Below, piece after piece: positions 1 through 64,000 of a DNA stretch of 64,000 bases. Each line of letters starts with the position of its first letter. The first letter of the stretch is position 1. This DNA is from Bacteroidales bacterium (GTDB lineage Bacteria > Bacteroidota > Bacteroidia > Bacteroidales > UBA932). The translations under genes and the position numbers were made by a program. The DNA lies in the NCBI GenBank assembly GCA_017618115.1, contig JAFZUX010000013.1:115490-179489 (forward strand), written 5' to 3'. The notes beneath the pieces are model-generated. The model made no database searches. It was not told the DNA's origin and saw only the letters and a program-made list of their open reading frames with translations.

Positions 1-435
1 ATAAGAAATCTCATCCGGCTGTTCGTTAACGTCATCTGTCTGATATGGGAATTTCTCCTTTAAGAGTTCTCCCGTTTCCAAAACCGCAGTCTCAATTCCT
101 CCTATTATCTCTCCGGAGATGAAGTTGTTACGCATCTTCTCCTTAATTGAATCCCAGAAGTTTTCCGGAATGACGCTGTTGATACCAACGTCTCCTATAA
201 TGGCAAACTTCCTGGATTTGAGTGAGACATAGATTAAGACTCCGTTCCTTTGGGCGGTATTGAACATTCCTATTGCATTGAACAGGAATATGGCACGTGC
301 AATGGGATCTCCGCCCTCACATTCGGTCTCCACGTGCACGCGAATCTCACCGGAAGTATTCTTCTCCGCCTTTTTAATGGCGGAGACAATCTTCCTCTCT
401 TCTGTTCTTTTTAGGATTTTACGTCTGAAGAACAT
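1..435 (-). CDS. TPM-domain protein (3' end cut by window edge)
   Basis: The minus frame is open from an ATG at 435 to base 1, giving 145 codons and no stop. The protein has an SGEIRVHVE motif near residue 30, a conserved RNGVLIYVSL-FAIIGD core and a C-terminal DVNEQPDEIS. This is the short soluble form of the TPM (TLP18.3/Psb32/MOLO-1) domain, which in Bacteroidetes is about 150 residues, so only a few codons should be missing. No signal peptide or membrane segment is visible. Its start lies 1 nt after the lemA stop, so the two are very probably co-transcribed; LemA and TPM proteins are frequent neighbours. The molecular function is not established. Confidence 0.8.
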   Translation of the reverse strand, partial: MFFRRKILKRTEERKIVSAIKKAEKNTSGEIRVHVETECEGGDPIARAIFLFNAIGMFNTAQRNGVLIYVSLKSRKFAIIGDVGINSVIPENFWDSIKEKMRNNFISGEIIGGIETAVLETGELLKEKFPYQTDDVNEQPDEISY

Positions 436-436
436 A

Positions 437-1018
437 TTAGAACTTCACCTCAGGTGCTACGTCTGCTCCCTCCTTAGATGCAAAGTATGCCTTGCTCTTG
501 AAGCCGAACATATTTGCAATAATGTTTGAAGGGAAGGTCATAATACCTGTGTTATAGCTTCTTGCAGCCTCGTTGAATGCGTTGCGTGCTGTAGTGATGC
601 GGTTCTCGGTTCCCTCAAGTTGGCTCTGAAGTTCAAGGAAGTTCTGGTTTGCCTTCAAATCAGGATAGCTCTCGCTCACTGCAATCAAACGTCCCAATGC
701 CTGGGAGAGTTCTCCCTGTGCATCCTGGAATTTCTTCAATGACTCCTCATCGTTGATATCTACTGTGATGGAAGTTGCTTTTGCTCTTGCGTTTACAACA
801 TCCTGAAGTGTCTGGTTTTCATGAGATGCATATCCCTTAACGGTCTCGACAAGATTAGGAATAAGGTCTGCTCTTCTCTGATACTGAGCCTCAACGTCTC
901 CCCAAGCCTTCTCAACTTTCTGTGACTCTTTTACCATTCCGTTGTACTTGCCTATACCCCACATTACTATGATGGCCAGTACGATTAAAATAATTACTCC
1001 TCCTGATAACTTTTTCAT
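437..1018 (-). CDS. lemA: LemA family membrane protein
   Basis: This 193-residue protein has one N-terminal hydrophobic segment (about residues 6-23). It is followed by the LemA signature GDVEAQYQRRADLIPNLV at about residues 41-58 and a long helical domain. The length is normal for the family. LemA proteins are inner-membrane anchored with an extracytoplasmic helical bundle; their biochemical role is unknown, although they are linked to envelope stress and HtpX-type proteases. The gene sits between the upstream lipoprotein (21-nt gap) and the downstream TPM gene (1-nt gap), so all three probably form one leftward operon. Confidence 0.93.
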   Translation of the reverse strand: MKKLSGGVIILIVLAIIVMWGIGKYNGMVKESQKVEKAWGDVEAQYQRRADLIPNLVETVKGYASHENQTLQDVVNARAKATSITVDINDEESLKKFQDAQGELSQALGRLIAVSESYPDLKANQNFLELQSQLEGTENRITTARNAFNEAARSYNTGIMTFPSNIIANMFGFKSKAYFASKEGADVAPEVKF

Positions 1019-1039
1019 GACTTTATATTTTTTAGGTTA

Positions 1040-2047
1040 TTACTTTTTCTTCACACATCTGACGGAGAATCCTATGTTCTCTTTGTCAGCATCTCCGAAC
1101 GGGAAGTCCGGAAGGTCATAGTAGAGATATCTGTAGTATGCTTTTTCAGAGTCTTTCTCCGTTGCGCTCCAAAAATATCCGTGAGACATAAATCCCTCAA
1201 AATTACTGTGTTTGCCAAGGCTCATTCCTCCGGCCAACGCATTGAACTCTACTGTGTTCTTATGATTTGTCTTAATGCTGAAAGGCCAGATTCTGTCTCC
1301 GTTGAAGGTTGCATCTACCGTAAGGTAATCACCTACGTTGTTCCAGATTCCGAGGAACGGATGCTCCTCTCCGGTAGCGGCCTTTGCCAAATCTTCCCAA
1401 TCCTCGTTGGTAGGAACTCTCCACCCCTCCGGGCAGGCTCCCTGAGGTCCGTTTCCGAGCCCCGTAGCGCTTGTTCCGCCGGTTGCCTCTTTCCAGGTAT
1501 AAAGACGTCCTACAACGTAACCTATGTCATCCGCCTTGCTGTAACCGCTGCCGCTACCATACCAGTTGAGGTTCTCCGTAAACCAGATAAGGTTACCTAT
1601 CTCCTTAACGTAGTACCACTGCTCGTCTCTAGGGTCCTGGATGGAATCCTTTGGCTGAGGAATACCCTGGAGAGAGCCGCCCAGCCATGGAGCAATGGAA
1701 GTTATGTATGAGGTGTAAGAGTCTTGATAATAGCCGTCTGCGTTTGCATACTCGGTAACTGCAAACTTTCCTAAAGAGTCCGGAACAACCCACCAGAAGG
1801 TTCTTCCCTCTCCAACCCAGTTGGTATCCGCTCTTACGTTGTCCAACCAATAATATGTTACACCGGAAGACGGTGTTGTAATTCCGCCCGTGTGGCCCGG
1901 CACTGCTGTACCGCAAACAGCATAAGGTTTCATCTCCGGATTGAGGTTTCCGTCCATATACTCCTTTAACTCATCCTTCTTGTGACAGCCGGAAATGACA
2001 AGTGCGGCTAAAGCAACTCCGCAGGCAATTCTGAAAACTTTCTTCAT
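1040..2047 (-). CDS. FISUMP-domain lipoprotein
   Basis: A lipoprotein signal peptide ends in ISGC with Cys21 as the lipidation site. The C-terminal half is a Fibrobacter succinogenes major paralogous (FISUMP) domain: GRLYTWKEA, then CPEGWRVPTNEDWEDL, then FNALAGG, GYFWSATE, and a terminal GFSVRCVKK. The first ~130 residues after the lipid anchor match nothing I recognise. FISUMP domains are common in surface lipoproteins of Bacteroidetes and Fibrobacteres and have no proven function. The protein is inferred to sit on the outer membrane. It is the first gene of the leftward operon that continues into lemA. Confidence 0.82.
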   Translation of the reverse strand: MKKVFRIACGVALAALVISGCHKKDELKEYMDGNLNPEMKPYAVCGTAVPGHTGGITTPSSGVTYYWLDNVRADTNWVGEGRTFWWVVPDSLGKFAVTEYANADGYYQDSYTSYITSIAPWLGGSLQGIPQPKDSIQDPRDEQWYYVKEIGNLIWFTENLNWYGSGSGYSKADDIGYVVGRLYTWKEATGGTSATGLGNGPQGACPEGWRVPTNEDWEDLAKAATGEEHPFLGIWNNVGDYLTVDATFNGDRIWPFSIKTNHKNTVEFNALAGGMSLGKHSNFEGFMSHGYFWSATEKDSEKAYYRYLYYDLPDFPFGDADKENIGFSVRCVKKK

Positions 2048-2069
2048 CCCTTAATAATTATCTATCGTG

Positions 2070-2077
2070 CAAATTTA
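2070..2077 (-). promoter_or_regulatory. Bacteroidota -7 element for the FISUMP-lemA-TPM operon
   Basis: Read on the minus strand this is TAAATTTG, a perfect TAnnTTTG match 22 nt upstream of the lipoprotein start. No convincing TTTG lies 18-20 bp upstream, so the -33 part is weak. Confidence 0.45.
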
Positions 2078-2099
2078 CAATTTTTGATTCAACAATTGT

Positions 2100-2107
2100 T
2101 ATATTTG
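2100..2107 (+). promoter_or_regulatory. Bacteroidota -7 element for apbE
   Basis: TATATTTG on the plus strand matches TAnnTTTG, 56 nt before the apbE start and back to back with the leftward promoter at 2070-2077. No clear -33 TTTG has the correct spacing. Confidence 0.45.
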
Positions 2108-2163
2108 TTGTCCGAGGGGCGAAATCAACTAAAATCGTGCCACCGGAGCCTCTTTAACCAGCT

Positions 2164-3174
2164 ATGACAAGAAATTTTGCAATAGTATTGACGCTTCTCC
2201 TTCTAACCCTTACCGGGTGCAAAAAGGAGGGTGAGTACTACACTCTGGACGGCGTCACTCAAGGCTCAACTTATCACATTGTATTTCAGCCAAAAGTCTC
2301 TTCAGACTCATCCTTTACCGCAGTAAGGGATTCCGTAGCGCTCTATCTGGAGCGTATAGACAACTCCCTTTCCGGCTACAACCCCAACTCCCTTTTAACC
2401 GCCTTCAATGAAAACCGCCCGGTAAAGCCGGACCAAATCTTCATTGATAACTTTTTGGCTTCAAAGGAGATGTACCAAAAGACCGGCGGAATCTTTGACC
2501 CCTCCGCAGCGCCTCTTTTTGACCTCTGGGGATTTGGCTTTAAAAACGGAGTGGATGTAACCCCCTCACAGATAGACTCTGTTAGGAGCATAATTGGAAT
2601 GCACCACTTCCGTCTTGATAGCATCGCGATAGTTAAGGATGACCCCCGCTGCCGCCTCAATTTCAATGCAATAGCGCAGGGCTACACCGCAGACTATATT
2701 GCCGCCAGGTTCTCCGCCATGGGTATGGAAAACTTTCTTGTTGAGGTGGGCGGTGAGATTTATGCCAAGGGGCACAACCCAAAGGGCAAACTCTGGAACG
2801 TGGGAATAGACAAACCTATAGACGGCAACAACACCCCCGGCGCCTCCATTCAGGCCATTGTGAGAATCTCCTCCAAGGGGCTTGTAACCAGCGGAGATTA
2901 CCGCAAGTTCTATATGAAGGATGGGAAGAAGATCTCCCACTCCATTAACCCTAAAACCGGCTTCCCGATAGAGCATAACCTGCTGAGTGCTACCGTAGTG
3001 GCGGAGACCGCCACCTTTGCGGACGCCTTTGCCACCTACCTTATGGTGATAGGTTTGGATGAGGCGATTAAGGCGGTGGAGAAAGAAGAGGGAGTGGAGG
3101 CACTGCTTATTTACAACAGCAACGATACCCTCAAGGTGTGGAGCAGCAAAGGGATGAACACCTTTACCGAATAA
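2164..3174 (+). CDS. apbE: FAD:protein FMN transferase, lipoprotein
   Basis: ApbE transfers FMN from FAD onto a threonine of exported flavoproteins such as NqrB, NqrC and RnfG. The protein has a lipoprotein signal with LTGC (Cys19) and normal family length (336 residues). Visible ApbE motifs are FNAIAQGYTAD near residue 168, TSGDYRKFY near 242, SHSINPKTGFP near 258 and the Mg-binding TFADAFATYLM region near 284. It is anchored outside the cytoplasmic membrane. The next gene, an amidohydrolase, follows 31 nt downstream. No Nqr or Rnf genes are in the window, so the client flavoprotein must lie elsewhere. Confidence 0.94.
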   Translation: MTRNFAIVLTLLLLTLTGCKKEGEYYTLDGVTQGSTYHIVFQPKVSSDSSFTAVRDSVALYLERIDNSLSGYNPNSLLTAFNENRPVKPDQIFIDNFLASKEMYQKTGGIFDPSAAPLFDLWGFGFKNGVDVTPSQIDSVRSIIGMHHFRLDSIAIVKDDPRCRLNFNAIAQGYTADYIAARFSAMGMENFLVEVGGEIYAKGHNPKGKLWNVGIDKPIDGNNTPGASIQAIVRISSKGLVTSGDYRKFYMKDGKKISHSINPKTGFPIEHNLLSATVVAETATFADAFATYLMVIGLDEAIKAVEKEEGVEALLIYNSNDTLKVWSSKGMNTFTE

Positions 3175-3205
3175 TCACTACTTTTGAGATAAATAATTCA
3201 TAGAT

Positions 3206-4918
3206 ATGAAAGAGAAAGATAATTCTAAAACTATCTCCAGAAGAAGTTTTCTTAGGACCTCCGTTTTTGTGGGAGCATCAGCCTCTCTGGCGGCCGTAGC
3301 TCCGGGAGTCTTTGCAAAGAACTCTTTTAAAAGGGGATGGAGCACTACAGATCAGTTTGACACAATCATTGCCAACGGTCTGGTCTATAACGGTGAAATC
3401 AAGGCTCCGGTAAAGGCGGACGTGGGAATAAGAGGAGGAAGAATACGTGCAATCGGAAACCTTGGTAAAAACTGCCGTGAGTGGGTAGATGCAACGGACA
3501 GAGTTGTAAGCCCGGGATTTATTGACATTCACGGACATACAGACACCAACCTCTTTGAGGCTCCTCTCGGAGACAGTAAGATTCACCAGGGAATCACAAC
3601 GGATATAGGCGGTAACTGCGGTTACTCTCCGTTCCCGTTCTCAGATGAGGAATATGCGGCGCGCAAGAACACCACCCGCTTTGGCTATCCTTTCTGGCAG
3701 AACATAGACGGTTTCTATGACGCCTTGAGAAAGAACACAATAGGTATCAACTACGGAAGTTACGTTGGCCACGGAGATATCCGTCACATTGTTGTGGGAG
3801 ATAACGACGTTGCCGCAACTCCGGATCAGTTAAAACAGATGTGCCGCATTCTGGAAACACAGTTGGAGATGGGAGCGGTAGGTCTCTCATTCGGACTGGA
3901 ATACACTCCGGGATCTTACGGCCGTACCGAGGAGTTTATTGCTCTGCTTAAGGTTGTTGCAAAACATGACGCCCTCTATGCAATCCACATGAGAAATGAG
4001 GATGACAGGGTGGAAGAGGCTATCGCTGAGGCAATTTCACTGGCAAGAGCCTCCGGCGCAAGGTTGGAGATTTCTCACCTTAAGGCTCAGAATCAGAACA
4101 ACTGGCACAAGGTTCCAAGTATGCTCAAGTTGATTCACGATGCGGAAAAGAGCGGAATGGACATTCACTTTGACCGCTATCCATATACCGCATTCTCAAC
4201 CGGTTTGGACTGCTTCATTCCTCTGGCACAAAGACAGGGTTCAAAGAAGGAGATTCTTGCAAGACTGGACAATCCACCTGAGGAGAAGATAATTGAGGAG
4301 TATGCACTCGGAAGGGTTAAACGTTTGGGAGGCCCTCACTGCATTCTTATTGCCGCTTGCTTTGCTCCTGGAAATGAGAAATATACGGGCAAGTTCCTAG
4401 ATGAGTGCTGCAATATTTCCGGAATGGATATGTGGCCGATGATTAAGTATCTGCTTAAGAGTGAGGATCTTGACGTTAACATGGCGGGCTTTGCAATGAA
4501 GGAGGAGAATCTGCGTACTCTGCTCAATGACCCTCTGGCTATGGTTATTACAGACGGATGCGTATACTCTCCGGAGGGAAGATTGGGACAGGAGGCACCT
4601 CACCCTCGTTCATACGGAGCCTTCACAAATTATATGGGCAAGTATGTAAGAGATGAGAAGTTCTGTGATCTTCAGACTGCAATCTACAAGTGCAGCGCTC
4701 TGCCTGCCAGCCAGTTGAAACTCAAAGACCGCGGTCTTTTGAAGGAGGGTTACTGTGCGGACGTACTGGTATTTGACCCTAAGACAATTGCAGACGTTGC
4801 AACATACGGACAGCCTCACCAATTCTCAATCGGTATAGACCACGTCTTTGTAAACGGAGCTCACGAACTTAAAGACGGCAAGTACACGGGTTGTGACCTG
4901 GCCGGTGTAATAATTTAA
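3206..4918 (+). CDS. N-acyl-D-amino-acid deacylase-like amidohydrolase, Tat-exported
   Basis: The N-terminus carries a twin-arginine motif (SRRSFLR, residues 11-17) and a hydrophobic stretch, so this enzyme is probably exported folded. The rest is an amidohydrolase of the D-aminoacylase family (COG3653): metal-binding HGHTD near residue 110, GNCGYSPFP near 136, HMRNEDD near 261, EISHLK near 288 and a catalytic-type Asp in ITDGCVY near 448. The family hydrolyses N-acyl-D-amino acids using zinc; the real substrate here is not known. Its stop overlaps the convergent phoH stop by 4 nt (TTAA), leaving no room for a terminator. Confidence 0.87.
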   Translation: MKEKDNSKTISRRSFLRTSVFVGASASLAAVAPGVFAKNSFKRGWSTTDQFDTIIANGLVYNGEIKAPVKADVGIRGGRIRAIGNLGKNCREWVDATDRVVSPGFIDIHGHTDTNLFEAPLGDSKIHQGITTDIGGNCGYSPFPFSDEEYAARKNTTRFGYPFWQNIDGFYDALRKNTIGINYGSYVGHGDIRHIVVGDNDVAATPDQLKQMCRILETQLEMGAVGLSFGLEYTPGSYGRTEEFIALLKVVAKHDALYAIHMRNEDDRVEEAIAEAISLARASGARLEISHLKAQNQNNWHKVPSMLKLIHDAEKSGMDIHFDRYPYTAFSTGLDCFIPLAQRQGSKKEILARLDNPPEEKIIEEYALGRVKRLGGPHCILIAACFAPGNEKYTGKFLDECCNISGMDMWPMIKYLLKSEDLDVNMAGFAMKEENLRTLLNDPLAMVITDGCVYSPEGRLGQEAPHPRSYGAFTNYMGKYVRDEKFCDLQTAIYKCSALPASQLKLKDRGLLKEGYCADVLVFDPKTIADVATYGQPHQFSIGIDHVFVNGAHELKDGKYTGCDLAGVII

Positions 4919-5892
4919 GATTCAGTCTCTTCCTCCTTACCAAAGGCGGAGACTATCTTGCTTACGAGGGGATGGCGGACAATATCTTCAGTGTTGAAGT
5001 TTATTACCGCTATCCCTCTTATTTTACCCAGCATCTTAATTCCCTTTGCAAGGCCTGAGTCCTCCTTGTTCGGAAGGTCTATCTGAGTCATATCTCCGGT
5101 AACTATAAACTTGGAGTTGTTACCCATTCTGGTAAGGAACATCTTCAATTGACCGAGTGAAGTATTCTGCGCCTCATCCAAAATTACGAAGGCGCTTTCA
5201 AGGGTGCGGCCTCTCATATATGCAAGCGGTGCAATCTGAATTGTGCCCTCCTCCATAAGTGTTTTAAGACGCTGAGGGGCAATCATATCCCCAAGTGCGT
5301 CATAGAGCGGCTGAAGGTATGGATCCAACTTCTCCTTTACGTCTCCCGGAAGAAATCCCAGTCTCTCTCCCGCCTCAACTGCAGGACGGGTGAGAATGAG
5401 ACGGCGCACCTGCTTGTTCTGTAAAGCTCTTACAGCCAGAGCAATGGCGGTGTATGTCTTACCGGTTCCGGCAGGGCCCAGAGCAAAAATCAGATCGTGA
5501 GTGTCAAAATCCTTCACCAGTTTCTTCTGGTGTTTTGTTCTGGCACACACCATTTTACCGTTGTTTCCAACCACAATCAAATCTTTAACCGGCCCTTCTT
5601 TCTTTATAACCTCAGGCTCGCTTTTTTTCCTCTCTACCGGAGTTGGTTGGAAGATGGAATCCACGTCATCAATATTCAGATGACGCTTGTTCATCTTAAT
5701 TTTTGAGAGTGCGGCAATGGCGTTTTCAAAGGTGTTTATATCCTTGTAAGTTCCTTTGAGTTTGATGGTTGTATCTCTAGGGGTAACCTTAAGAGAGGGG
5801 AAGTAAGCACAAAGGCGGTTTATGATTTTGTCATTGATTCCGTAGATATCAATAGGGTCAATATTCTGCAGTTGAATTTTCTTTTCCGGCAT
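4915..5892 (-). CDS. phoH: PhoH-family ATPase
   Basis: This 325-residue cytoplasmic protein has an N-terminal region (about 1-90), then a PhoH P-loop domain with Walker A GPAGTGKT at 139-146 and Walker B VILDEAQN at 236-243, followed by the conserved TGDMTQIDLP. PhoH proteins bind ATP and are linked to phosphate starvation and RNA metabolism; the exact role is uncertain. The CapA-like gene ends 3 nt upstream, so the two form a leftward operon. The 3' end overlaps the D-aminoacylase-like gene tail-to-tail by 4 nt. Confidence 0.93.
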   Translation of the reverse strand: MPEKKIQLQNIDPIDIYGINDKIINRLCAYFPSLKVTPRDTTIKLKGTYKDINTFENAIAALSKIKMNKRHLNIDDVDSIFQPTPVERKKSEPEVIKKEGPVKDLIVVGNNGKMVCARTKHQKKLVKDFDTHDLIFALGPAGTGKTYTAIALAVRALQNKQVRRLILTRPAVEAGERLGFLPGDVKEKLDPYLQPLYDALGDMIAPQRLKTLMEEGTIQIAPLAYMRGRTLESAFVILDEAQNTSLGQLKMFLTRMGNNSKFIVTGDMTQIDLPNKEDSGLAKGIKMLGKIRGIAVINFNTEDIVRHPLVSKIVSAFGKEEETES

Positions 5893-5895
5893 ATA

Positions 5896-7023
5896 TCAGT
5901 CGTTTATAATCTTTATCAAATCTTTCTTAATGAGTTTAGGGTAAAACTCTTTGAGCATTTTAAAGGACTCCTTCTGCTTGGCGGTTTTTCCTCCCTCTTT
6001 AAACTCCTCACCGCCAATGAATTCCTCCATCGGGACAACGGTATAGTCCTCAAGCAGCTGCCCTTTTCTAAAGCACCACATATATTTCCAATCCGGCATC
6101 AGCATACGGAGATTACCCGCTGCATCTCTCTCAAAATGAAGAGATACCATAATACCGGTGTGGGTGTATCCGCTAAAATACTGGTTGGAGACGTAATTAC
6201 CCAGAGAGTAGAATACAACTCTTTTTACCGTATCTCCTTTTGTATAGATGTATCCCTCTTCAGGTACGTGAGGGTGTCCTCCAATGATGGCGTCAACTCC
6301 CTCATTGAACATAAATTGCGCATAATCCTTCTGCAGCCAGGATGGCTCGGTGTGATACTCTTCTCCCCAGTGCGGAAGGGCTATTATAAAGTCCGCTCCC
6401 TTCTCCTTTGCCTCGGCGATATGTTCTTTAATCTCTGTACTATCCTGCATATTAACATAATAGGGGCTCGGTACAGGTATGCCGTTGGTGCTGTAGGTAA
6501 AGTTGAAAAAGGCAAAACGGATTCCCTTGAGTTCTACCATAAGAACGGAAGAGGTGTCCGCCTCTTCTTTGTTGCGGTAGGCGCCCAAAGTCTCTATATT
6601 CAGATCCTCGTAGGCCTTTATTGTCCTCTCAAGTCCCTTTGCTCCTCTGTCGCAGATATGGTTGTTGGCCATAAGAAAGAGGTCTATGCCGCTCTCCTTT
6701 GCCTGGATTGCAATCTCCTTTGGGGCGGAGAAAAATGGGAAACCGCTGTAAGGCAGACTCCCCACGGTAAACTCCATATTTGCAACCATATAGTCCGCCG
6801 CCTTAAAATCTTTCTCCATAAAGCGGAAGGTGTTGGCGTAGTTGTATGTGCCGTCCGGCTGCAGTGCCGCTTTTATCTGCCCCCCGTGCTGCATCACATC
6901 CCCTATAAAAGAGATGGTTACCGTATCCGGCTTAATATCCTGCTGAGCGGGTGCCGGCGCTCCGGCCCCTCTGCAGGCGCTCAGAAGCAACCAGGGAACT
7001 ATTAAAACTCTTATAATCTTCAT
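5896..7023 (-). CDS. CapA/PgsA-type metallophosphatase lipoprotein
   Basis: A short lipoprotein signal ends at LSAC (Cys17) and is followed by an Ala/Pro-rich linker. The domain is the PGA_cap (CapA/PgsA) calcineurin-like fold, with FIGDVM at residues 39-44, NNH at 120-122, PHWGEEY near 217 and GGHPH at 248-252; these supply the usual metal ligands. Family members are associated with poly-gamma-glutamate capsule synthesis, but most Bacteroidetes copies stand alone with no CapB/CapC, as here, so a general extracytoplasmic phosphatase is equally plausible. The gene is first in a leftward operon with phoH and its start is almost leaderless. Confidence 0.85.
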   Translation of the reverse strand: MKIIRVLIVPWLLLSACRGAGAPAPAQQDIKPDTVTISFIGDVMQHGGQIKAALQPDGTYNYANTFRFMEKDFKAADYMVANMEFTVGSLPYSGFPFFSAPKEIAIQAKESGIDLFLMANNHICDRGAKGLERTIKAYEDLNIETLGAYRNKEEADTSSVLMVELKGIRFAFFNFTYSTNGIPVPSPYYVNMQDSTEIKEHIAEAKEKGADFIIALPHWGEEYHTEPSWLQKDYAQFMFNEGVDAIIGGHPHVPEEGYIYTKGDTVKRVVFYSLGNYVSNQYFSGYTHTGIMVSLHFERDAAGNLRMLMPDWKYMWCFRKGQLLEDYTVVPMEEFIGGEEFKEGGKTAKQKESFKMLKEFYPKLIKKDLIKIIND

Positions 7024-7028
7024 ATTTA

Positions 7029-7036
7029 CAAATATA
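7029..7036 (-). promoter_or_regulatory. -7 element for the capA-like/phoH operon
   Basis: TATATTTG on the minus strand ends only 5 nt before the ATG at 7023, which would make the transcript nearly leaderless. No good -33 element was found. Confidence 0.42.
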
Positions 7037-7042
7037 GCTTTT

Positions 7043-7074
7043 TTTGTGATTGGGGCATAATTTTGCTAAATTTG
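7043..7074 (+). promoter_or_regulatory. Bacteroidota promoter for the SPOR lipoprotein/gcvT run
   Basis: TTTG at 7043-7046 and TAAATTTG at 7067-7074 are separated by 20 bp, close to the consensus TTTG-N19-TAnnTTTG. The coding start at 7098 follows 23 nt later. The preferred start therefore lies downstream of the promoter, while the upstream in-frame ATG at 7050 falls inside it. Confidence 0.6.
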
Positions 7075-7097
7075 TCGGTCATATAAATCAGATAGAA

Positions 7098-7562
7098 ATG
7101 GACAGAAAGCTCCTTACCGTACTGGCTCTTTCAGCTCTTCTTTTTTCCGGCTGTGACTGGGTTAGAGAGAAGTTGGATATGCCTACATCAAAGCAGATAG
7201 CGGAAAAGAGAGAGAAAATTATTGCCGCTCAGAAGGCGGCCGCCAAAAAGGATACCCTTAAGGCGGACACTCTGGCCGCTCCGGTAAAAACCGAGGCGGG
7301 CAAAGGTACTCTCACTCTGGTTCCCCGCTCGGAGTTGGACAAGGTTTACTACGTAATAGTGGGTGCCTTCAACAGTGACGATTTGGTTCTTTTAAGTATG
7401 GAGAGCCACAAGGGGATATTGCAGGAGCCTATGGCTTTCAAATTACCGTCGGGATTAAAACTTGTCTCAATAGGTGGCTATCAGACACTTGAAGAGGCAC
7501 GCGCAGCACATCAGCAGGCACTTAAGGCAGATCCTCAGGCCTGGGTTTACAAGAAAAAATGA
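7098..7562 (+). CDS. SPOR-like domain lipoprotein
   Basis: The start at 7098 gives a clean lipoprotein signal (LLFSGC, Cys19); a longer frame beginning at 7050 would run through the promoter. After a Lys/Ala-rich linker (about residues 30-75) the last ~70 residues resemble a SPOR fold: YYVIVGAF, then a region ending in KLVSIGGYQTLEEARAAHQ. SPOR domains bind denuded glycan strands of peptidoglycan, often at division sites. The match is by pattern only. The gene stands 16 nt before gcvT, so co-transcription is likely although a functional link is not obvious. Confidence 0.68.
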   Translation: MDRKLLTVLALSALLFSGCDWVREKLDMPTSKQIAEKREKIIAAQKAAAKKDTLKADTLAAPVKTEAGKGTLTLVPRSELDKVYYVIVGAFNSDDLVLLSMESHKGILQEPMAFKLPSGLKLVSIGGYQTLEEARAAHQQALKADPQAWVYKKK

Positions 7563-7578
7563 TTAAAACAGATACACT

Positions 7579-8694
7579 ATGAAGACAACAGCTTATACTC
7601 AAAAACACATTGAATTGGGAGCAAAGATGACTCCGTTTGCAGGCTTTAACATGCCGTTGGAATATAAAGGAATTAAGGCTGAGCACATGGCTGTCAGAGA
7701 GAGCGTTGGCGTATTTGACGTCTCTCACATGGGCGAATTTACGGTTAAGGGTCCTAACGCTCTGAAGTTCATACAGTACGTTACAAGTAATGACGCTTCC
7801 GTTCTCTTCCCGGGTAAGGTTCAGTACTCCTGCCTTCCTAACGGAAAGGGCGGCATTGTAGATGACCTATTGGTTTACTGCATTGATCCTGAGAACTATA
7901 TGCTGGTTCCAAATGCAGCCAACATTGAGAAGGACTTCAGTCATCTCTGCCAGTTTGCACCTAAGTTCGGTCTTACTCCGGGCAAGGATTTCTGCAACAT
8001 TTCAGATCAGATCAGCCAGTTGGCGGTTCAGGGTCCTAACGCTATGAAGGTTATGCAGCGTCTTTGCAAAGAGGATGTTATGGGTATGGAATACTACACC
8101 TTCAAGATTATGGAGGTTGCAGGCATTAAGGATGTAATATTCTCAACTACAGGATATACCGGAGCCGGCGGCTGTGAGATTTACGTAAAGAACGAGGATG
8201 CACTCAAACTTTGGGATGCAATCTTTGAGGCCGGAAAACCTGAGAACATCACCCCTGCGGGATTGGGTTGCAGAGATACTCTCCGTCTGGAGATGGGTTT
8301 CTGCCTCTACGGCAACGATATAGACGATACCACCTCACCTCTGGAGGCAAATCTGGGTTGGATTACCAAGTTCAATGATGTTAAGGGAGACTTTGTAGAC
8401 AAAGACTATATGCTCAAGCAGAAGGCGGAAGGTCTTAAGAGACGTCTCTGCGGTTTTGAACTGATAGACAGAGGAGTACCTCGTCACGGCTATGAGATTT
8501 GCAACGCCGAGGGACGCCAGATCGGTTTTGTAACCAGCGGCGGAATGAGCCCTTGCACCAACAAGCCTATAGGTATGGGTTATGTTGAGGCACCTCTGTA
8601 CAAACTTGACACAGAGATATTTATTAAGGTCAGAGATAAGCTTTTGAAAGCGGTCGTAGTAAGACCTCCTTTCTATAAGGCTCCTCAGAACTAA
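7579..8694 (+). CDS. gcvT: Aminomethyltransferase, glycine cleavage T protein
   Basis: GcvT transfers the methylene group from lipoyl-bound aminomethyl to tetrahydrofolate, releasing ammonia. The 371-residue protein begins [20 protein letters not shown] and has the expected [14 protein letters not shown] region, [16 protein letters not shown] in the folate domain, the [15 protein letters not shown] motif and a GYVEAP segment near the C-terminus. The length is normal. Genes for the H, P and L proteins are not in the window. It lies in a rightward run of closely spaced genes (16 nt and 6 nt gaps) with no shared pathway. Confidence 0.96.
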
Positions 8695-8700
8695 TTGTAA

Positions 8701-10065
8701 ATGACATTGAATAAAAGATTTATATCTACTCTCTCCTGCATTTTGGTTGCAGGATTCCTGGGTGTACTCTGCGCTCAGGAGTTGAAGTATTCCGCTGCAC
8801 CTCAGTCTGCTGCAACATACGCAGACAGCGTAAAGGCAAAGGTTCAGTATCTCTGCTCACCCGCTTTGATGGGACGTATGGCGGGAACAAATGAGGAGAA
8901 ACTCACATCAAAGTACATCTACGATTATCTTCAGAGTGTGGGAGTTATGATGCTCTCATCCTCTGAGGGAGATGACTTTGGAATGGCCAATCCCAACGGA
9001 GGTGATACTCTCTTCTCACGTAACATTGTGGGTATAATTCCCGGTTATGATCCCGCTTTGAAAGGGGAGTATGTACTCATCGGAACTCACTATGACGGAC
9101 CCGGTTACGAGAAGATAACCGTTAACGGCAAGACGGAGGAGAGAATCTTTCCGGGAGCCTATGACAACGCCGCTGCAACCGCCTCTCTGATGCAGATTGC
9201 AAAGATGGTATCCGAGAACAAGTTTATGTTCCGCCGCAGCGTAATCATTGCCTTCTTTGGTGCAGGCAGATTGGCCTCTGCCGGCAGTTGGTATTTCCTC
9301 AACCGCTCCTTTGCAGATAAGGAAAAGATAACCTTTATGATAGATATCAACTGCATAGGAAGAGAGGATAACGTCAACAAGTTCCAGGCATTTACGGGCG
9401 TGGGAAACAAGAGGGTGATTCAGGAGGTTCTCTCTGCGGCAGAGCGTCCTTTCTCCATCTCTCCGGAGATTGCAGAACTGGAGCCGGTTGCATCAGACTA
9501 CCGCAACTTCTACTCAATGGATATCCCAATTACCCTCTTCTCTTCTGGAGACAACAACCAGAGAGGTACCATACACGATACTCCTAACATGCTGGATTAT
9601 CTGACTTTGGGAAGAATATGCGAGTATATCTACACCTATACAAATCAGATAGCAAACCTAAAAGACAAGATAGGTGCGGAGGCTCCGCTTGAGGTTACCC
9701 CATCGGGAGAGAGAATATACTCACAGCAGGAGGTAGACAAGAGGGCAACTTACTTCAGAGGAGATGAGAGAAGTTTCCTCAAGGATTTTGTCTACAACTA
9801 CGTTCGTTACCCGGACAGCGCTATCGCTCAGGGAATTGAGGGAACGGAGATTGCTGAGTTTGTGGTAGATGACAAGGGAAAGATTAAAGATATCAGGATT
9901 ACAAAGAGTCTCTCCGAGGATATAGACAAGGAGGTTATCAAGGTGCTCAAGGGGGCTCCTAAATGGACCCCGGCGGAGATTGGAGGTGAGAAGGTCAGCG
10001 TCAGAATCTCCCTTGCAATAGAGTTCATTCTTACAAATAAATCAACAATAGGAATTAAGAAATAA
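8701..10065 (+). CDS. Degenerate M28-family peptidase fused to a TonB C-terminal domain
   Basis: An N-terminal signal sequence ends near FLGVLCAQ. Residues about 30-320 follow the M28 (aminopeptidase Y/glutaminyl cyclase-like) pattern: [31 protein letters not shown] and [12 protein letters not shown]. The usual catalytic Glu-Glu motif is replaced by [12 protein letters not shown], and the NLDMIGR metal Asp appears as DINCIGR. Residues about 355-445 form a TonB C-terminal domain ([24 protein letters not shown], ending [13 protein letters not shown]). The protein is predicted periplasmic and probably not a working peptidase. The fusion could bind a peptide ligand and contact an outer-membrane receptor, which is inference. 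Confidence 0.78.
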
Positions 10066-10075
10066 GTATCAGAAG

Positions 10076-12874
10076 ATGGATTACAATTTCAATGAAATTG
10101 AGAAAAAGTGGCAGAAGTATTGGGCGGAAAACAAGACATTCTCTGTAAAGACAGATCCCTCAAAGCCAAAGTATTATGTGCTTGATATGTTCCCTTACCC
10201 TTCAGGTGCGGGATTGCATGTGGGCCATCCTCTAGGCTATATAGCAAGTGATATCTACACTCGCTACAAACGTCTTATGGGGTTCAACGTTTTGCATCCT
10301 ATGGGCTATGATGCATTCGGACTTCCGGCAGAGCAGTATGCCATCCAAACGGGTCAGCATCCGAGGGTTACAACAATGGAGAACATTAACCGTTACCGTC
10401 AGCAGCTGGACCGCATCGGTTTCTCATTTGATTGGGATAGAGAGGTAAAGACCTGTGACCCTGAGTATTATAAATGGACACAGTGGGCATTCCTCAAGAT
10501 GTTCAAGAGCTGGTACAACAATGACACTAACTCTGCAGAGCCTATCAGTGAACTGGTTGCAAGGTTTGAGGAGGAGGGTAACGCAAAGGTGAACGCCGCC
10601 TGCTCGGATGTTGAGACCTTTACTGCAGAGCAGTGGAAAAACTTCTCGGAGAAGAAAAAGAGTGATGTCTTGATGGCTTACCGTATTGCCTATCAGGGAG
10701 AAACATCCGTTAACTGGTGCCCTCAGCTGGGAACCGTGCTGGCCAATGACGAGGTAAAAGAGGGACTCTCCGTCCGCGGAGGTTTCCCTGTGGAGCAGAA
10801 GAAGATGAAACAGTGGCAGCTCAGAGTCTCCGCATACGCTGGACGTTTGCTGGACGACCTTGATTCTCTCCAGTGGAGTGACGCTCTTAAAGAGATGCAG
10901 CGCAACTGGATAGGGCGTTCTTACGGAGCGCAGATGGTATTCAAGACCATTAATCCGGAACCTAAAGACGGCAGCAAGTTTGACCGCAACTATGATATGG
11001 AGATCTTCACCACCAGAGCGGATACCGTATTCGGTGTAACCTTTATGGTGATTGCTCCGGAGAGTGACTGGGTGGATAAACTTACAACTCTTTCTCAGAA
11101 GGCTGAGGTTGAGAAGTACATAAATGAGGTAAAGAAGAAGACTGAGAGGGAGAGAATTGCTGAGACTCATACCGTTACGGGAGTCTTCTCGGGTTCATAC
11201 GCCATAAATCCTTTTACTGAGGAGAGAGTTCCTATCTGGATTTCAGAGTATGTTCTGGCCGGCTACGGTACCGGTGCCATTATGGCCGTTCCTGCTCACG
11301 ACAGCAGAGACTACGCCTTTGCAAAGAAGTTCAACCTCAGAATCATACCTCTGATTGAGGGTTGCGATGTCTCCAAAGAGAGTTTTGACGCCAAAGAGGG
11401 TACAATGATAAACAGCGGATTCTTAACCGGTTACAGCGTTAAGGAGGCTATCCCTATGGCAATTGAGGAGGTGGAGAAGAGGGGCATTGGCCACCGTATG
11501 GTAAACTATCGTCTGAGAGATGCAATCTTCTCACGTCAAAGATATTGGGGAGAGCCTTTCCCAATCTACTACAAGGATGGTATTCCTACTCCGCTGGATG
11601 AGGATAAACTTCCTTTGGAACTTCCTCAGATTGCAACCTTTAAACCGACTCAGGACGGAGAGCCGCCATTGGCTCACGCAACGGATTGGAACTATGAGGG
11701 TTATCCATACGAGAAGAGCACTATGCCGGGCTTTGCAGGCAGCAGCGCTTACTATCTGAGGTATATGGACCCTAAGAACAACACAGCTTTGGTAAGCAAG
11801 GAGGCGGACAACTACTGGAGGGATGTAGATCTCTATGTTGGTGGAACAGAGCACGCTACAGGCCACCTCATCTACTCCAGATTCTGGAACAAGTTCCTCT
11901 ATGATTTGGGTTACGTATGTGAGAACGAGCCTTTCAAGAAACTGGTAAACCAGGGAATGATTCAGGGACGCTCCAACTTCGTATACAGGGTAAAAAACAC
12001 CAATACCTTTGTATCTTTCAATCTTAAAGATAATTACGAGACCACGGAGATACACGTAGATATCAACCTTGTAAGAAATGACCGTTTGGATATTGAGGCC
12101 TTCAAGAAGTGGAGACCTGAATATGAGAACGCAGAGTTCATCCTGGAGAACGGTGAGTATGTTTGCGGATGGGCGGTTGAGAAGATGAGTAAATCTATGT
12201 TCAACGTTGTAAATCCGGACAACATCTGCAACGATTACGGCGCAGATACTCTCCGTCTTTATGAGATGTTCCTGGGTCCTGTAGAGATGAGTAAACCTTG
12301 GGATACCAAGGGAATAGACGGAGTTCACCGCTTCTTAAGGAAGTTCTGGCGTCTCTTCTTCGGAGGCGGAGAGGGAATGGGTGAGTTCTCCCTTTCAGAT
12401 GATGAGCCAACGGCTGCGGAACTCAAGATTCTCCACAAACTCATCAATAAGGTTGAGACGGATATTGAGAACTTCTCCTTCAACACCTCCGTATCTGCCT
12501 TTATGGTAGCGGTTAACGAACTCTCTGCATTAAAGAGCAACAAGAGGAAAATACTCCTCCCGATAGTTATCTTACTTTCACCGTTTGCTCCTCACATCTG
12601 TGAAGAGCTCTGGTCTCTGGCCGGAAACAAGGAGAGTATCTCCTTTGCAACCTTCCCAATGTACCACGAGGAGTACACAAGAGAGGACAGCGTAGAGTAT
12701 CCTGTCTCCTTCAACGGCAAGACCAGATTCAAGATATCTCTTCCTAAGTCAATGGGTAAGAGTGATATAGAGAAGGCCGTTCTGCAGGAGGAGCAGACCG
12801 CCAAGTATCTTGCAGGCAACCCTGTGAAGAAGATAATTGTTGTGCCGGGCAGAATTATCAACATTGTATTCTAA
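10076..12874 (+). CDS. leuS: Leucyl-tRNA synthetase
   Basis: This class I synthetase charges tRNA-Leu. It has the HIGH-type motif HVGH at residues 48-51 (within [14 protein letters not shown]) and the KMSKS loop as EKMSKSMFN near residue 703. The CP1 editing domain is recognisable by [14 protein letters not shown] near 395, with the hydrolytic Asp. The length of 932 is at the upper end for bacterial LeuRS, as is usual in Bacteroidetes. The C-terminus shows the anticodon-binding helical domain ([11 protein letters not shown]). It is 10 nt downstream of the M28-like gene and 21 nt upstream of the first YitT gene. Confidence 0.98.
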
Positions 12875-12895
12875 GAAGAATAAAGAGAAAACAAT

Positions 12896-13867
12896 ATGCC
12901 GGACAAGAAGAAAATATCTGTTAAGAAACTCATTGTGGATTATATCCTAATGAGTTTTGGCTTGTTTTTATATGTTCTTGGTTGGCAGGGCTTTGTTGTG
13001 CCTACCGGAATATCCGGAGGCGGACTTGTAGGTCTTTCCACCGTCCTCAACTATGCAACGGGTATCCCAATTCCACTCTTTTACGGAGTAATCAACGCCG
13101 GACTTCTGGTTGTGGGAACTATTGTCCTGGGGCGCGGATTCGGCTTTAAGACCATCTATTGCATAATTCTATCAACCATCCTCTTTGCCGTACTTCCTAA
13201 GTATGAGTGGCTTAGCAATATAGGTCTGAACACTATACCTCAGGATTCCCCTGAGGCTCCGCTGCGCTATCTGGTAAACCCAATACTGGGAGCCTTCATC
13301 TGTGCTGCGGGTATAGCCCTAATTTTCAAGCGCAAGGGAAGCACCGGAGGAACGGATATAGTAGCCCTTATAATTAACAAATACAGAGACGTCTCCCCGG
13401 GCAGAGTCTTTATGTACACAGACTTTATAATTGTTGCTTCAATTATACTTCTGCCTAACAAACATTTAAGTGACGTAATATTCGGTTATATCTTCACCAT
13501 AGCCTTCTCCTATATGATAGATCTGCTTCTTACCGGTAACCAGCAGAGCGTTCAGATTACCATCTTCTCACAGGAGTTTGATAAGGTGGCGGACGCCCTT
13601 ATCTATGATCAGCACCGCGGAGTAACAGCCTTGGATTCAGTTGGTTGGTACTCCAAGAAGGAGGGAAAGGTTCTGGCTGTAATCTCCCGCAAACAGCAGG
13701 TTAATGATATCACTCACGCGGTAAGAGACGTAGACCCTAAGGCCTTCATTACAGTCTCCTCCGTCTCAGCAGTATACGGCTTGGGATTCTCTGAGATGAA
13801 GAGAAGAAGCTCCAAATCTTCAGACAATAAAATCAAAAGGATTCTTAAATGGATAGATAGCGACTAA
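12896..13867 (+). CDS. YitT family membrane protein (first copy)
   Basis: This 323-residue integral membrane protein has five or six hydrophobic segments. They include a GVTGxS-like GISGGGLVGLSTVLNY near residue 38 and the hallmark GSTGGTDIVALIINKY near residue 148. The C-terminal ~90 residues are the cytoplasmic DUF2179 domain (HRGVTALDSVGWYSKKEGKVL). The YitT family (DUF161) is of unknown function. A paralogue follows after a 2-nt gap. The last ~20 residues (KRRSSKSSDNKIKRILKW) are a basic tail missing from the second copy. Confidence 0.9.
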   Translation: MPDKKKISVKKLIVDYILMSFGLFLYVLGWQGFVVPTGISGGGLVGLSTVLNYATGIPIPLFYGVINAGLLVVGTIVLGRGFGFKTIYCIILSTILFAVLPKYEWLSNIGLNTIPQDSPEAPLRYLVNPILGAFICAAGIALIFKRKGSTGGTDIVALIINKYRDVSPGRVFMYTDFIIVASIILLPNKHLSDVIFGYIFTIAFSYMIDLLLTGNQQSVQITIFSQEFDKVADALIYDQHRGVTALDSVGWYSKKEGKVLAVISRKQQVNDITHAVRDVDPKAFITVSSVSAVYGLGFSEMKRRSSKSSDNKIKRILKWIDSD

Positions 13868-13869
13868 CT

Positions 13870-14787
13870 ATGAAAGCGCGTACAATTGTTTCAGAGGTCA
13901 AAAGTTATTTGTTAATAACGCTCGGTCTTCTCTGTTATGTGCTGGGCTGGGTTATCTTCCTTATTCCCAATAACTTGGTAGGGGGAGGAGTAACCGGTAT
14001 CTCTTCAATTGTACTCTATGCATTCGGAGTTCCTATCAGCGTTACCTACTTTGTAATCAATGCCATCTTGCTTCTGATTGCACTCAAAGTTTTGGGTAAG
14101 GCCTTTGGTTTAAAGACGGTTTATGCGGTTGCCGTAACCACTCTCTTCTTTCAATTTGTTCCGCAGTTCATCCCTCAGGATTTCATTCAGGAGATAGCCA
14201 TCTCCAACGGAAGACTTCTCTCCGCCATATTCGGAGGCGTGATGAGCGGCCTGGGAATCGGTATCAGTTTCACTCAGGGCGGAAGCACCGGAGGAACTGA
14301 TATAGTGGCACTTATGGTAACCAAGTATCACAACGTCTCACCCGGCAGAGTAATCCTCTATATGGATCTTGTAATAATTGCATCATCACTTCTTATCCCT
14401 GCAAAAGAGGTTATGGACGCCTCCGGAGCAATGGTTAAGGAGTCTTGGGGAATGCGCATAGCCACAGTACTTTACGGTTATATGCTTATAGCCTCAAGTT
14501 CTCAGATTGTAGATATGGTGATGGCAGGCAAACGGCAATCCGTTCAAGTATTTATCTTTTCCTCTTACTATGACCAGATTGCCGATGCCATAACCAGTCA
14601 GTTAGGCCGTGGTGTAACAGTGATGGATGGAGAAGGCTGGTACACCAAGCAGAATAGAAAGATGCTTCTTGTTCTGATCCACAAGACTGAAACCAACAAA
14701 CTTTATTCACTCATCCGCAGCCTGGACAAAGAGGCCTTCATCTCAATGGCTCCGGTTTCCGGTGTTTGGGGTAAGGGATTTCAATAG
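13870..14787 (+). CDS. YitT family membrane protein (second copy)
   Basis: This 305-residue paralogue of the preceding gene has NLVGGGVTGISSIVLYAFG near residue 36, GGSTGGTDIVALMVTKYH near residue 137 and a DUF2179 tail (GRGVTVMDGEGWYTKQNRKML). The membrane half is well conserved between the pair, consistent with tandem duplication. The start ATG at 13870 lies 2 nt after the first copy's stop, so the two are probably translated from one mRNA and could form a heteromer. The function of the family is not known. The transcription unit appears to end here, before a 146-bp intergenic region. Confidence 0.9.
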   Translation: MKARTIVSEVKSYLLITLGLLCYVLGWVIFLIPNNLVGGGVTGISSIVLYAFGVPISVTYFVINAILLLIALKVLGKAFGLKTVYAVAVTTLFFQFVPQFIPQDFIQEIAISNGRLLSAIFGGVMSGLGIGISFTQGGSTGGTDIVALMVTKYHNVSPGRVILYMDLVIIASSLLIPAKEVMDASGAMVKESWGMRIATVLYGYMLIASSSQIVDMVMAGKRQSVQVFIFSSYYDQIADAITSQLGRGVTVMDGEGWYTKQNRKMLLVLIHKTETNKLYSLIRSLDKEAFISMAPVSGVWGKGFQ

Positions 14788-14884
14788 AATTATCCTACAA
14801 ATGGGTAAATTTTTGGTACAATGTTGTAATTGTCAAAAATCTAACGACTTATAGCATTCATTAGGTATCAAAACGTTTCATATC

Positions 14885-14933
14885 ATCCTATTTTTGTCTA
14901 TCAAAATTCTTTAGAAATGACAAAAATTAGGAT
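14885..14933 (+). promoter_or_regulatory. Inverted repeat overlapping a -7 element and abutting the start codon
   Basis: The left arm ATCCTATTTTTGTC (14885-14898) and right arm GACAAAAATTAGGAT (14919-14933) are complementary except for one extra base, around a 20-nt centre. The left arm contains TATTTTTG (14889-14896), a TAnnTTTG -7 element. The right arm ends at the base before the ATG at 14934. It may be an operator for autoregulation, or an RNA hairpin that masks the start; both are inference. The rest of 14788-14884 is AT-rich with nothing recognised. Confidence 0.55.
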
Positions 14934-15524
14934 ATGAAATTGTTTCTTTTTTTGCTTCTTGCGGCTGCAGCGCTTACAATACTGCAAGTTTACTTAATCG
15001 TAACACTGAAAAAATCAAACAAGAAGACCCCGGCTCCACAACCACAAAAAGAGGAGAGCCGTCCTAAGTTGTATCCCATTGCCAGTGAGGATGATTCAAA
15101 TAGATCCTACCTCTTTGAAGGGAGTGTAAAAGATGACATTGCAGAGAAAATTCTGGACTACTTTGAAATCTGTAAACCCTATCTGAACCCTAAGCTTAAA
15201 ATTAAAGATTTGGAGTTGCCTCTGAAGACCAACCGCAACTATCTTTCACAGGCCTTCAACGAGAAGCTGGAAAACAACTTTAACCGTACCTGTAACTACT
15301 TCAGAGTGAGGGAGGCTTGCCGCCTTTACATATCCAATCCCAAACTCTCTCTGAAGGAGATCTCCATTCATGCCGGTTTCAACTCCGCCTCAGCCTTTTT
15401 AACGGCCTTTAGAACTCACACCAACTACACTCCCGGACGTTGGCAGAGAGAGGTCAATAAGCGTCTGGGAAAAAGTGAACCGGTTACAGTTGATGACTAT
15501 GTTAAAAAACTGAAAATAAGATAG
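14934..15524 (+). CDS. Membrane-anchored AraC-type HTH protein
   Basis: Residues 1-24 form a single hydrophobic segment, followed by a Lys/Pro-rich linker. The C-terminal ~110 residues are an AraC-family double helix-turn-helix: the first helix pair is around NRNYLSQAFNEKL and the second around LSLKEISIHAGFNSASAFLTAFR, with TPGRWQREV at the end. Classical AraC regulators carry a ligand domain before this; here only a membrane anchor precedes it. It is therefore predicted to be a membrane-tethered DNA-binding protein. It lies 2 nt upstream of a second HTH gene and its promoter region contains a striking inverted repeat. Confidence 0.78.
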   Translation: MKLFLFLLLAAAALTILQVYLIVTLKKSNKKTPAPQPQKEESRPKLYPIASEDDSNRSYLFEGSVKDDIAEKILDYFEICKPYLNPKLKIKDLELPLKTNRNYLSQAFNEKLENNFNRTCNYFRVREACRLYISNPKLSLKEISIHAGFNSASAFLTAFRTHTNYTPGRWQREVNKRLGKSEPVTVDDYVKKLKIR

Positions 15525-15526
15525 AG

Positions 15527-16132
15527 ATGAAAACACTTTTTGAGAGGCTGATTACAAAAACAGCCGGTGCTATGCTTAAATCCGTGGGGTCACAACCACA
15601 AAACAGTGAGGAAGAAGAGCAACACAACCTGGAGTTCCTAAATGAACAGATTATCTTATATCCGGAGGTAAGACCCAAGGATTCCAAAGATTTAATTCTC
15701 AAGGAACTCTCAATCAAACTGGACCGTTGTATGGAGCGCCATAAACTCTACCTGGACCCCAAGATAAATCTTGGCAGAGTTGCCAACATTGTGGGCAGCA
15801 ACCGCACCTACATTTCCAACATTATGACGGAAAAGAACGGTTTCCGCAACTACCTCAATGAACTGCGTTTACGTCACATGGCTCAGAAGCTGAGGAAGGA
15901 ACAGATTAGGGTGAAAAAGCGTAACGATCATATCAAAACGGTAGCAAGACAATATCCCAAAGCGGATGAGGATATAACAATTCTCCTCTCTGAACCGGAA
16001 GATAAGATTCCTCCTGTACGTCTTACCGCACTGATAACCTCCTGCGGCTTCATAGATATGAGAGCCTTCCGCAGAGCGCTGTTTCAGTCAAAGTCTGATT
16101 ACGCAGAGGAGATAAAAGGTTATATCTACTAA
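15527..16132 (+). CDS. AraC-type HTH protein, interrupted second helix pair
   Basis: This 201-residue protein has no clear transmembrane segment. Residues about 80-122 match the first AraC helix-turn-helix (NLGRVANIVGSNRTYISNIM). An insertion of about 40 polar residues follows, and then a weaker second HTH (IPPVRLTALITSCGFIDMRAFRRALF). It is a diverged neighbour of the membrane-anchored protein immediately upstream (2-nt gap), so the two probably act as a pair. Targets are unknown. The stop overlaps the trkA stop on the opposite strand by 4 nt. Confidence 0.68.
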   Translation: MKTLFERLITKTAGAMLKSVGSQPQNSEEEEQHNLEFLNEQIILYPEVRPKDSKDLILKELSIKLDRCMERHKLYLDPKINLGRVANIVGSNRTYISNIMTEKNGFRNYLNELRLRHMAQKLRKEQIRVKKRNDHIKTVARQYPKADEDITILLSEPEDKIPPVRLTALITSCGFIDMRAFRRALFQSKSDYAEEIKGYIY

Positions 16133-17481
16133 ACAAAGAACTTGTTGACCTTTGCAAGTACTTGTGGTAAAGCAAATACCACAACTCTGTCATAAGGGGA
16201 GATCTGAGTGAAATCGTTAGGGATTATGCTCTCTTCTCCTCTTATTATTCCACCTATAATTGCCTCTTTAGGGAACTTAAGATCTTTGATAGGGGCCTTG
16301 GTTATTGCACTCTCAGGGTTTGCAATAAACTCCAGAACCTCCGCGTCAGAACCGTTCAAACACTTGATAGAGCGCACTTTGTTGCTGAGGGTGAAGCGGA
16401 ATATTCTGCCGGCCGTAACAAGTTTCTTGTTAATGACGGCATCAACTCCCATATCCTCTGCAAGTTTGATGTACTCAATGTTCTCAACCTCTGCAATTAC
16501 CTTTGGAACTCCCATGTTCTTAACGGCAACGCAGGAGAGAATGTTTGCCTCACTGGAAGAAGTAACTGCCACAAATGCATCGTAATTAGCTGCATCCTCC
16601 TCAACAAGCAAATCTGTATTTCTTCCGTCTCCGTTGATAACCACAACGTTAGGGAAGGTCTCCGCCAGATACTCGCAGCGCTCCTTCTTCTGCTCAATGA
16701 TTTTTATATGATCTACCTTATGGACCATCTTGCGTGTAAGCATCTCCGCAATTCTTCCTCCTCCAATTACCATAAGGTTCTTGACGTCTATCTCATACTT
16801 TCCGGAGAAACTCATAAGTTCAGCCACTCCCTCCTTCTTGCTCACCATAAAGACAAGATCATCCTGCATAAACTTGGTATCTCCGTTAGGAATCAGAGTC
16901 TTGTTTCCTCTTTCAATAGCAACCGCCTTGTAAGGCTTGTCAAGGTTGCTCTCCTCTCTGAGCATATTGATGGTTTTGTTTACCAGCGGAGCACCCTCCT
17001 CCAGGCGGAATACCACCATCTGAAGTTTTCCGCGTGCAAAATCCATGAACTCAGACGTGCCGGTCTCCTTAAGAAGGTCTATGATTTCGTATGCCGCCAT
17101 TTTCTCCGGGTAAAAGAGCAAGTCTATACCCAGTTCTGTGAATATGAGCTTGTTATCATGCTCCATATACTCGTCGTTGTTAATGCGGGCCGTAACCTTC
17201 TTGGCTCCCATCTTCTTGGCGAGCATTGCAGAGATGATGTTGGTGTTTTGGGTCTGAGCCGGACCTACTGCAATGAAGAGGTCTGCCTTTTCTACCCTTG
17301 CCTCCTTAAGAACGGGAATGGATGTAGGATCTCCCAGGACAGTTACAACGTCCGCCAGTTCAGAGAGTTTCTCCAAACGAGACTCGTCACTGTCTATGAT
17401 TGTTATGTCATTGGCCTCTCTGCTGAGCATCTTGGCCAGATGGCTACCAACCTCTCCCGCACCTGCTATTACAATGTTCAT
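16129..17481 (-). CDS. trkA: Trk potassium uptake regulatory subunit TrkA
   Basis: This peripheral membrane protein gates the TrkH/KtrB potassium channel by binding NAD(H) or other nucleotides. Starting at the ATG at 17481 gives 450 residues with two tandem RCK halves: a Rossmann GAGEVG at 7-12 and a second VIGGGRIAE near 238-246, each followed by a TrkA_C module. A longer frame up to 17541 would add 20 hydrophobic residues and run through the promoter, so it is rejected. No trkH lies within the window. Confidence 0.93.
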   Translation of the reverse strand: MNIVIAGAGEVGSHLAKMLSREANDITIIDSDESRLEKLSELADVVTVLGDPTSIPVLKEARVEKADLFIAVGPAQTQNTNIISAMLAKKMGAKKVTARINNDEYMEHDNKLIFTELGIDLLFYPEKMAAYEIIDLLKETGTSEFMDFARGKLQMVVFRLEEGAPLVNKTINMLREESNLDKPYKAVAIERGNKTLIPNGDTKFMQDDLVFMVSKKEGVAELMSFSGKYEIDVKNLMVIGGGRIAEMLTRKMVHKVDHIKIIEQKKERCEYLAETFPNVVVINGDGRNTDLLVEEDAANYDAFVAVTSSSEANILSCVAVKNMGVPKVIAEVENIEYIKLAEDMGVDAVINKKLVTAGRIFRFTLSNKVRSIKCLNGSDAEVLEFIANPESAITKAPIKDLKFPKEAIIGGIIRGEESIIPNDFTQISPYDRVVVFALPQVLAKVNKFFV

Positions 17482-17500
17482 ATAACCTGTTTTTACGGGG

Positions 17501-17508
17501 CAAAAATA
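17501..17508 (-). promoter_or_regulatory. -7 element for trkA
   Basis: TATTTTTG on the minus strand matches TAnnTTTG, 19 nt upstream of the chosen trkA start. No -33 match was found. Confidence 0.42.
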
Positions 17509-17530
17509 ATAAGAAAAGAGTAAAAAGATG

Positions 17531-17538
17531 TAAATTTG
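17531..17538 (+). promoter_or_regulatory. -7 element for the kinase/peptidase/PqqD/exporter cassette
   Basis: TAAATTTG lies 23 nt before the ATG at 17562 and is divergent from the trkA promoter. No TTTG lies at the -33 distance. This may be the only promoter for the four tightly packed genes that follow. Confidence 0.5.
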
Positions 17539-17561
17539 CAATTACTGACTATCTCGGCAGC

Positions 17562-18434
17562 ATGGAAAACAGAGTTTATGAAATAGGCGGACACCTCTTG
17601 AAAATGGAAACTGAGAATGCCTCGTTTTTGGATAAAATGGGCAACCTCACTCCTTTCCGTTCAGAAAAAACCGGTCCGTTTATTCTGAATATAAAGCAGT
17701 TAGATACTATAACGGAGCGCTATGACAAACCTATGATAGTCTCAGAGGAGCCCGGTTTCCCCAACATTACCGTAGGAAAGACCCCAAATGGTAAGTGGTT
17801 CTGGGAGATGGCGCCTCTGCCTAAACTCCCCGTCTCAGGAAGAATGCTCTGCTCAGAGGACTTTTCCAACATCGAGTTCTCCGTTGTAGACCCTTCCCAG
17901 TATCTCTTTACCGTAAACAACGTAATGATGATAGCCTACGCTATGCGTTGCGCCCGCTTCAACACCCTCTCCTTCCACTCTTCCGTAATCAAAAAGGACG
18001 GCAAGGGGTATCTCTTCCTGGGCAAAAGCGGTACGGGAAAGAGCACCCACAGCCGCCTCTGGCTTGAGAACATTCCGGGCTGCGAACTCCTGAATGATGA
18101 CAACCCCGTAGTAAGAATACAGGAAGACGGAAGCGTAACCGTTTACGGTACCCCTTGGAGCGGTAAGACCCGCTGTTACAAGGCGGAAGAGGTTCCGGTA
18201 GGTGCCTTTGTCAGGATTATCCGGGCAAAGGAGAACAAAATCACCCGCCTCAAACTTGTTCCGGCCTACGCCAGCATCTACCCAAGTGTCTCCTCTTTCC
18301 GTCCCGATGGTCCTATAGCGGAAGGACTCCATAACGCCCTTTCTGCAGCAGCCGCCACTGTACCTTGCTATAACCTTGAGTGCCTGCCGAATGCAGAGGC
18401 TGCAATACTTTGTTATAACACCGTCCATGAATAA
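17562..18434 (+). CDS. HPr kinase-like P-loop protein
   Basis: The C-terminal part resembles the HprK kinase fold: FHSS at 138-141, Walker A GKSGTGKS at 154-161, and an acidic LLNDDNP at 177-182 in the place of the catalytic/metal Asp, followed by GTPWSGKTRCY. The first ~130 residues are a separate domain without an HPr-binding signature. Such HprK-related kinases occur in peptide-modification clusters (for example phosphorylated lasso peptides), usually near PqqD-like proteins. That fits here, since a peptidase, a PqqD-like protein and an exporter follow. The gene overlaps the next by 8 nt. The substrate is unknown; true HPr phosphorylation seems unlikely. Confidence 0.75.
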   Translation: MENRVYEIGGHLLKMETENASFLDKMGNLTPFRSEKTGPFILNIKQLDTITERYDKPMIVSEEPGFPNITVGKTPNGKWFWEMAPLPKLPVSGRMLCSEDFSNIEFSVVDPSQYLFTVNNVMMIAYAMRCARFNTLSFHSSVIKKDGKGYLFLGKSGTGKSTHSRLWLENIPGCELLNDDNPVVRIQEDGSVTVYGTPWSGKTRCYKAEEVPVGAFVRIIRAKENKITRLKLVPAYASIYPSVSSFRPDGPIAEGLHNALSAAAATVPCYNLECLPNAEAAILCYNTVHE

Positions 18435-18852
18435 GCGAGTTGTACCTAACGAGATATTGATACCGGAAGTTGGCAAACTTCTTGATGAGGGGAGGGAGGT
18501 TGAACTCCAACCAAAGGGCAACAGTATGCTCCCTTTCATCCGCCAGGGAAAGGACAACGTGCTGCTTAAAAAGCAGGAGCCTAAAAAGTGGGATATTGTT
18601 CTTGCCAGAATAGCTCCCGATAGATACGTGATGCACAGGGTAATAGGGGAGCAGGGCACCAACCTCACCCTTATGGGAGACGGCAATATTGCAGGATATG
18701 AGCATTGCAAAAAAGAGGATGTTTTAGGAGTTGTAATTAAGATTATTAAAAACGGAAAGAAAGAGATAACCCCGCCAAGCGGAAAGTTCTGGAGAAGACT
18801 TCTCCCAATAAGACGCTATCTGCTAGGCTTTTACCGCAGATTATTTTTATGA
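18427..18852 (+). CDS. S24/S26 (signal peptidase-like) protein
   Basis: The start at 18427 gives 141 residues and an 8-nt overlap with the kinase gene. KGNSMLPFI at 30-38 supplies the candidate nucleophile Ser33. VMHRVIG at 68-74 supplies His70, as in the Ser-His S26B (SipW/Sec11) subgroup. MGDGN at 83-87 is the usual third box. Unlike ordinary signal peptidases it lacks an N-terminal transmembrane anchor; a basic amphipathic stretch at the C-terminus might touch the membrane. It could process a peptide made by this cassette. It overlaps the PqqD-like gene by ATGA (18849-18852). Confidence 0.75.
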   Translation: MNKRVVPNEILIPEVGKLLDEGREVELQPKGNSMLPFIRQGKDNVLLKKQEPKKWDIVLARIAPDRYVMHRVIGEQGTNLTLMGDGNIAGYEHCKKEDVLGVVIKIIKNGKKEITPPSGKFWRRLLPIRRYLLGFYRRLFL

Positions 18853-19118
18853 AGATTAAAACCGGTTTCAAACTCAGAACAATTGTTGGAGAACACATCA
18901 TTACGGGTGAAGGTGTTGAACGCGTAAACTTCAACAAAATCATTACCCTTAACGAGACTGCCGTATACCTTTGGGAAAACCTTGTCGGCAAGGAGTTTAC
19001 GGAGGATGATGTCGTAAAGCTTCTTACAGACGAATATGAGGTGACGGAAGAGGTTGCAAGAAAAGATGTTAAGACCCTTCTCAGCAAATGGGAAGAGGCA
19101 GGCCTGCTTGACAAGTAA
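18849..19118 (+). CDS. PqqD-like small protein (possible RiPP recognition element)
   Basis: This 89-residue protein matches the PqqD fold by pattern: an N-terminal beta region, LNETAVYLWENLVGKEFTEDDVV in the middle (the usual 'N.ta..iw.ll.g..t..el' helix), then EYEVTEEVARKDVKTLLSKWEEAGLL. PqqD-type domains bind leader peptides of ribosomally made, modified peptides and deliver them to a modifying enzyme. It is translationally coupled to the peptidase gene by a 4-nt overlap. The next gene, an ABC exporter, starts 22 nt later. No radical SAM enzyme or leader protease of the lasso type is present. Confidence 0.82.
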   Translation: MKIKTGFKLRTIVGEHIITGEGVERVNFNKIITLNETAVYLWENLVGKEFTEDDVVKLLTDEYEVTEEVARKDVKTLLSKWEEAGLLDK

Positions 19119-19140
19119 CCAACAAAGAAAACAAAATCCA

Positions 19141-20781
19141 ATGAAGAGCTTGGCTTATTCCATACGCGCCGCCTGGGAGATGAGCCGCCATTCAAGATGG
19201 CGGATTACCATAAGCATACTCGCAGGCTTGGTGAGAGTGGTTGCATCTCTCTCATTTGTATGGGTTTGCCGTCTTCTGGTAGATATAGTAACTCACCACA
19301 GTGACGTTCCGCTTAACAGGGCCATCACTCTTTTGGCAGTTACTCTGGTAGTTCTGATTTCATCCAGAGTCTTCTCCTCCTGGTGGGAGAGTATGACAGA
19401 GGTAAAGACCAAGAACTACTTAAGACGCAAGTACTTTGAACACGTGCTCAACAGCACCTGGAACGGTACGGAAACCTATCACAGTGCAGATACCGTAAAC
19501 CGTCTGGAGGAGGATATAAGGGTTGTAACGGACATTATGTGTTTGCAGTTCCCAAATCTGGTAGTTACTTGCTGTCAGCTTGTTGCAGCCTCCGTATTTA
19601 CTCTTACGCTGGCTCCGCAACTCCTTTGGATTATGGTTATTCTAATGGTCATAGCCATTGTGGGTTCCAGAATGTACTTTACGCAACTAAGAAAACTCAC
19701 CAACGCCATACGTTCCAAAGACAGTGAGGCTCAACAGGTTTTCCAGGACAACCTCCGCTCCAGAATTCTGGTTCTGATGCTCTTTGGTCCTTCCAGAGTT
19801 CTTGGTAAATTGGATAACCTCCAGACAGATATTGAGAACCTTACCCGTAAGAGACTCAACTTCAACGCTATCTCCAGAACCTTTATGGGTATTGGCTTTA
19901 TGGGAGGTTATGCCGCCGCCTTCCTCTGGGGAGTTCTGGGAATAAGCAGCGGTGCGGTGACTTACGGTATGATGACCGCCATGCTCCAACTTGTTGGACA
20001 GGTGCAGCGTCCTATAAGTGAGATAGGTAGCACCATCCCTGCTTTCATTAGGGCAATTACTTCTGTTGAGAGACTGGCTGAACTTACAGACCTTACCGTT
20101 GAGGAGCAGGGAGAACCAATCCAAGTTAAAGGTGCCCCGGGTATAAAGATGAACAAGGTAAGTTTCAGTTACCCAACCTCTTCTGAGATTCTTACAGATT
20201 TCTCATTTGATTTCAAACCGGGCAAGATAACAACCATTGTGGGTCCAACCGGAAGCGGTAAGAGCACAATGATGAAGATAATAATGGGCCTATTGCATCC
20301 AACTAAGGGAGAGGTTGTTATGTATACTGAGGATGGAACAGAGACACCAATCTCCGCCTCCACCCGCAGCAACTTTATGTATGTTCCGCAGGGCAAGACT
20401 CTTCTCTCCGGAACAGTCAGAGAGAACCTTCTGCTTGCAGATCCAACTTCAACTGATGAGCGTCTTAAAGAGGTACTCTCTATTGCTGAGGCTTCATTTG
20501 TTATGCAACTCCCTCAGGGATTGGATACTATGTGCGGAGAAGACGGCAACGGCCTTTCAGACGGACAGTGCCAGAGAATTGCCATTGCAAGAGCTTTGCT
20601 CCGCCCGGGCGGCGTGCTTCTTTTGGATGAGGCCACCAGCGCACTGGACTCCAAGACGGAAAACCGCCTGCTTGAAAACCTCTGCAACACCTACAAGGGA
20701 AACAAGACCATTCTCTTTATCTCCCACCGTGAGACAGTTGCAAAATTTGCAGATGCTCTTTTGGAGTTTGAATCCAGATAG
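19141..20781 (+). CDS. ABC exporter, fused membrane and ATPase domains
   Basis: The chosen start at 19141 gives 546 residues. Residues about 1-310 form an exporter-type membrane domain with about six hydrophobic segments. Then come Walker A GPTGSGKST near 369, an ABC signature LSDGQCQRIAIARALL near 474 (LSDGQ instead of LSGGQ) and Walker B VLLLDEATSALD near 493. No N-terminal C39 peptidase domain is present, so the cassette's separate S26-like protein might cleave the cargo. It is the last gene of the cassette. The cargo is unknown; a modified peptide is the natural guess from context. Confidence 0.9.
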   Translation: MKSLAYSIRAAWEMSRHSRWRITISILAGLVRVVASLSFVWVCRLLVDIVTHHSDVPLNRAITLLAVTLVVLISSRVFSSWWESMTEVKTKNYLRRKYFEHVLNSTWNGTETYHSADTVNRLEEDIRVVTDIMCLQFPNLVVTCCQLVAASVFTLTLAPQLLWIMVILMVIAIVGSRMYFTQLRKLTNAIRSKDSEAQQVFQDNLRSRILVLMLFGPSRVLGKLDNLQTDIENLTRKRLNFNAISRTFMGIGFMGGYAAAFLWGVLGISSGAVTYGMMTAMLQLVGQVQRPISEIGSTIPAFIRAITSVERLAELTDLTVEEQGEPIQVKGAPGIKMNKVSFSYPTSSEILTDFSFDFKPGKITTIVGPTGSGKSTMMKIIMGLLHPTKGEVVMYTEDGTETPISASTRSNFMYVPQGKTLLSGTVRENLLLADPTSTDERLKEVLSIAEASFVMQLPQGLDTMCGEDGNGLSDGQCQRIAIARALLRPGGVLLLDEATSALDSKTENRLLENLCNTYKGNKTILFISHRETVAKFADALLEFESR

Positions 20782-20803
20782 GAGCAACAATAGAATAAAA
20801 TTG

Positions 20804-20811
20804 TAAATTTG
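20804..20811 (+). promoter_or_regulatory. -7 element for the OmpA-family gene
   Basis: TAAATTTG lies 58 nt upstream of the ATG at 20870. No convincing -33 element was found. The 5' leader is A-rich, as is common for Bacteroidetes genes lacking a Shine-Dalgarno sequence. Confidence 0.5.
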
Positions 20812-20869
20812 TGAGAAGAAAAACATAGAGACACTTAATACTGAAAGAAAATCCAAAAAATATACAGTT

Positions 20870-22183
20870 ATGAAAAAGATTCTATTACTCATTGCCATTT
20901 TTGCGTTTATTTGCGCTCAGGCATCAGGACAGGGTTTCTTAAACCGTCTGAAAGATAAGGCAAAAGAGACAGCAGAGAGAAACATTGAAAGGAAGGTTGA
21001 AAAGGGCGTAGACGATGCTCTTGACGGCAACCTTGGCAAAGACAAGAAGGACAAGGATAAGAAAGACAAAGACAAAGACAAAGACAAAAAGAGCAAGAAG
21101 TCTAAGAACGACGATGCTGCTGATGATGAGGAGGCTGAGGAAGGCCCTCAGGACACAGATGCAGTGTACGAACAGTCAGATTTCGTACCTGGTAATGTTG
21201 TGTTATTCGAGGACAATCTTCAGAGTGAACAGATGGGTGAGTTTCCTTCCAAGTGGGATTTGGTTGAAGGTTCAACTGATGTGGCTAGCATGAAGGGAAA
21301 GAAATGTATCCACTTCGAACCTAATACGAGGATTGAGGCTTTGATGACCAATCAAAAAAGTTATTTGCCTGATTACTTCACGCTCGAATTCGATTTCTGG
21401 ATGAACGACCCTAAGACGAATCTTAGCAACTGCTATGAGTTGGAATTTGAAGATGCCAATGGTAACGGCGTGTATGAAATCAGATTGGGTGAGAGTTATT
21501 CAAAACTGGCCGTAACATGTAGTTATTTGTCAACGACAGGTGACTGGCGTAGTTCCGGTGATAACAAATTCTGGACATTGAAAGGAAACGACTGGAGTCA
21601 CTTTGCTATGTCATTTAACAAGCGTGCCATCAAGATTTATATTAATGGTAAGCGTGTGATTAACATTCCGAATAGTCAGTCTGCAGTTCGCTTAAAGATT
21701 CATCAGGCAGATTGGGGTGGTTTCAATGGCAACAAGAACTATCTAACCAACTTCCGATTAGCTAAGGGTGGTAACGAACTCTATGCTCAGCAGACCACAG
21801 ATCTCTCTGCTGCTGCAGCAGCCGTAGAAAAAGCCATCGCTGAGACTGGTAAGTTTGTGACTAACAATATCTTATTTGAAACAGGCAAGGCTACACTTAA
21901 GCCAGAGTCTATGGAAGAGATTAAGAAGGTTGCAGAGTATATGAAGGCTAACCCAACCGCACGCTTTGAGGTTCAGGGACATACAGATAATCAGGGTTCA
22001 GACAAGACTAACGATCCGCTCTCACAGCAGCGTGCTGAGGCAGTTGTTAAAGCTCTGGAAGGCCTTGGTGTAGACGGCTTTAACCTTCGCGCAGTAGGTA
22101 AGGGTTCACACGAGCCTGTAGCAGACAACAAGACTGCAGAGGGCCGTGCTCAGAACCGTAGAGTTGAGTTCATTAAAAAGTAA
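20870..22183 (+). CDS. OmpA-family protein with Lys/Asp-repeat linker and LamG-like middle domain
   Basis: A signal peptide ends near QASGQ. Residues about 50-100 are a low-complexity Lys/Asp tract followed by an acidic tract. Residues about 105-310 look like a concanavalin/LamG-type beta-sandwich (LFEDNLQ, FTLEFDFWMND, KRAIKIYINGKRVINIP). The last ~120 residues are an OmpA peptidoglycan-binding domain with ILFETGKATLKPES, VQGHTDNQGSDKTNDPLSQQRAEAV and GRAQNRRVEF. The protein is therefore tethered to peptidoglycan, with a possible ligand-binding middle domain. A strong terminator and a hairpin-doublet repeat follow it. Confidence 0.85.
   Translation: MKKILLLIAIFAFICAQASGQGFLNRLKDKAKETAERNIERKVEKGVDDALDGNLGKDKKDKDKKDKDKDKDKKSKKSKNDDAADDEEAEEGPQDTDAVYEQSDFVPGNVVLFEDNLQSEQMGEFPSKWDLVEGSTDVASMKGKKCIHFEPNTRIEALMTNQKSYLPDYFTLEFDFWMNDPKTNLSNCYELEFEDANGNGVYEIRLGESYSKLAVTCSYLSTTGDWRSSGDNKFWTLKGNDWSHFAMSFNKRAIKIYINGKRVINIPNSQSAVRLKIHQADWGGFNGNKNYLTNFRLAKGGNELYAQQTTDLSAAAAAVEKAIAETGKFVTNNILFETGKATLKPESMEEIKKVAEYMKANPTARFEVQGHTDNQGSDKTNDPLSQQRAEAVVKALEGLGVDGFNLRAVGKGSHEPVADNKTAEGRAQNRRVEFIKK
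21065..21088 (+). repeat. In-frame GACAAA tandem repeat
   Basis: Four perfect GACAAA hexamers encode alternating Asp-Lys inside the OmpA-family gene. They are flanked by imperfect copies from about 21041 to 21100. Changes in copy number would keep the reading frame. Confidence 0.8.
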
Positions 22184-22213
22184 AAATCTATCGGGATAAA
22201 GATAGTTCCCTTA

Positions 22214-22251
22214 ACAGCCATGCATCATCTGATGTGTGGCTGTATTATTTT
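22214..22251 (+). terminator. Intrinsic terminator after the OmpA-family gene
   Basis: ACAGCCA (22214-22220) pairs with TGGCTGT (22237-22243), with an inner CATCA/TGATG stem. The T-rich tract ATTATTTT follows. The T tract coincides with the first bases of the 102-bp repeat. Confidence 0.75.
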
Positions 22252-22346
22252 ATGCGGTTTGATGATGTTTTTGATGCTCTACCGCGGAAAATAAAATTAT
22301 TTTCTGCGGTTTGACGGTGTTTTTTGTGCCCTACCGCGGAAAATAA
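22245..22346. repeat. 102-bp hairpin-doublet repeat, copy 1
   Basis: The element consists of two 50-nt units (22245-22294 and 22297-22346) separated by 2 nt. Each unit is an imperfect inverted repeat with arms of the type TTATTTTCTGCGGT and ACCGCGGAAAATAA around a 22-nt T-rich loop. A second copy at 24175-24276 differs at only two positions. This copy lies between the OmpA terminator and the truncated Bro-N gene, whose stop codon begins at the next base. Confidence 0.92.
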
Positions 22347-22601
22347 TCACCTTGCTTGCCGTAAAACATGCAGTTGGTAACAATTTGATACCAACTCGAA
22401 TCCTTCGGCGATCAGCCTTCCCTTTAATACTTTCCAGTATTTTCTGGCTCCATCATAGTCTGACTGTTCGGTTAATATACCACAAACATCAACTATAGAG
22501 AAGAACCATTCCTGTTTTTCCTCGTCCCATACCGTCCGAACTTTCTTGTTCTCAAATAACTGAATTTTTTCAATATCAGACATAATCTCAACGTTTTCCA
22601 C
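22347..22601 (-). pseudogene. Truncated Bro-N (phage antirepressor-like) gene
   Basis: The 84-residue frame has the typical Bro-N start: IEKIQLFENKKVRTVWDEEK, then WFFSIVDVCGILTEQSDY, ARKYWKVLKGRL and ELVSNCYQLHVL. Full-length relatives in Bacteroidetes continue for well over 100 further residues. Here the frame ends just after the first domain, with TGA at 22349-22347 directly against the 102-bp repeat. The gene is therefore most likely a remnant cut by the event that placed or moved the repeat. Bro-N proteins occur in phages and mobile elements and bind DNA. The first Met may instead be the one at 22583. The stretch 22602-22710 holds nothing further I recognise. Confidence 0.75.
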
Positions 22602-22710
22602 AAAGATAAATCAAACTGATACCTAAAGCAAATCATTGCAAGATCCACACTGTTTTTTTATCCTCACTTTTAACCTTTGACCATTTTGAACATCTTATTA
22701 CCGGAAAGAG

Positions 22711-23268
22711 ATGAAAATGGCAGAGACAATTCAAGACAGTGAGATTAAAGAGATGCTGCTCAATCCGCAGAAAACGGAGCTGGGATTCCGTCTGCTGATG
22801 CAGCGTTACGGCAAGGCTCTTTACTGGCACATCAGAAGAATTGTAGTAGATCATGAAGATGCGGAAGATGTTCTGCAAGAGACAAGTATAAAGATATTCC
22901 GTTCTGTTGCAAACTATCGGGGAGAAGGAAAGATAACCTCTTGGATTTACAGGATTGCAAGCAATGAGGCGCTCCAACTTCTGAGAAAAAAGGCGGGTTT
23001 CTTCCACAGCATTGAGTCTCTGAGTCCGAGTCTGAAAGCAACATTAGAGGCTCAGACTTCATTTGATGCAAACAGAGCGGAGGTTGTTTTCCAAAAGGCA
23101 GTGCTCTCTCTTCCCGCTCAGCAGCAGTTGGTGTTCAATATGCGCTACTATGATGAGCTTAGTTATGAGGAGATTGCTCAGGTAACCGGAAAGAGTGTAG
23201 GAACCCTTAAGGTGAATTATCACCACGCATACGAAAAAGTGAAAAGTTATTTACAGGAGAACTTATAA
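22711..23268 (+). CDS. ECF-type RNA polymerase sigma factor
   Basis: This 185-residue protein has sigma region 2 at about residues 25-95 (RYGKALYWHIRRIVVDHEDAEDVLQETSIKIF, then GKITSWIYRIASNEA). Region 4 lies at about 130-180 (LPAQQQLVFNMRYYDELSYEEIAQVTGKSVGTLKVNYHHA). Region 3 is missing, as expected for ECF factors. It is followed by a small membrane protein whose ATG overlaps its stop (TAATG), the standard layout for an anti-sigma partner. The third gene in the operon is a Spy-like periplasmic protein, so the regulon may respond to envelope stress. Confidence 0.92.
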   Translation: MKMAETIQDSEIKEMLLNPQKTELGFRLLMQRYGKALYWHIRRIVVDHEDAEDVLQETSIKIFRSVANYRGEGKITSWIYRIASNEALQLLRKKAGFFHSIESLSPSLKATLEAQTSFDANRAEVVFQKAVLSLPAQQQLVFNMRYYDELSYEEIAQVTGKSVGTLKVNYHHAYEKVKSYLQENL

Positions 23269-23615
23269 TGGAAAAGTTTGAAAACATCTCAAAACAAATG
23301 CCTTACGAGGTAAGCGAGGAGTACCTGAACAATCTTGTCTCCAGAGTTACGGAGAAGGCGGTGGAGAGCGGAAAGGAGAAAAATAGGGGTTACGCTCCGT
23401 ATTATTGGGCCGTTTCTTTAGCAGCGGCCGCAGCAATTCTGCTCTTTGTATTCATTGGGAATTGGGGAGGTTCAGACAGCAGGGAACTGATGGCTCAGGC
23501 GGAGAGTCCAATAGATAAGTATCTTAACGGCCTCTCAGAAGAGGAGCTTATGCAACTATCATATTATGAGGTAGATGACGAACTTATAGAATCAGAAGAA
23601 GAAACAGAATATTAA
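23268..23615 (+). CDS. Putative anti-sigma factor, single-pass membrane protein
   Basis: This 115-residue protein has a ~45-residue cytoplasmic N-terminus, one transmembrane segment (about 46-66, AVSLAAAAAILLFVFIG) and an acidic ~45-residue periplasmic tail. The start overlaps the sigma-factor stop by one base, implying translational coupling. No zinc-binding anti-sigma motif (HxxxCxxC) is visible, so the call rests on position and topology. The tail (SEEELMQLSYYEVDDEL) is typical of Bacteroidetes proteins in sigma-membrane protein-Spy operons. Confidence 0.7.
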   Translation: MEKFENISKQMPYEVSEEYLNNLVSRVTEKAVESGKEKNRGYAPYYWAVSLAAAAAILLFVFIGNWGGSDSRELMAQAESPIDKYLNGLSEEELMQLSYYEVDDELIESEEETEY

Positions 23616-23631
23616 TCATAAAAAAGTAGTT

Positions 23632-24114
23632 ATGAAAAAGTATTTCATTTTTATTGCTATGCTGCTTGTTTCATTTACAATGACAGCACAGAATCAGAAG
23701 GGAGAAGATGCAAAGGAGAAATTCTTCCAGGCAAAGGTTAGAGAGATGGTTTACCGTCTTAACATTACAGATGAGCAAAAACCTGAATTTGTGAAGGTTT
23801 ACCGAAGTTACACAGACGCTATGCGCAAGGCATTTGGAGAGGGCAAGCCGGCTGCAAGACCTCAGAAGCCGCAGACAAAAGAGGAGAGCGTAAAGATGGA
23901 GAAGGAGAAGATTGCACGCCAGCAGAGAGTTCAGGAGGTTAAACTTACCTACATAGATGAACTTGCCAAAGTACTGGATGCAGAACAGTTAAGCCGTTTC
24001 TTCAGTGTTGAATCTCAGATTCAGAACAAACTGAGAATGAAACAGAGCAAGGGTCACCGCCCCGGTATGAAGGGCCCACGCCCACCAAAGGCTCCACGCC
24101 AGCCAGAGGACTAA
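23632..24114 (+). CDS. Spy/CpxP-like periplasmic protein
   Basis: A signal peptide (about residues 1-19, cleaved near MTAQN) precedes a helical, charged domain with LNITDEQKPEFVKVYRSYTDAMRKAF and YIDELAKVLDAEQLSRFF. This spacing recalls the LTxxQ repeats of Spy/CpxP-type periplasmic chaperones. The C-terminus is a basic Pro/Gly-rich tail. The gene closes the sigma/anti-sigma operon (16-nt gap), where such a protein may act as a periplasmic sensor or chaperone. No direct motif proves the function. Confidence 0.62.
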   Translation: MKKYFIFIAMLLVSFTMTAQNQKGEDAKEKFFQAKVREMVYRLNITDEQKPEFVKVYRSYTDAMRKAFGEGKPAARPQKPQTKEESVKMEKEKIARQQRVQEVKLTYIDELAKVLDAEQLSRFFSVESQIQNKLRMKQSKGHRPGMKGPRPPKAPRQPED

Positions 24115-24150
24115 AGGAACGTAAATAATTGATGTGGAAACAACTATTGG

Positions 24151-24181
24151 AAGTGGCATCTTTTTAGGTGCCACTTATTTT
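24151..24181 (+). terminator. Intrinsic terminator after the sigma operon
   Basis: AAGTGGCA (24151-24158) pairs with TGCCACTT (24169-24176), followed by ATTTT. The last two stem bases and the T tract are also the first bases of the second 102-bp repeat. Confidence 0.72.
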
Positions 24182-24276
24182 CTGCGGTTTGATGATGTTT
24201 TTGATGCTCTACCGCGGAAAATAAAATTATTTTCTGCGGTTTGACGGTGTTTTTTGTGCCCTACCGCAGAAAATAA
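24175..24276. repeat. 102-bp hairpin-doublet repeat, copy 2
   Basis: Same element and orientation as the copy at 22245-22346, with two base differences. Unit A spans 24175-24224 and unit B 24227-24276. Here the arms of unit B are perfectly complementary over 14 bp (TTATTTTCTGCGGT / ACCGCAGAAAATAA). It sits between convergent gene ends, 10 nt from the stop of the PreA-like gene. Confidence 0.92.
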
Positions 24277-24286
24277 ATGGCTGTTT

Positions 24287-25744
24287 CTAGTTGGGGCGTT
24301 TGGGAACTCGCTTGGCAATGCCTATGGCTCCGCTTGGGCAGACCAGACGGCAGAGGTGACAGCCAACGCATTTCTTTCCAATGATATGCGGCTTGCGCTC
24401 AGCGTCAAACTCAATTGCCTGGTGTCCGCCGTCTCTGCAGGAGATGTAGCAGCGTCCGCAACCAAGACACTTTTCTCTGTCTATAGTTGGCATTATAAAG
24501 GTGTCACGGTCCAGGAAATCCGGACGTACAAATGAAGGAAGTTCACTTCCAACTATTTCTGACAGACGGGCAATGTTGTTTTGCTGCATGTAGTTGGAGA
24601 GACCATCTTTCAGATCGTCTATGATTCTGTAGCCGTACTGCATAACTGCGGTACAGATTTGAGTGTTGGTGCAGCCCAACTGTAGGAACTCCAGAGCGTC
24701 CCTCCAGGTTTCAATACCTCCTATTCCGCTCACCTCAAATCCTTTCAGAAGAGGGTGCTTGGTTATATCCAACACGTGTCTGAGAGCTATTGGTTTAATG
24801 GCCTTGCCGGAGTAGCCGGAAGTGGTCTTCTTGCCGGAAACCGCTGAGCTGTTGCTCATTGTAACGGACTTGATGGTGTTGATTGCAGAGACTGCATCTG
24901 CACCGGAGAAGTAAGCCGCCTGAGCAGGGGTCATTATGTTGGTGATATTTGGGGTCATTTTTGGAATTACCGGAATCTTCACAGCCTGCTTAACATAGTG
25001 AGTATAAATGGTTACCAGCTCACTGTTCTGTCCTACGTCACTGCCCATTCCGGCATACTTCATCTGAGGGCAGGAGTAGTTAAGTTCAACCGCATCAACT
25101 CCGGCAGCCTCCGCCTTCTGTGCAAGTATTACCCACTCCTCTTCATTCTTTCCCATAATGGAAGCAATGACAACTTTGGTTGGATAGTTTTGCTTGAGTC
25201 TCTTAAGTATATCAAAATCAACCTCAGGCGGATTCTCTGAGAGCTGCTCCATATTACGGAAGCCCCAGAACTCTCCCTTTTCATCCTCCACGGAATCAAA
25301 TCTTGGAGAGACCTCATTTATCTCCTCAAGGCAGATTGTCTTGTATACAACTCCTCCCCATCCCATCTCAAAGGCATTTGCAACCATCTCATAGTTAGTG
25401 CAAACGGCAGATGAGGCCAAGAAGAAAGGATTCTCACAGTGAATACCGCAGAAATCAATGGAGAGGTCTGCCTTAGGTTTCTCTTCCCTCTTTGCAACAC
25501 GCTCTGCAACAGCCTTTATGCGGATTGGAAGATCATAGTGGATACATGCCTTTTCACAAGGTGCGTCACAGAGGCCGCAACCCTCATTTGAAAAGTACAA
25601 TCCTGCACATTCCAGGTTGTCAAATTTAATTGCACGCAGTCCGCGGGCAGGGTCTAATCCTTTGATACAGGTTTTGGTACAAGGGGCGTCATTGCAGAGA
25701 AGACATCTTGCCGCCTCTTCTTTGATTCTGATACTGTGTTCCAT
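24287..25744 (-). CDS. PreA-like dihydropyrimidine dehydrogenase subunit with extra N-terminal Fe-S domain
   Basis: The start MEHSIRIKEEAARC at 25744 is preferred to a longer frame from 25795. Residues about 1-85 are a Cys-rich domain (CLLCNDAPCTKTC, GCGLCDAPCEKAC) like the N-terminus of the PreT/GltD type. Next is a dihydroorotate dehydrogenase-like FMN barrel (AVELNYSCPQM, AINTIKSVT, SGIGGIETWRDALEFLQLG). The C-terminus has two [4Fe-4S] motifs, CLGCGRCYISC and CVGCHLCRLVC. The protein resembles NAD-dependent dihydropyrimidine dehydrogenase PreA, but no PreT (FAD/NAD) partner is adjacent. Pyrimidine reduction or another FMN/Fe-S redox role are both possible. Confidence 0.85.
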   Translation of the reverse strand: MEHSIRIKEEAARCLLCNDAPCTKTCIKGLDPARGLRAIKFDNLECAGLYFSNEGCGLCDAPCEKACIHYDLPIRIKAVAERVAKREEKPKADLSIDFCGIHCENPFFLASSAVCTNYEMVANAFEMGWGGVVYKTICLEEINEVSPRFDSVEDEKGEFWGFRNMEQLSENPPEVDFDILKRLKQNYPTKVVIASIMGKNEEEWVILAQKAEAAGVDAVELNYSCPQMKYAGMGSDVGQNSELVTIYTHYVKQAVKIPVIPKMTPNITNIMTPAQAAYFSGADAVSAINTIKSVTMSNSSAVSGKKTTSGYSGKAIKPIALRHVLDITKHPLLKGFEVSGIGGIETWRDALEFLQLGCTNTQICTAVMQYGYRIIDDLKDGLSNYMQQNNIARLSEIVGSELPSFVRPDFLDRDTFIMPTIDREKCLGCGRCYISCRDGGHQAIEFDAERKPHIIGKKCVGCHLCRLVCPSGAIGIAKRVPKRPN

Positions 25745-25780
25745 AGGGTACTTATTTGTGGCTTGTGCCGTTACTTTCTG

Positions 25781-25810
25781 TTTGTAAAGATACAAAAATG
25801 ATTAACTTTG
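25781..25810 (+). promoter_or_regulatory. Promoter of the alarmone/partner-switch operon
   Basis: TTTG at 25781-25784 and TAACTTTG at 25803-25810 are 18 bp apart, matching the Bacteroidota promoter pattern. The first gene starts 19 nt downstream at 25830. Confidence 0.62.
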
Positions 25811-25829
25811 AAGTATAAACTAGAAAACG

Positions 25830-26894
25830 ATGTCCCATACCTATCATTTAGATCCTCACTGCCAGGCAATTCTGCAGGAATACAAAGACAACCGTCCCAT
25901 TATAAAGGAGTATGAAGGAAAGGTACTTGCCATTCTGAAACAGACTTTGGAGGAGGCGGGAATACATCTGGCAAGCATAGAATCCAGAATTAAGACGGAA
26001 GATTCTCTTGCCGGAAAGTTGGAACGTAAGGGCAACAAATACAAGAGTCTGGCAGATATTACAGACATCCTGGGAGTGCGTCTTATTACCTACTACATAG
26101 ATGATGTAGATAAGGTTGCCACCGCCGTGGAGAGGATGTTTACCGTAGATTGGGAAAACTCCATAGACAAGCGCAAAATACATGATATAGACAGCTTTGG
26201 ATATGTTTCACTGCACTATGTCTGCTCTACGGAGGGCCTTCCGTACCGCTTTGAAATACAGATGCGTACAGTGCTTCAGCACGCCTGGGCAAATCTGGAT
26301 CATGACACCGGTTACAAATCCGGAGTGGAGATTCCTAAAAGATATATGCGCTCTATGAGCCGCCTTGCGGGAATGCTGGAACTTATAGATGAGGAGTTTA
26401 GTAAGATACGCTCGGAAATCACAGACTACAGAAGGAAAATCCACAAACTGGTTGCCTCCGGAAACCTGGATGAAGTTCCGTTGGACGGAGACTCATTCCG
26501 CAGTTTCCTGGAACTGCAGCCGTTCAGGCAGTTAAACAAGAGGATTGCCTCCGTAAACCAGGCGGAGATTCAGGAGGTATCCCTTATTCCTTATCTTACG
26601 GTATTCAAGGGACTTGAATGCAAGACCCTGGGTGATGTGCGCAACATTATAAACGACTGTTCAGAAGCTGCTTATCAGATTGCCTGCTACCAGATGGGAC
26701 TTACAGATTTAGACATTGTTTCCTCTTCAATCGGCCCTCAGAATCTCTGTATAGCATACATCCTAAAGAAGGGGTGGGGCAAGGGAGGCGTGCGCTATTT
26801 CTTTGATCTGCTTAACGGTAAGAAGGAGAGCAATGATACTGTTGCGGAGATGATTGTAGAACAGGCAAAGGAACTTCCTTTTATGAACCAATAG
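25830..26894 (+). CDS. RelA/SpoT-type alarmone synthetase, single-domain
   Basis: This 354-residue protein has one RelA/SpoT nucleotidyltransferase domain: RIKTEDSLAGK at 53-63, ITDILGVRLI at 77-86, FGYVSLHY at 123-130 and FEIQMRTVLQHAWANLDHD at 141-159. The Glu of EIQMRT is the catalytic Glu position, so activity looks intact. No HD, TGS or ACT domain is fused. About 150 C-terminal residues match nothing I recognise. The family makes (p)ppGpp from ATP and GDP/GTP, though some toxic relatives make (p)ppApp or pyrophosphorylate tRNA. An HD-domain partner is encoded 3 nt downstream. Confidence 0.86.
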   Translation: MSHTYHLDPHCQAILQEYKDNRPIIKEYEGKVLAILKQTLEEAGIHLASIESRIKTEDSLAGKLERKGNKYKSLADITDILGVRLITYYIDDVDKVATAVERMFTVDWENSIDKRKIHDIDSFGYVSLHYVCSTEGLPYRFEIQMRTVLQHAWANLDHDTGYKSGVEIPKRYMRSMSRLAGMLELIDEEFSKIRSEITDYRRKIHKLVASGNLDEVPLDGDSFRSFLELQPFRQLNKRIASVNQAEIQEVSLIPYLTVFKGLECKTLGDVRNIINDCSEAAYQIACYQMGLTDLDIVSSSIGPQNLCIAYILKKGWGKGGVRYFFDLLNGKKESNDTVAEMIVEQAKELPFMNQ

Positions 26895-26897
26895 ACA

Positions 26898-27473
26898 ATG
26901 GCAAATAAACCGCTAGATACCAAACTTTTAGACAGAGCGATTCTGTTTGCCGTAAAGGCCCACTCCGGAACGGAGAGAAGAGGGAAGGGGTTCCCTTACA
27001 TAGTTCATCCTATGGAGGCTATGGAGATTGTTGCCACTATGACTTCAGACCAGGAACTTCTGGCAGCGGCGGTATTGCATGATACAGTGGAAGATACGAG
27101 CGTTACAATAGAAGAGATAAGGCAGCAGTTTGGTGAGAGGATTGCAACTATCGTGGAAAATGAAAGTGATAAAATAATAGAGAACAAAAGTGAGGAGGAG
27201 AGTTGGCACGAGCGCAAAAGAGCTGCTATTGAGAGGCTTGCAAAGGCACCGCATGATGCCAAGATAGTTGCTCTGGGAGACAAGCTGTCTAATATGAGAG
27301 CTATTTGGAGAGACTATAAAGTTAAGGGAAATGAGCTCTGGAAGATATTTCACGTAACAGATAAAAAAGAACACGAATGGCATTACAGGGGGCTTGCAGA
27401 TTCTCTTAGAGAACTGCAGGACACGTTTGCATTCAAGGAGTTCCAATCACTTATAAATGAGGTGTTCAAATGA
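26898..27473 (+). CDS. HD-domain alarmone hydrolase (SpoT/Mesh1-like)
   Basis: This 191-residue stand-alone HD protein has the SpoT hydrolase signature: ERRGKGFPYIVHP at 26-38, AAAVLHDTVEDT at 57-67 and ALGDKLSNMRAI at 125-136. The metal-binding His, His-Asp and Asp positions are all present. The family removes the 3'-pyrophosphate of (p)ppGpp using Mn2+. Its gene follows the synthetase gene after 3 nt and overlaps the APH-like gene by ATGA. The pair therefore splits over two polypeptides what Rel/SpoT does in one. It could reset the signal or act as an antitoxin to the synthetase. Confidence 0.85.
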   Translation: MANKPLDTKLLDRAILFAVKAHSGTERRGKGFPYIVHPMEAMEIVATMTSDQELLAAAVLHDTVEDTSVTIEEIRQQFGERIATIVENESDKIIENKSEEESWHERKRAAIERLAKAPHDAKIVALGDKLSNMRAIWRDYKVKGNELWKIFHVTDKKEHEWHYRGLADSLRELQDTFAFKEFQSLINEVFK

Positions 27474-28303
27474 AACCAATAAAGATTTCTCTTACAGATT
27501 ATATACTTACCGGCGGAGGCGCCAACGGGGAGAGTTATGACCACAAGACAGATCCGTCCGTGATGCTCAAACTCTATTTCCCGGGAAAGATTTCACAGCC
27601 TCTGGATGAGATGCAAATGGCCCGCAAGGTTTACAACCTGGGTATTCCAACTCCGGAGCCGGGAGATTATGTTGTAACAGAAGACGGCCGGTACGGTATC
27701 CGCTTTAAGAAAATTATTGGCAAGAGTTCCTACTCCAGAGCAATTGGAGAGCACCCGGAAAAGATACCTCAGTATGCAAGGGAGTTTGCAGATATGTGCC
27801 TGAACCTCCATAAGATACAACTGGACCCTAAAGAGTTTGAGGATGTGAAAGAGCGCTACTACCGCCTGCTGGAAGAGAACCCTTTCTTCACTGTAAAGGA
27901 AAAGGATAAGCTGGGAAAATTCATTGCAGATGTTCCCGATGAAAACACCGCTCTGCACGGAGACCTTCAGTACAGCAATGCAATCTTTACTCCGCAAGGG
28001 GAGCGGTATTTCATAGACCTGGGAGATTTCTGCCGGGGCAACCGCCTCTTTGATATTGGAATGGTTTACCTCTGCTGCTACCTCAGCAGTGAAGAGTTTA
28101 TAGAAGAAACCTACCACATGCCAAAGCCTGTGGCAATGAAATTCTGGGACACTTTTGCTCCATTGTACTTTGGAGAAGGCATTGGTTTAAAGGAGATTGA
28201 AGAGATGGTTCTGCCATACGCCGGATTGAAAACACTTCTTATTGAGAAAAACACTCAGTGCCCAATGCCTGAATTCAGAGCTGCACTAAAATCTGTATTA
28301 TGA
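27470..28303 (+). CDS. APH-like small-molecule kinase (TIGR02172-like)
   Basis: The 277-residue aminoglycoside-phosphotransferase fold has an N-terminal GGGANGESYDHK glycine-rich strand near 15-26, catalytic HGDLQYSN at 163-170 and the metal-binding FIDLGD at 181-186. All catalytic residues seem intact. The sequence resembles the Fibrobacter paralogous family TIGR02172, whose substrates are unknown; drug resistance is not implied. The start overlaps the HD gene stop by 4 nt and its stop overlaps the next gene by 4 nt, so the three are translationally coupled. Its place inside an alarmone/partner-switch operon is unexplained. Confidence 0.82.
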   Translation: MKPIKISLTDYILTGGGANGESYDHKTDPSVMLKLYFPGKISQPLDEMQMARKVYNLGIPTPEPGDYVVTEDGRYGIRFKKIIGKSSYSRAIGEHPEKIPQYAREFADMCLNLHKIQLDPKEFEDVKERYYRLLEENPFFTVKEKDKLGKFIADVPDENTALHGDLQYSNAIFTPQGERYFIDLGDFCRGNRLFDIGMVYLCCYLSSEEFIEETYHMPKPVAMKFWDTFAPLYFGEGIGLKEIEEMVLPYAGLKTLLIEKNTQCPMPEFRAALKSVL

Positions 28304-30492
28304 ATCTGAAAGAGCACACAAAGAAACTTGCGGAAAAAGTGGAGAAGAGAAGATCCAAGTGGACCGGTCTTCTGCTGATACTCATTGCCGTGGCTTTTCT
28401 GGAAGTCATCTCCGTAGTCCAGGCCTTTTATGCGCAAAAGGGTATCAGAAGTGAAGCTCAGACCAAGGCGGAAAGCCAGCTCAACTCCATAAAAAGCGGA
28501 ATCTTAAACGTTGTAAACCAGGCAGAAAGCGCAGTTAGAAATAATGTCTGGCTGGCGCAGTGGTCTCTTTCGGTTCCCGATAGTTTAGCAAACATTCCTA
28601 AACTGATTGTGAACAACAATCCAATAGTTGCCGGCTCTACAATTGCCATGGTTCCAAACTATTACAAGAACAGACCTCTTTACTCCCCTTATACTGCAAT
28701 AACAAACGGAGAGATTATTGAGACCTCCCTTGCAACAGAGGAGTATGACTATCCGTCTCAGGAGTGGTTTACAAAACCTATAGAACTGGATAGGGGCTAT
28801 TGGTCTGAACCATACATAGATACGGGCGGCGGAGAGATTTTGATGACCACCTATTCCGTTCCTGTTAAAGACAATAAGGGACGCATTGCCGCAGTGCTTA
28901 CAGCAGACATTGACCTTGAGTGGCTTAAGGCACTTGTAAATGATATACAGATTTACCCGGGAGCGTTCAGTACGGTTGTAAGCCGCACGGGCCGTCTTAT
29001 GGTAAGCCCGGAGGACAGCCTTATAATGAACACTACCATAGACGAATACGCCTCCAAGGTAGAAGATACCGCCTCATTTAACGCTCTCAACAGGGCAATG
29101 CTCAGCAGAAAGAGCGGCAGTATTCGGGTAACTCAGAACGGGAAAAAGAACATGGTCTACTATACCCCTATAGATAAGACCGGATGGGCCATGAACATCA
29201 TAATACCGGAAAAAGAGATGTTTGCAGGCCTTAAGAAACTGAATAATCTCATTAGGTTACTGCAACTCTTTGGTCTTCTTCTTATAGTTCTAATCTTCCG
29301 TTCCATAGCAAGAAGTCAGCTCAGGTTTAAGAGTATCTCAGATAAGAAGGAGAAGATGGAAAATGAGCTCAAGATTGCAAGTGACATACAGATGTCTATG
29401 ATTCCTAAGACATTCCCGCCGTTCCCGGAAAGGGATGACATAGATCTCTCCGCAGCTCTGGTTCCGGCAAAGGAGGTAAGCGGAGACCTGTATGACTTTT
29501 TTATCAGAGATGAAAAACTCTTCTTCTGCATAGGTGATGTTTCCGGAAAGGGAGTTCCCGCCTCTTTGCTGATGGCGGTTACAAGAAGCCTGTTCCGCAG
29601 TGTAGGTGCTCATAACGACAACCCTAATGAGATTGTCTCCACAATGAACAACTCTCTCTCAGATATGAATGAGAGCAATATGTTTGTCACCTTTATCTGC
29701 TGTGTATTGGATCTTAAGACAGGAGAGATGAAGTACAGCAACGCAGGCCACAACGCTCCTCTGCTGTTTACGGACAAGATGAGTGAACTGCCTGTAAATC
29801 CGAACCTTCCGCTTGGCGTCATCCGCAATTGGGAGTACTCCGTTCAGGATGTAACTCTCCATTTTGATGATGCAATCTTCCTCTATACGGACGGTATAAC
29901 GGAGGCGGAAAACATTAACCATGAACTCTTTGGAATTGAGAGATTGAAAAAGACGCTCTCAGGAAAGAAGGCGGCTCAGGCTCATCTGAACAATGTAAAG
30001 AAAGCGGTTGCAGATTTTGTGGGAGAGGCTCCGCAAAGTGACGATCTTACAATGCTCTTCTTCCATTATCTGAACTCTTCAGTTAAAGACGGAAGCGAGC
30101 AAACCATAACATTGGAAAACAATGTAAATGAGATTCGTAAACTTGAGAAGTTTATTAGTGATGTTGCTCAAAAGATGCAACTTACAGAGTCTTTAAAAAC
30201 GGGCTTGAATCTTGCAATGGAAGAGGCGGTCTCAAACGCCATTATGTATTCCGGTTCAAAAACCGTAGAGGTTGCCGCTCAAACAGGTAAGGATGAAATT
30301 ACCTTTACCATAACGGACAGCGGCAAACCGTTTGACCCAACCGCCGTTCCGGAGGCTGATGTAAACCAGGAGGCCGCAGAGCGTCCTATAGGAGGCTTAG
30401 GTATATTCCTTTACAGGAAGATTATGGACCGAGTCACTTATAAACGCCTAAATGATAAGAATATACTCACTCTTACAAAGAGGCTGAACTAA
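28300..30492 (+). CDS. Membrane Cache sensor with SpoIIE phosphatase and RsbW-like kinase domains
   Basis: The domain order over 730 residues is: transmembrane segment (about 21-41), extracytoplasmic double-Cache-like region (about 45-300, with PSQEWFTKPIELDRGYWSEPY), second transmembrane segment (about 307-327), PP2C/SpoIIE phosphatase (about 350-590, with VSGDLYDFF, IGDVSGKG, NAGHN, LYTDGITEA, SDDLTML) and a GHKL kinase (about 605-730, with N-box MEEAVSNAIMYSG, DSGKPFDP and GGLGIF). Phosphatase and kinase therefore sit in one polypeptide, opposing activities acting on the same kind of STAS protein. A STAS gene follows 29 nt later. An extracellular ligand presumably sets the balance. Confidence 0.87.
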   Translation: MNLKEHTKKLAEKVEKRRSKWTGLLLILIAVAFLEVISVVQAFYAQKGIRSEAQTKAESQLNSIKSGILNVVNQAESAVRNNVWLAQWSLSVPDSLANIPKLIVNNNPIVAGSTIAMVPNYYKNRPLYSPYTAITNGEIIETSLATEEYDYPSQEWFTKPIELDRGYWSEPYIDTGGGEILMTTYSVPVKDNKGRIAAVLTADIDLEWLKALVNDIQIYPGAFSTVVSRTGRLMVSPEDSLIMNTTIDEYASKVEDTASFNALNRAMLSRKSGSIRVTQNGKKNMVYYTPIDKTGWAMNIIIPEKEMFAGLKKLNNLIRLLQLFGLLLIVLIFRSIARSQLRFKSISDKKEKMENELKIASDIQMSMIPKTFPPFPERDDIDLSAALVPAKEVSGDLYDFFIRDEKLFFCIGDVSGKGVPASLLMAVTRSLFRSVGAHNDNPNEIVSTMNNSLSDMNESNMFVTFICCVLDLKTGEMKYSNAGHNAPLLFTDKMSELPVNPNLPLGVIRNWEYSVQDVTLHFDDAIFLYTDGITEAENINHELFGIERLKKTLSGKKAAQAHLNNVKKAVADFVGEAPQSDDLTMLFFHYLNSSVKDGSEQTITLENNVNEIRKLEKFISDVAQKMQLTESLKTGLNLAMEEAVSNAIMYSGSKTVEVAAQTGKDEITFTITDSGKPFDPTAVPEADVNQEAAERPIGGLGIFLYRKIMDRVTYKRLNDKNILTLTKRLN

Positions 30493-30521
30493 ATCGAATA
30501 ATAAGAATAAAACAGTATAAA

Positions 30522-30824
30522 ATGAAAACAAAAGTCACTAAAGAAGAGGGGAAGATTACCATAGCCTTTATAGGCCGTTTAGACACCCCGGCTGCTCAGG
30601 AAGTTAATCCTGTAATCAACGAACTTATAGAAGAGGCAGATAAGACCATCATCATAGACTGCAAAGAGATGGCCTACATCTCCAGTTCAGGTCTTAGAAT
30701 CTTCCTTACCCTAAGAAAGGCGGCAGAGGACAAGAAAGGCAAGGTAATCATTGAGAACATCAACGATGAAATCCGCAGCGTCTTTATGATGACCGGCTTC
30801 CTAAATCTCTTTGAGATCAGATAA
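30522..30824 (+). CDS. STAS-domain anti-anti-sigma-like protein
   Basis: This 100-residue single STAS domain has the phosphorylation loop DCKEMAYISSSGLRIFL. By alignment with SpoIIAA, Ser55 is the probable phosphosite. GRLDT near residue 18 and FMMTGF near the end also fit the family. Its natural antagonists are the phosphatase and kinase domains encoded just upstream. No sigma factor of the SigF/SigB type exists in the window, so the STAS protein probably controls another target, possibly in the same operon. The 3' end overlaps the convergent ybaK-like gene by 8 nt. Confidence 0.87.
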   Translation: MKTKVTKEEGKITIAFIGRLDTPAAQEVNPVINELIEEADKTIIIDCKEMAYISSSGLRIFLTLRKAAEDKKGKVIIENINDEIRSVFMMTGFLNLFEIR

Positions 30825-31356
30825 TTGTAACTGTGTGATTGGTGTAGGGAAGGTATTTTTGGAGGAGGTCTGCGGTTTGGATTTTTACAAAGCAGGTGGC
30901 GGTGCCGTCCGTGCAGGCAAACTCACTGCTCTCTACAACGCTCTTATCCATAATAAGATGCACATCTTTACAGGAGGGCAGAATTGCACTCAGGATGGTA
31001 GTTGCGCCAACCTTCACTCCTGTTAATTCCCATAATCTATCGGGAGAAGCAAAGGAGACCCTTGGAATCTGAAGGGCTCCGCAGAACTCTCTGGTTACAA
31101 AAGGTTTGTCATCTGTGGTGACATAAAGGTAGAACTCCGTTTGCTGGCGGTTGCAGAGGAAGAGGGTCTTTACAATTCTGCTACCTATCTTAGCATCAAT
31201 GTGTTGGCAGTCTTCCATGGTGATACCCGGGTCTGTGTCTACCCGTTGAAAAGGGATGCCGAGCTTTGCAAAGGTCTCATAGACAAGCCTCCTGAGCTCT
31301 GTTTCAAACTCAGGAGGTGGTGTTGTCATAAGTTCGCTTACCTTAAACTCACTCAT
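30817..31356 (-). CDS. YbaK/ProX-type aminoacyl-tRNA deacylase
   Basis: This 179-residue protein of the YbaK/ProRS-INS superfamily has IDAKIGSRIVKTLFLCNRQQTEFYLYVTTDDKPF, then RVSFASPDRLWELTGVKVGATT and a C-terminal HLIMDKSVVE. The family hydrolyses mischarged tRNAs such as Ala- or Cys-tRNA(Pro). The sequence is closest in style to the ProX/PrdX group. Its ATG overlaps the upstream lipoprotein stop (TAATG), so the two are coupled. It meets the STAS gene tail-to-tail with an 8-nt overlap. Confidence 0.85.
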   Translation of the reverse strand: MSEFKVSELMTTPPPEFETELRRLVYETFAKLGIPFQRVDTDPGITMEDCQHIDAKIGSRIVKTLFLCNRQQTEFYLYVTTDDKPFVTREFCGALQIPRVSFASPDRLWELTGVKVGATTILSAILPSCKDVHLIMDKSVVESSEFACTDGTATCFVKIQTADLLQKYLPYTNHTVTII

Positions 31357-31865
31357 TATTTAGCCGGCTGTACGTAGGTAGTGTCTCTTCTGATGGCGTC
31401 AAACATAACTACGCCGTCTTTTACGAATGCGGAAACTATGTTTCTGAACCAGGTGTCTCCGTCTAATCCTTCATAGTAGAACTCACCGTTCTTCTTCACA
31501 ACCTCTACTACTCTGTCATTTTCTCCGCCTCCGTCATTACTGTCTGAGCGGAACTCCCAGAATGCATAACCCTCACCTTCATACTCGTAATCATTTTTGA
31601 GCTGCTGGAGAAGTTTTGGAGTGCAGTGTTTTTCCAGCCAGGCAACTTCCCAATAGAGATCCTTCTCGTACATCTCCTTTATGTAGTTCATAATCATCTC
31701 ATCATCTGCAGTTAAGGCTTCTGTCTGAGGAGTTGTTTCCTGAGCTGTGGTTGCTACTGTGTCCTTAGTTTGAGGTTCACTTTCTGCGGTTTTTTGATTG
31801 TTTTTGCAGGAGAAAACCAGTGTTGCGCAAAGGCAAATTGTAAGAAGAAAAGTTAATTTTTTCAT
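31356..31865 (-). CDS. Lipoprotein of unknown function
   Basis: A lipoprotein signal ends at LVFSC (Cys20). A Thr/Gln/Glu-rich linker follows to about residue 50, and then a compact domain of about 115 residues (MIMNYIKEMYEKDLYWEVAWLEKHCTPKLLQQLK, ending FDAIRRDTTYV). The helix-then-strands order with a conserved MY/W pattern resembles NTF2-like or DUF3828-type domains, but I cannot assign a family. The gene lies between the SLC13 permease gene (32-nt gap) and ybaK (1-base overlap), probably in the same leftward operon. Confidence 0.75.
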   Translation of the reverse strand: MKKLTFLLTICLCATLVFSCKNNQKTAESEPQTKDTVATTAQETTPQTEALTADDEMIMNYIKEMYEKDLYWEVAWLEKHCTPKLLQQLKNDYEYEGEGYAFWEFRSDSNDGGGENDRVVEVVKKNGEFYYEGLDGDTWFRNIVSAFVKDGVVMFDAIRRDTTYVQPAK

Positions 31866-31897
31866 ATTGTTTGTTGTTTTAATTCAATGAGTTAGCG

Positions 31898-33697
31898 TTA
31901 CATTGGATAGAGAAGGTTTACAACTGTAAGGTTTACGGCAAGTATGATGAAGTTCATACAAACGCCTATCTTTAAGAAGTCTGAGAATCTGTAGCCTCCC
32001 GGACCGTAAACCAGCATGTGGGTTGGCGAGCCTATAGGTGTTGCAAAACTGCAGGATACGGCAATCATAAGTGAGATTATAAACGGCAACGGATTTACGC
32101 CTAGTGATACAGCCGTCTGGTAGACAATAGGATAGAAGATTGTACCTGCGGCAGTGTTGGAGATGAATTCCGTTAGAAAAGTTGCCGCCAGACACATCAT
32201 ACTCATCACCAGAATAGGACGGTCATTGCAGAGGGAGAGCATACCGTTTGCAATAGCCTCTGCTATACCGGTTTTCTGTATGGCCGTTCCAATTACCACA
32301 CTTCCGGCAAAGACCATAAGTATGTTCCAGTCTATAGATTTCATTGCCTGAGACGGAGTGCAGCAGCGGAAGATAAGCATGGCAGCGGCGGCAAGGAATG
32401 CACTCTGCAGCAATGTCATAATCTTAAGACTGGAGAGCACAATCATACCCACCATAATCAAACTGGAAATGAGCGTTTTAACGCCTATACGAGGGATGAC
32501 TGAATCATTTTCCACAAACTGGAGTCCACGTATCTGATGCAGTGAGTTGGCTGGGTTTGAACGGTGGGTTGGAGCACACTCCAGAAGAAGTGAATCTCCA
32601 ACCTTCAGTTCTATATCTCTTGGAGCTCGGCTTATGCGCTCTCCCCGGCGAGCTACTGCAACCAGTGTGAACTGATAATCATTCTCTATTGTTGTCTCTG
32701 ACAGTCTCTTTCCAACCAGAATGCATTCCGGCATTATGTAGGCTGTAACAAGCTGTCTTCTGGTATCTAACTCACTTACGGTAAATACCGGACGGTCTGC
32801 GCTCACAAGGTGGTGAGTCTTGCGCAGTTCCAGAATATCCTCCACGTTGCCGGAAAATACCAGACGGTCTCCGCCCATAAGGAACTCATCCTGAGGAACG
32901 GGGCTAATCACTTCACGGTCAAAGCGTACAATCTCAATAAGCTGACCTCCTTCTACATTTGTAAGGCCCGCTTCCTGAACGGTCTTTCCAATATGGGGGC
33001 AGTCTGCCGGAACCAGAAGTTCTTCTGTGTATTCCTTTGTATTTTCAAAAGACTCTTCCGCACTGTGGCGCTCCGGTAAAAGTTTTCTTAATGCAATAAT
33101 AGAGAGCACGCCTACGGCAAGACAGGCCAAACCCGGTATTGTGGTTGAGAATATGTTAAGGCTCACGCCGGTATTTTCTGCGTAAAGTCCTGAAATAATG
33201 AGGTTTGGAGGCGTTCCTATAAGGGTGCAGACTCCGCCCAGACCTGAGGCGTAACTTAGAGGAATGAGCAGTTTGGAGGGGGCAATATGTAACTTCTTTG
33301 CCCAGATTTTTACAATGTTTACAAAGAGTGCTACAACCGTAGTGTTGCTAAGTACGGAACTTAATCCGGCAACCGGAAGCATAAGTCTTACAACTGCGGC
33401 AGAATAGCGCTTAGGCGTTCCAAGCAGGTGACGCACAATCCATTGCAGCACCCCTGTGTGTATCAGTCCAGCAAGAACGGCAAACAATACTCCTATTACA
33501 ACTACGGAAGATGAGGAGAAGCCTCCTAAAGCCTCCTTGGTGTCAAGAACGCCGGTAAGCAGAAGAATGGCAATAACTCCCAAAAAGGCAACATCCTCTC
33601 TCAATTTTGTGAATAATAGACAGAGAAACATTGCCAGCACGGTAACTATTGTTATCCATGCTCCAAGATTCAATCCAAGTAAGATAAAATCACTCAT
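31898..33697 (-). CDS. SLC13/DASS-type permease with RCK_C domains
   Basis: This 599-residue polytopic membrane protein has an N-terminal half with several transmembrane helices, including SNTTVVALFVNIVKIWAKK and the signature GTPPNLIISG. A central cytoplasmic region of about 200 residues carries two TrkA_C (RCK_C) modules (LVPADCPHIGKTVQEAGL and AYIMPECILVGKRLSETTI). A second membrane half contains EFISNTAAGTIF and FATPIGSPTHMLVYGPGGYRFSDF. SLC13-type carriers move sulfate, phosphate or dicarboxylates, usually with Na+; the substrate here is undetermined. It is the first gene of the leftward operon running to ybaK. Confidence 0.92.
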   Translation of the reverse strand: MSDFILLGLNLGAWITIVTVLAMFLCLLFTKLREDVAFLGVIAILLLTGVLDTKEALGGFSSSSVVVIGVLFAVLAGLIHTGVLQWIVRHLLGTPKRYSAAVVRLMLPVAGLSSVLSNTTVVALFVNIVKIWAKKLHIAPSKLLIPLSYASGLGGVCTLIGTPPNLIISGLYAENTGVSLNIFSTTIPGLACLAVGVLSIIALRKLLPERHSAEESFENTKEYTEELLVPADCPHIGKTVQEAGLTNVEGGQLIEIVRFDREVISPVPQDEFLMGGDRLVFSGNVEDILELRKTHHLVSADRPVFTVSELDTRRQLVTAYIMPECILVGKRLSETTIENDYQFTLVAVARRGERISRAPRDIELKVGDSLLLECAPTHRSNPANSLHQIRGLQFVENDSVIPRIGVKTLISSLIMVGMIVLSSLKIMTLLQSAFLAAAAMLIFRCCTPSQAMKSIDWNILMVFAGSVVIGTAIQKTGIAEAIANGMLSLCNDRPILVMSMMCLAATFLTEFISNTAAGTIFYPIVYQTAVSLGVNPLPFIISLMIAVSCSFATPIGSPTHMLVYGPGGYRFSDFLKIGVCMNFIILAVNLTVVNLLYPM

Positions 33698-33729
33698 TCA
33701 ATACCTCGTTTAAACCTCTATTGCTATTT

Positions 33730-33737
33730 CAAAGGTA
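33730..33737 (-). promoter_or_regulatory. -7 element for the SLC13 permease operon
   Basis: TACCTTTG on the minus strand matches TAnnTTTG, 32 nt upstream of the permease start. A TTTG at 33761-33764 is 23 bp away, longer than the usual spacing. Confidence 0.45.
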
Positions 33738-33793
33738 CAAAAAGAACGGTGTTTTTGGGACAAATTCCTATTGGAAATTTGAGCAGATTAGTT

Positions 33794-33801
33794 TAACTTT
33801 G
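33794..33801 (+). promoter_or_regulatory. -7 element for the DUF805 gene
   Basis: TAACTTTG lies 33 nt before the ATG at 33835, with a TTG at 33771-33773 spaced 20 bp upstream as a possible -33 element. This promoter excludes the longer upstream frame that opens at 33721. Confidence 0.5.
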
Positions 33802-33834
33802 TGTGTAAATATTAACAACCTAAAAATCAACCTT

Positions 33835-34356
33835 ATGGCAAACGCACTTCCTCAATTGGATTTTATGCAGGCAATAAAGCTTGCTATGAGCCGTTTAACG
33901 GACACTAAGGGCCGTTCACGCAGATCAGAGTTCTGGTGGGCAATGCTGGTTCTCTGTGTTGGCGGCGGTATTATTGCAGCTATTCTTAAGGGAATCCCTT
34001 ACATTGGATTCTGGCTCTGGCTAATTATTTCCATAGCCACTCTGATTCTCTCCCTGCCTCTGTTGATGCGCCGTATGCATGACATTGGCAAAGGTGACGG
34101 ACTTGTACAGGCATACGCAATTATTTATGCCGTTTACATTTTCGTTTACTTCCTAACCTGGTTATTCTTCCATTTAGGATGGGTATCTACTCTCATTACA
34201 GGAGTATTGACAGTTCTTGTTTGCATTGCACTGGGAGTAATAGGAATTATCCTTATTGTTTTCTGCGCTCAGGACGGAGTTCCTCAGACCAACGATTGGG
34301 GTCCATCTCCAAAATATGTTGACGGACCTGCTGCTCCTCAGAATCCTGCACAGTAA
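33835..34356 (+). CDS. DUF805 family membrane protein
   Basis: The start at 33835 (MANALPQLDF) gives 173 residues. The DUF805 pattern is clear: AMSRLTDTKGRSRRSEFWWAMLVLC, several transmembrane helices, LLMRRMHDIGKGDG in the middle and an FCAQDGVPQTNDWGPSP tail. Proteins of this family are small inner-membrane proteins of unknown function. The gene is monocistronic, with its own promoter and a very strong terminator downstream. The longer frame from 33721 would start upstream of the promoter and is rejected. Confidence 0.9.
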   Translation: MANALPQLDFMQAIKLAMSRLTDTKGRSRRSEFWWAMLVLCVGGGIIAAILKGIPYIGFWLWLIISIATLILSLPLLMRRMHDIGKGDGLVQAYAIIYAVYIFVYFLTWLFFHLGWVSTLITGVLTVLVCIALGVIGIILIVFCAQDGVPQTNDWGPSPKYVDGPAAPQNPAQ

Positions 34357-34377
34357 ATCTTAAAAGAGGAGAAAGAA

Positions 34378-34417
34378 AAAGAGGATGGCTTTTGGTTAAG
34401 CCATCCTCTTTGTTTTT
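34378..34417. terminator. Strong bidirectional intrinsic terminator
   Basis: A perfect 14-bp stem, AAAGAGGATGGCTT (34378-34391) with AAGCCATCCTCTTT (34398-34411), closes a 6-nt loop. A T tract follows on the plus strand, and A-rich sequence precedes it, so it can serve both the DUF805 gene and the convergent DUF2795 gene. Confidence 0.88.
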
Positions 34418-34441
34418 CAATAACTTTGTAAAAAGAAGAGT

Positions 34442-34663
34442 TTAGTACTCGTCCTCGTTGAAAAAGAAGTCCTCTTTGCTCGGGTAATCCGGCCACAGTT
34501 CTTCTATGCTGTCATAAACTTCCTCTTCATCCTCAATGTCATTAAGGTTCTCAATCACCTCATCCGGAGCGCCGGAACGAATGGCGTAATCAAGTAACTC
34601 ACTTTTAGTTGCAGGCCATGGCGCATCCTCAAGTTTTGATGCTAATTCTAGGGTCCAATACAT
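34442..34663 (-). CDS. DUF2795-like small acidic protein
   Basis: This 73-residue protein begins MYWTLELASKLEDAPWPATKSELLDYAIRSGAP and ends in a strongly acidic tail (IEDEEEVYDSIEELWPDYP). The first part matches DUF2795 by pattern, a small domain common in Bacteroidetes, often next to genes of unrelated function. The role is unknown; the acidic surface suggests protein binding or nucleic-acid mimicry, which is only inference. It has its own -7 element and shares the bidirectional terminator at 34378-34417. Confidence 0.82.
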   Translation of the reverse strand: MYWTLELASKLEDAPWPATKSELLDYAIRSGAPDEVIENLNDIEDEEEVYDSIEELWPDYPSKEDFFFNEDEY

Positions 34664-34685
34664 ATCCTTTTCTTTTTTGGGGCTG

Positions 34686-34693
34686 CAAATATA
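34686..34693 (-). promoter_or_regulatory. -7 element for the DUF2795-like gene
   Basis: TATATTTG on the minus strand ends 22 nt before the start at 34663. A TTG on the minus strand at 34712-34714 is 18 bp upstream as a possible -33 element. Confidence 0.45.
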
Positions 34694-34705
34694 ATACTAT
34701 TTTCT

Positions 34706-35284
34706 TTACGGCAACCAAAATTCTTCAGGAGTGTTGGTAATTGTGCAAAAATAGCGTGCAAGTGTGAATAAATAGTCTGAGAGGCGGTTCAGATAGCTCT
34801 TGCAGCTTGCCAGGTTTTTCTCAAGCTGAGGCTCCGTGGAATGGATATTTATGCTGTGACGCTCGCAGCGGCGGCACACCGTTCTTGCCACGTGGCAGAT
34901 GGCTGCCTGAATAGGGGCGCCAGGAATTACAAAGGCCTTTTGAGGCGGCATCTGGCCCGTCATCTTATCTATCTCCTCCTCCAGGAAGGTGATTTCATTA
35001 TCATCAAAATCTTTGAGCTTTTTGCCCGTTCCCTCTTCCGGCATTGCAAAGAAGGCGGAGAGGCACATAAGCTGCTGCTGAATGCGGAGCAGATCTTTTC
35101 GTATCTGAGTTGCAGTCTTTGTGGTATTTGCAGGGTTCTCACTCTCTGCAATAATGAGACCTATGTTGGAGATGAGTTCATCTGCATCTCCATAAGCCTC
35201 CACTCTGGGATCGTTTTTAAAGACTCTTTTACCTCCAACAAGGGATGTTGTTCCCTGGTCTCCTTTCTTTGTGTATATCTTCAT
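34706..35284 (-). CDS. Cob(I)alamin adenosyltransferase, PduO type
   Basis: The enzyme converts cob(I)alamin and ATP to adenosylcobalamin, the cofactor of methylmalonyl-CoA mutase, whose two subunit genes lie near the end of the window. The protein (192 residues) has the PduO/MMAB signature: KIYTKKGDQGTTSLVGGKRVFK at residues 2-23 (ATP site), EAYGDADELISNIG, and CHVARTVCRRCER near 131 followed by SHyrins-type LNRLSDYLFTLAR. The normal fold is a trimer of helical bundles. It is the last gene of the leftward folE-mqnB-ABC operon. Confidence 0.94.
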   Translation of the reverse strand: MKIYTKKGDQGTTSLVGGKRVFKNDPRVEAYGDADELISNIGLIIAESENPANTTKTATQIRKDLLRIQQQLMCLSAFFAMPEEGTGKKLKDFDDNEITFLEEEIDKMTGQMPPQKAFVIPGAPIQAAICHVARTVCRRCERHSINIHSTEPQLEKNLASCKSYLNRLSDYLFTLARYFCTITNTPEEFWLP

Positions 35285-35306
35285 ATTCTATGTTTTTTGA
35301 GTGGGT

Positions 35307-36014
35307 TTACTTGTTTTCCAGTGTTGGGTTAGGGTTGATTTGATCACTCTCAATTTTGCCGTCCCTTAAACGTACAATTCTTCTGGCAAAGCGGGAGATA
35401 TCCTCTTCATGGGTTACCAGAATTATTGTATTGCCCTGAGAGTAAATCTTTTCAAAGATGTTCATAATCTCCACGGATGTCTTGGTATCCAGGTTTCCGG
35501 TAGGCTCGTCTGCAAGTATGATGGTTGGGTTGTTTATGATGGCTCTTGCAATGGCAACTCTCTGACGCTGACCTCCTGAGAGTTCGTTTGGTTTATGATC
35601 CATTCTGTCTGCAAGACCAACAGTCTCCAACGCCTTAACAGCCATCTCTCTTCTCTCGTTTGCAGGAAGGCCGGAGTAGATAAGCGGCAGTGCCACATTC
35701 TCCAGAGCGCTGTAACGCGGAAGCAGGTTAAATGATTGAAACACAAAGCCTATCTGTTTGTTTCTAACATCCGCTAACTCACCGTCTTCCATCTGGCTCA
35801 CATCCGTTCCTCCCAAAATATATCTGCCGGAAGTAGGGGTGTCCAGACATCCCAGGATGTTCATCATTGTACTCTTGCCGCTTCCGGACGGACCCATTAT
35901 GGCAAGATAATCGTTCTTGTTTATGGAAAGAGAAACCCCGTCCAGCGCGTTTACCTGCTGAGTGCCAAGCTGATAAATCTTATAGAGATTCTCAATCCTT
36001 ATTACTTCATTCAT
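35307..36014 (-). CDS. ABC transporter ATP-binding protein, MacB/LolD type
   Basis: This 235-residue ATPase has Walker [10 protein letters not shown] at about residues 41-49, a Q-loop in [18 protein letters not shown], the signature [15 protein letters not shown] and Walker [13 protein letters not shown], plus the switch His in [11 protein letters not shown]. This is the LolCDE/MacB-family subgroup used for lipoprotein sorting or macrolide/peptide export. Its permease partner is not adjacent; neighbours are mqnB (7-nt gap) and the adenosyltransferase (22-nt gap). Partner and cargo are therefore unknown. Confidence 0.93.
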
Positions 36015-36021
36015 ACCCTAC

Positions 36022-36726
36022 TTATCCTTTGTGCTGATTTTCAATAAATTGTCTGAAGAACTCCTTGCAGGCCTCCTTTAGAGATTCCAATGCCAGAGGG
36101 GTGTTCCATTTTGAAGGATCCTCCTCACCCACAGCGTTTGACACGGTACGCAGTTCCATAAACTTGACGTACTCGTTAAGGCAGGTGTAGAAGAAAGCCG
36201 CTCCCTCCATGCTCTCTATCTGCGGATTGTACTTCTTTTTAATCTCCTCAATTACAGCCTTTTCTGCAGTAATGGTCTGTACCGTAACTCCCACCGCCTT
36301 TTTGTATGTGTTGGCAATGTCATTGAAGAAATCCGGCAGCTGAGTCATCTGTAATGTGCCGTCTTTGAAAGGGAAGAGGTTGGCATCCAGGGCGTAAGAA
36401 TCAAAGAGTGTTTGGAATCCCGACGGGGTTCTGAACCCCAGGTCTCCAAAATACTCTTTCTCTATCAGTGCGGTTGTCCCGATAGGGAAGGCGTTGAGGT
36501 CGTAACTTCCTGCTATGCCAATATTTACAGCCAGTGAATAGGGGTTGCCTTCCGCCTCCGCCTCAACCAACTTTTTGGTGAGACGGTAACAGGTTGAGGT
36601 GGTGCCTATTCCGGTTAACATAAAATCTACCTGGGCCTTGCCGGCAATCTGACTCTCATGAAGTCTCAGTGCCTGAAGGGCGCAATCCAGCTCCTCTTGT
36701 TCTGCAGCACAAAATAGTAATCTCAT
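36022..36726 (-). CDS. mqnB: Futalosine hydrolase
   Basis: This 234-residue nucleoside phosphorylase/hydrolase-fold protein has the N-terminal LFCAAEQEEL, substrate loop LTGIGTTST, VNIGIAGSYDLNAFPIGT and the late IESMEGAAFFYTCL with the ribose-binding Met-Glu pair, then RTVSNAVGEEDPSKW. The pattern is that of MqnB, which cleaves futalosine to hypoxanthine and dehypoxanthinyl futalosine in menaquinone synthesis. A related MTA/SAH nucleosidase is the alternative. The gene lies 11 nt after folE and 7 nt before the ABC ATPase. Other mqn genes are outside the window. Confidence 0.85.
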   Translation of the reverse strand: MRLLFCAAEQEELDCALQALRLHESQIAGKAQVDFMLTGIGTTSTCYRLTKKLVEAEAEGNPYSLAVNIGIAGSYDLNAFPIGTTALIEKEYFGDLGFRTPSGFQTLFDSYALDANLFPFKDGTLQMTQLPDFFNDIANTYKKAVGVTVQTITAEKAVIEEIKKKYNPQIESMEGAAFFYTCLNEYVKFMELRTVSNAVGEEDPSKWNTPLALESLKEACKEFFRQFIENQHKG

Positions 36727-36737
36727 AATCTCTTGTA

Positions 36738-37337
36738 TTAATGAAGGTCTGAACCTATAAGTCTCATAAACTCCTCTCTGGTCTTACGGTTGTTGAGGAA
36801 AGCACCGGTGAATGCGGAGGTTGTGGTAACGGAGTTCTGCTTCTGTACACCTCTGATTTGCATACACATGTGAGCGGCCTCAATAACTACTGCAACACCC
36901 AGCGGATGGAGCGTGTTCTGTATGCAGTCTCTTATCTGAACCGTAAGACGCTCCTGAACCTGAAGACGTCTTGCAAAGGCGTCTACCACTCTTGGAATCT
37001 TGCTTAGGCCTGTGATATAGCCGTTTGGAATGTAGGCCACGTGTGCCTTTCCGTAGAAGGGAAGCAGGTGGTGCTCACACATAGAGTAGAGTTCTATATC
37101 CTTAACCAGCACAATCTGCTGATACTCTTCCTTAAACATTGCAGATTTGAGAATCTTTACCGGATCTATATCATAGCCCTGAGTAAGAAACTGCATGCTC
37201 TTGGCAACTCTCATTGGGGTCTTTATAAGCCCCTCTCTCTTTGAATCCTCTCCCAAAAGTTCCAAAATCCGTCTATAGTGGTCTGCTAACTCCTTTGTGG
37301 TTTTGGGAGTAAATATTTCCTCTTTCTTGTAAGACAT
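36738..37337 (-). CDS. folE: GTP cyclohydrolase I
   Basis: FolE converts GTP to 7,8-dihydroneopterin triphosphate, the first step of folate synthesis. The start MSYKKEEIF at 37337 gives 199 residues; the frame continues upstream without a good reason. Visible motifs are [37 protein letters not shown] (zinc Cys and His) near 100, [25 protein letters not shown] and [20 protein letters not shown] at the end. It leads the leftward operon folE-mqnB-ABC ATPase-adenosyltransferase and is divergent from the response regulator gene. Confidence 0.96.
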
Positions 37338-37384
37338 ATCAATCTCTCTGTTGTTCAAATCGGGCACTAAGTTAAGAATTTTAG

Positions 37385-37392
37385 TATATTTG
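37385..37392 (+). promoter_or_regulatory. -7 element for the two-component operon
   Basis: TATATTTG lies 21 nt before the response regulator start at 37414. The longer reading frame opening at 37351 would begin upstream of this promoter. No clear -33 element was seen. Confidence 0.5.
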
Positions 37393-37413
37393 TCCCAATC
37401 AGATTTTATTACT

Positions 37414-38193
37414 ATGGAAGATGTAAAGGGCAAAGCCAAGATTCTTGTTGTAGATGACGAAGAGGATATCTGTGAAATCCTCCAGTATAATTTGGAGAAA
37501 GCCGGCTATCTGGTTAAAAGTGTGATGAGTGCGGAGGATGCACTCTCCATTATTTCAGATGAGAAATTTGATCTTCTGATGCTGGACATTATGTTGGGAG
37601 GAATCAGCGGATTAAGGTTAGCTCAACTTCTTAGGGAGGATTACAAGAGTACCATTCCAATTATCTTCGTTACCGCTCTGGATACTGAAACGGATATCCT
37701 TAAGGGCTTTAAGACAGGCGGAGACGATTACATCTCCAAGCCATTCTCCATTAACGAAGTGGTTGCCAGAGTGGGTGCCGTTCTTGCAAGATGCGGAATC
37801 CGCAAAGAGATGCCTACATCTTCTACCTCCTGGAACCGCTCTGCAGAGAGCGGTGCAGTTACTGCCGTTCCGGTTAAGGAAAACAAGAGAGAGGAACCTA
37901 ACGAGTATGACTTTGGAGTTCTCTACATAAACCCTGCAGATAAGCGTGTTACGGTAGAAGGAGAGGAAGTGTTCCTTACCAAAAAGGAGATGGAGATTCT
38001 TATGCTTCTGGCCCGCAGTGCAGGTCACGTTTTCTCCAGAGAAGAGATACTGCGCCTGGTTTGGAAAGATGACGGCTATGTTCTGCAAAGAACTGTAGAT
38101 GTTCATATTGCAAGACTCCGCAAGAAACTGGGCAAGGCGGGAGATCTCATTCTCAACCGCTCCGGTTACGGCTACTCTCTTGTGACCAAATAG
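37414..38193 (+). CDS. OmpR-family response regulator
   Basis: The start at 37414 gives 259 residues. The receiver domain has DDEED at 14-18, the phospho-acceptor Asp58 in LLMLDIML, and [13 protein letters not shown] variable linker of about 40 residues, rich in Ser/Thr/Glu, joins an OmpR winged helix with [30 protein letters not shown] and [13 protein letters not shown]. The partner kinase starts 7 nt downstream. By size and layout the pair resembles RprY/RprX of Bacteroides, but I cannot prove orthology. Confidence 0.95.
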
Positions 38194-38200
38194 AGGTTCG

Positions 38201-39631
38201 ATGAAACAACTCGCTCTCAAATACAGATATCGTCTGCAGATCTATCTGTTTGTTCTGCTGGCACTTGCTGCGCTCTTCTTTGTACTTTTTCTCACGCGTC
38301 AAAGTAAGGGTTACAGCGTCTCTTCACTTCAGAGTGAATTGAAGGCGGCAATAGGAACTGTTGAGGAGCAGTTGAAACTTGCAGATAATCAGAAAGCTTT
38401 TGAGGATATTGTTTTGCCGGACAAGATAAATTTCACTCTGGCAGATACTTTGGGTAATGTCTATTATGACTCCAAGCAGAAAGAGATTTCCGTTCCGGAT
38501 AATATCATCAATCTTGCAGAGGTTGTAAATGCCTCACAGGCAGGAGAGGGGAGTGCAATGAGAACATCCATCGGGGAGGAAGATGAAGAGAATCTTTACT
38601 ATGCCAGAAAGACGGACAACGGTTTTATAAGAACATACGTAAAGTTCCGTACGGCAAAGCCTGCTCAGCTGGAGAAAGACAATGTTTATCTCCTTATGAT
38701 TTCCATTCTGCTGGTGGCTCTAATCGGCTCATTTGTATATATTTCAGGCAGGCTGTCAAAACCCGTGAAGACCTACAGCCAACTGGTGAGCGCCATAAGA
38801 GATGACGAGAGTAAACTGAGCAATATTGAGTTTGGCCATGACGAGTTCGGCAATGTGGGAAGAGAGATTGCAGATACCTTCCGGCAACTGGAGAGGGCAA
38901 AGAAGTACAAGCAGCAGATGAGCCACAACATTGCTCACGAACTCAAGACTCCTCTTACGGGAATAAAGGCCTATCTGGAGACCATTATGCAGTCTGAGGA
39001 TATGCCTGAAGATCAGATACGTAAGTTTGTGGGCAAGGCCTATACCCAGACGCTCCGTCTTACAGATTTGGTGAGCGAGGTTTCCACTCTGAACAAACTG
39101 GACGAGTCTGCGGAGCTCAAGAATGGAGATGAGAGCGTTTATCAGATTGAGGAGGTGAACATTAAGAAACTTCTCCAGGAAATCATCGGAGAGATTGGTT
39201 ACAAGTTGGAGAAGAACAACATTAAATTCTCTCCCAGAATTAGCAGCCAGCTTAAGATAAACGGAAGTTATACGCTTATTTATTCTCTATTCAAGAACCT
39301 GATAGACAACTCAATAGAGCACGGCGGAAAGGATATTGAAATTACCCTTGTTGCTGGAATAGATCAGGTCTCCGGAGAGGGCGGATACAAAATCAACTTC
39401 ACCTATACGGATACCGGACAGGGCGTTCCGCCTGAGGCTTTGGAGAGAATCTTTGAACGCTTCTACAGAGTGGAGGAGGGTAGAACAAGAAAGACCGGTG
39501 GTTCCGGTCTTGGTCTTGCTATTGTGAAGAATGCGGTTGCATTCCATAAAGGTACCATCAAAGCCTCTCTGCGTCCGGGCGGAGGAATTATCTTTAAGTT
39601 CTCTCTATCTTCCTTGCCTAAAGAGAGTTAG
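38201..39631 (+). CDS. Sensor histidine kinase
   Basis: The domain order over 476 residues is: transmembrane segment (about 11-32), periplasmic region of about 125 residues, second transmembrane segment (about 162-182), HAMP-like linker (LSKPVKTYSQLVSAIR, DEFGNVGREIADTF), H-box MSHNIAHELKTPLTG with His246, and a catalytic domain with N-box SLFKNLIDNSIEHG, DTGQGVP, FERFYRVEEG and GGSGLGLAIVKNAV. The protein phosphorylates the response regulator encoded 7 nt upstream. The stop overlaps the convergent 5'-nucleotidase gene by 4 nt (TTAG). Confidence 0.95.
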   Translation: MKQLALKYRYRLQIYLFVLLALAALFFVLFLTRQSKGYSVSSLQSELKAAIGTVEEQLKLADNQKAFEDIVLPDKINFTLADTLGNVYYDSKQKEISVPDNIINLAEVVNASQAGEGSAMRTSIGEEDEENLYYARKTDNGFIRTYVKFRTAKPAQLEKDNVYLLMISILLVALIGSFVYISGRLSKPVKTYSQLVSAIRDDESKLSNIEFGHDEFGNVGREIADTFRQLERAKKYKQQMSHNIAHELKTPLTGIKAYLETIMQSEDMPEDQIRKFVGKAYTQTLRLTDLVSEVSTLNKLDESAELKNGDESVYQIEEVNIKKLLQEIIGEIGYKLEKNNIKFSPRISSQLKINGSYTLIYSLFKNLIDNSIEHGGKDIEITLVAGIDQVSGEGGYKINFTYTDTGQGVPPEALERIFERFYRVEEGRTRKTGGSGLGLAIVKNAVAFHKGTIKASLRPGGGIIFKFSLSSLPKES

Positions 39632-40449
39632 AACCAGATATCTATTCTGCCAACCTCTTCTCCTTTGGCTCCGTCCTGAACAACTACAACCTTCTTTCCC
39701 GTCTTGCTGCTCACAATTGCAGGCTCGGTTATGAAAGTATGGCTGTGCCCTCCTATTATGATGTCTATCCCTTCCGTGTTGGCTGCAATGAGTTGATCAT
39801 CCGGTTTCTGCTCACGTCCTCCTTTAAATCCGCAGTGGGTGAGCAGGATAACCAGGTCACACTTCTCATCCTTGCGCAGTTTGCGGGCCAGTTTGTTTAC
39901 AATCTTGTAAGGGTGGTTGTACTTGATACCTCCTGTCCTCTTGGGACTTACAAGTCCCTGAAGATTAATGCAGAGTCCTATTACGCCTATTCTCTTATCT
40001 CCTCTTTCAATTACGGTGTAAGGTTTAATTATCTCTTTCAGAGGAGTTTTGGAGACGTCATAGTTTGCATTGACGACGGTAAATTCCGCCTTGCTTAGTT
40101 TTTCTGCAAGAGCATCCACTCCGTTGTCAAACTCGTGGTTACCAAAGCAGGCGGCATCCACCTTTAGGGCGTTCATAAGCTCAATCTCCACATCTCCCTT
40201 AAAGATAGAGAAATACGGAGTTCCCTGGAAGAAGTCTCCGGCATCCAGAAGTATGACGTAAGGATTCTCCTCTCTTATCTGATTGATATACTTTTCTCTT
40301 CTGACAACTCCGCCCAAACCTTTCCATTCTCCTGAGGAGATAGGTTCAATCTGGCTGTGGGTATCATTGGTATGAAGTATCACAAGATCCTGAGCGTAAG
40401 AGGCTAAGCAGAAGAGAGCCATTGCCGTTGTAAGTAAAACTTTTCTCAT
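39628..40449 (-). CDS. 5'-nucleotidase N-terminal metallophosphatase domain protein
   Basis: A signal peptide (about 1-19) is followed by a UshA-type metallophosphatase: HTNDTHSQ at 26-33, LLDAGDFFQGTPYF near 68, FGNHEFDNG near 101, LTHCGFKGG near 202 and GGHSHTF near 235. These supply the dinuclear metal ligands. The substrate-binding C-terminal domain that normally follows is missing and is encoded instead by the preceding gene, 1 nt away. The enzyme probably releases phosphate and nucleoside from nucleotides in the periplasm once both halves assemble. Confidence 0.9.
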   Translation of the reverse strand: MRKVLLTTAMALFCLASYAQDLVILHTNDTHSQIEPISSGEWKGLGGVVRREKYINQIREENPYVILLDAGDFFQGTPYFSIFKGDVEIELMNALKVDAACFGNHEFDNGVDALAEKLSKAEFTVVNANYDVSKTPLKEIIKPYTVIERGDKRIGVIGLCINLQGLVSPKRTGGIKYNHPYKIVNKLARKLRKDEKCDLVILLTHCGFKGGREQKPDDQLIAANTEGIDIIIGGHSHTFITEPAIVSSKTGKKVVVVQDGAKGEEVGRIDIWF

Positions 40450-40450
40450 C

Positions 40451-41290
40451 CTACTTCCTCCTGTTTACTACTTTGCAACGTTCGTCAACAAAGGTTTCTA
40501 TGTTGGCGCCTCTTGCTGTAAGTCCTTCAATATAAGAGATGAAGAGATCCATCAGTTTGACATCCGTTCTGATTACCCAGTCTGCCTCCTTCATTACGTA
40601 AAGGTTGTCTCCTCCGTCTACCAGAAAATCTATGGTTGCAATGACATAGTTCTCATTATCATCTATAGGTTTTCCGTTTACGGTGCACTCCTTTACGCGG
40701 TAACCGTCTACAACCAGCCTTACTCCTGCGCTCATTGCCTGAGGATAGGTTCTGCAGAAGAACTCTATGAGTTCCTTGAGTTTACGGCCGTTTAGCTGTA
40801 CGTAGGTGAGGTAGTTGTCAAAGGGAAAGATGGTGAGTATGTCATACTTGGAGACGTTGCCTTTTGGCATCTCCGTCCTCATTCCGCCAAAGTTCATAAG
40901 GGAGAAATCTACCTTCATTCCATCGGGAAAACTGACCTTTTTTGAGGTGTCTGCAAAGTTGCGGGCATACTCCAAAAAGGCGTCAGTTGCCCAGCAGGAC
41001 ATTGGGCCGCAAGGGGATTTTCTCTCCAATCCGGTGGGACAGAAGCCAATAGGTTCATTGAATTTGTCCACCTCAGGTTTGTACTTTGCCAGCACCTCCA
41101 GGGTTTTAAGTTTCTCACCCGGAGCGGGGTTGTATGTGGAATCCATACGCACCGTAGTCCAGGTGATTAAACTTATGGTGTGGTTGGAGAGTTCTGAGGA
41201 GGTGTAGGCAGACTTCTCTACTCTTTGAGCGGTCAACTCCGTAAAGGAGACCAAAAGAGCAAGAAGCAATACCGTTAAAACTCTTCTCAT
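40451..41290 (-). CDS. 5'-nucleotidase C-terminal domain protein
   Basis: The start at 41290 gives a clean signal peptide (MRRVLTVLLLALLVSFTELTAQ); a start at 41314 would overlap the upstream permease gene. The mature part is the substrate-binding domain of UshA-type nucleotidases: MSCWATDAFLEYA, SLMNFGGMRTEMPKGNVSKYDILTIFPFDNYLTYVQLNGRKLKELIEFF and AGVRLVVDGYRV. It has no metal site of its own. The catalytic half is encoded next, 1 nt downstream. The gene order (C-terminal half first) is the reverse of the fused protein. Confidence 0.9.
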   Translation of the reverse strand: MRRVLTVLLLALLVSFTELTAQRVEKSAYTSSELSNHTISLITWTTVRMDSTYNPAPGEKLKTLEVLAKYKPEVDKFNEPIGFCPTGLERKSPCGPMSCWATDAFLEYARNFADTSKKVSFPDGMKVDFSLMNFGGMRTEMPKGNVSKYDILTIFPFDNYLTYVQLNGRKLKELIEFFCRTYPQAMSAGVRLVVDGYRVKECTVNGKPIDDNENYVIATIDFLVDGGDNLYVMKEADWVIRTDVKLMDLFISYIEGLTARGANIETFVDERCKVVNRRK

Positions 41291-41292
41291 AG

Positions 41293-42672
41293 TTAGTCTT
41301 TTAATTTCAGCCACTTAAAGATGTCTTTCCAACCGGCCTTCTTTCCGTATGAGAGTATTCCTATTCTGTAAATCTTACTGCTTACCCATCCCATAAAGAG
41401 GAAAGTTCCAAATAACAGAGCCAGTGAGAGGAAGTATTGCCACATAGGAACTCCGTAGGCGAATCTTGCAACCATAACCATAGGGGAGGTGAATGGAATT
41501 ATTGAACCCCATACCGCTATGGTAGAGTGCGGATTCTGGAAGGCGCTCAGCATAATGAAGAGGCCTATGATCAGCGGAATTGTAATTGGCAGCATAAGCG
41601 ACTGCGTATCCGCCTGGTTGTCTACACAGGCTCCAACCGCCGCAAACATACTGGCATAGAGCAGATAACCCAGTATGAAGTAGAGCAGGAAGGTTACAAT
41701 TATTCCTATGATGTTCATACTCTTGAGGGTGTTGAGAACCGGACCAATTACGCCCATAGGAGAGGAATCTTCACCGTTATCCGGTGCAATCTCATCAATT
41801 GCTACGGCTGCTGCATCTCCGCCCATTCCCATTGTAACGTTCTGAACCTGAGCGGCGTTATCCATCACCTTGCTTCCTCCGGTGGCCAGCGTTACTCCGG
41901 TCACAATCAGGAAGGTAAGAACAATCCACGCTGCAAACTGGGTGAGGGCAACAAGGGCAATTCCCACAATCTTGCCAATCATCAGCTGCATAGGCTTAAC
42001 AGATGATACAATTACCTCAATGATTCTGTTGTTCTTCTCCTCAATTACACCCTGCATAACCATTCCGCCAAACATAAAGATGAACATATAGATAAGGAAG
42101 CTGGAGATGTAACCTATTACCATATAGGCTCCTACCTCAGTCTGCTTCTCTTCCTCCTCGTTCTCTTTTACCTGGAATGTCTTAACGCTGGATTTGTTCT
42201 CCATGTTCTTGAGAACATCGTCCAGGTTAGGAATATCGTATGATGTAAGTTTGTTTGCAGAGAGAATATCGTTTACCTCACCCTGAATCTGATTCTTAAG
42301 GGAGAGGTTAACCTGCTCGTTTGCATAGATGGCTATCTCTGCGTTATTCAATGAATCCAGCGGAGAGATTTTGAGCAGTCCGTAATAGGAGTCACTCTTT
42401 GCCAGATCCTTTCTAACATCCTCAGCAGTAGCGGGATCTATAACGGTGTAGTTGACCGTTTTGCTGTTCTCCAACTTCTCTGCTACAACTCCGCTCTCAT
42501 CAGATACTGCAATGTTGTAGGTCTTGTTGTCAGATGAGAACATTGCAATAAGCATAGGCACTACAATCATCATTGCCAGGAGGACCGGAACCAAAAAAGT
42601 ACCAATGATGAAGGACTTTTTCTTTACTCTCGTTGAGTATTCTCTAGATATGATAATTCCAATCTTGCTCAT
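41293..42672 (-). CDS. ABC-2 type exporter permease (NatB-like)
   Basis: The start MSKIGIIISREYSTRVKKKSF at 42672 gives 459 residues and a 1-nt gap after the ATPase gene. One transmembrane segment near residue 25 is followed by a ~140-residue extracytoplasmic domain and then five or six transmembrane helices (ISSFLIYMFIFMFGGMVMQGVIEEK near 190, FMLSAFQNPHSTIAV near 370). This is the NatB/YhaP-type topology used for Na+ or small-molecule extrusion. It works with the ATPase encoded immediately upstream. The cargo is unknown. Confidence 0.88.
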   Translation of the reverse strand: MSKIGIIISREYSTRVKKKSFIIGTFLVPVLLAMMIVVPMLIAMFSSDNKTYNIAVSDESGVVAEKLENSKTVNYTVIDPATAEDVRKDLAKSDSYYGLLKISPLDSLNNAEIAIYANEQVNLSLKNQIQGEVNDILSANKLTSYDIPNLDDVLKNMENKSSVKTFQVKENEEEEKQTEVGAYMVIGYISSFLIYMFIFMFGGMVMQGVIEEKNNRIIEVIVSSVKPMQLMIGKIVGIALVALTQFAAWIVLTFLIVTGVTLATGGSKVMDNAAQVQNVTMGMGGDAAAVAIDEIAPDNGEDSSPMGVIGPVLNTLKSMNIIGIIVTFLLYFILGYLLYASMFAAVGACVDNQADTQSLMLPITIPLIIGLFIMLSAFQNPHSTIAVWGSIIPFTSPMVMVARFAYGVPMWQYFLSLALLFGTFLFMGWVSSKIYRIGILSYGKKAGWKDIFKWLKLKD

Positions 42673-42673
42673 C

Positions 42674-43657
42674 TTACTTTCCTCCATGTGCTTTTCTGTA
42701 ATCATCTATGCTTTGGGAAGTTGCGCCTCCGCTCTCTCCCACCAGCTTAATAAATATCTCACTCATCTTAGGCATCAGTTTCTGATATGAATTCAGATTT
42801 ACCTGCTTGATGAGTGCGCCCATAACATCATTATGGGTTACACCGGGAGCGAGTTCCAAAACTGAGCGGAACTCATCCTTAACCTTCTCCGTAGAGAGGA
42901 CTGTGAAGAGTCCTTCAACGTCTTTAGGTGCCTGGCTTTCAGCATCTGCTGCTGCTTCACCTGAGAAGAGAATCTCCACGCGGTTGTGTCCGTACTCGCT
43001 GCGGATTTTGTCTACGCTTCCGGAGATAACCAGCTTGGCTTTGTTAATGAGAGCAATCTCATCACAGAGTTCCTCAACGGACTCCATATTGTGAGTTGAA
43101 AGGATGATGGAACAGCCCTCATTCTTCATTCTAAGTATCTCGTCTTTAATGAGATTCACGTTTATTGGGTCAAAGCCGGAGAACGGCTCGTCCAGTATGA
43201 GAAGTTTTGGATTGTGGAGTACGGTTGTGATGAACTGAATCTTCTGAGCCATACCTTTGGAGAGCTCTTCAACCTTGCGGTTCCACCACGGTTGGATTCC
43301 AAACTTCTGAAACCATTTCATAAGTTCACGGGTAGCCTCGCCGCGAGAAAGTCCCTTAAGCATTGCAAGGTAGACGGCCTGCTCGCCCACCTTCATCTTT
43401 TTGTACAGACCTCTCTCTTCCGGGAGGTAACCAATCTTCTCAATATCATTGAGTCTCAGTTCTTTGCCATTGAAAAGCACCTGCCCCTCAGTAGGAAGGG
43501 TGATGCGGTTGATAATCCTAATCAGAGTGGTTTTGCCCGCTCCGTTAGGACCCAAAAAGCCAAAGATCTTGCCCTCAGGGATATCAAGGTTGATGTTGTC
43601 AAGAGCGGTAAAATTGCCGAACTTCTTAACCACATTAGTGCAAGTGATAAGTCCCAT
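42674..43657 (-). CDS. ABC transporter ATP-binding protein (NatA-like)
   Basis: This 327-residue ATPase has Walker A GPNGAGKTT at about 35-43, the signature VEELSKGMAQKIQFI, Walker B LLILDEPFSGFDP and switch His in LSTHNMESVEEL. The C-terminal ~100 residues are a DUF4162-type tail common in ABC-2 exporter ATPases. It is the first gene of the exporter operon and is followed after 1 nt by the permease gene. Function is inferred as export of ions or small molecules; no cargo can be read from the sequence. Confidence 0.92.
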   Translation of the reverse strand: MGLITCTNVVKKFGNFTALDNINLDIPEGKIFGFLGPNGAGKTTLIRIINRITLPTEGQVLFNGKELRLNDIEKIGYLPEERGLYKKMKVGEQAVYLAMLKGLSRGEATRELMKWFQKFGIQPWWNRKVEELSKGMAQKIQFITTVLHNPKLLILDEPFSGFDPINVNLIKDEILRMKNEGCSIILSTHNMESVEELCDEIALINKAKLVISGSVDKIRSEYGHNRVEILFSGEAAADAESQAPKDVEGLFTVLSTEKVKDEFRSVLELAPGVTHNDVMGALIKQVNLNSYQKLMPKMSEIFIKLVGESGGATSQSIDDYRKAHGGK

Positions 43658-43679
43658 ATTTCTTCATTTTTTCCGGTCC

Positions 43680-43687
43680 CAAAGGTA
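43680..43687 (-). promoter_or_regulatory. -7 element for the NatAB-like operon
   Basis: TACCTTTG on the minus strand lies 22 nt upstream of the ATPase start; no -33 element was found. Confidence 0.42.
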
Positions 43688-43716
43688 ATAATTATTACCG
43701 TTATCCCTGCTCCTCG

Positions 43717-44019
43717 CTAATGATTAAAATGTCTTACATAATCCATGCTTTTATGTAAGATTCTTACAATTAAAACCCGATAATTTTCCTGTATCATGAA
43801 GAATACAACGTGACTTTCGACATAAAGACCTCTTAATCCATTGAGAATAAAATCATAGGACTGTCCTGTTGTATAGGGAGCTTTTACAATGTCATTAAAG
43901 GAATCTATAAGTGTTGAATAATATTTGTCAGCCTGTTTTTCAGACCAATTCTCAACAGTATATTCCCAGATATTTGAAAGATCCTCTAAGGCTTTAACGC
44001 TGATATCATAAGGTTCCAT
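43717..44019 (-). CDS. ParE/RelE-superfamily toxin
   Basis: This 100-residue protein has the ParE pattern: ISVKALEDLSNIWEYTVENWSEKQADKYYSTLIDSF, GLRGLYVESHVVFFMIQENYRVLIVRILHKSMDYVRH. ParE toxins poison DNA gyrase, whereas RelE relatives cleave mRNA; the WEYT and HKSMD features favour the ParE branch. It overlaps the antitoxin gene by 14 nt, which couples their translation. The antitoxin comes first, as in most type II systems. The size and composition are normal. Confidence 0.88.
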   Translation of the reverse strand: MEPYDISVKALEDLSNIWEYTVENWSEKQADKYYSTLIDSFNDIVKAPYTTGQSYDFILNGLRGLYVESHVVFFMIQENYRVLIVRILHKSMDYVRHFNH

Positions 44020-44254
44020 TGCGTTTCTCCTTTAAAGACTTTAAATGGGTTTTAGGATTGAAATCCTTAACCGTCCCACTGTTTAACCCTTCATCAATAG
44101 CTGCCTTTAGTGCAACTATTCTCTGTTCCTCAGCCTCCAACAGTCTCAACCCGGACCTAATAACCTCGCTGGCATTGTTATATCTGCCGCTCCGGATACT
44201 TGTCTGGATAAAGTCTTCAAAATGAGAGCCTAATGCTACAGATGTAGTTTTCAT
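44006..44254 (-). CDS. ParD-type antitoxin
   Basis: The start at 44254 (MKTTSVALGSHFEDFIQ) gives 82 residues; the upstream ATG at 44272 lies only 1 nt after the -7 element and is unlikely. The N-terminus is a ribbon-helix-helix DNA-binding domain (SVALGSHFEDFIQTSIRSGRYNNASEVIRSGLRLLEAEE). The C-terminus (KDFNPKTHLKSLKEKR) is the flexible toxin-neutralising tail. It is expected to bind its own promoter and repress the pair. Confidence 0.87.
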   Translation of the reverse strand: MKTTSVALGSHFEDFIQTSIRSGRYNNASEVIRSGLRLLEAEEQRIVALKAAIDEGLNSGTVKDFNPKTHLKSLKEKRNGTL

Positions 44255-44273
44255 TATAACCGTTCTTTGCATA

Positions 44274-44303
44274 CAAAGTTACCAATATTTAATAAATTTC
44301 AAA
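44274..44303 (-). promoter_or_regulatory. Promoter of the ParDE-type toxin-antitoxin operon
   Basis: On the minus strand TTTG (44300-44303) is followed after 18 bp by TAACTTTG (44274-44281). Transcription would begin just before the antitoxin start at 44254. Confidence 0.62.
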
Positions 44304-44309
44304 TAGTTT

Positions 44310-45341
44310 TTACTCTTCAATGATGTAAGGTTTGAGCTTTTCTGCGGCTTCAGGGGAGAGGATGTTGTTACGGACAAGGTTGGATAGGGTGCAGCTGTCT
44401 TTTCCCATTGCCTCTGCAAAGAGTGCAATCCCCCGTGCGTTGTAAGCCCCAATGTAAGGGTGCCTTGCCAGGAACCTTTTATCCGCCTCAGTTAGTTTGA
44501 ATCTTTTTATTCCCGATGGGTGAACAAACACCTGCCCCTTTATCCTTTCAAACTTCTCTTCATCCATTCCCCTGATTTCCAGCAGTTGCAAGGTGCTTGC
44601 AAAACTTCCCAGCCGCTCCCTCAATTCCAAAATCTTTTTGCAGAAGTAGGGCCCAATCCCCTTTACCTCAATAAGCGCCGCACTGTCCGCCTCATTCAAA
44701 TCCACCTGCACCCTCCAACTCTCCTGATATCCACTCCTTTGCACTGCTTGCTTTTCCTGCCCGGCTTGCTTTGTTGGAGTTGTTTGCTCTTTGTTTTCCT
44801 CCGCTTTTGGTTTTACGTTTTCGTGCTTTGTGGGCTTGTTGTTTGGGGCAGGGGTTGGGATGGTAATGTAGGCAGCAAGGCGCTCGTACATCTCTGGGCT
44901 GACGGTGTAGATTTTGGCAAAGTCTTCCTTGCGGCGGAAGCGGCCCCCCTTCTCCCTGTAACGGATTATTGTCTGAGCCTGTTTTGGGCTGAATCCCAGC
45001 ATTGTAAGGGAGTCCAACGTTACAGTGTTGGGATCAAAAGAAAACAGTTGTGCGGCTGGTCCGCGGCTCTGCTGCTCACCACTGTTGTTGTAACTTTGGC
45101 GGTTGGATGTGTTGTTGCTTGAGGCGGCCGGTTGGTTTCCCGGGTAGGCGGTGTCTGGGCTGCGGGAGCACTTGTGGATGGTGAAGGTAACTACCTGAAA
45201 TGCAAGCAGAAGAAACATCATCCCTATGATGCCTCTTGCCAGCGTTGGATTGATTTCAGATTCTTTACTCTTTGAACTTTTTTCTGAAGGAGTCTTTGTT
45301 ATCTTCTCTTTCTCCTCTTTCGTTTTCCAAATCTTTCTCAT
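44310..45341 (-). CDS. Membrane-anchored helix-hairpin-helix protein (ComEA-like)
   Basis: This 343-residue protein has a charged N-terminus, one transmembrane segment (about 35-56), a Ser/Asn/Gln-rich linker, and three helix-hairpin-helix regions: TLDSLTMLGFSPKQAQTIIRYREKGG near 107, DLNEADSAALIEVKGIGPYFCKKILELR near 212 and FLARHPYIGAYNARGIALF near 290. HHH domains of this type bind DNA, and ComEA relatives take part in DNA uptake, but other Bacteroidetes HHH proteins have unknown roles. The first 77 nt overlap the end of rsmI. A later start near 45224 would remove the overlap but also most of the sequence before the membrane segment. Confidence 0.8.
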   Translation of the reverse strand: MRKIWKTKEEKEKITKTPSEKSSKSKESEINPTLARGIIGMMFLLLAFQVVTFTIHKCSRSPDTAYPGNQPAASSNNTSNRQSYNNSGEQQSRGPAAQLFSFDPNTVTLDSLTMLGFSPKQAQTIIRYREKGGRFRRKEDFAKIYTVSPEMYERLAAYITIPTPAPNNKPTKHENVKPKAEENKEQTTPTKQAGQEKQAVQRSGYQESWRVQVDLNEADSAALIEVKGIGPYFCKKILELRERLGSFASTLQLLEIRGMDEEKFERIKGQVFVHPSGIKRFKLTEADKRFLARHPYIGAYNARGIALFAEAMGKDSCTLSNLVRNNILSPEAAEKLKPYIIEE

Positions 45342-46023
45342 AATCTTTCTCTCTCCCCCCTATGATAACAACAATTTCTCCTTTTGGCTCATTCTCCGAA
45401 TACCACTCAATGAGCTCTTTTAAAGTGCCTCTTTTGCACTCGTTGTGAATTTTGCTAATCTCCCTGCAGACAGCAGCTTCCCTATCCTGCCCCGCAAACT
45501 CAGCAAGCGCGGCAAGCATCTTTACAAGTCTGTACGGAGACTCGTAAATGATTGTGGTTACGGGATTTTCTGCAACCGCTTTAAGTCTTGTCTGCCTTCC
45601 TTTCTTTTGCGGAAGGAACCCCTCAAAGCAGAATCTGTCTGAAGGCAGACCTGAAACGGTAAGCGCGGGAACAAAGGCCGTGGCACCCGGAAGCGCCTCA
45701 ACCTCAATGCCTTTCTCTATGCACTCTCTGGTGAGCAGGAACCCCGGGTCAGATATTCCCGGAGAGCCGGCATCTGTAATGAGAGCAGCATTTTCTCCGT
45801 TAAGAATTCTATCACAGATGGAGTCCGCCTTTTTGTGTTCGTTGAACTTGTGGTAGCTCTCCATGTGAGTGGATATCTCATAACGCTTTAGCAATAAACT
45901 GCTTGTGCGTGTATCCTCCGCATAGATGATGTCTACGCTCTTGAGCATCTCAATTGCTCTCAGCGTAATATCTCCAAGATTTCCTACGGGAGTCGGTATC
46001 AGATATAATTTGCCTGCAGCCAT
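45265..46023 (-). CDS. rsmI: 16S rRNA (cytidine-1402-2'-O)-methyltransferase
   Basis: RsmI methylates the 2'-O of C1402 in the 16S decoding centre. The sequence has the expected KLYLIPTPVGNLGDITLRAIEML, IYAEDTRTSSLLLKRY, ALITDAGSPGISDPGFLLTREC, EALPGATAFVPALTVSGLPSDRFCFEGFLP and IYESPYRL. The protein is 252 residues; the last ~25 (KDYEKDLENERGEREDNKDSF) are a charged tail beyond the fold. The tail overlaps the start of the next gene by 77 nt. The stop of the acidic protein gene upstream is 8 nt away. Confidence 0.95.
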   Translation of the reverse strand: MAAGKLYLIPTPVGNLGDITLRAIEMLKSVDIIYAEDTRTSSLLLKRYEISTHMESYHKFNEHKKADSICDRILNGENAALITDAGSPGISDPGFLLTRECIEKGIEVEALPGATAFVPALTVSGLPSDRFCFEGFLPQKKGRQTRLKAVAENPVTTIIYESPYRLVKMLAALAEFAGQDREAAVCREISKIHNECKRGTLKELIEWYSENEPKGEIVVIIGGREKDYEKDLENERGEREDNKDSFRKKFKE

Positions 46024-46031
46024 AAACTTTT

Positions 46032-46622
46032 CTATTTGCGGAATTTACGGCGGACGTGCATATAGAACCTGTAAACGGTGTCGCTCTCCTCATCCCAATT
46101 TGGATGCGTCTGCCTCATATAACTTACAATGGTCTTAAAGTTTTCAAGTTGATCTATATGCTGCATATCTCTCTCAAACTCAACGGAATTGGAATTGAAA
46201 AGCTCTCTTATAAACTCCAGGCGGTCATTGATGCCCATGCTTCCAACCAGATCCTCTACATACTCAGCCGGGTAGTCATACTCCCAATCATACCAATCCC
46301 TCTTCTTCTCCTCCTCCGGTTCTCCAACTTCCTCATCTCCACTCTCTTCCATTGCAGGCTCCTCACCGTCTACCTCCTCTTCAACCGGCTCATCCTCAAC
46401 CTCATCCTCCTCAGGTCCTTCCTCTTCCTCCTTTTCAAACTCCTCTTCATCTATCGGGAATTCAACAAGGTCTTGCTCCGCACTGTCATCCGAAAGCTGT
46501 GCAAGGTGAGGGGCGGCAGGGAAGCTCTTTTCCTCAAGGGCCTCCAGGCGGCTCAGGATTAAATCTACCTTCTCGGAGAGTTCTGTGAGCTTATTTGCAA
46601 TCTCGTTTAGCTTCTCTTCCAT
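46032..46622 (-). CDS. Acidic protein with coiled-coil start and conserved C-terminal domain
   Basis: Residues 1-33 form a predicted coiled coil ([21 protein letters not shown]-type heptads). Residues about 57-108 are almost all Glu, Asp, Pro and Gly. The C-terminal ~90 residues are compact and look globular, with a [19 protein letters not shown] start and an [26 protein letters not shown] end. I do not recognise the family. It heads the operon with rsmI and the HHH gene and is divergent from tdk. The acidic linker could bind basic proteins; that is inference. Confidence 0.8.
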
Positions 46623-46630
46623 ATTTTTAT

Positions 46631-46638
46631 TAAATTTG
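46631..46638 (+). promoter_or_regulatory. -7 element for tdk
   Basis: TAAATTTG on the plus strand ends 23 nt before the tdk start. It lies downstream, in the leftward direction, of the opposite promoter's -7 element at 46648, so the two transcripts would overlap at their 5' ends. Confidence 0.52.
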
Positions 46639-46647
46639 TCTACTGTA

Positions 46648-46655
46648 CAAAAATA
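46648..46655 (-). promoter_or_regulatory. -7 element for the acidic protein/rsmI operon
   Basis: TATTTTTG on the minus strand lies 25 nt upstream of the ATG at 46622. It sits on the far side of the tdk -7 element, giving a face-to-face overlapping promoter pair. Confidence 0.5.
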
Positions 46656-46661
46656 GCAAAA

Positions 46662-47258
46662 ATGTTTCTGGAAAGTGCAAAACAGTCTGGTTGGCTAGAA
46701 GTTATCTGCGGTTCTATGTTCTCCGGTAAGACGGAAGAACTCATCAGGCGTCTGAAAAGGGCAAATTTTGCCCATCAGAGGGTGCAGATTTTTAAGCCTG
46801 CCCTGGATGTGCGCTACTCTGAAACTGATGTTGTTTCTCACGATAGTAATTCAATCCAATCTATTGCAGTAGACTCTTCTCAGAACATCTTGCTCTATGC
46901 GACAGATGTGGATGTTGTGGGAATTGATGAAGTTCAGTTCTTTGACGAGGGAATTGTGGAGGTCTGCAACATCTTGGCAGATAGGGGAGTAAGAGTTATC
47001 TGCGCAGGACTGGATATGGATTATCTGGCAAAGCCGTTCGGTCCTATGCCGGCGCTTTTGGCAAGGGCTGAGCACGTTACAAAGGTTCATGCAATCTGCG
47101 TAAGGTGCGGTCAGCCGGCTCAGCACTCTCACCGTCTGCCAACAGTATCGGGAGCGGGAAAGGATGAGCAGGTTCTTCTTGGTGAGATGGATAAGTACGA
47201 GCCGCTCTGCCGTCACTGCTTCAATAAGGCCCTGAAAGAAGAGGGTAAAACCCAATAG
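46662..47258 (+). CDS. tdk: Thymidine kinase
   Basis: Type II thymidine kinase phosphorylates thymidine to dTMP with ATP. The P-loop GSMFSGKTE is at residues 17-25, the DEVQFF catalytic/Walker B region near 90, and the structural zinc site is formed by CVRCGQPA and CRHC near the C-terminus. The lasso region contains YEPLCRHCF. The 198-residue length is normal. The gene is monocistronic; the next gene converges 3 nt later. Confidence 0.97.
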
Positions 47259-47261
47259 CCC

Positions 47262-48455
47262 TTATTTGTTAATATAACGATAAGATAAGCAGGCGGTTAC
47301 AAAGTAAACGACTACCTGTATCCAGAGGGCTGTTATCTCTTTGCTTATTAGTGCCAGGTCTGCACCGCAGCAGTTCAGTTTTACAAATCCCTGAACTCCG
47401 AATGTTGCCGGGAAGATGTAAGAGAAGTACTTCCAGAAGGAAGGGAAACTGCTTACCGGCCAGGTAAGTCCGCTTAAAAAGAGCAGTATTATGCTGAAGA
47501 AGAGGAACATTACCATACCGGTCTCACGGTTGCGGATAAAGATGGCCCAGGTTTGGGAGAAGAAGATTACTGCAAGCAGGAACGGCAGCAGGAATCTGTA
47601 AACGTCCCACGCTGAGGCGTAATGCGGAAGACCGAATAGCCGAGGTACGAACATCAGAATGTATGTTCCAATGATTGCATAGATAAAGAAGTATGCGGTT
47701 CCCTGTCCTATTATATATCTGTAAACCTTCTTCTTAGAAGGATCCTCCTCCGTACTTAGTTTTCTGTTTTTATTCTCTTCTCTTCTGGTTCCGGTCATCA
47801 TACCTATTGCAAGGAAGATGAGCTGGTGGATGATAAGGACTAACACTCCCGGAACAAAGAAACTTGCAAAACCGTTTCCCGGGTTGAAGAGTATGGTCAT
47901 CTTGTTAGGTACGGGTTCCACCGCAACAAGAGATTCATGTTCCGTAAGTCCTTGAGCGGAACAGCGTTGAAGGGCTATGTTCTTACCCTCATCCAGCATT
48001 ACATAGTTGCAGGCCAGAGCTATGTTCTTGTAGATGAAGAAGGTGGCCATGTTAATGTATAGGGAGACGGTTGTCTGTTTTCCTGTACCTATCCTCTGAG
48101 TGAAATCTTTAGGGATGACTACAATGCCGTGAATTCTGCGCCCCTTCATCATCTGGATTGCCTCATCCATATTGACGCAGTCTATGAGCTCTATCTCCCT
48201 GGTAGCATCCAACTTACGGGTAAAGGTGCGGCTCTGGGAATCTCCGCATTCGTCTACTATTCCAACCGGAATCTGATCTACGCTCTCACCAAGATATACA
48301 ACGCTGTAAAGCAGAGGATATCCGATACCAGCAATGATTAAGATAAGCAACACGCCGCTGTCTTTGAAGATGGTACGAATCTCATTCCAGGTGATCATCA
48401 ACATCTGGGAGAGGGCTGTCTTAATATTTCTGAACTTAAAATCTCTCATCTTCAA
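47262..48455 (-). CDS. ABC-2 type permease (second)
   Basis: This 397-residue protein has one N-terminal transmembrane helix (about 33-53), a ~150-residue extracytoplasmic domain (PVGIVDECGDSQSRTFTRKL, GRRIHGIVVIPKDF) and five to six C-terminal helices (GLTWPVSSFPSFWKYFSYIFPATFGVQGF). This is the YhhJ/YbhR/YbhS type. It is paired with the preceding permease gene (1-nt gap) and works with HlyD and TolC homologues in the same operon. No ATPase gene is in the operon, so the energising subunit is either elsewhere or absent. Confidence 0.88.
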   Translation of the reverse strand: MKMRDFKFRNIKTALSQMLMITWNEIRTIFKDSGVLLILIIAGIGYPLLYSVVYLGESVDQIPVGIVDECGDSQSRTFTRKLDATREIELIDCVNMDEAIQMMKGRRIHGIVVIPKDFTQRIGTGKQTTVSLYINMATFFIYKNIALACNYVMLDEGKNIALQRCSAQGLTEHESLVAVEPVPNKMTILFNPGNGFASFFVPGVLVLIIHQLIFLAIGMMTGTRREENKNRKLSTEEDPSKKKVYRYIIGQGTAYFFIYAIIGTYILMFVPRLFGLPHYASAWDVYRFLLPFLLAVIFFSQTWAIFIRNRETGMVMFLFFSIILLFLSGLTWPVSSFPSFWKYFSYIFPATFGVQGFVKLNCCGADLALISKEITALWIQVVVYFVTACLSYRYINK

Positions 48456-48456
48456 T

Positions 48457-49641
48457 CTATTTTGTAGGGTAGTTCAGTTTTATCATTGCGTTCTGAAGAC
48501 GGTTCAAAACAAGGAACGGGAGCACAAGGAAGATGCACATTCCCAGCAGGTTAACCCAACATTCGCCAACACCGGAATCCAACATTGCCCACTTTACGTA
48601 AACTAGGTAGTACTGCCTGATTGGGAATATCTGAGCAAAGCCCTGCATAGGAGGAATCATCATCTCAACGGGGAAGGTCATTCCGCTCATGGAGATTCCC
48701 AGTACGGAGTAAAGTGACGCTGCACTGAGGGCGTCTCTTAGTACCGGGAAGAGTCCTATGAAGAAGATACCCACTGCGTGAGAACTCAGTACCAGAAGAG
48801 TTACCGTTATAAGCATTGTCCAAAATGGTCCCATAATAGGGTATCCGATTATCTTGTATGCCAGAACTTCAAAAGAGAAGCCCAATACCAGATAGATAAG
48901 ACAGTACGGTAACAACTTGCCAACCAGAGCGTTGATGATACTACCTCCGGCGGTCTCCAAAAGTTCCGGAGTGGTTTTCATCTTCAGTTCAAATCCTATG
49001 GTAAAGACAGTCATCACAATTATGCAGAGTGAGAGGATGCCCGGCCAGAGGATGGAAATCAGATAGATGGCATAACTTGAGTAAGGGTTGCAGATGCTGT
49101 GAGTGTCTATTGTAATAGGCTGTAGTTGAGCCATTATCTGCGTCTCATCAGTTCCCTTTGCACGGAGCGTTTCTCTTCTTACGCCGGCATTGAGTACGTT
49201 GGCCATGGTGAAGAAGTTCCTGTAAGCCAGAGTTCCGGGCACCATGTAGGCCTCAGTGTAGTAGCATTGAAGTGCCGGACGTAGTCCGTTTACCGCATCT
49301 TTGTAAAGGCCATCCGGGAACTCTATAAAGCCATAGATTTCACCCTTTTGCATAGCCTCCTTTGCTTCTCTGAAAGAGGAGTAGCGGTTGACTATCTCAA
49401 TTCCCTGCAGGGCGTTAATCTGTTTAATGGCGGAGCGCGAGAGGTAGGAGTTGTCCATATCCACCACGCCAACCGGAACCTTTTGAGGAAGTCCCTGGTA
49501 CATCAGTGTCAGAAGGAAAACGGCACTGAAGGCTAAAACCAATATGGTGCCATACAGGTAGATAGGCCTGCTGCGCATAATCTTCTCCTCTCTGCGGAAC
49601 ACTTTGAGGATGCAGTTAAACATATTGGTTCTGTTGCTCAT
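48457..49641 (-). CDS. ABC-2 type permease (first)
   Basis: This 394-residue permease has an N-terminal helix (about 27-47), a large extracytoplasmic domain (PVGVVDMDNSYLSRSAIKQINALQGIEIV) and C-terminal helices that include a GMTFPVEMMIPPMQGFAQIFPIRQYY motif typical of YhhJ/YbhS-type exporters. It pairs with the second permease, which it resembles in layout but not closely in sequence. HlyD is encoded 10 nt upstream. Drug or lipid export is typical of the family; the cargo here is unknown. Confidence 0.88.
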   Translation of the reverse strand: MSNRTNMFNCILKVFRREEKIMRSRPIYLYGTILVLAFSAVFLLTLMYQGLPQKVPVGVVDMDNSYLSRSAIKQINALQGIEIVNRYSSFREAKEAMQKGEIYGFIEFPDGLYKDAVNGLRPALQCYYTEAYMVPGTLAYRNFFTMANVLNAGVRRETLRAKGTDETQIMAQLQPITIDTHSICNPYSSYAIYLISILWPGILSLCIIVMTVFTIGFELKMKTTPELLETAGGSIINALVGKLLPYCLIYLVLGFSFEVLAYKIIGYPIMGPFWTMLITVTLLVLSSHAVGIFFIGLFPVLRDALSAASLYSVLGISMSGMTFPVEMMIPPMQGFAQIFPIRQYYLVYVKWAMLDSGVGECWVNLLGMCIFLVLPFLVLNRLQNAMIKLNYPTK

Positions 49642-49651
49642 AGAGATCTTC

Positions 49652-50644
49652 TTACTTGATTAAAGCACTCATTCCAACTCTCAGATTTGCAATAGGCTGC
49701 AAAGGTCTGGCTCTAACCTCAAAGGTCTTTGCGTCAAACTCTCCTGAGACTTTGGTAGGTTTCCAGGTTGCGTATGAACCCATTACGTTAATGAAGTAAA
49801 CTTTGGCCTTATAGGTCTGATTTCCAAGTGCCGGAATCCATACGTTTATCTCACTTCCAATGGTAATTCCATCCAACATATCTTCTCTGACGTTGAATGA
49901 GAACCATACGTCACTCATATCAGTAACCGTCATAATAGGAGCGCCCTGTCCTACAAGTTCTCCCACCTTAGGGAAGACCTCGGTTACAAGGCCGGTTACA
50001 GGAGAAACAAGGTTGATTTCATCTATGTAGGAGTTAACCTGATTTACTCCTGCATGAGCTGCATCCACCATTGCCTGAGCTGCCATACGGTCCTCTTTCT
50101 GAGCGCCGTGGCAAGCCATATCATACTGGCTCTTTGCAGCCTTTTCTGTTGCAACTGCAGCGTCATACTGAGCCTTTGCCTCATCTCTCTTCTGAGCGGA
50201 AACCACCTCCTGCTTAAAGAGGTTCTCCACTCTCTGATAAGACTTACGCGCAATCTCAACTCCAACCTGTGCCTTCTGCCACTGCTCGTATGCTCCCTGA
50301 ACAAGTTCCTCTCTTGCAGAACCTGAAGCCTTTGCACGTTGTGCTTCCGCAGCTCTGCTCTGAGCTCTTGCCTGAATCATTTTTGCCTGAATCTCAGGGC
50401 TGTCCAGCATTACTACAACCTCTCCTTTCTTAACGGAATCTCCCTCGCTGTAAAGGAGTTGGGAAACTCTTCCTGGAACCTTACCTGAGACTCTGTACTC
50501 TCTGGCCTCAACTGTTCCCTGGAGAGAAATTGTTCCGGGTTTCTTTGAGGTAAGGATTCCGATTACAACCAATACAATTATCAGCAGAAGAAGTGCTGCC
50601 AATCCTATCAGCAAACTTACTGTTGATTGCTCTAACTTTTTCAT
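49652..50644 (-). CDS. HlyD-family periplasmic adaptor protein
   Basis: An N-terminal membrane anchor (about 10-30) is followed by a biotinyl-lipoyl-like half (VSGKVPGRVSQLLYSEGDSVKKGEVVVML), a long helical hairpin rich in Ala, Lys and Gln (about 80-200), then the second lipoyl half (EINLVSPVTGLVTEVFPKVGELVGQGAPIMTV) and a beta-barrel. This adaptor joins the inner-membrane permeases to the outer-membrane TolC homologue encoded just upstream (12-nt gap). Length 330 is normal. Confidence 0.93.
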   Translation of the reverse strand: MKKLEQSTVSLLIGLAALLLLIIVLVVIGILTSKKPGTISLQGTVEAREYRVSGKVPGRVSQLLYSEGDSVKKGEVVVMLDSPEIQAKMIQARAQSRAAEAQRAKASGSAREELVQGAYEQWQKAQVGVEIARKSYQRVENLFKQEVVSAQKRDEAKAQYDAAVATEKAAKSQYDMACHGAQKEDRMAAQAMVDAAHAGVNQVNSYIDEINLVSPVTGLVTEVFPKVGELVGQGAPIMTVTDMSDVWFSFNVREDMLDGITIGSEINVWIPALGNQTYKAKVYFINVMGSYATWKPTKVSGEFDAKTFEVRARPLQPIANLRVGMSALIK

Positions 50645-50656
50645 GGTATAATGTCT

Positions 50657-52144
50657 TTATCTATTTTCTAAATTACTGATTCCTACTGCCTTCTTAAGGT
50701 ACAACTCACACATTCTTACCTCAATTCCGGCATCTATCTTCTCTGAGTTTGCGCTAATCCAGGCGGTTTGTGCGGCAAGAAGATCGCTCACTGTAATAAG
50801 TCCCTCCTTGTAAGAGAGCTCTGCAAGACGCAGGTTTTCATCTGCAGCCGCAATGTTGCTCTGTGCGCTTTCCAACTTTTTGTTGGCCTCTCTTACTTTA
50901 AAGTTGGCCTGTGTAACCTGCAGGTTTATAAGCTCTTTGGTCTCCTCAATCCTATAGCCTACAATCTTCTCCTCACTCTTTGCGTTGCGCAGAGAATAGA
51001 TTCTGTCTCCAAAATGGAAGATAGGAATTGTGACTGCAACTCCGGCGGAGAACATTCCTTTGAACTTGTTCTCAAAGCCGTTGAATGAGTTAGGGTTGGT
51101 TACCAGGTAGTTTGCAGAGGCGACAATATTTGGCATAAAGCGGCTTCTTGCAATGTTAACCTGGCTGTGGCTAATCTTTTCCAACTGCTCCAACTGCCTT
51201 ATTTCTACACGGTTGTCTATTGCTTTTGCAATATCGTAACCTGCTTCCAATTCCTTTGCGTCTGTCTGTTGAATATCCTCGTCTGCAAGTGAATAATCTC
51301 CGTCCAAAGGAAGACCGCAAACGCGGAAGAGCGCCATCTTGGAAAGTGCAACTCCGTTGGTTGCTCTGGTGAGTGCAAGGTTGGCCTCGTTGAGTTTAAC
51401 CTTAACGTTGAGTAGATCTCCCTTGGTTGCAACTCCTTCATCTACAGCAGCCTGAACGTGCTTCTCCAGAGTTGAAAGAAGTTCCGTGTACTTCTCCGCC
51501 AACTTCTTTTTGTTGATGAGAGAGACGGTTGTCCAATATGCCTGGTCTACGGAAATTATCAACTCCTCCTGCTCATTCTCCTGCTGGAGTTTTGCAATCT
51601 GCTCGCTGCTCTTTGCCATGTTGTAAAACTCTCTCACCTTACCTCCCATAAAGATAGGCTGAGTAAATCCTATACCTGCGGCAAAGATGTTATGGACATC
51701 GTAAGTAAGTTCACTCTTAGGAAGATAGGCGTATTGCTTCCAGAGAATCTTCTCCGGATTTTTCTTTGGGTCAAACGGTACGCCGTCTGCATCCAGAGGA
51801 ACCGGCTGCCCTTCAATTACGGTCCACTTGTTGGTGATTTGGTCTGCCGTAAAACCGAATGAACCGTCTGCCATCTTACTGCCCACAGGAAGCAGAGCGT
51901 CCTGGCTCAGCAGAGAGATATTCTTCTGATTCCACGTGTATGAACCTACGGCCTGAAAACTCGGAAGGAACTGAGTGAAAGCCGCTTTCTTAAGGTTCTC
52001 CGCAGCGTTTATTCTCTCCTGCGCTATCTTCAGGCTCTTGCTATTATCAAGGGCAAGCGTCTCATACTCCTTCAGAGTATAGGTCTGTGCAAACGCACTG
52101 CAGAAAAATAGAGTAGCCAATGCTACAGTAATCAACCTCTTCAT
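50657..52144 (-). CDS. TolC-family outer membrane efflux protein
   Basis: A signal peptide (about 1-19) precedes a 495-residue outer-membrane efflux protein with two OEP repeats: YTLKEYETLALDNSKSLKIAQERINAAENLKK near the start and INLQVTQANFKVREANKKLESAQSNIAAADENLRLAELSYKEGLITVSDLLAAQTAW near the end. An ASANYLVTNPNSF loop and long helices fit the periplasmic tunnel. It forms the exit duct for the HlyD-ABC-2 system encoded downstream in the same operon. Confidence 0.94.
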   Translation of the reverse strand: MKRLITVALATLFFCSAFAQTYTLKEYETLALDNSKSLKIAQERINAAENLKKAAFTQFLPSFQAVGSYTWNQKNISLLSQDALLPVGSKMADGSFGFTADQITNKWTVIEGQPVPLDADGVPFDPKKNPEKILWKQYAYLPKSELTYDVHNIFAAGIGFTQPIFMGGKVREFYNMAKSSEQIAKLQQENEQEELIISVDQAYWTTVSLINKKKLAEKYTELLSTLEKHVQAAVDEGVATKGDLLNVKVKLNEANLALTRATNGVALSKMALFRVCGLPLDGDYSLADEDIQQTDAKELEAGYDIAKAIDNRVEIRQLEQLEKISHSQVNIARSRFMPNIVASANYLVTNPNSFNGFENKFKGMFSAGVAVTIPIFHFGDRIYSLRNAKSEEKIVGYRIEETKELINLQVTQANFKVREANKKLESAQSNIAAADENLRLAELSYKEGLITVSDLLAAQTAWISANSEKIDAGIEVRMCELYLKKAVGISNLENR

Positions 52145-52146
52145 AA

Positions 52147-52758
52147 TTAATCAACCTTAACCGGTTTGTTAAAATCGTTTGGTAACAACTTTGGAGTCAC
52201 ATTGCCGTAACTCCAGCAATCTTTGTGGCGTCCCTGGTATCCAAGCGCAGCATAATGTGCCTGGATAAGTTTCAGGTCTTCATTGGGATCATCTGAAGGC
52301 CAGAATCTTACGCCGGTATTCAATACTTTGGTTTTATAGTCCCAGCCTCCCAGATATATTGGAAGGTTGCAGGCTTTTGCTATAACCAAAAATCCCTTTT
52401 TCCACTTCTCCGTCTTCTTGCGTGTTCCCTCCGGAGCAATTGCAAGAATCATTCTATCCGCCTTTTGAAGAGCCTCAATGTTGTGCAGGGCAACGTTGGC
52501 TCCGCGGCTTCTGTCTACCGGAACAGCTCCCATTTTTCTAAGCAACCATCCCAGCGGCCAGAAGAAGAACTCCTTCTTAATCATAATGTTAGGCGTTCTT
52601 CCCAGAATGGCCATTCCGCACCAGGCTATCACAAAATCTACAACGGATGTATGAGGAACTCCAAGCATAATGCACTTGTCCTCATCAGGGGCGGCGCCTG
52701 TGGCTTTCCATCCCATCATCCTGTAAACCAGTTTAGATATCCTGTGCTTCTTTGCCAT
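52147..52758 (-). CDS. Lysophospholipid acyltransferase-like protein
   Basis: This 203-residue PlsC-type acyltransferase has the catalytic HX4D as HTSVVD (about residue 36), the substrate motif VPVDRSRGANVALHN near 79 and PEGTRKK near 108. It is shorter than typical PlsC, with no obvious transmembrane helix, and belongs to the small LPLAT group common in Bacteroidetes. It may acylate lysophosphatidic acid or another lipid. It sits 1 nt after the parE (topoisomerase) stop and 2 nt before the tolC-like gene. Confidence 0.86.
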   Translation of the reverse strand: MAKKHRISKLVYRMMGWKATGAAPDEDKCIMLGVPHTSVVDFVIAWCGMAILGRTPNIMIKKEFFFWPLGWLLRKMGAVPVDRSRGANVALHNIEALQKADRMILAIAPEGTRKKTEKWKKGFLVIAKACNLPIYLGGWDYKTKVLNTGVRFWPSDDPNEDLKLIQAHYAALGYQGRHKDCWSYGNVTPKLLPNDFNKPVKVD

Positions 52759-52759
52759 C

Positions 52760-54664
52760 TTACGCTACTCCTTCATCTGCCGTTCTCTCCTCCAGAACCA
52801 CCTCTTCTCTCAGGTTCTGCATAATGAAATCCTGGCGGTCCGGAGTATTGTTTCCCATATAGAACTCCAACATCTGGTGAATGGAGTCATCCTTGTTTAA
52901 CCTTATGGTATCCAGGCGGATATTCTCCCCGATAAACTCCTTGAACTCCTTGTCAGATATCTCTCCCAAGCCTTTGAAACGGGTCACTTCGCTCTGGCTT
53001 CCCATCTGATCTATGGCCTTGAGTTTCTCATTCTCAGAGTAGCAGTAGTGGACGTCAAAACTGTTGTCCTTTCTCTTCTTTCTCACTCTAAATAGCGGAG
53101 TCTGAAGTATATAGAGGTGACCTCTTCTTATCAGTTCCGGGAAGAACTGTATGAAGAAGGTCAGAAGCAGCATCCTGATATGCATTCCGTCCACATCCGC
53201 ATCCGTTGCAATCACAACTTTATTGTAACGTAGATTGTCTATATCTTCCTCAATATCAAGGGCTGCCTGCAGCAGATTCAGCTCTTTGTTATCATTGTCA
53301 TAGATAACTTTCTTGCTGCTGCCGTAGGTGTTCTTTGGTTTACCTCTAAGTGAGAAGACCGCCTGAGTATCAGAGTTGCGCGCCTTGGAAACGGTTCCGC
53401 TTGCGGAGTTACCCTCAGTGATGAAGATTGTGGTCTCCTCAGAGAGCGGGTCATTATCCGTATAGTGAATCTTGCAGTCTCTAAGTTTCTCATTATGAAT
53501 CATTCCCTTCTTGCTCCTCTTGCTCTTGAGCACGGATGCAATCTCCTTTCTCTCCTTCTCTGAAGAGATAATCTTCTTCTGCATTGCATCCGCCACCAGA
53601 GGATTTTTGTGAAGGTAATTGTCCAGTTCTGATGCCAGGAAGTTCCCGATGAATGTACGGATAGGAATGCCTCCTCTCTCGTCAGTATCTGTCTTTGTGG
53701 AGTTTAGGAAGGTCTTGGTCTGATTTGCAAAGCCCGGCTCGCCAATTCTGATAGCCACCGCAGCAACTATGGACTCTCTAATATCCTTAGGATCATAGTC
53801 TTTCTTAAAGAACTCCTTTATGGTCTTTGCCGCCATCTCTCTGAAGGCGCTCAGGTGAGTTCCGCCGTGGTAGGTGTTCTGGCCGTTTACAAATGACCAT
53901 ATATTTTCTCCCGATTCGTTTCCGTGAGTTATAACTACCTCTATATCATCTCCTTTGAGGTGGATTGGAGGGTAGAGCGGCTGCTCTGTCATATTGTCCA
54001 TTATAAGATCCAGCAATCCGTTCTTGGAGTGGTATGTGGTCTTGTTGAAATGGATTGTAAGGCCGGTGTTCAGGTAGGCGTAGTAGTGGAGCATCCTGTC
54101 TATGAACTCCAGGTTGTAACTGTAGTTCTCATAGAGAGTAGGGTCTGCGGTGTAACGGATAAGAGTTCCGTCCTTTTCCTGAGTGTTCTCCAACTCACCG
54201 CTCTCTTTAAGTTTACCCTCTTCAAAGTATGCGTAAACGCTCTTGCCGTCTCTCCAACTCTGTGCGTAAAACTTTGTAGATGTTGCATTTACGGCCTTTG
54301 CTCCCACACCGTTCAAACCTACGGATTTTCCGTATGCTGCGGAGCCGTACTTTCCGCTGGTATTTATCTCACCCATAGAGATTACCAGAGACTCCAAAGG
54401 AATACCTCTTCCGTAATCCCTTACAGATACCTCCTTGCTCTCCTCGTCCAACGTTATATCTATCACCTTGCCGTATCCCATATTGAACTCGTCCACGGCG
54501 TTATCTACAATCTCCTTAAAGAGAACATAAATTCCGTCATCAGGTGCGCTGCCGTCTCCGAGCTTTCCCAAATACATTCCCGGTCTTTTCCTTAAGTGGT
54601 CCGCCCATTCAAGGTGTTGGATGTCTTCCTTGCTGTAATCGCTCTTATTCACTTCTTTGCTCAT
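52760..54664 (-). CDS. parE: DNA topoisomerase IV subunit B
   Basis: This 634-residue GyrB/ParE protein has a GHKL ATPase domain (EIVDNAVDE at 51-59, GRGIPLE near 89, GLNGVGAKAVNATS near 115), a transducer domain and a TOPRIM domain (ITEGNSASG near 414 and DADVDGMHIRMLLLTFFIQF near 489). The short C-terminus and lack of the GyrB insertion favour ParE. Topoisomerase IV decatenates daughter chromosomes. It leads a leftward operon that continues into lipid and efflux genes. The parC partner is outside the window. Confidence 0.92.
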   Translation of the reverse strand: MSKEVNKSDYSKEDIQHLEWADHLRKRPGMYLGKLGDGSAPDDGIYVLFKEIVDNAVDEFNMGYGKVIDITLDEESKEVSVRDYGRGIPLESLVISMGEINTSGKYGSAAYGKSVGLNGVGAKAVNATSTKFYAQSWRDGKSVYAYFEEGKLKESGELENTQEKDGTLIRYTADPTLYENYSYNLEFIDRMLHYYAYLNTGLTIHFNKTTYHSKNGLLDLIMDNMTEQPLYPPIHLKGDDIEVVITHGNESGENIWSFVNGQNTYHGGTHLSAFREMAAKTIKEFFKKDYDPKDIRESIVAAVAIRIGEPGFANQTKTFLNSTKTDTDERGGIPIRTFIGNFLASELDNYLHKNPLVADAMQKKIISSEKERKEIASVLKSKRSKKGMIHNEKLRDCKIHYTDNDPLSEETTIFITEGNSASGTVSKARNSDTQAVFSLRGKPKNTYGSSKKVIYDNDNKELNLLQAALDIEEDIDNLRYNKVVIATDADVDGMHIRMLLLTFFIQFFPELIRRGHLYILQTPLFRVRKKRKDNSFDVHYCYSENEKLKAIDQMGSQSEVTRFKGLGEISDKEFKEFIGENIRLDTIRLNKDDSIHQMLEFYMGNNTPDRQDFIMQNLREEVVLEERTADEGVA

Positions 54665-54694
54665 GTTCTACTATAGGCACTATTGCCTAACCTG

Positions 54695-54725
54695 CAAATT
54701 TACAAAATGGACTTTTTCTTTCAAA
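54695..54725 (-). promoter_or_regulatory. Canonical Bacteroidota promoter of the parE operon
   Basis: On the minus strand TTTG (54722-54725) and TAAATTTG (54695-54702) are 19 bp apart, the consensus arrangement. The 5' leader contains a small hairpin (AGGCA/TGCCT, 54675-54688). Confidence 0.68.
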
Positions 54726-54733
54726 AAATATGC

Positions 54734-54766
54734 AAAAAGAGGCCCGGCCCAACTTCAAGTTGGGTC
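54734..54766 (-). terminator. Possible terminator of the hydrogenase gene
   Basis: A 10-bp stem (54746-54755 with 54757-54766) is followed on the minus strand by a GC-rich stretch and then TTTTT. The T tract is 7 nt from the stem, so termination efficiency is uncertain. Confidence 0.4.
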
Positions 54767-54800
54767 AACTCTGATACAGTTTTGGTCTTTTTGGGAACTG

Positions 54801-56246
54801 CTATTTCATTTTAGCAAGAGCCTCTCTGAGGTTCTTGAGGGCGGTAGAAGGGTCATTGTAGATACAAGGGCCGGTTGCGCAGCCACCCTCGCAGGCCATT
54901 ACCTCCACAAAAGGGGTAGGGGCCTTTCCGGTTGCAGCGTATGCGCGCAGAAGGGCTACGTTTTTCTTATCGAGATTAGCAATGGCGGTAGCATTAACCT
55001 GCTCGTCCTTCAAAATATACTTCACCGCTCCAATCACTCCGCCGCTCTGGGCAAAGCCATGGGCCTCCTTGTAAGACTGCACCTCCGGTACAAATGACTC
55101 CACCTTTTCAAAGTCTATGTGAAGACCTGCAAAGACACTTCCTATCTCCTCAAAGGTGAGGGCAATGTCTGTGTTAGGGTTGTCTCTTACCTCCTTCTTC
55201 TTGGCAAGGCAAGGGCCAATGAAGACAACCTTTGCGTTAGGGTGTTTCTTCTTGGCTATGAGGGCGGTATAGAACATCGGGGAGCCTGTGGTGGAGACGT
55301 GCTCGGCCATCTGAGGTATGTGCTTGCGTACAAGTTCTATCCAGGAAGGGCAGCAACTGGTTGTCATAAAGGATTTTCCCTCCTTTATTCTCTCCATAAG
55401 TTCCTCTGCCTCTCTTGATGTTGTCTCCATAGCACCCTGGGCTACTTCTATAACGTCCTTGAATCCAAGGGATTTGATTGCTCCGTAAACTTTCTCTGTT
55501 GGCACTCCCTTAAACTGGGAGAGGATTGCAGGTGCCACAATTGCCACCATCTCAGTTCCGTTCTTAAGCCCCTGCAGCACGTCAAAGATCTGTGAAACCT
55601 CAAATATGGCTCCGAACGGGCAGGCGTTAATACACTTACCGCAGTAGATGCACTTGGATTTGTCTATGTGCTCCACTCCGCTCTCGTCTTTGCTTATGGC
55701 CTTAACCGGGCAGACCTCTTCACAAGGTACAGGTATATAGACAATTGCGTGATAAGGGCAACTCTGGTAGCACTTTCCGCAACTGATGCACAGATCGTGA
55801 TTAATCTCAGCCTTACCCTCACTGTTAAACTGTATGGCATCCTTAGGGCAGTTCATATAGCACATACGGGCTACACATCCGCGGCAGAGGTTTGTGATTT
55901 CGTAGTTTGTCTTTACGCAAGAGGAGCAGGCCTCATCCACAACGCACATCAGGTGATCCTTGCTGTGAGGGTCGTTTCTCTCCAGGGCGGTCTTGGCAAA
56001 CCAGGAGAGCGGGGTGAGTTCATCCTTCTCGTCACTCATCTCAAAGCCCATAAGAGGAAGGCTCTTGTATCTCCAGATTGCCCTCTCTTTGTGAACGCAG
56101 CAGCGTCCCATAACATTCTTACCCTTAGGACTTAACTTAATAGGCAGACGGTCTATCTCAGAGACCAGCCTATCCTCGCTCCACATCTCTACAAGTTTGG
56201 CCAGAAGTTCCTGGCGCACAATCATCACGTTATTATAAAATGCCAT
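54801..56246 (-). CDS. Monomeric [FeFe]-hydrogenase, group B-like
   Basis: The protein (481 residues) carries an N-terminal Cys-rich region (about 100-215) with several [4Fe-4S] motifs such as CISCGKCYQSC and CIYCGKCINAC. The H-cluster domain has L1 TSCCPSW at 296-302, L2 GPCLAKKKE at 344-352 and L3 EVMACEGGCATGPC at 448-461. TSCCP is the pattern of group B enzymes in anaerobic Bacteroidetes and Clostridia. It probably oxidises or produces H2 with ferredoxin, but a sensory role cannot be excluded. No HydE, HydF or HydG maturation gene is present here. Confidence 0.9.
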   Translation of the reverse strand: MAFYNNVMIVRQELLAKLVEMWSEDRLVSEIDRLPIKLSPKGKNVMGRCCVHKERAIWRYKSLPLMGFEMSDEKDELTPLSWFAKTALERNDPHSKDHLMCVVDEACSSCVKTNYEITNLCRGCVARMCYMNCPKDAIQFNSEGKAEINHDLCISCGKCYQSCPYHAIVYIPVPCEEVCPVKAISKDESGVEHIDKSKCIYCGKCINACPFGAIFEVSQIFDVLQGLKNGTEMVAIVAPAILSQFKGVPTEKVYGAIKSLGFKDVIEVAQGAMETTSREAEELMERIKEGKSFMTTSCCPSWIELVRKHIPQMAEHVSTTGSPMFYTALIAKKKHPNAKVVFIGPCLAKKKEVRDNPNTDIALTFEEIGSVFAGLHIDFEKVESFVPEVQSYKEAHGFAQSGGVIGAVKYILKDEQVNATAIANLDKKNVALLRAYAATGKAPTPFVEVMACEGGCATGPCIYNDPSTALKNLREALAKMK

Positions 56247-56291
56247 ATATCAACAGATAAAATAGAATAAACAAAAATACCTCTCGGCGCA

Positions 56292-56322
56292 CAAATGTAG
56301 CAATTGACTACCTGAATACAAA
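56292..56322 (-). promoter_or_regulatory. Promoter of the hydrogenase gene
   Basis: On the minus strand TTTG (56319-56322) and TACATTTG (56292-56299) have the ideal 19-bp spacing. The -33 element lies inside the end of the DUF486 gene. A second -7-like TATTTTTG lies at 56272-56279. Confidence 0.6.
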
Positions 56323-56676
56323 ATAAACCGCCCCAATCAGTAAACAGAAAGCAATCAGGTGGTTATAGTTGAAACTCTGGGTACGGAAGAATATCAGCGC
56401 AAAGATTACGAACACTGCAATTGATATAACCTCCTGAATCACCTTCAGTTGCACAAGCGTGAAGGGGCCTCCCAACTCCTTGAATCCAATCCTGTTTGCC
56501 GGTATCATAAACCAGTATTCAATAAATGCTATTCCCCAGCTGATCAGCACAATACCCGCCAATCCCCAACTCGGAAGCAATGTATTTGTTTTAAACTTCA
56601 ACTGACCGTACCAGGCCAACGTCATAAAAGTGTTGGAAACCACCAACAACAAAATAGTAAGCAACGCCCTGCTCAT
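56308..56676 (-). CDS. DUF486/DMT-family small membrane protein
   Basis: This 122-residue protein has four transmembrane helices and the DUF486 signature: TFMTLAWYGQLKF, WGIAFIEYWFMIPANRIGFKELGGPFTLVQLKVIQEVISI and HLIAFCLLIGAVYFVF. It belongs to the drug/metabolite transporter clan but is half the usual size, so it may act as a dimer. The substrate is unknown. The gene seems monocistronic, with a -7-like element upstream at 56720. Confidence 0.88.
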   Translation of the reverse strand: MSRALLTILLLVVSNTFMTLAWYGQLKFKTNTLLPSWGLAGIVLISWGIAFIEYWFMIPANRIGFKELGGPFTLVQLKVIQEVISIAVFVIFALIFFRTQSFNYNHLIAFCLLIGAVYFVFR

Positions 56677-56719
56677 ACTCCTTAAAAAGTCTCTTTAAAC
56701 AATTTTCAAAAAAACGCTG

Positions 56720-56727
56720 CAAAAATA
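56720..56727 (-). promoter_or_regulatory. -7 element for the DUF486 gene
   Basis: TATTTTTG on the minus strand lies 43 nt upstream of the start at 56676. No -33 partner has suitable spacing. Confidence 0.4.
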
Positions 56728-56785
56728 AACTTTAACTTCAAAAAAGCATAAGAGGTACCCTCTTTTGTAACAAATACAAAACAGC

Positions 56786-57598
56786 TTATTGAATTGCGAT
56801 GTGGTCTATGACGGATAAGGCCTTATTGCTGATGCCTATGTGGCAGAAGAGGCCAAACTCTTCATTGACGTCATAGAAGAATCTGGTGTACTCGGGAACC
56901 TTCTTTAAATCTATCGAGAAGAGGGTGTACTTTGGAGAGAGGTTCTCTATCTTCTTTTGAACGGCCTGTCTGAAGAGATCCTTTGCAAGTCTTGTGATGT
57001 CCTCTTTTGAGGCTCTTTGCTCTATCAGATACAGTCTTGGATTTGGATATTTGTACACAGGGTTGCCGTTAAAAGTTCTTAACCCGTTCTCCAAAATTGA
57101 CTGTTCATTAAGAACAGGTGAGATGTGGTAAAGAACGTCATTCTCTTTTCTGACGGTCTCTGTAATATCTTCTTGTTCAATTGGTTCAAACCTCAGGCTG
57201 AACCATGTTTTTCCATCTAAAGAGAGAGTGTTTTTTGCTTTCTGGCTCAAGAAGAAATTATGCTGAGCCATGCTCTCAATGATTATCTCTTCATTCTCTT
57301 TGAAAGAGGCAATAAGAAGAGCAACGCTAATCTTGTGATAACTCTCAACTATCTGAAACTGATAGATGTCATCTATAGGAAATACTTTTGTGATATCTCT
57401 TTTGGCTTCCTCTGCATCTGCCTTATAGCCAGATGGTTCGCCAAGAAAACTCCCGTCTTCCAGTCTGACTAATCTGCTGTCACAACCGGCATTGACAATG
57501 TATGCTGCGTATGAAACGTAGTTTCTCTCAAGAATATCTTTAGGTATTCTCCTAAGATCAAAGATGTCATCGTATGACGGATTCGTTTTCATTTTCAT
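56786..57598 (-). CDS. Hypothetical protein with possible ADP-ribosyltransferase-like C-terminal half
   Basis: I do not recognise this 270-residue protein. The first ~140 residues are mixed alpha/beta (IPKDILERNYVSYAAYIVNAGCDSRL, ISVALLIASFKENEEIIIES). The second half begins VLYHISPVLNEQSILENGLRTFNGNPVYKYPNPRLYLIEQ, which recalls the His and the 'I...GL' turn of ART-fold enzymes such as Tpt1/KptA. The usual second motif is not clear. There is no signal peptide or membrane helix. A good promoter precedes it and it appears monocistronic. Phage or mobile origin is possible. Confidence 0.72.
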   Translation of the reverse strand: MKMKTNPSYDDIFDLRRIPKDILERNYVSYAAYIVNAGCDSRLVRLEDGSFLGEPSGYKADAEEAKRDITKVFPIDDIYQFQIVESYHKISVALLIASFKENEEIIIESMAQHNFFLSQKAKNTLSLDGKTWFSLRFEPIEQEDITETVRKENDVLYHISPVLNEQSILENGLRTFNGNPVYKYPNPRLYLIEQRASKEDITRLAKDLFRQAVQKKIENLSPKYTLFSIDLKKVPEYTRFFYDVNEEFGLFCHIGISNKALSVIDHIAIQ

Positions 57599-57612
57599 AC
57601 CGTTTGTGGCAA

Positions 57613-57642
57613 CAAAGGTAAGAAGAAAACGATGAGAAGCAA
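57613..57642 (-). promoter_or_regulatory. Promoter of the hypothetical gene at 56786-57598
   Basis: TACCTTTG at 57613-57620 on the minus strand has a TTG (57640-57642) 19 bp upstream. It ends 14 nt before the start at 57598. Confidence 0.5.
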
Positions 57643-57656
57643 TAAATTTTTATTAC

Positions 57657-59360
57657 TTATCCTTGGCCTTGAGACTTAGGGGTTTGGCCCTTTATAGCAG
57701 GGGAGATGTTAAGATCTCTTCTAAATTCACGATATCGATTTTCTTTTTGACATTTTTCTAAAATAATGATTTGTCCCTCTTCAATTTTCATCCAAAACCG
57801 TTCAGCTTTTTGGGGCCACTTATCTGGCAATACTACTTCTGCTCCCTCTCTAAATCCACTGAAAGACCACAACGCTTTTTCCGGCTTATAGTCAGAGTGT
57901 GGTGAATAGTACTGCATTCCTATCCAGTCCTCAAGTTTTATTTTCAAATCTTCCGGAATATCCAGGATGAATCTTACCCTGCCGTTCTGATCGCAGACCT
58001 GAATTCCTATGTTTGTAAGAACGAATAAATTACCCATGGAATCAAAAGCCATAGGTCCCTTGAAAATGAGTTTGTTATCAATGCTGTGGAGCCAATAGAA
58101 ACGTTGTGCATTTTCTCCGCAGTCAAGCCATGAACTACATACTTGCCAAAGGCAGTTTGAAAAACTGTCTTCCCAATTGTTCTTCCAACCAGAAAAGCCC
58201 AAATCCGGGAGACTGTACACTGTAAATGAAGAATCTGGATAGTTCACTTTGTAATTTATTCCAAAAACCACGTCTTCTTCATTTTTACCATAAGGAAGCC
58301 TTAGAAATGAAGAACTTGAAGGGTCTCCCTCTTCCACTCCCGGCAGACGATAACCCTTTATCTCTATGTCAATAAACTTAACCTTCCACTTATCCTTTAT
58401 GTTGTCTGAAAGATTACCGTAAGGTTCGCTTTTTTCATCCTTGTAGATGTACTTGTTTAGGAAATCGTTTTTGGTGATGCCGGCTTTGATAGGGGCGGGG
58501 TAATCTGCCCAGAGCCAAATCATTACATCTTCAAAGATTTCTGATGCACGTTTAACGGAATGGCCGCCGTCACTCCAGTCATACCTGGTGTCATAGCCTG
58601 CAAAATCAAGTGCGGTGGAGAGCATCTGATTGGCCTCATACCAGTGACCGAATGTTGCATTCCAGACATCGTTGCTTCCGTCCTGCAGGAAGATTCTCAG
58701 AGGTTTAGGCTCGCTCTTGCGGACTAACATTTGTAGGTCATTACCGCCTCTCATTGAGACGAATGTGCCCACTCCGCTGAAGACTCTGCGGAAGAGTTCC
58801 GGATGAAACCAAGCCGCATTGAAGGCGGCAATTCCTCCGCTGGACAGTCCGAATATTGAACGGTCATTGGGGTTGTCTGATATCTTTATCTTAATATCCT
58901 TGCCCTCTATCACAGCTTTTCTCTCAACGAACGGAATAATCTCATTATTAAGGAACTCCGCAAACCTGCCATCTGTGTAATCAAACTCATTGGAACGGTT
59001 GTAACGTACAACTTTCCTTGCAGAGTTGTATGCCTCTGCGGTTGCCTTTGCCTTGTCTTTAGCGTAAACAACGCCGGGCTGAACAAAGATTCCAATGGTA
59101 ACGGGCATCTTGCCCTCTGCAATTAGTTTGTCAAAAACCTTTGGAGCGTTGCACAGTATTCCGTCCAATCCAACATAGAGACAGGCCGGTTTGCTGCCGT
59201 CATACTGTTCAGGTACATAGACCTTTATATTCCTTTCTGTACCAGGGTAGAGCCCGAGGAGTTTATCTGACTTGTAGTTAAGAGAAATAATCTTGCCTTG
59301 TGCAAAAGCACTAATCTGAATCAGAGTGAGGATGCAAAGTGTAAAAAGAGTTCTTTTCAT
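57657..59360 (-). CDS. Secreted esterase with C-terminal gluconolactonase-like region
   Basis: The start at 59360 gives a clean signal peptide (MKRTLFTLCILTLIQISAFAQ). Residues about 20-300 form an alpha/beta-hydrolase of the esterase D/Fes type: ACLYVGLDGILC, nucleophile motif FGLSSGGIAAF, an Asp in LQDGSNDVWN and His in DGGHSVKRASEIF. The C-terminal ~270 residues contain GPMAFDSMGNLFVLTNIGIQVCDQNGRVRFIL, typical of SMP-30/gluconolactonase propellers. The combination is known in Bacteroidetes carbohydrate esterases. It is probably periplasmic or surface located. Confidence 0.86.
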   Translation of the reverse strand: MKRTLFTLCILTLIQISAFAQGKIISLNYKSDKLLGLYPGTERNIKVYVPEQYDGSKPACLYVGLDGILCNAPKVFDKLIAEGKMPVTIGIFVQPGVVYAKDKAKATAEAYNSARKVVRYNRSNEFDYTDGRFAEFLNNEIIPFVERKAVIEGKDIKIKISDNPNDRSIFGLSSGGIAAFNAAWFHPELFRRVFSGVGTFVSMRGGNDLQMLVRKSEPKPLRIFLQDGSNDVWNATFGHWYEANQMLSTALDFAGYDTRYDWSDGGHSVKRASEIFEDVMIWLWADYPAPIKAGITKNDFLNKYIYKDEKSEPYGNLSDNIKDKWKVKFIDIEIKGYRLPGVEEGDPSSSSFLRLPYGKNEEDVVFGINYKVNYPDSSFTVYSLPDLGFSGWKNNWEDSFSNCLWQVCSSWLDCGENAQRFYWLHSIDNKLIFKGPMAFDSMGNLFVLTNIGIQVCDQNGRVRFILDIPEDLKIKLEDWIGMQYYSPHSDYKPEKALWSFSGFREGAEVVLPDKWPQKAERFWMKIEEGQIIILEKCQKENRYREFRRDLNISPAIKGQTPKSQGQG

Positions 59361-59385
59361 ACGGAAATACTTTTCACGAAGGTAC

Positions 59386-59415
59386 AAAAAAAAGACTGAC
59401 CTTTCGGCCAGTCTT
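59386..59415 (-). terminator. Intrinsic terminator of the mutA-mutB operon
   Basis: On the minus strand a 10-bp stem with one mismatch (59392-59401 with 59406-59415), closed by a 4-nt TTTC/GAAA loop, is followed by a run of at least eight T. It lies 22 nt after the mutB stop. Confidence 0.78.
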
Positions 59416-59436
59416 CTTTTAAAAGCTCTGAAGAGC

Positions 59437-61581
59437 TTACTTCTCAAATCTCTGGTTCAAAAGCTCCATCATCTTAATTGCAGAGAAGGAGATTCTTGTA
59501 CCAGGGCCAAAGATTGCAGCAGCGCCTGCTTTGTAGAGAGCATCGTAGTCCTGAGCAGGGATAACTCCACCTGCAACAACTATAATATCCTCTCTGCCAA
59601 GCTTCTTCAGCTCATTAATAATCTGAGGAACAAGTGTCTTGTGACCTGCAGCCAAAGATGATACTCCAACAATATGGACGTCATTCTCAACTGCCTGTTT
59701 TGCAGCCTCTGCAGGGGTCTGGAAGAGTGGTCCCATATCTACGTCAAAGCCACAGTCTGCATAACCGGTAGCAACAACTTTAGCTCCGCGGTCATGACCG
59801 TCCTGTCCAAGTTTTGCAACCATAATACGAGGCTGACGACCCTCTTTCTTTGCAAACTCTGCAACCATCTTCTTAGCCTTCTCAAACTCATTGTCTTTCT
59901 TAACCTCAGATGAGTAAACACCTACATTCATACGAATCTTTGCTGTGTATCTTCCTACTACCACCTCGCAGGCATCTGAAATCTCTCCAAGAGAAGCTCT
60001 TGCCTTTGCAGCCTCAACTGCAAGTGCAAGCAGGTTGCCCTTCTTGGTCTTAACGGCCTCAGTGATAGCTGCCAGACACTGTTTAACTTTCTCGTTGTCT
60101 CTGTTCTTTCTAAGTTCCTCCAAACGAGCAACCTGCTGCTGGCGAACCTTAGTGTTGTCAATATCAAGAATCTTAATAGGATCCTCGTGCTCAAGGCGGT
60201 ATTTGTTAAGACCAATGATTGTCTCCTCACCAGAGTCTATGCGAGCCTGCTTACGGGCGGCAGCCTCCTCAATTCTCAGTTTAGGAATACCGGTCTCAAT
60301 AGCCTTTGCCATACCTCCAAGTTTCTCAACCTCCTGGATGTGTGCCCAAGCCTTGTGAGCCAACTCGTTAGTAAGACTCTCAATGTAGTATGAACCAGCC
60401 CAAGGGTCAATTGAACGGCATACCTGAGTCTCCTGCTGAATGTAAATCTGAGTGTTACGGGCAATACGAGCGGAGAAGTCCGTAGGCAGTGCAATAGCCT
60501 CGTCAAGAGCGTTGGTGTGCAAACTCTGAGTGTGTCCCAGTGCGGCACCCATTGCCTCAATACAAGTTCTTGCAACGTTGTTGAACGGATCCTGCTCTGT
60601 AAGAGACCAACCTGAAGTCTGGCAGTGAGTTCTAAGACTCAAGCTCTTAGGGTTCTTAGGGTTGAACTGGTTAACAATCTTTGCCCAAAGCATTCTGGCA
60701 GCTCTCATCTTTGCAATCTCCATAAAGTGGTTGGTACCAATTGCCCAGAAGAATGAGAGACGAGGAGCAAACTTATCCACCTCAATACCTGCCTTAATAC
60801 CTGTTCTCAGATATTCCAAACCGTCTGCAAGCGTGTAAGCCATTTCAATATCGTTAGTTGCACCGGCCTCCTGCATGTGGTAACCGGAGATGGATATTGA
60901 ATTGAACTTAGGCATGAACTGAGATGTGTAAGCGAATATATCGCCAATGATTCTCATTGAAAACTCAGGAGGGTAGATGTAAGTGTTACGAACCATGAAC
61001 TCCTTAAGGATATCGTTCTGGATTGTTCCGGCCATCTCCTCAAGTTTTACTCCCTGCTCCAAACCTGCTACAATGTAGAAGGCCATAATAGGGAGAACGG
61101 CTCCGTTCATAGTCATGGAAACGGACATCTTTCCAAGAGGAATCTGGTCAAACAGAATCTTCATATCCTCTACGGAACAGATACTTACACCGGCCTTACC
61201 AACGTCACCCACAACTCTTGGGTTATCTGCGTTGTAACCTCTGTGAGTAGGGAGGTCAAATGCTACGGAAAGACCTTTCTGACCAGCAGCAAGGTTTCTT
61301 CTGTAGAATGCGTTGGACTCTTCTGCGGTGGAGAAACCTGCGTACTGACGTACAGTCCAAGGTTTCTGAACGTACATGGTGCTGTAAGGTCCTCTGAGGA
61401 AAGGCGCTACACCTGCTGCATAATGCAGATGCTCCATTCCTTCAAGGTCTTTTGCAGTATAGTTTGTCTTAACGGCAATCTTCTCTGCGGTATTCCAAAG
61501 AACCTCTTTCTTTGCCGCACCCTTAGTTGCAACAGCCTTGGTTGCAGGCTTGTATACTAGATCGTTAAATTTTGGACGCAT
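59437..61581 (-). CDS. mutB: Methylmalonyl-CoA mutase large (alpha) subunit
   Basis: The enzyme interconverts (R)-methylmalonyl-CoA and succinyl-CoA using adenosylcobalamin. The 714-residue subunit has the N-terminal substrate barrel ([44 protein letters not shown]-type region, [19 protein letters not shown]) and a C-terminal B12 domain with the base-off ligand motif in [12 protein letters not shown] near residue 590 (DxHxxG), followed by [10 protein letters not shown]. An Ala/Lys-rich stretch near residues 12-26 ([16 protein letters not shown]) is unusual. It follows mutA after 14 nt and ends at a strong terminator. Confidence 0.97.
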
Positions 61582-61595
61582 AGTGTTTCCTCCCC

Positions 61596-63449
61596 TTATT
61601 TAATGAGTTTCTTTTGGTAATCCTTAAGTGTCTCAAGCACGTTGCTTCTTACACTTATGAAGTTAGTGATGCCCTTAGAAACAAGCTCGTCTTTGCAAGC
61701 AGGATCTCCCGCTACAACAACAATGGCTTTCTTTCCAATAATCTTGGCAATCTCCTGAACCTCATTCAAATACTCATCATCTGAAGAGCAAGCAACAACT
61801 ATGTCCGCCTTAGCCTTCAAAGCAGCCTTGGCTCCCTCCTCAGGAGAGGAGAATCTGTTGTTGTCAACTACCTGGAATCCGGCAACAGCAAAGAAGTTGC
61901 AAGCAAACTGTGCTCTTGCTCTGCACATTGCAAGGTTTCCGTAAGTAACCATAAACGCCATTGGACGTTTAGCGGCCTTATCTGTCTTAAATCTGAGTTC
62001 CTCAAAGGCCATTGCGCCTCTGTAAACCTCAAGAGGACGTCCAACCATTCCGGCCTTCTTCTTAGGAGCGGCCTTTCTGGTAACAACCTTCTTTGTAACC
62101 TCTTTCTCAACCACTTCCGTAAAGTTAGGGAACTGGTTGGTTCCAAGGAGAGTATCTCTTCTGGTTGCAATGTTGGAATCTCTCTTGACAGAGGTCTCCT
62201 TAATTGCATCCTGAATCTTCTCTTTCTTAAATGCCTCAACGTATCCGCCCTCTTTCTCAATGGAGTTGAACAGATCCCAAGAGGTTTTAGCCACTGCATC
62301 TGTCAGTTCTTCAATGTAATATGAACCTGCTGCAGGGTCTACAACCTTGTTGAAGTGGCTCTCGTCCAAGAGAAGGCTCTGAACGTTTCTTGCAATTCTG
62401 TTGGAGAACTCGCCCGGCTTCTTGTAAGCGTGGTCAAACGGAAGAACTTCCATAGAATCTACTCCGCCAACCGCACCGCTCATAGCCTCGGTAGTATCTC
62501 TCAACATATTTACGTAAGGGTCATAAACGGTTTGGTTCCAAGCACTTGTAACTGCATGAACCTTAATCTTGCAGCTCTCCTCTTTCTTTGCTCCGTAAGC
62601 CTTAACTATGTTAGCCCACAAGAGTCTCTCTGCACGGAACTTGGCAATCTCCATAAAGTAGTTGCCGCTGATAGATACGGTGAATTTGATTCTCTTAGCA
62701 GCCTCATCTATCTTAACACCTGCCTCTGTAAGCAGGTTGAGATACTCGCTGCCCATATTCATACCGTATGCAAGTTCCTGAGTGATAGTACTTCCTGCAT
62801 CGTTGAAAGCGTAAGAATAAACTCCTACAACGGTAATGTGAGGGAACTCTGCAACCATCTCAACTGCCTTAACCAGGAGTTTTGCAGCATCTGCCTTGCT
62901 GTACATTCCGGTAGCATTCAGCACTTTGAGAGGGTCATAATCAAATGAAGCCCTAACAGCGGAAGCCTTAACTTTCTGCTCTTTAACTATCGCGATGAAG
63001 TTCTTTAAAACATTAAGGTCTTTGCAACCCTTAAAGTTCACCTCAACAGCCTTAAGCTCAATATCTTTAAGCAGTGCCTTCATGTCTCCCTTGAGAACCT
63101 TCTCAGTCTCAGAGAGGTCAAAGCCCACTGCGGTAACGCCCTTCATCATGCCGTCCAAAGCAAGTGCGTTAGCCTTCTTAAAGTCATTTTTAACCAGATA
63201 ATCCTGTCTGATAAGCCAGGTATTGTCATCTTTGGTGCCCCTTACGAAAGGGAACTCTCCAGCCTTTCCACCAACGTTCTTAAGACCCTTAAGATCCTCT
63301 GCACGGTAGTACGGCTGTACGGAAAATCCCTCCATTGTTCTCCATACCAGTTTCTTCTGGTAGTCGGCACCTTTCAAATCTTTCACAATAGCCTCTTCCC
63401 AAACCTCTTTGGGCACGGGAGGAAACTCAGTAAATAATTTCTCTGCCAT
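61596..63449 (-). CDS. mutA: Methylmalonyl-CoA mutase small (beta) subunit
   Basis: This 617-residue paralogue of the large subunit has the barrel ([54 protein letters not shown]) but lacks the cobalamin DxHxxG motif; the corresponding segment reads [12 protein letters not shown]. It is therefore the structural, B12-free subunit. A basic, Ala/Lys-rich linker (about residues 455-475, [15 protein letters not shown]) separates the two domains. The gene is first in the leftward mutA-mutB operon and is divergent from rpsU. Confidence 0.96.
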
Positions 63450-63512
63450 TTTTATTTAACTGTTATTTGATAGGTGTTATTAATAATTAAATTCTTTTGT
63501 CTTAACAATTAA

Positions 63513-63520
63513 CAAATATA
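63513..63520 (-). promoter_or_regulatory. -7 element for mutAB
   Basis: TATATTTG on the minus strand lies 63 nt upstream of the mutA ATG, in a very AT-rich leader. No TTTG fits the -33 position. Confidence 0.45.
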
Positions 63521-63546
63521 ACAAATTATAGATAAAAATTAAAAAA

Positions 63547-63577
63547 TTTGGAGGTAACACTTTTTTGCATATCTTTG
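63547..63577 (+). promoter_or_regulatory. Canonical promoter of rpsU
   Basis: TTTG (63547-63550) and TATCTTTG (63570-63577) are exactly 19 bp apart, the ideal Bacteroidota promoter. The leader runs about 30 nt to the start codon and contains the Shine-Dalgarno sequence. Confidence 0.75.
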
Positions 63578-63592
63578 CACCCCGCAAAAGAA

Positions 63593-63602
63593 AAAGGAGG
63601 TG
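63593..63602 (+). promoter_or_regulatory. Strong Shine-Dalgarno sequence of rpsU
   Basis: AAAGGAGGTG is complementary to 10 consecutive bases of the conserved 16S rRNA 3' end (CACCUCCUUU) and ends 9 nt before the ATG. Most genes in this window lack such a sequence, as expected in Bacteroidetes. Here it fits the known autoregulation of bS21. Confidence 0.8.
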
Positions 63603-63611
63603 GTATAACAA

Positions 63612-63803
63612 ATGATTATAGTTCCTATTAAGGACGGCGAGAACATAGAGAGAGCATTAAAGAAGTTTAAGAGAAAGTTTGAGAAGACAGGTGTCATTCG
63701 CGAGCTCAGAGGTCGTAAGACTTTTGAGAAGCCTTCCGTTAAGAAGCGCGCTCAGCTTATGAAAGCTATCTATGTAAAGCACCTTCAGACAATAGAGGAG
63801 TAA
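63612..63803 (+). CDS. rpsU: 30S ribosomal protein bS21
   Basis: This 63-residue, highly basic protein has the bS21 pattern: IIVPIKDGENIERALKKFKRKFEKTGVIRELRGRKTFEKPSVKKR. It binds the 30S platform near the 16S 3' end. In Bacteroidetes bS21, bS18 and bS6 sequester the anti-Shine-Dalgarno sequence, and its own gene has an unusually strong Shine-Dalgarno, which gives autogenous control. It has a perfect promoter and a strong downstream terminator and is monocistronic. Confidence 0.98.
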   Translation: MIIVPIKDGENIERALKKFKRKFEKTGVIRELRGRKTFEKPSVKKRAQLMKAIYVKHLQTIEE

Positions 63804-63825
63804 TTTCCCAATTACTCACAAAATA

Positions 63826-63866
63826 GAAAGCAGAGAATGGATCCCATCCTCTGCTTTTCTTTTTCT
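63826..63866. terminator. Intrinsic terminator after rpsU, possibly bidirectional
   Basis: AAAGCAGAG (63827-63835) pairs with CTCTGCTTT (63849-63857), extended by ATGG/CCAT with one mismatch. TTTTT follows at 63861-63865. A-rich sequence on the left side would also serve leftward transcription. Confidence 0.82.
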
Positions 63867-63899
63867 ATTTGATGTTAAAGCGTTTGGAGACGAAGACTT

Positions 63900-64000
63900 C
63901 TATAATAGTCTTATAGAAAGACGTTCTTTGTCATTATTCTTGTTGAAAAACACTAATGAAAAATCTTTATAATCATTAGAATTCGCTGGAAAGTCTATAA
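63900..64000 (-). CDS. Possible C-terminus of a gene entering from the right
   Basis: The minus frame is open from the window edge to TAG at 63902-63900, giving 32 codons that begin IDFPANSNDYKDFSLVFFNK. It would converge on rpsU and share its terminator. The segment is short and AT-rich, so this may be chance. Nothing else was recognised between 63867 and the window end. Confidence 0.3.
   Translation of the reverse strand, partial: IDFPANSNDYKDFSLVFFNKNNDKERLSIRLL

Follow-up and report, generated by a model that had tools for sequence, protein, structure and literature searches.

A conserved gene set in gut and rumen Bacteroidales suggests receptor-controlled alarmone signaling through a partner switch

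We analyzed a 64,000-nt stretch of DNA (the window) from a Bacteroidales bacterium whose source genome comprises 1.85 Mb on 26 contigs and is 89% complete. Five genes on the forward strand, spanning 25830 to 30824, place an alarmone synthetase (SAS) and an HD-type small alarmone hydrolase beside an APH-like kinase, a sensor bearing a phosphatase and a kinase domain, and a STAS protein. The features of this cluster are listed here by their positions in the window.

25781 to 25810, + strand: predicted promoter, a match to the Bacteroidota-type pattern TTTG-N18-TAACTTTG
25830 to 26894, + strand: SAS gene, 354 aa (Pfam RelA_SpoT, PF04607, 72.5 bits)
25983 to 26324, + strand: RelA_SpoT catalytic domain of the SAS, residues 52 to 165 (Pfam)
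26442 to 26891, + strand: C-terminal region of the SAS, residues 205 to 354, conserved in the module clade
26898 to 27473, + strand: HD-type small alarmone hydrolase gene, 191 aa (Pfam HD_4, 77.2 bits)
27470 to 28303, + strand: TIGR02172/APH-like kinase gene, 277 aa (Pfam APH, 52.7 bits)
28300 to 30492, + strand: sensor gene, 730 aa, a predicted membrane protein with a PP2C phosphatase and an RsbW-type kinase (Pfam)
28600 to 29190, + strand: Cache (PDC) sensor domain, residues 101 to 297 (MCP-like_PDC_1, 98.4 bits; dCache_1)
29509 to 30063, + strand: SpoIIE-type PP2C domain, residues 404 to 588 (Pfam, 164.1 bits)
30118 to 30480, + strand: HATPase_c_2 (RsbW-type) kinase domain, residues 607 to 727 (Pfam, 85.3 bits)
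30522 to 30824, + strand: STAS gene, 100 aa (Pfam STAS, 59.7 bits)
30684 to 30686, + strand: codon of STAS Ser55, a predicted phosphorylation site (Ser in 79 of 79 rows)

According to the ORF list, the five genes follow one another with a 3-nt gap, two successive 4-nt overlaps, and a 29-nt gap, and all Pfam matches of their products exceed the curated cut-offs. A preliminary description of this DNA had given the same coordinates, strand, gaps, and overlaps, and the protein types that it named are borne out by Pfam matches (RelA_SpoT, HD_4, APH, Cache with SpoIIE and HATPase_c_2, and STAS); the motifs EIQMRT, HDTVED, and HGDLQYSN are present in the proteins. The promoter that it placed at 25781 to 25810 coincides with the listed pattern, which we take to be the Bacteroidota promoter consensus and which, at spacings of 17 to 20, matches 9 times in the window vs 0.94 expected. 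At the downstream edge of the cluster, a convergent tRNA_edit gene (30817 to 31356, - strand) overlaps the STAS gene by 8 bases.

RelA_SpoT is the sole Pfam match of the SAS, which possesses no HD, TGS, or ACT domain. The source genome has two other RelA_SpoT matches, which lie in 770-aa and 769-aa frames and are long RSH proteins, and the small synthetase is extra to both; Rel and RshB are the proteins that a 2011 survey lists for Bacteroidia (PMC3153485). When alignment columns were counted over the best match per locus plus the window, leaving out rows under the score thresholds, D79, Y125, E142, and Q144 of the SAS were found in 97/97 rows and R146 in 96/97. Here and below, the roles given to the conserved active-site residues of the module proteins are those that we presume for them. 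Among solved structures, the catalytic domain is closest to the RelQ/RelP-type synthetases YjbM and YwaC, which the SAS profile matches at an E value of about 1e-17, vs 1.2e-4 for 7ztb and 9erv, which we take to be CapRel. Since the profile is closer to YjbM and YwaC than to 7ztb and 9erv, the product is most likely a pyrophosphorylated nucleotide, (p)ppGpp. The SAS scores 59.6 bits against the YjbM equivalog model (cut-off 320), and unlike YjbM and YwaC, it has an extra C-terminal region of ~150 aa, whose profile gave no match when compared with solved structures (best E value, 0.41).

The remaining proteins also retain their catalytic residues, counted in the same way. The metal ligands of the HD protein, which contains an HD_4 domain and no synthetase domain by Pfam, are present throughout (H37, H61, D62, E65, D66, and D128 in 92/92 rows), as are H163, D165, N170, and D183, the catalytic residues of the APH-like kinase (86/86 rows). 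The window kinase matches TIGR02172 over its full length with 220.3 bits, and we call it TIGR02172-like because this falls just under the curated cut-off of 228.2; among its relatives, one scores above the cut-off (L064, 236.1 bits) and two below it (L069, 223.8; L063, 224.5). In the sensor, the PP2C metal-binding residues D396, D413, D581, and D582 occur in 81/81 rows and D531 in 80/81, while N646, G698, G699, and G701 of the kinase N and G boxes occur in 82/82. The invariant Ser55 of the STAS protein is presumably the equivalent of SpoIIAA Ser58. All parts of a partner switch are thus intact in sequence: a SpoIIE-type PP2C, an RsbW-type kinase, and a STAS protein with a phosphorylatable serine.

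We searched for the SAS at several taxonomic depths. Of 37 same-genus genomes, 17 carry it, the source genome included, as do 0 of 24 other genomes scanned alongside. Across the order, it was present in 24/393 genomes at E ≤ 1e-5 and in 9/393 (own included) at E < 1e-100, the weaker matches ranging from 1e-24 to 1e-5. A scan of GTDB representatives returned at least 583 relatives, the best 80 of which lie in Bacteroidales, Bacteroidia, Bacteroidaceae, or Prevotellaceae assemblies that come mostly from ruminants according to their record titles. A phylum scan of 395 genomes added 11 relatives outside the order at E ≤ 1e-20, and their regions of 8 to 17 kb gave no match to the HD, APH, STAS, PP2C, W (RsbW-type kinase), or Cache models. 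Sixteen same-genus loci, 8 from the order, and these best 80 of at least 583, minus 8 duplicate contigs, gave 96 loci, which were located through the SAS alone and scored with models built from the sequences of this analysis. Conserved linkage in related genomes, which the preliminary description had set beforehand as a test, was found in most of them: SAS, HD, APH, PP2C, RsbW-type kinase (W), and STAS are all present in 72 of the 96, often in reshuffled order. A chance neighborhood was set aside, the clustering being far beyond chance. The HD protein is present in 91/96 loci and the APH-like kinase in 85/96. Eleven of the 24 incomplete loci count as real absences, the SAS there being flanked by at least 4.5 kb on its upstream side and 6 kb on its downstream side, and the other 13 have less flank. 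Among these 11, four hold SAS and HD with no switch or APH nearby (L036, L067, L068, and L097), two hold the SAS with no other module part nearby (L123 and L130), one lacks the switch (L089), two lack HD (L116 and L120), and two lack a local APH (L027 and L143). The 8 order loci comprise 6 with all six domains and 2 (L067 and L068) with SAS and HD only.

The 72 complete loci, which share ancestry and are not 72 independent events, show seven co-oriented arrangements and one divergent arrangement. The window order, SAS>HD>APH>sensor>STAS, is found in 51/72, followed by sensor>STAS>SAS>HD>APH in 5 (plus 1 cut by a contig end), APH>sensor>STAS>SAS>HD in 4, W>sensor>STAS>SAS>HD-APH and SAS>sensor>STAS>HD>APH in 3 each, and sensor>STAS>SAS>APH>HD and sensor>W>STAS>SAS>HD-APH in 1 each; the divergent arrangement occurs once, and a repeated or extra sensor gene occurs in 2. 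In 15/72, the module gene that most closely precedes the SAS is STAS, and in 68/72 the PP2C and HATPase kinase form a single protein. Since the members are kept while their order changes, module membership speaks for selection on the set and not only for shared descent. At three loci (L080, L084, and L095), an unrelated gene on the opposite strand lies between STAS and SAS. Accessory families, defined as similarity clusters and named by Pfam runs on one exchanger-like, two Cytidylate_kin2-like, and one NMT1-like protein, occur near the module at 33, 14, and 9 of the 96 loci, respectively; some of these genes lie between module genes, and others are merely nearby.

Within the genus, the other parts of the module follow the SAS. 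Among the 37 same-genus genomes, which are related drafts and not independent trials, an APH orthologue (at least 470 bits) is present in 16/17 genomes with SAS and 0/20 without it, and the same holds for a sensor orthologue (at least 860 bits; 16/17 vs 0/20). The exception is G036, where the SAS is 49% identical and has only HD beside it. In G021, the APH is absent from the operon, and an intact copy with 87% identity is found elsewhere in the genome. Three of the 20 SAS-less genomes contain APH matches at 25 to 31%, and six contain lesser sensor matches, the best at 571 bits and 42% in G010, which suggests that the switch also serves other outputs.

Together, these findings lead us to favor, with confidence a little better than even, a reading in which the five genes form one module where receptor-set phosphorylation of the STAS protein controls an alarmone synthesis and degradation couple along with the TIGR02172-like kinase. 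Its basis is the kept membership, the joint presence and absence, the intact active sites, the gene fusions described below, and a single region-3 sigma factor found in the genome. As the domains suggest, a ligand outside the cytoplasm would bind the Cache domain and shift the balance between PP2C and HATPase activities in the same polypeptide. Going by the invariant residues and what is known of these families, the HATPase domain would phosphorylate STAS at Ser55 and the PP2C domain would remove the phosphate. One form of STAS, by analogy with SiaC most likely the dephosphorylated one, would then have as its output and binding partner the SAS (perhaps at the C-terminal region of the latter) or the APH-like kinase; we infer such binding because of the conserved clustering and the precedents of SiaC, HsbA, and BgrV. 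The nucleotide made by the SAS would be pyrophosphorylated, with (p)ppGpp the most likely candidate, and the HD protein would remove it. The APH-like kinase, which some genomes fuse to HD, may modulate the HD protein or act within this pathway on a nucleotide or a protein. In this scheme, we infer rather than observe the STAS partner (the SAS or, as the fusions hint, the APH-like kinase), the substrate of that kinase, and the product of the SAS. Several observations count against alarmone output: the module is patchy, with SAS matches at E < 1e-100 in 9/393 genomes of the order, the source genome among them, and SAS and HD alone in 2 of the remaining 8; partial loci hold SAS-HD or the SAS alone; the SAS is fused to no other module part in the 96 loci, where its longest ORF is 386 aa; and close relatives of the SAS stand alone on phages.

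Gene fusions bear on where the switch acts. HD and APH form a single ORF of 469 to 478 aa at four loci (L064, L065, L066, and L069), and for L064 and L069, both HD_4 and APH were matched by Pfam and TIGR02172 by NCBIfam (the 236.1 and 223.8 bits given above). STAS and APH form a single ORF in five genomes (L172, L173, L209, L210, and L211), three of which come from the order scan, where such ORFs occur in 3/393 genomes (G351, G265, and G407). Pfam was run on the fusions of L172 and L173 and NCBIfam on those of L173 and L209, whose APH parts score 108.5 and 120.9 bits against TIGR02172, under the cut-off. The switch clusters holding STAS-APH fusions are paralogous and gave no SAS or HD matches. 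The two kinds of fusion therefore link the kinase with HD in the module and with STAS in the paralogous clusters, and since they join it to both, the kinase may itself be the direct output of the switch, with SAS and HD as co-regulated neighbors or downstream substrates. We regard this as a serious possibility, though less likely than alarmone control. The STAS-APH fusions sit where no alarmone gene is seen, so the APH may be the direct STAS partner, and the kinase tracks the SAS in the genus, G021 keeping its intact copy elsewhere while the operon lacks one. However, HD is retained at more loci than APH (SAS being constant by search design), L143 keeps sensor, STAS, SAS, and HD with no APH nearby, and the fused APH is a distant branch, at 108 to 121 bits vs 220 in the window. 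A bolder proposal, which we consider doubtful, is that the TIGR02172-like kinase, together with the Cytidylate_kin2 protein where present, would phosphorylate the alarmone or the HD product to yield a further, undescribed messenger, with the STAS switch steering flux between kinase and hydrolase upon binding of an extracellular ligand. TIGR02172 appeared by name in no paper of the literature that we searched.

The SAS and HD proteins might also be a toxin-antitoxin or antiphage pair, a toxSAS with its neutralizing hydrolase, lodged within a switch operon, in which case (p)ppApp synthesis or tRNA modification may be the SAS activity. The antitoxin of FaRel is a small alarmone hydrolase encoded next to it (PMC11782079), and stand-alone SAS relatives, mostly about 350 to 375 aa, occur at 76 viral-contig loci and on a phage-like plasmid; 0 of 78 phage and plasmid loci hold another module part, HD included. 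The module SAS also weakly matches the PADLOC candidate PDC-S33 (56.2 bits); this match covers the catalytic part only, and we set aside the reading of the SAS as an antiphage gene on that ground. Against a toxSAS pair stand the closer profile match to YjbM and YwaC and the loci where, as judged from the local neighborhood and for an HD-type neutralizer only, HD is not in the locus (L116, L120, L123, and L130); HD is also missing from the short contig L081. In a quick tree with long branches outside the module clade, the 26 module SAS rows group as a single clade (SH-aLRT, 100), separate from 52 viral-contig rows. L036 is the earliest branch, and since L067, L123, and L130 are nested within the clade, the parts they lack appear to have been lost. 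Members of the clade are chromosomal in the assemblies examined, and most loci keep sensor and switch. We consider it very unlikely that the pair is a toxSAS system.

The preliminary description had stated that no sigma factor target is present, which is true of the cluster. Sigma70_r3 has one match genome-wide, a 286-aa frame that is presumably the housekeeping sigma factor, in a count that covers an 89% complete genome and leaves ECF factors aside. ECF factors lack region 3; one ORF of the window (22711 to 23268) appears ECF-like by eye. STAS (PF01740) likewise has a single match genome-wide, that of the cluster. With a single STAS domain and a single region-3 sigma factor found in the genome, a target of the sigmaB/F type is unlikely as far as domain content can tell, and a sigmaB-type cascade was set aside for want of a second region-3 sigma factor in the 89% complete genome. 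The least probable reading that we weighed, in which the target of the switch is a sigma factor or another partner encoded elsewhere and the alarmone genes simply share its transcript, draws on the RsbV/RsbW character of the STAS-kinase pair in profile matches and on a second RsbW-like domain, fused to MatE, among the two HATPase_c_2 matches above cut-off in the genome, but simple co-transcription leaves unexplained a membership kept through reshuffling.

A Sia-like partner switch with alarmone turnover as its output is the most economical reading of the locus. In the RsbU/RsbV/RsbW-sigmaB system of Bacillus, a SpoIIE-type PP2C, a HATPase kinase, and a STAS protein with a conserved serine have a sigma factor as output, whereas the module has no linked sigma factor and its phosphatase and kinase are fused in most loci. 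To our knowledge, SiaABCD includes no alarmone hydrolase or APH-like kinase, and HsbA-HsbD and BgrV-BgrR no hydrolase/APH pair. The cues known to drive alarmone enzymes are mostly internal, for example the ribosome, starvation, and transcription of SAS genes. The preliminary description held that partner switches normally control sigma factors and that alarmone enzymes normally act alone or as Rel. Both statements are incomplete, the first because it omitted SiaABCD, HsbA-HsbD, and BgrV-BgrR, which control nucleotide-messenger synthases (PMC8457831), and the second because toxSAS-hydrolase operons exist (PMC11782079). In the FaRel/aTfaRel operon, as in the module, a small synthetase adjoins a small alarmone hydrolase (PMC11782079), but the module pair is embedded with a sensor, a switch, and a kinase, and its synthetase profile is closer to YjbM and YwaC than to 7ztb.

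SiaABCD of Pseudomonas aeruginosa resembles the module in that a membrane PP2C phosphatase, a kinase, a STAS-like partner, and a messenger synthase are encoded together, and SiaC switches on the cyclase SiaD by binding it directly unless SiaB has phosphorylated SiaC (PMC8457831). SiaA carries HAMP and PP2C domains, and SiaC is phosphorylated at T68 (PMC7647112). In contrast to the module, the output of SiaABCD is a c-di-GMP cyclase, SiaC is a DUF1987 protein, and its phosphatase and kinase reside on different polypeptides; with Pfam, the five module proteins gave no GGDEF match, RelA_SpoT being present instead, and the SiaA model scores 51.5 bits against the module sensor (cut-off 700). HsbD of P. 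aeruginosa and BgrR of Sinorhizobium meliloti are regulated by the STAS proteins HsbA and BgrV, so that here too the phosphorylation state of a STAS protein controls a messenger synthase (PMC8457831), although the messenger is c-di-GMP and not an alarmone. Searching by title and abstract start, with subscription literature mostly outside the search, we found no paper joining a partner switch to an alarmone synthetase. The gene set, conserved in many Bacteroidales from the gut and rumen, suggests an as yet undescribed kind of alarm signal under receptor control. If so, growth control in these bacteria would have a new input, a membrane receptor that governs alarmone turnover by way of a serine-phosphorylation switch, and TIGR02172-like kinases would gain their first pathway. 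Partner switching would then extend from c-di-GMP to alarmones: the principle of a switch acting on a messenger is known from the systems above, and what appears to be new is an output made of alarmone enzymes, with HD and APH as partners.

Accessory genes accompany the module at some of the 96 non-duplicate loci found with the small alarmone synthetase (16 same-genus, 8 from the order and the best 80 of at least 583 GTDB relatives, minus 8 repeats). A sodium/hydrogen exchanger-like family lies inside the module or nearby in 33 of them (L076, 5160-6659, and 32 others), with TrkA_C found in the single member scanned by Pfam. A Cytidylate_kin2-like gene, within the module or adjoining it at 14 loci (L032, 6126-6815; L094, 3312-3968; and 12 others), is possibly a sixth module component. 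CitMHS-type transporters with TrkA_C lie near the window operon and near paralogous switch clusters, which are related partner-switch gene clusters where the synthetase is absent:

Window, 31898-33697, minus strand, near the operon
L172, 5570-7423, near a paralogous cluster
L211, 13327-15123, near a paralogous cluster

Partner-switch clusters also encode proteins in which STAS is fused to the APH-like kinase:

L172, 11650-12894, STAS-APH fusion
L173, 6031-7242, STAS-APH fusion
L209, 8448-9641, STAS-APH fusion
L210, 7745-8995, STAS-APH fusion
L211, 7925-9121, STAS-APH fusion

Neither the synthetase nor the small HD hydrolase was found in these five clusters. Adjoining the fusion is a Y_phosphatase3 gene in L173 (Pfam) and a similar one in L172 (judged by eye). 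Since an NMT1/THI5-like binding-protein gene adjoins the Cache-PP2C gene in paralogous clusters L172-L175 and L177-L180 (assigned by Pfam for L177 and by eye for the others), there is a hint that the binding protein brings ligand to the sensor there.

Besides the module's HATPase_c_2 domain, the genome from which the window comes has just one more above cut-off, which is RsbW-like and fused to a MatE transporter (613 aa; L212, 6454-8295, contig C17). The promoter pattern TTTG-N17-20-TAnnTTTG looks informative for this genome, since the window holds 9 sites versus 0.94 expected.

Relatives of the synthetase also stand alone, at 76 viral-contig loci (L214-L289) and on a phage-like plasmid of Bacteroides finegoldii that carries phage genes (L290), where they could be superinfection or defence cargo.
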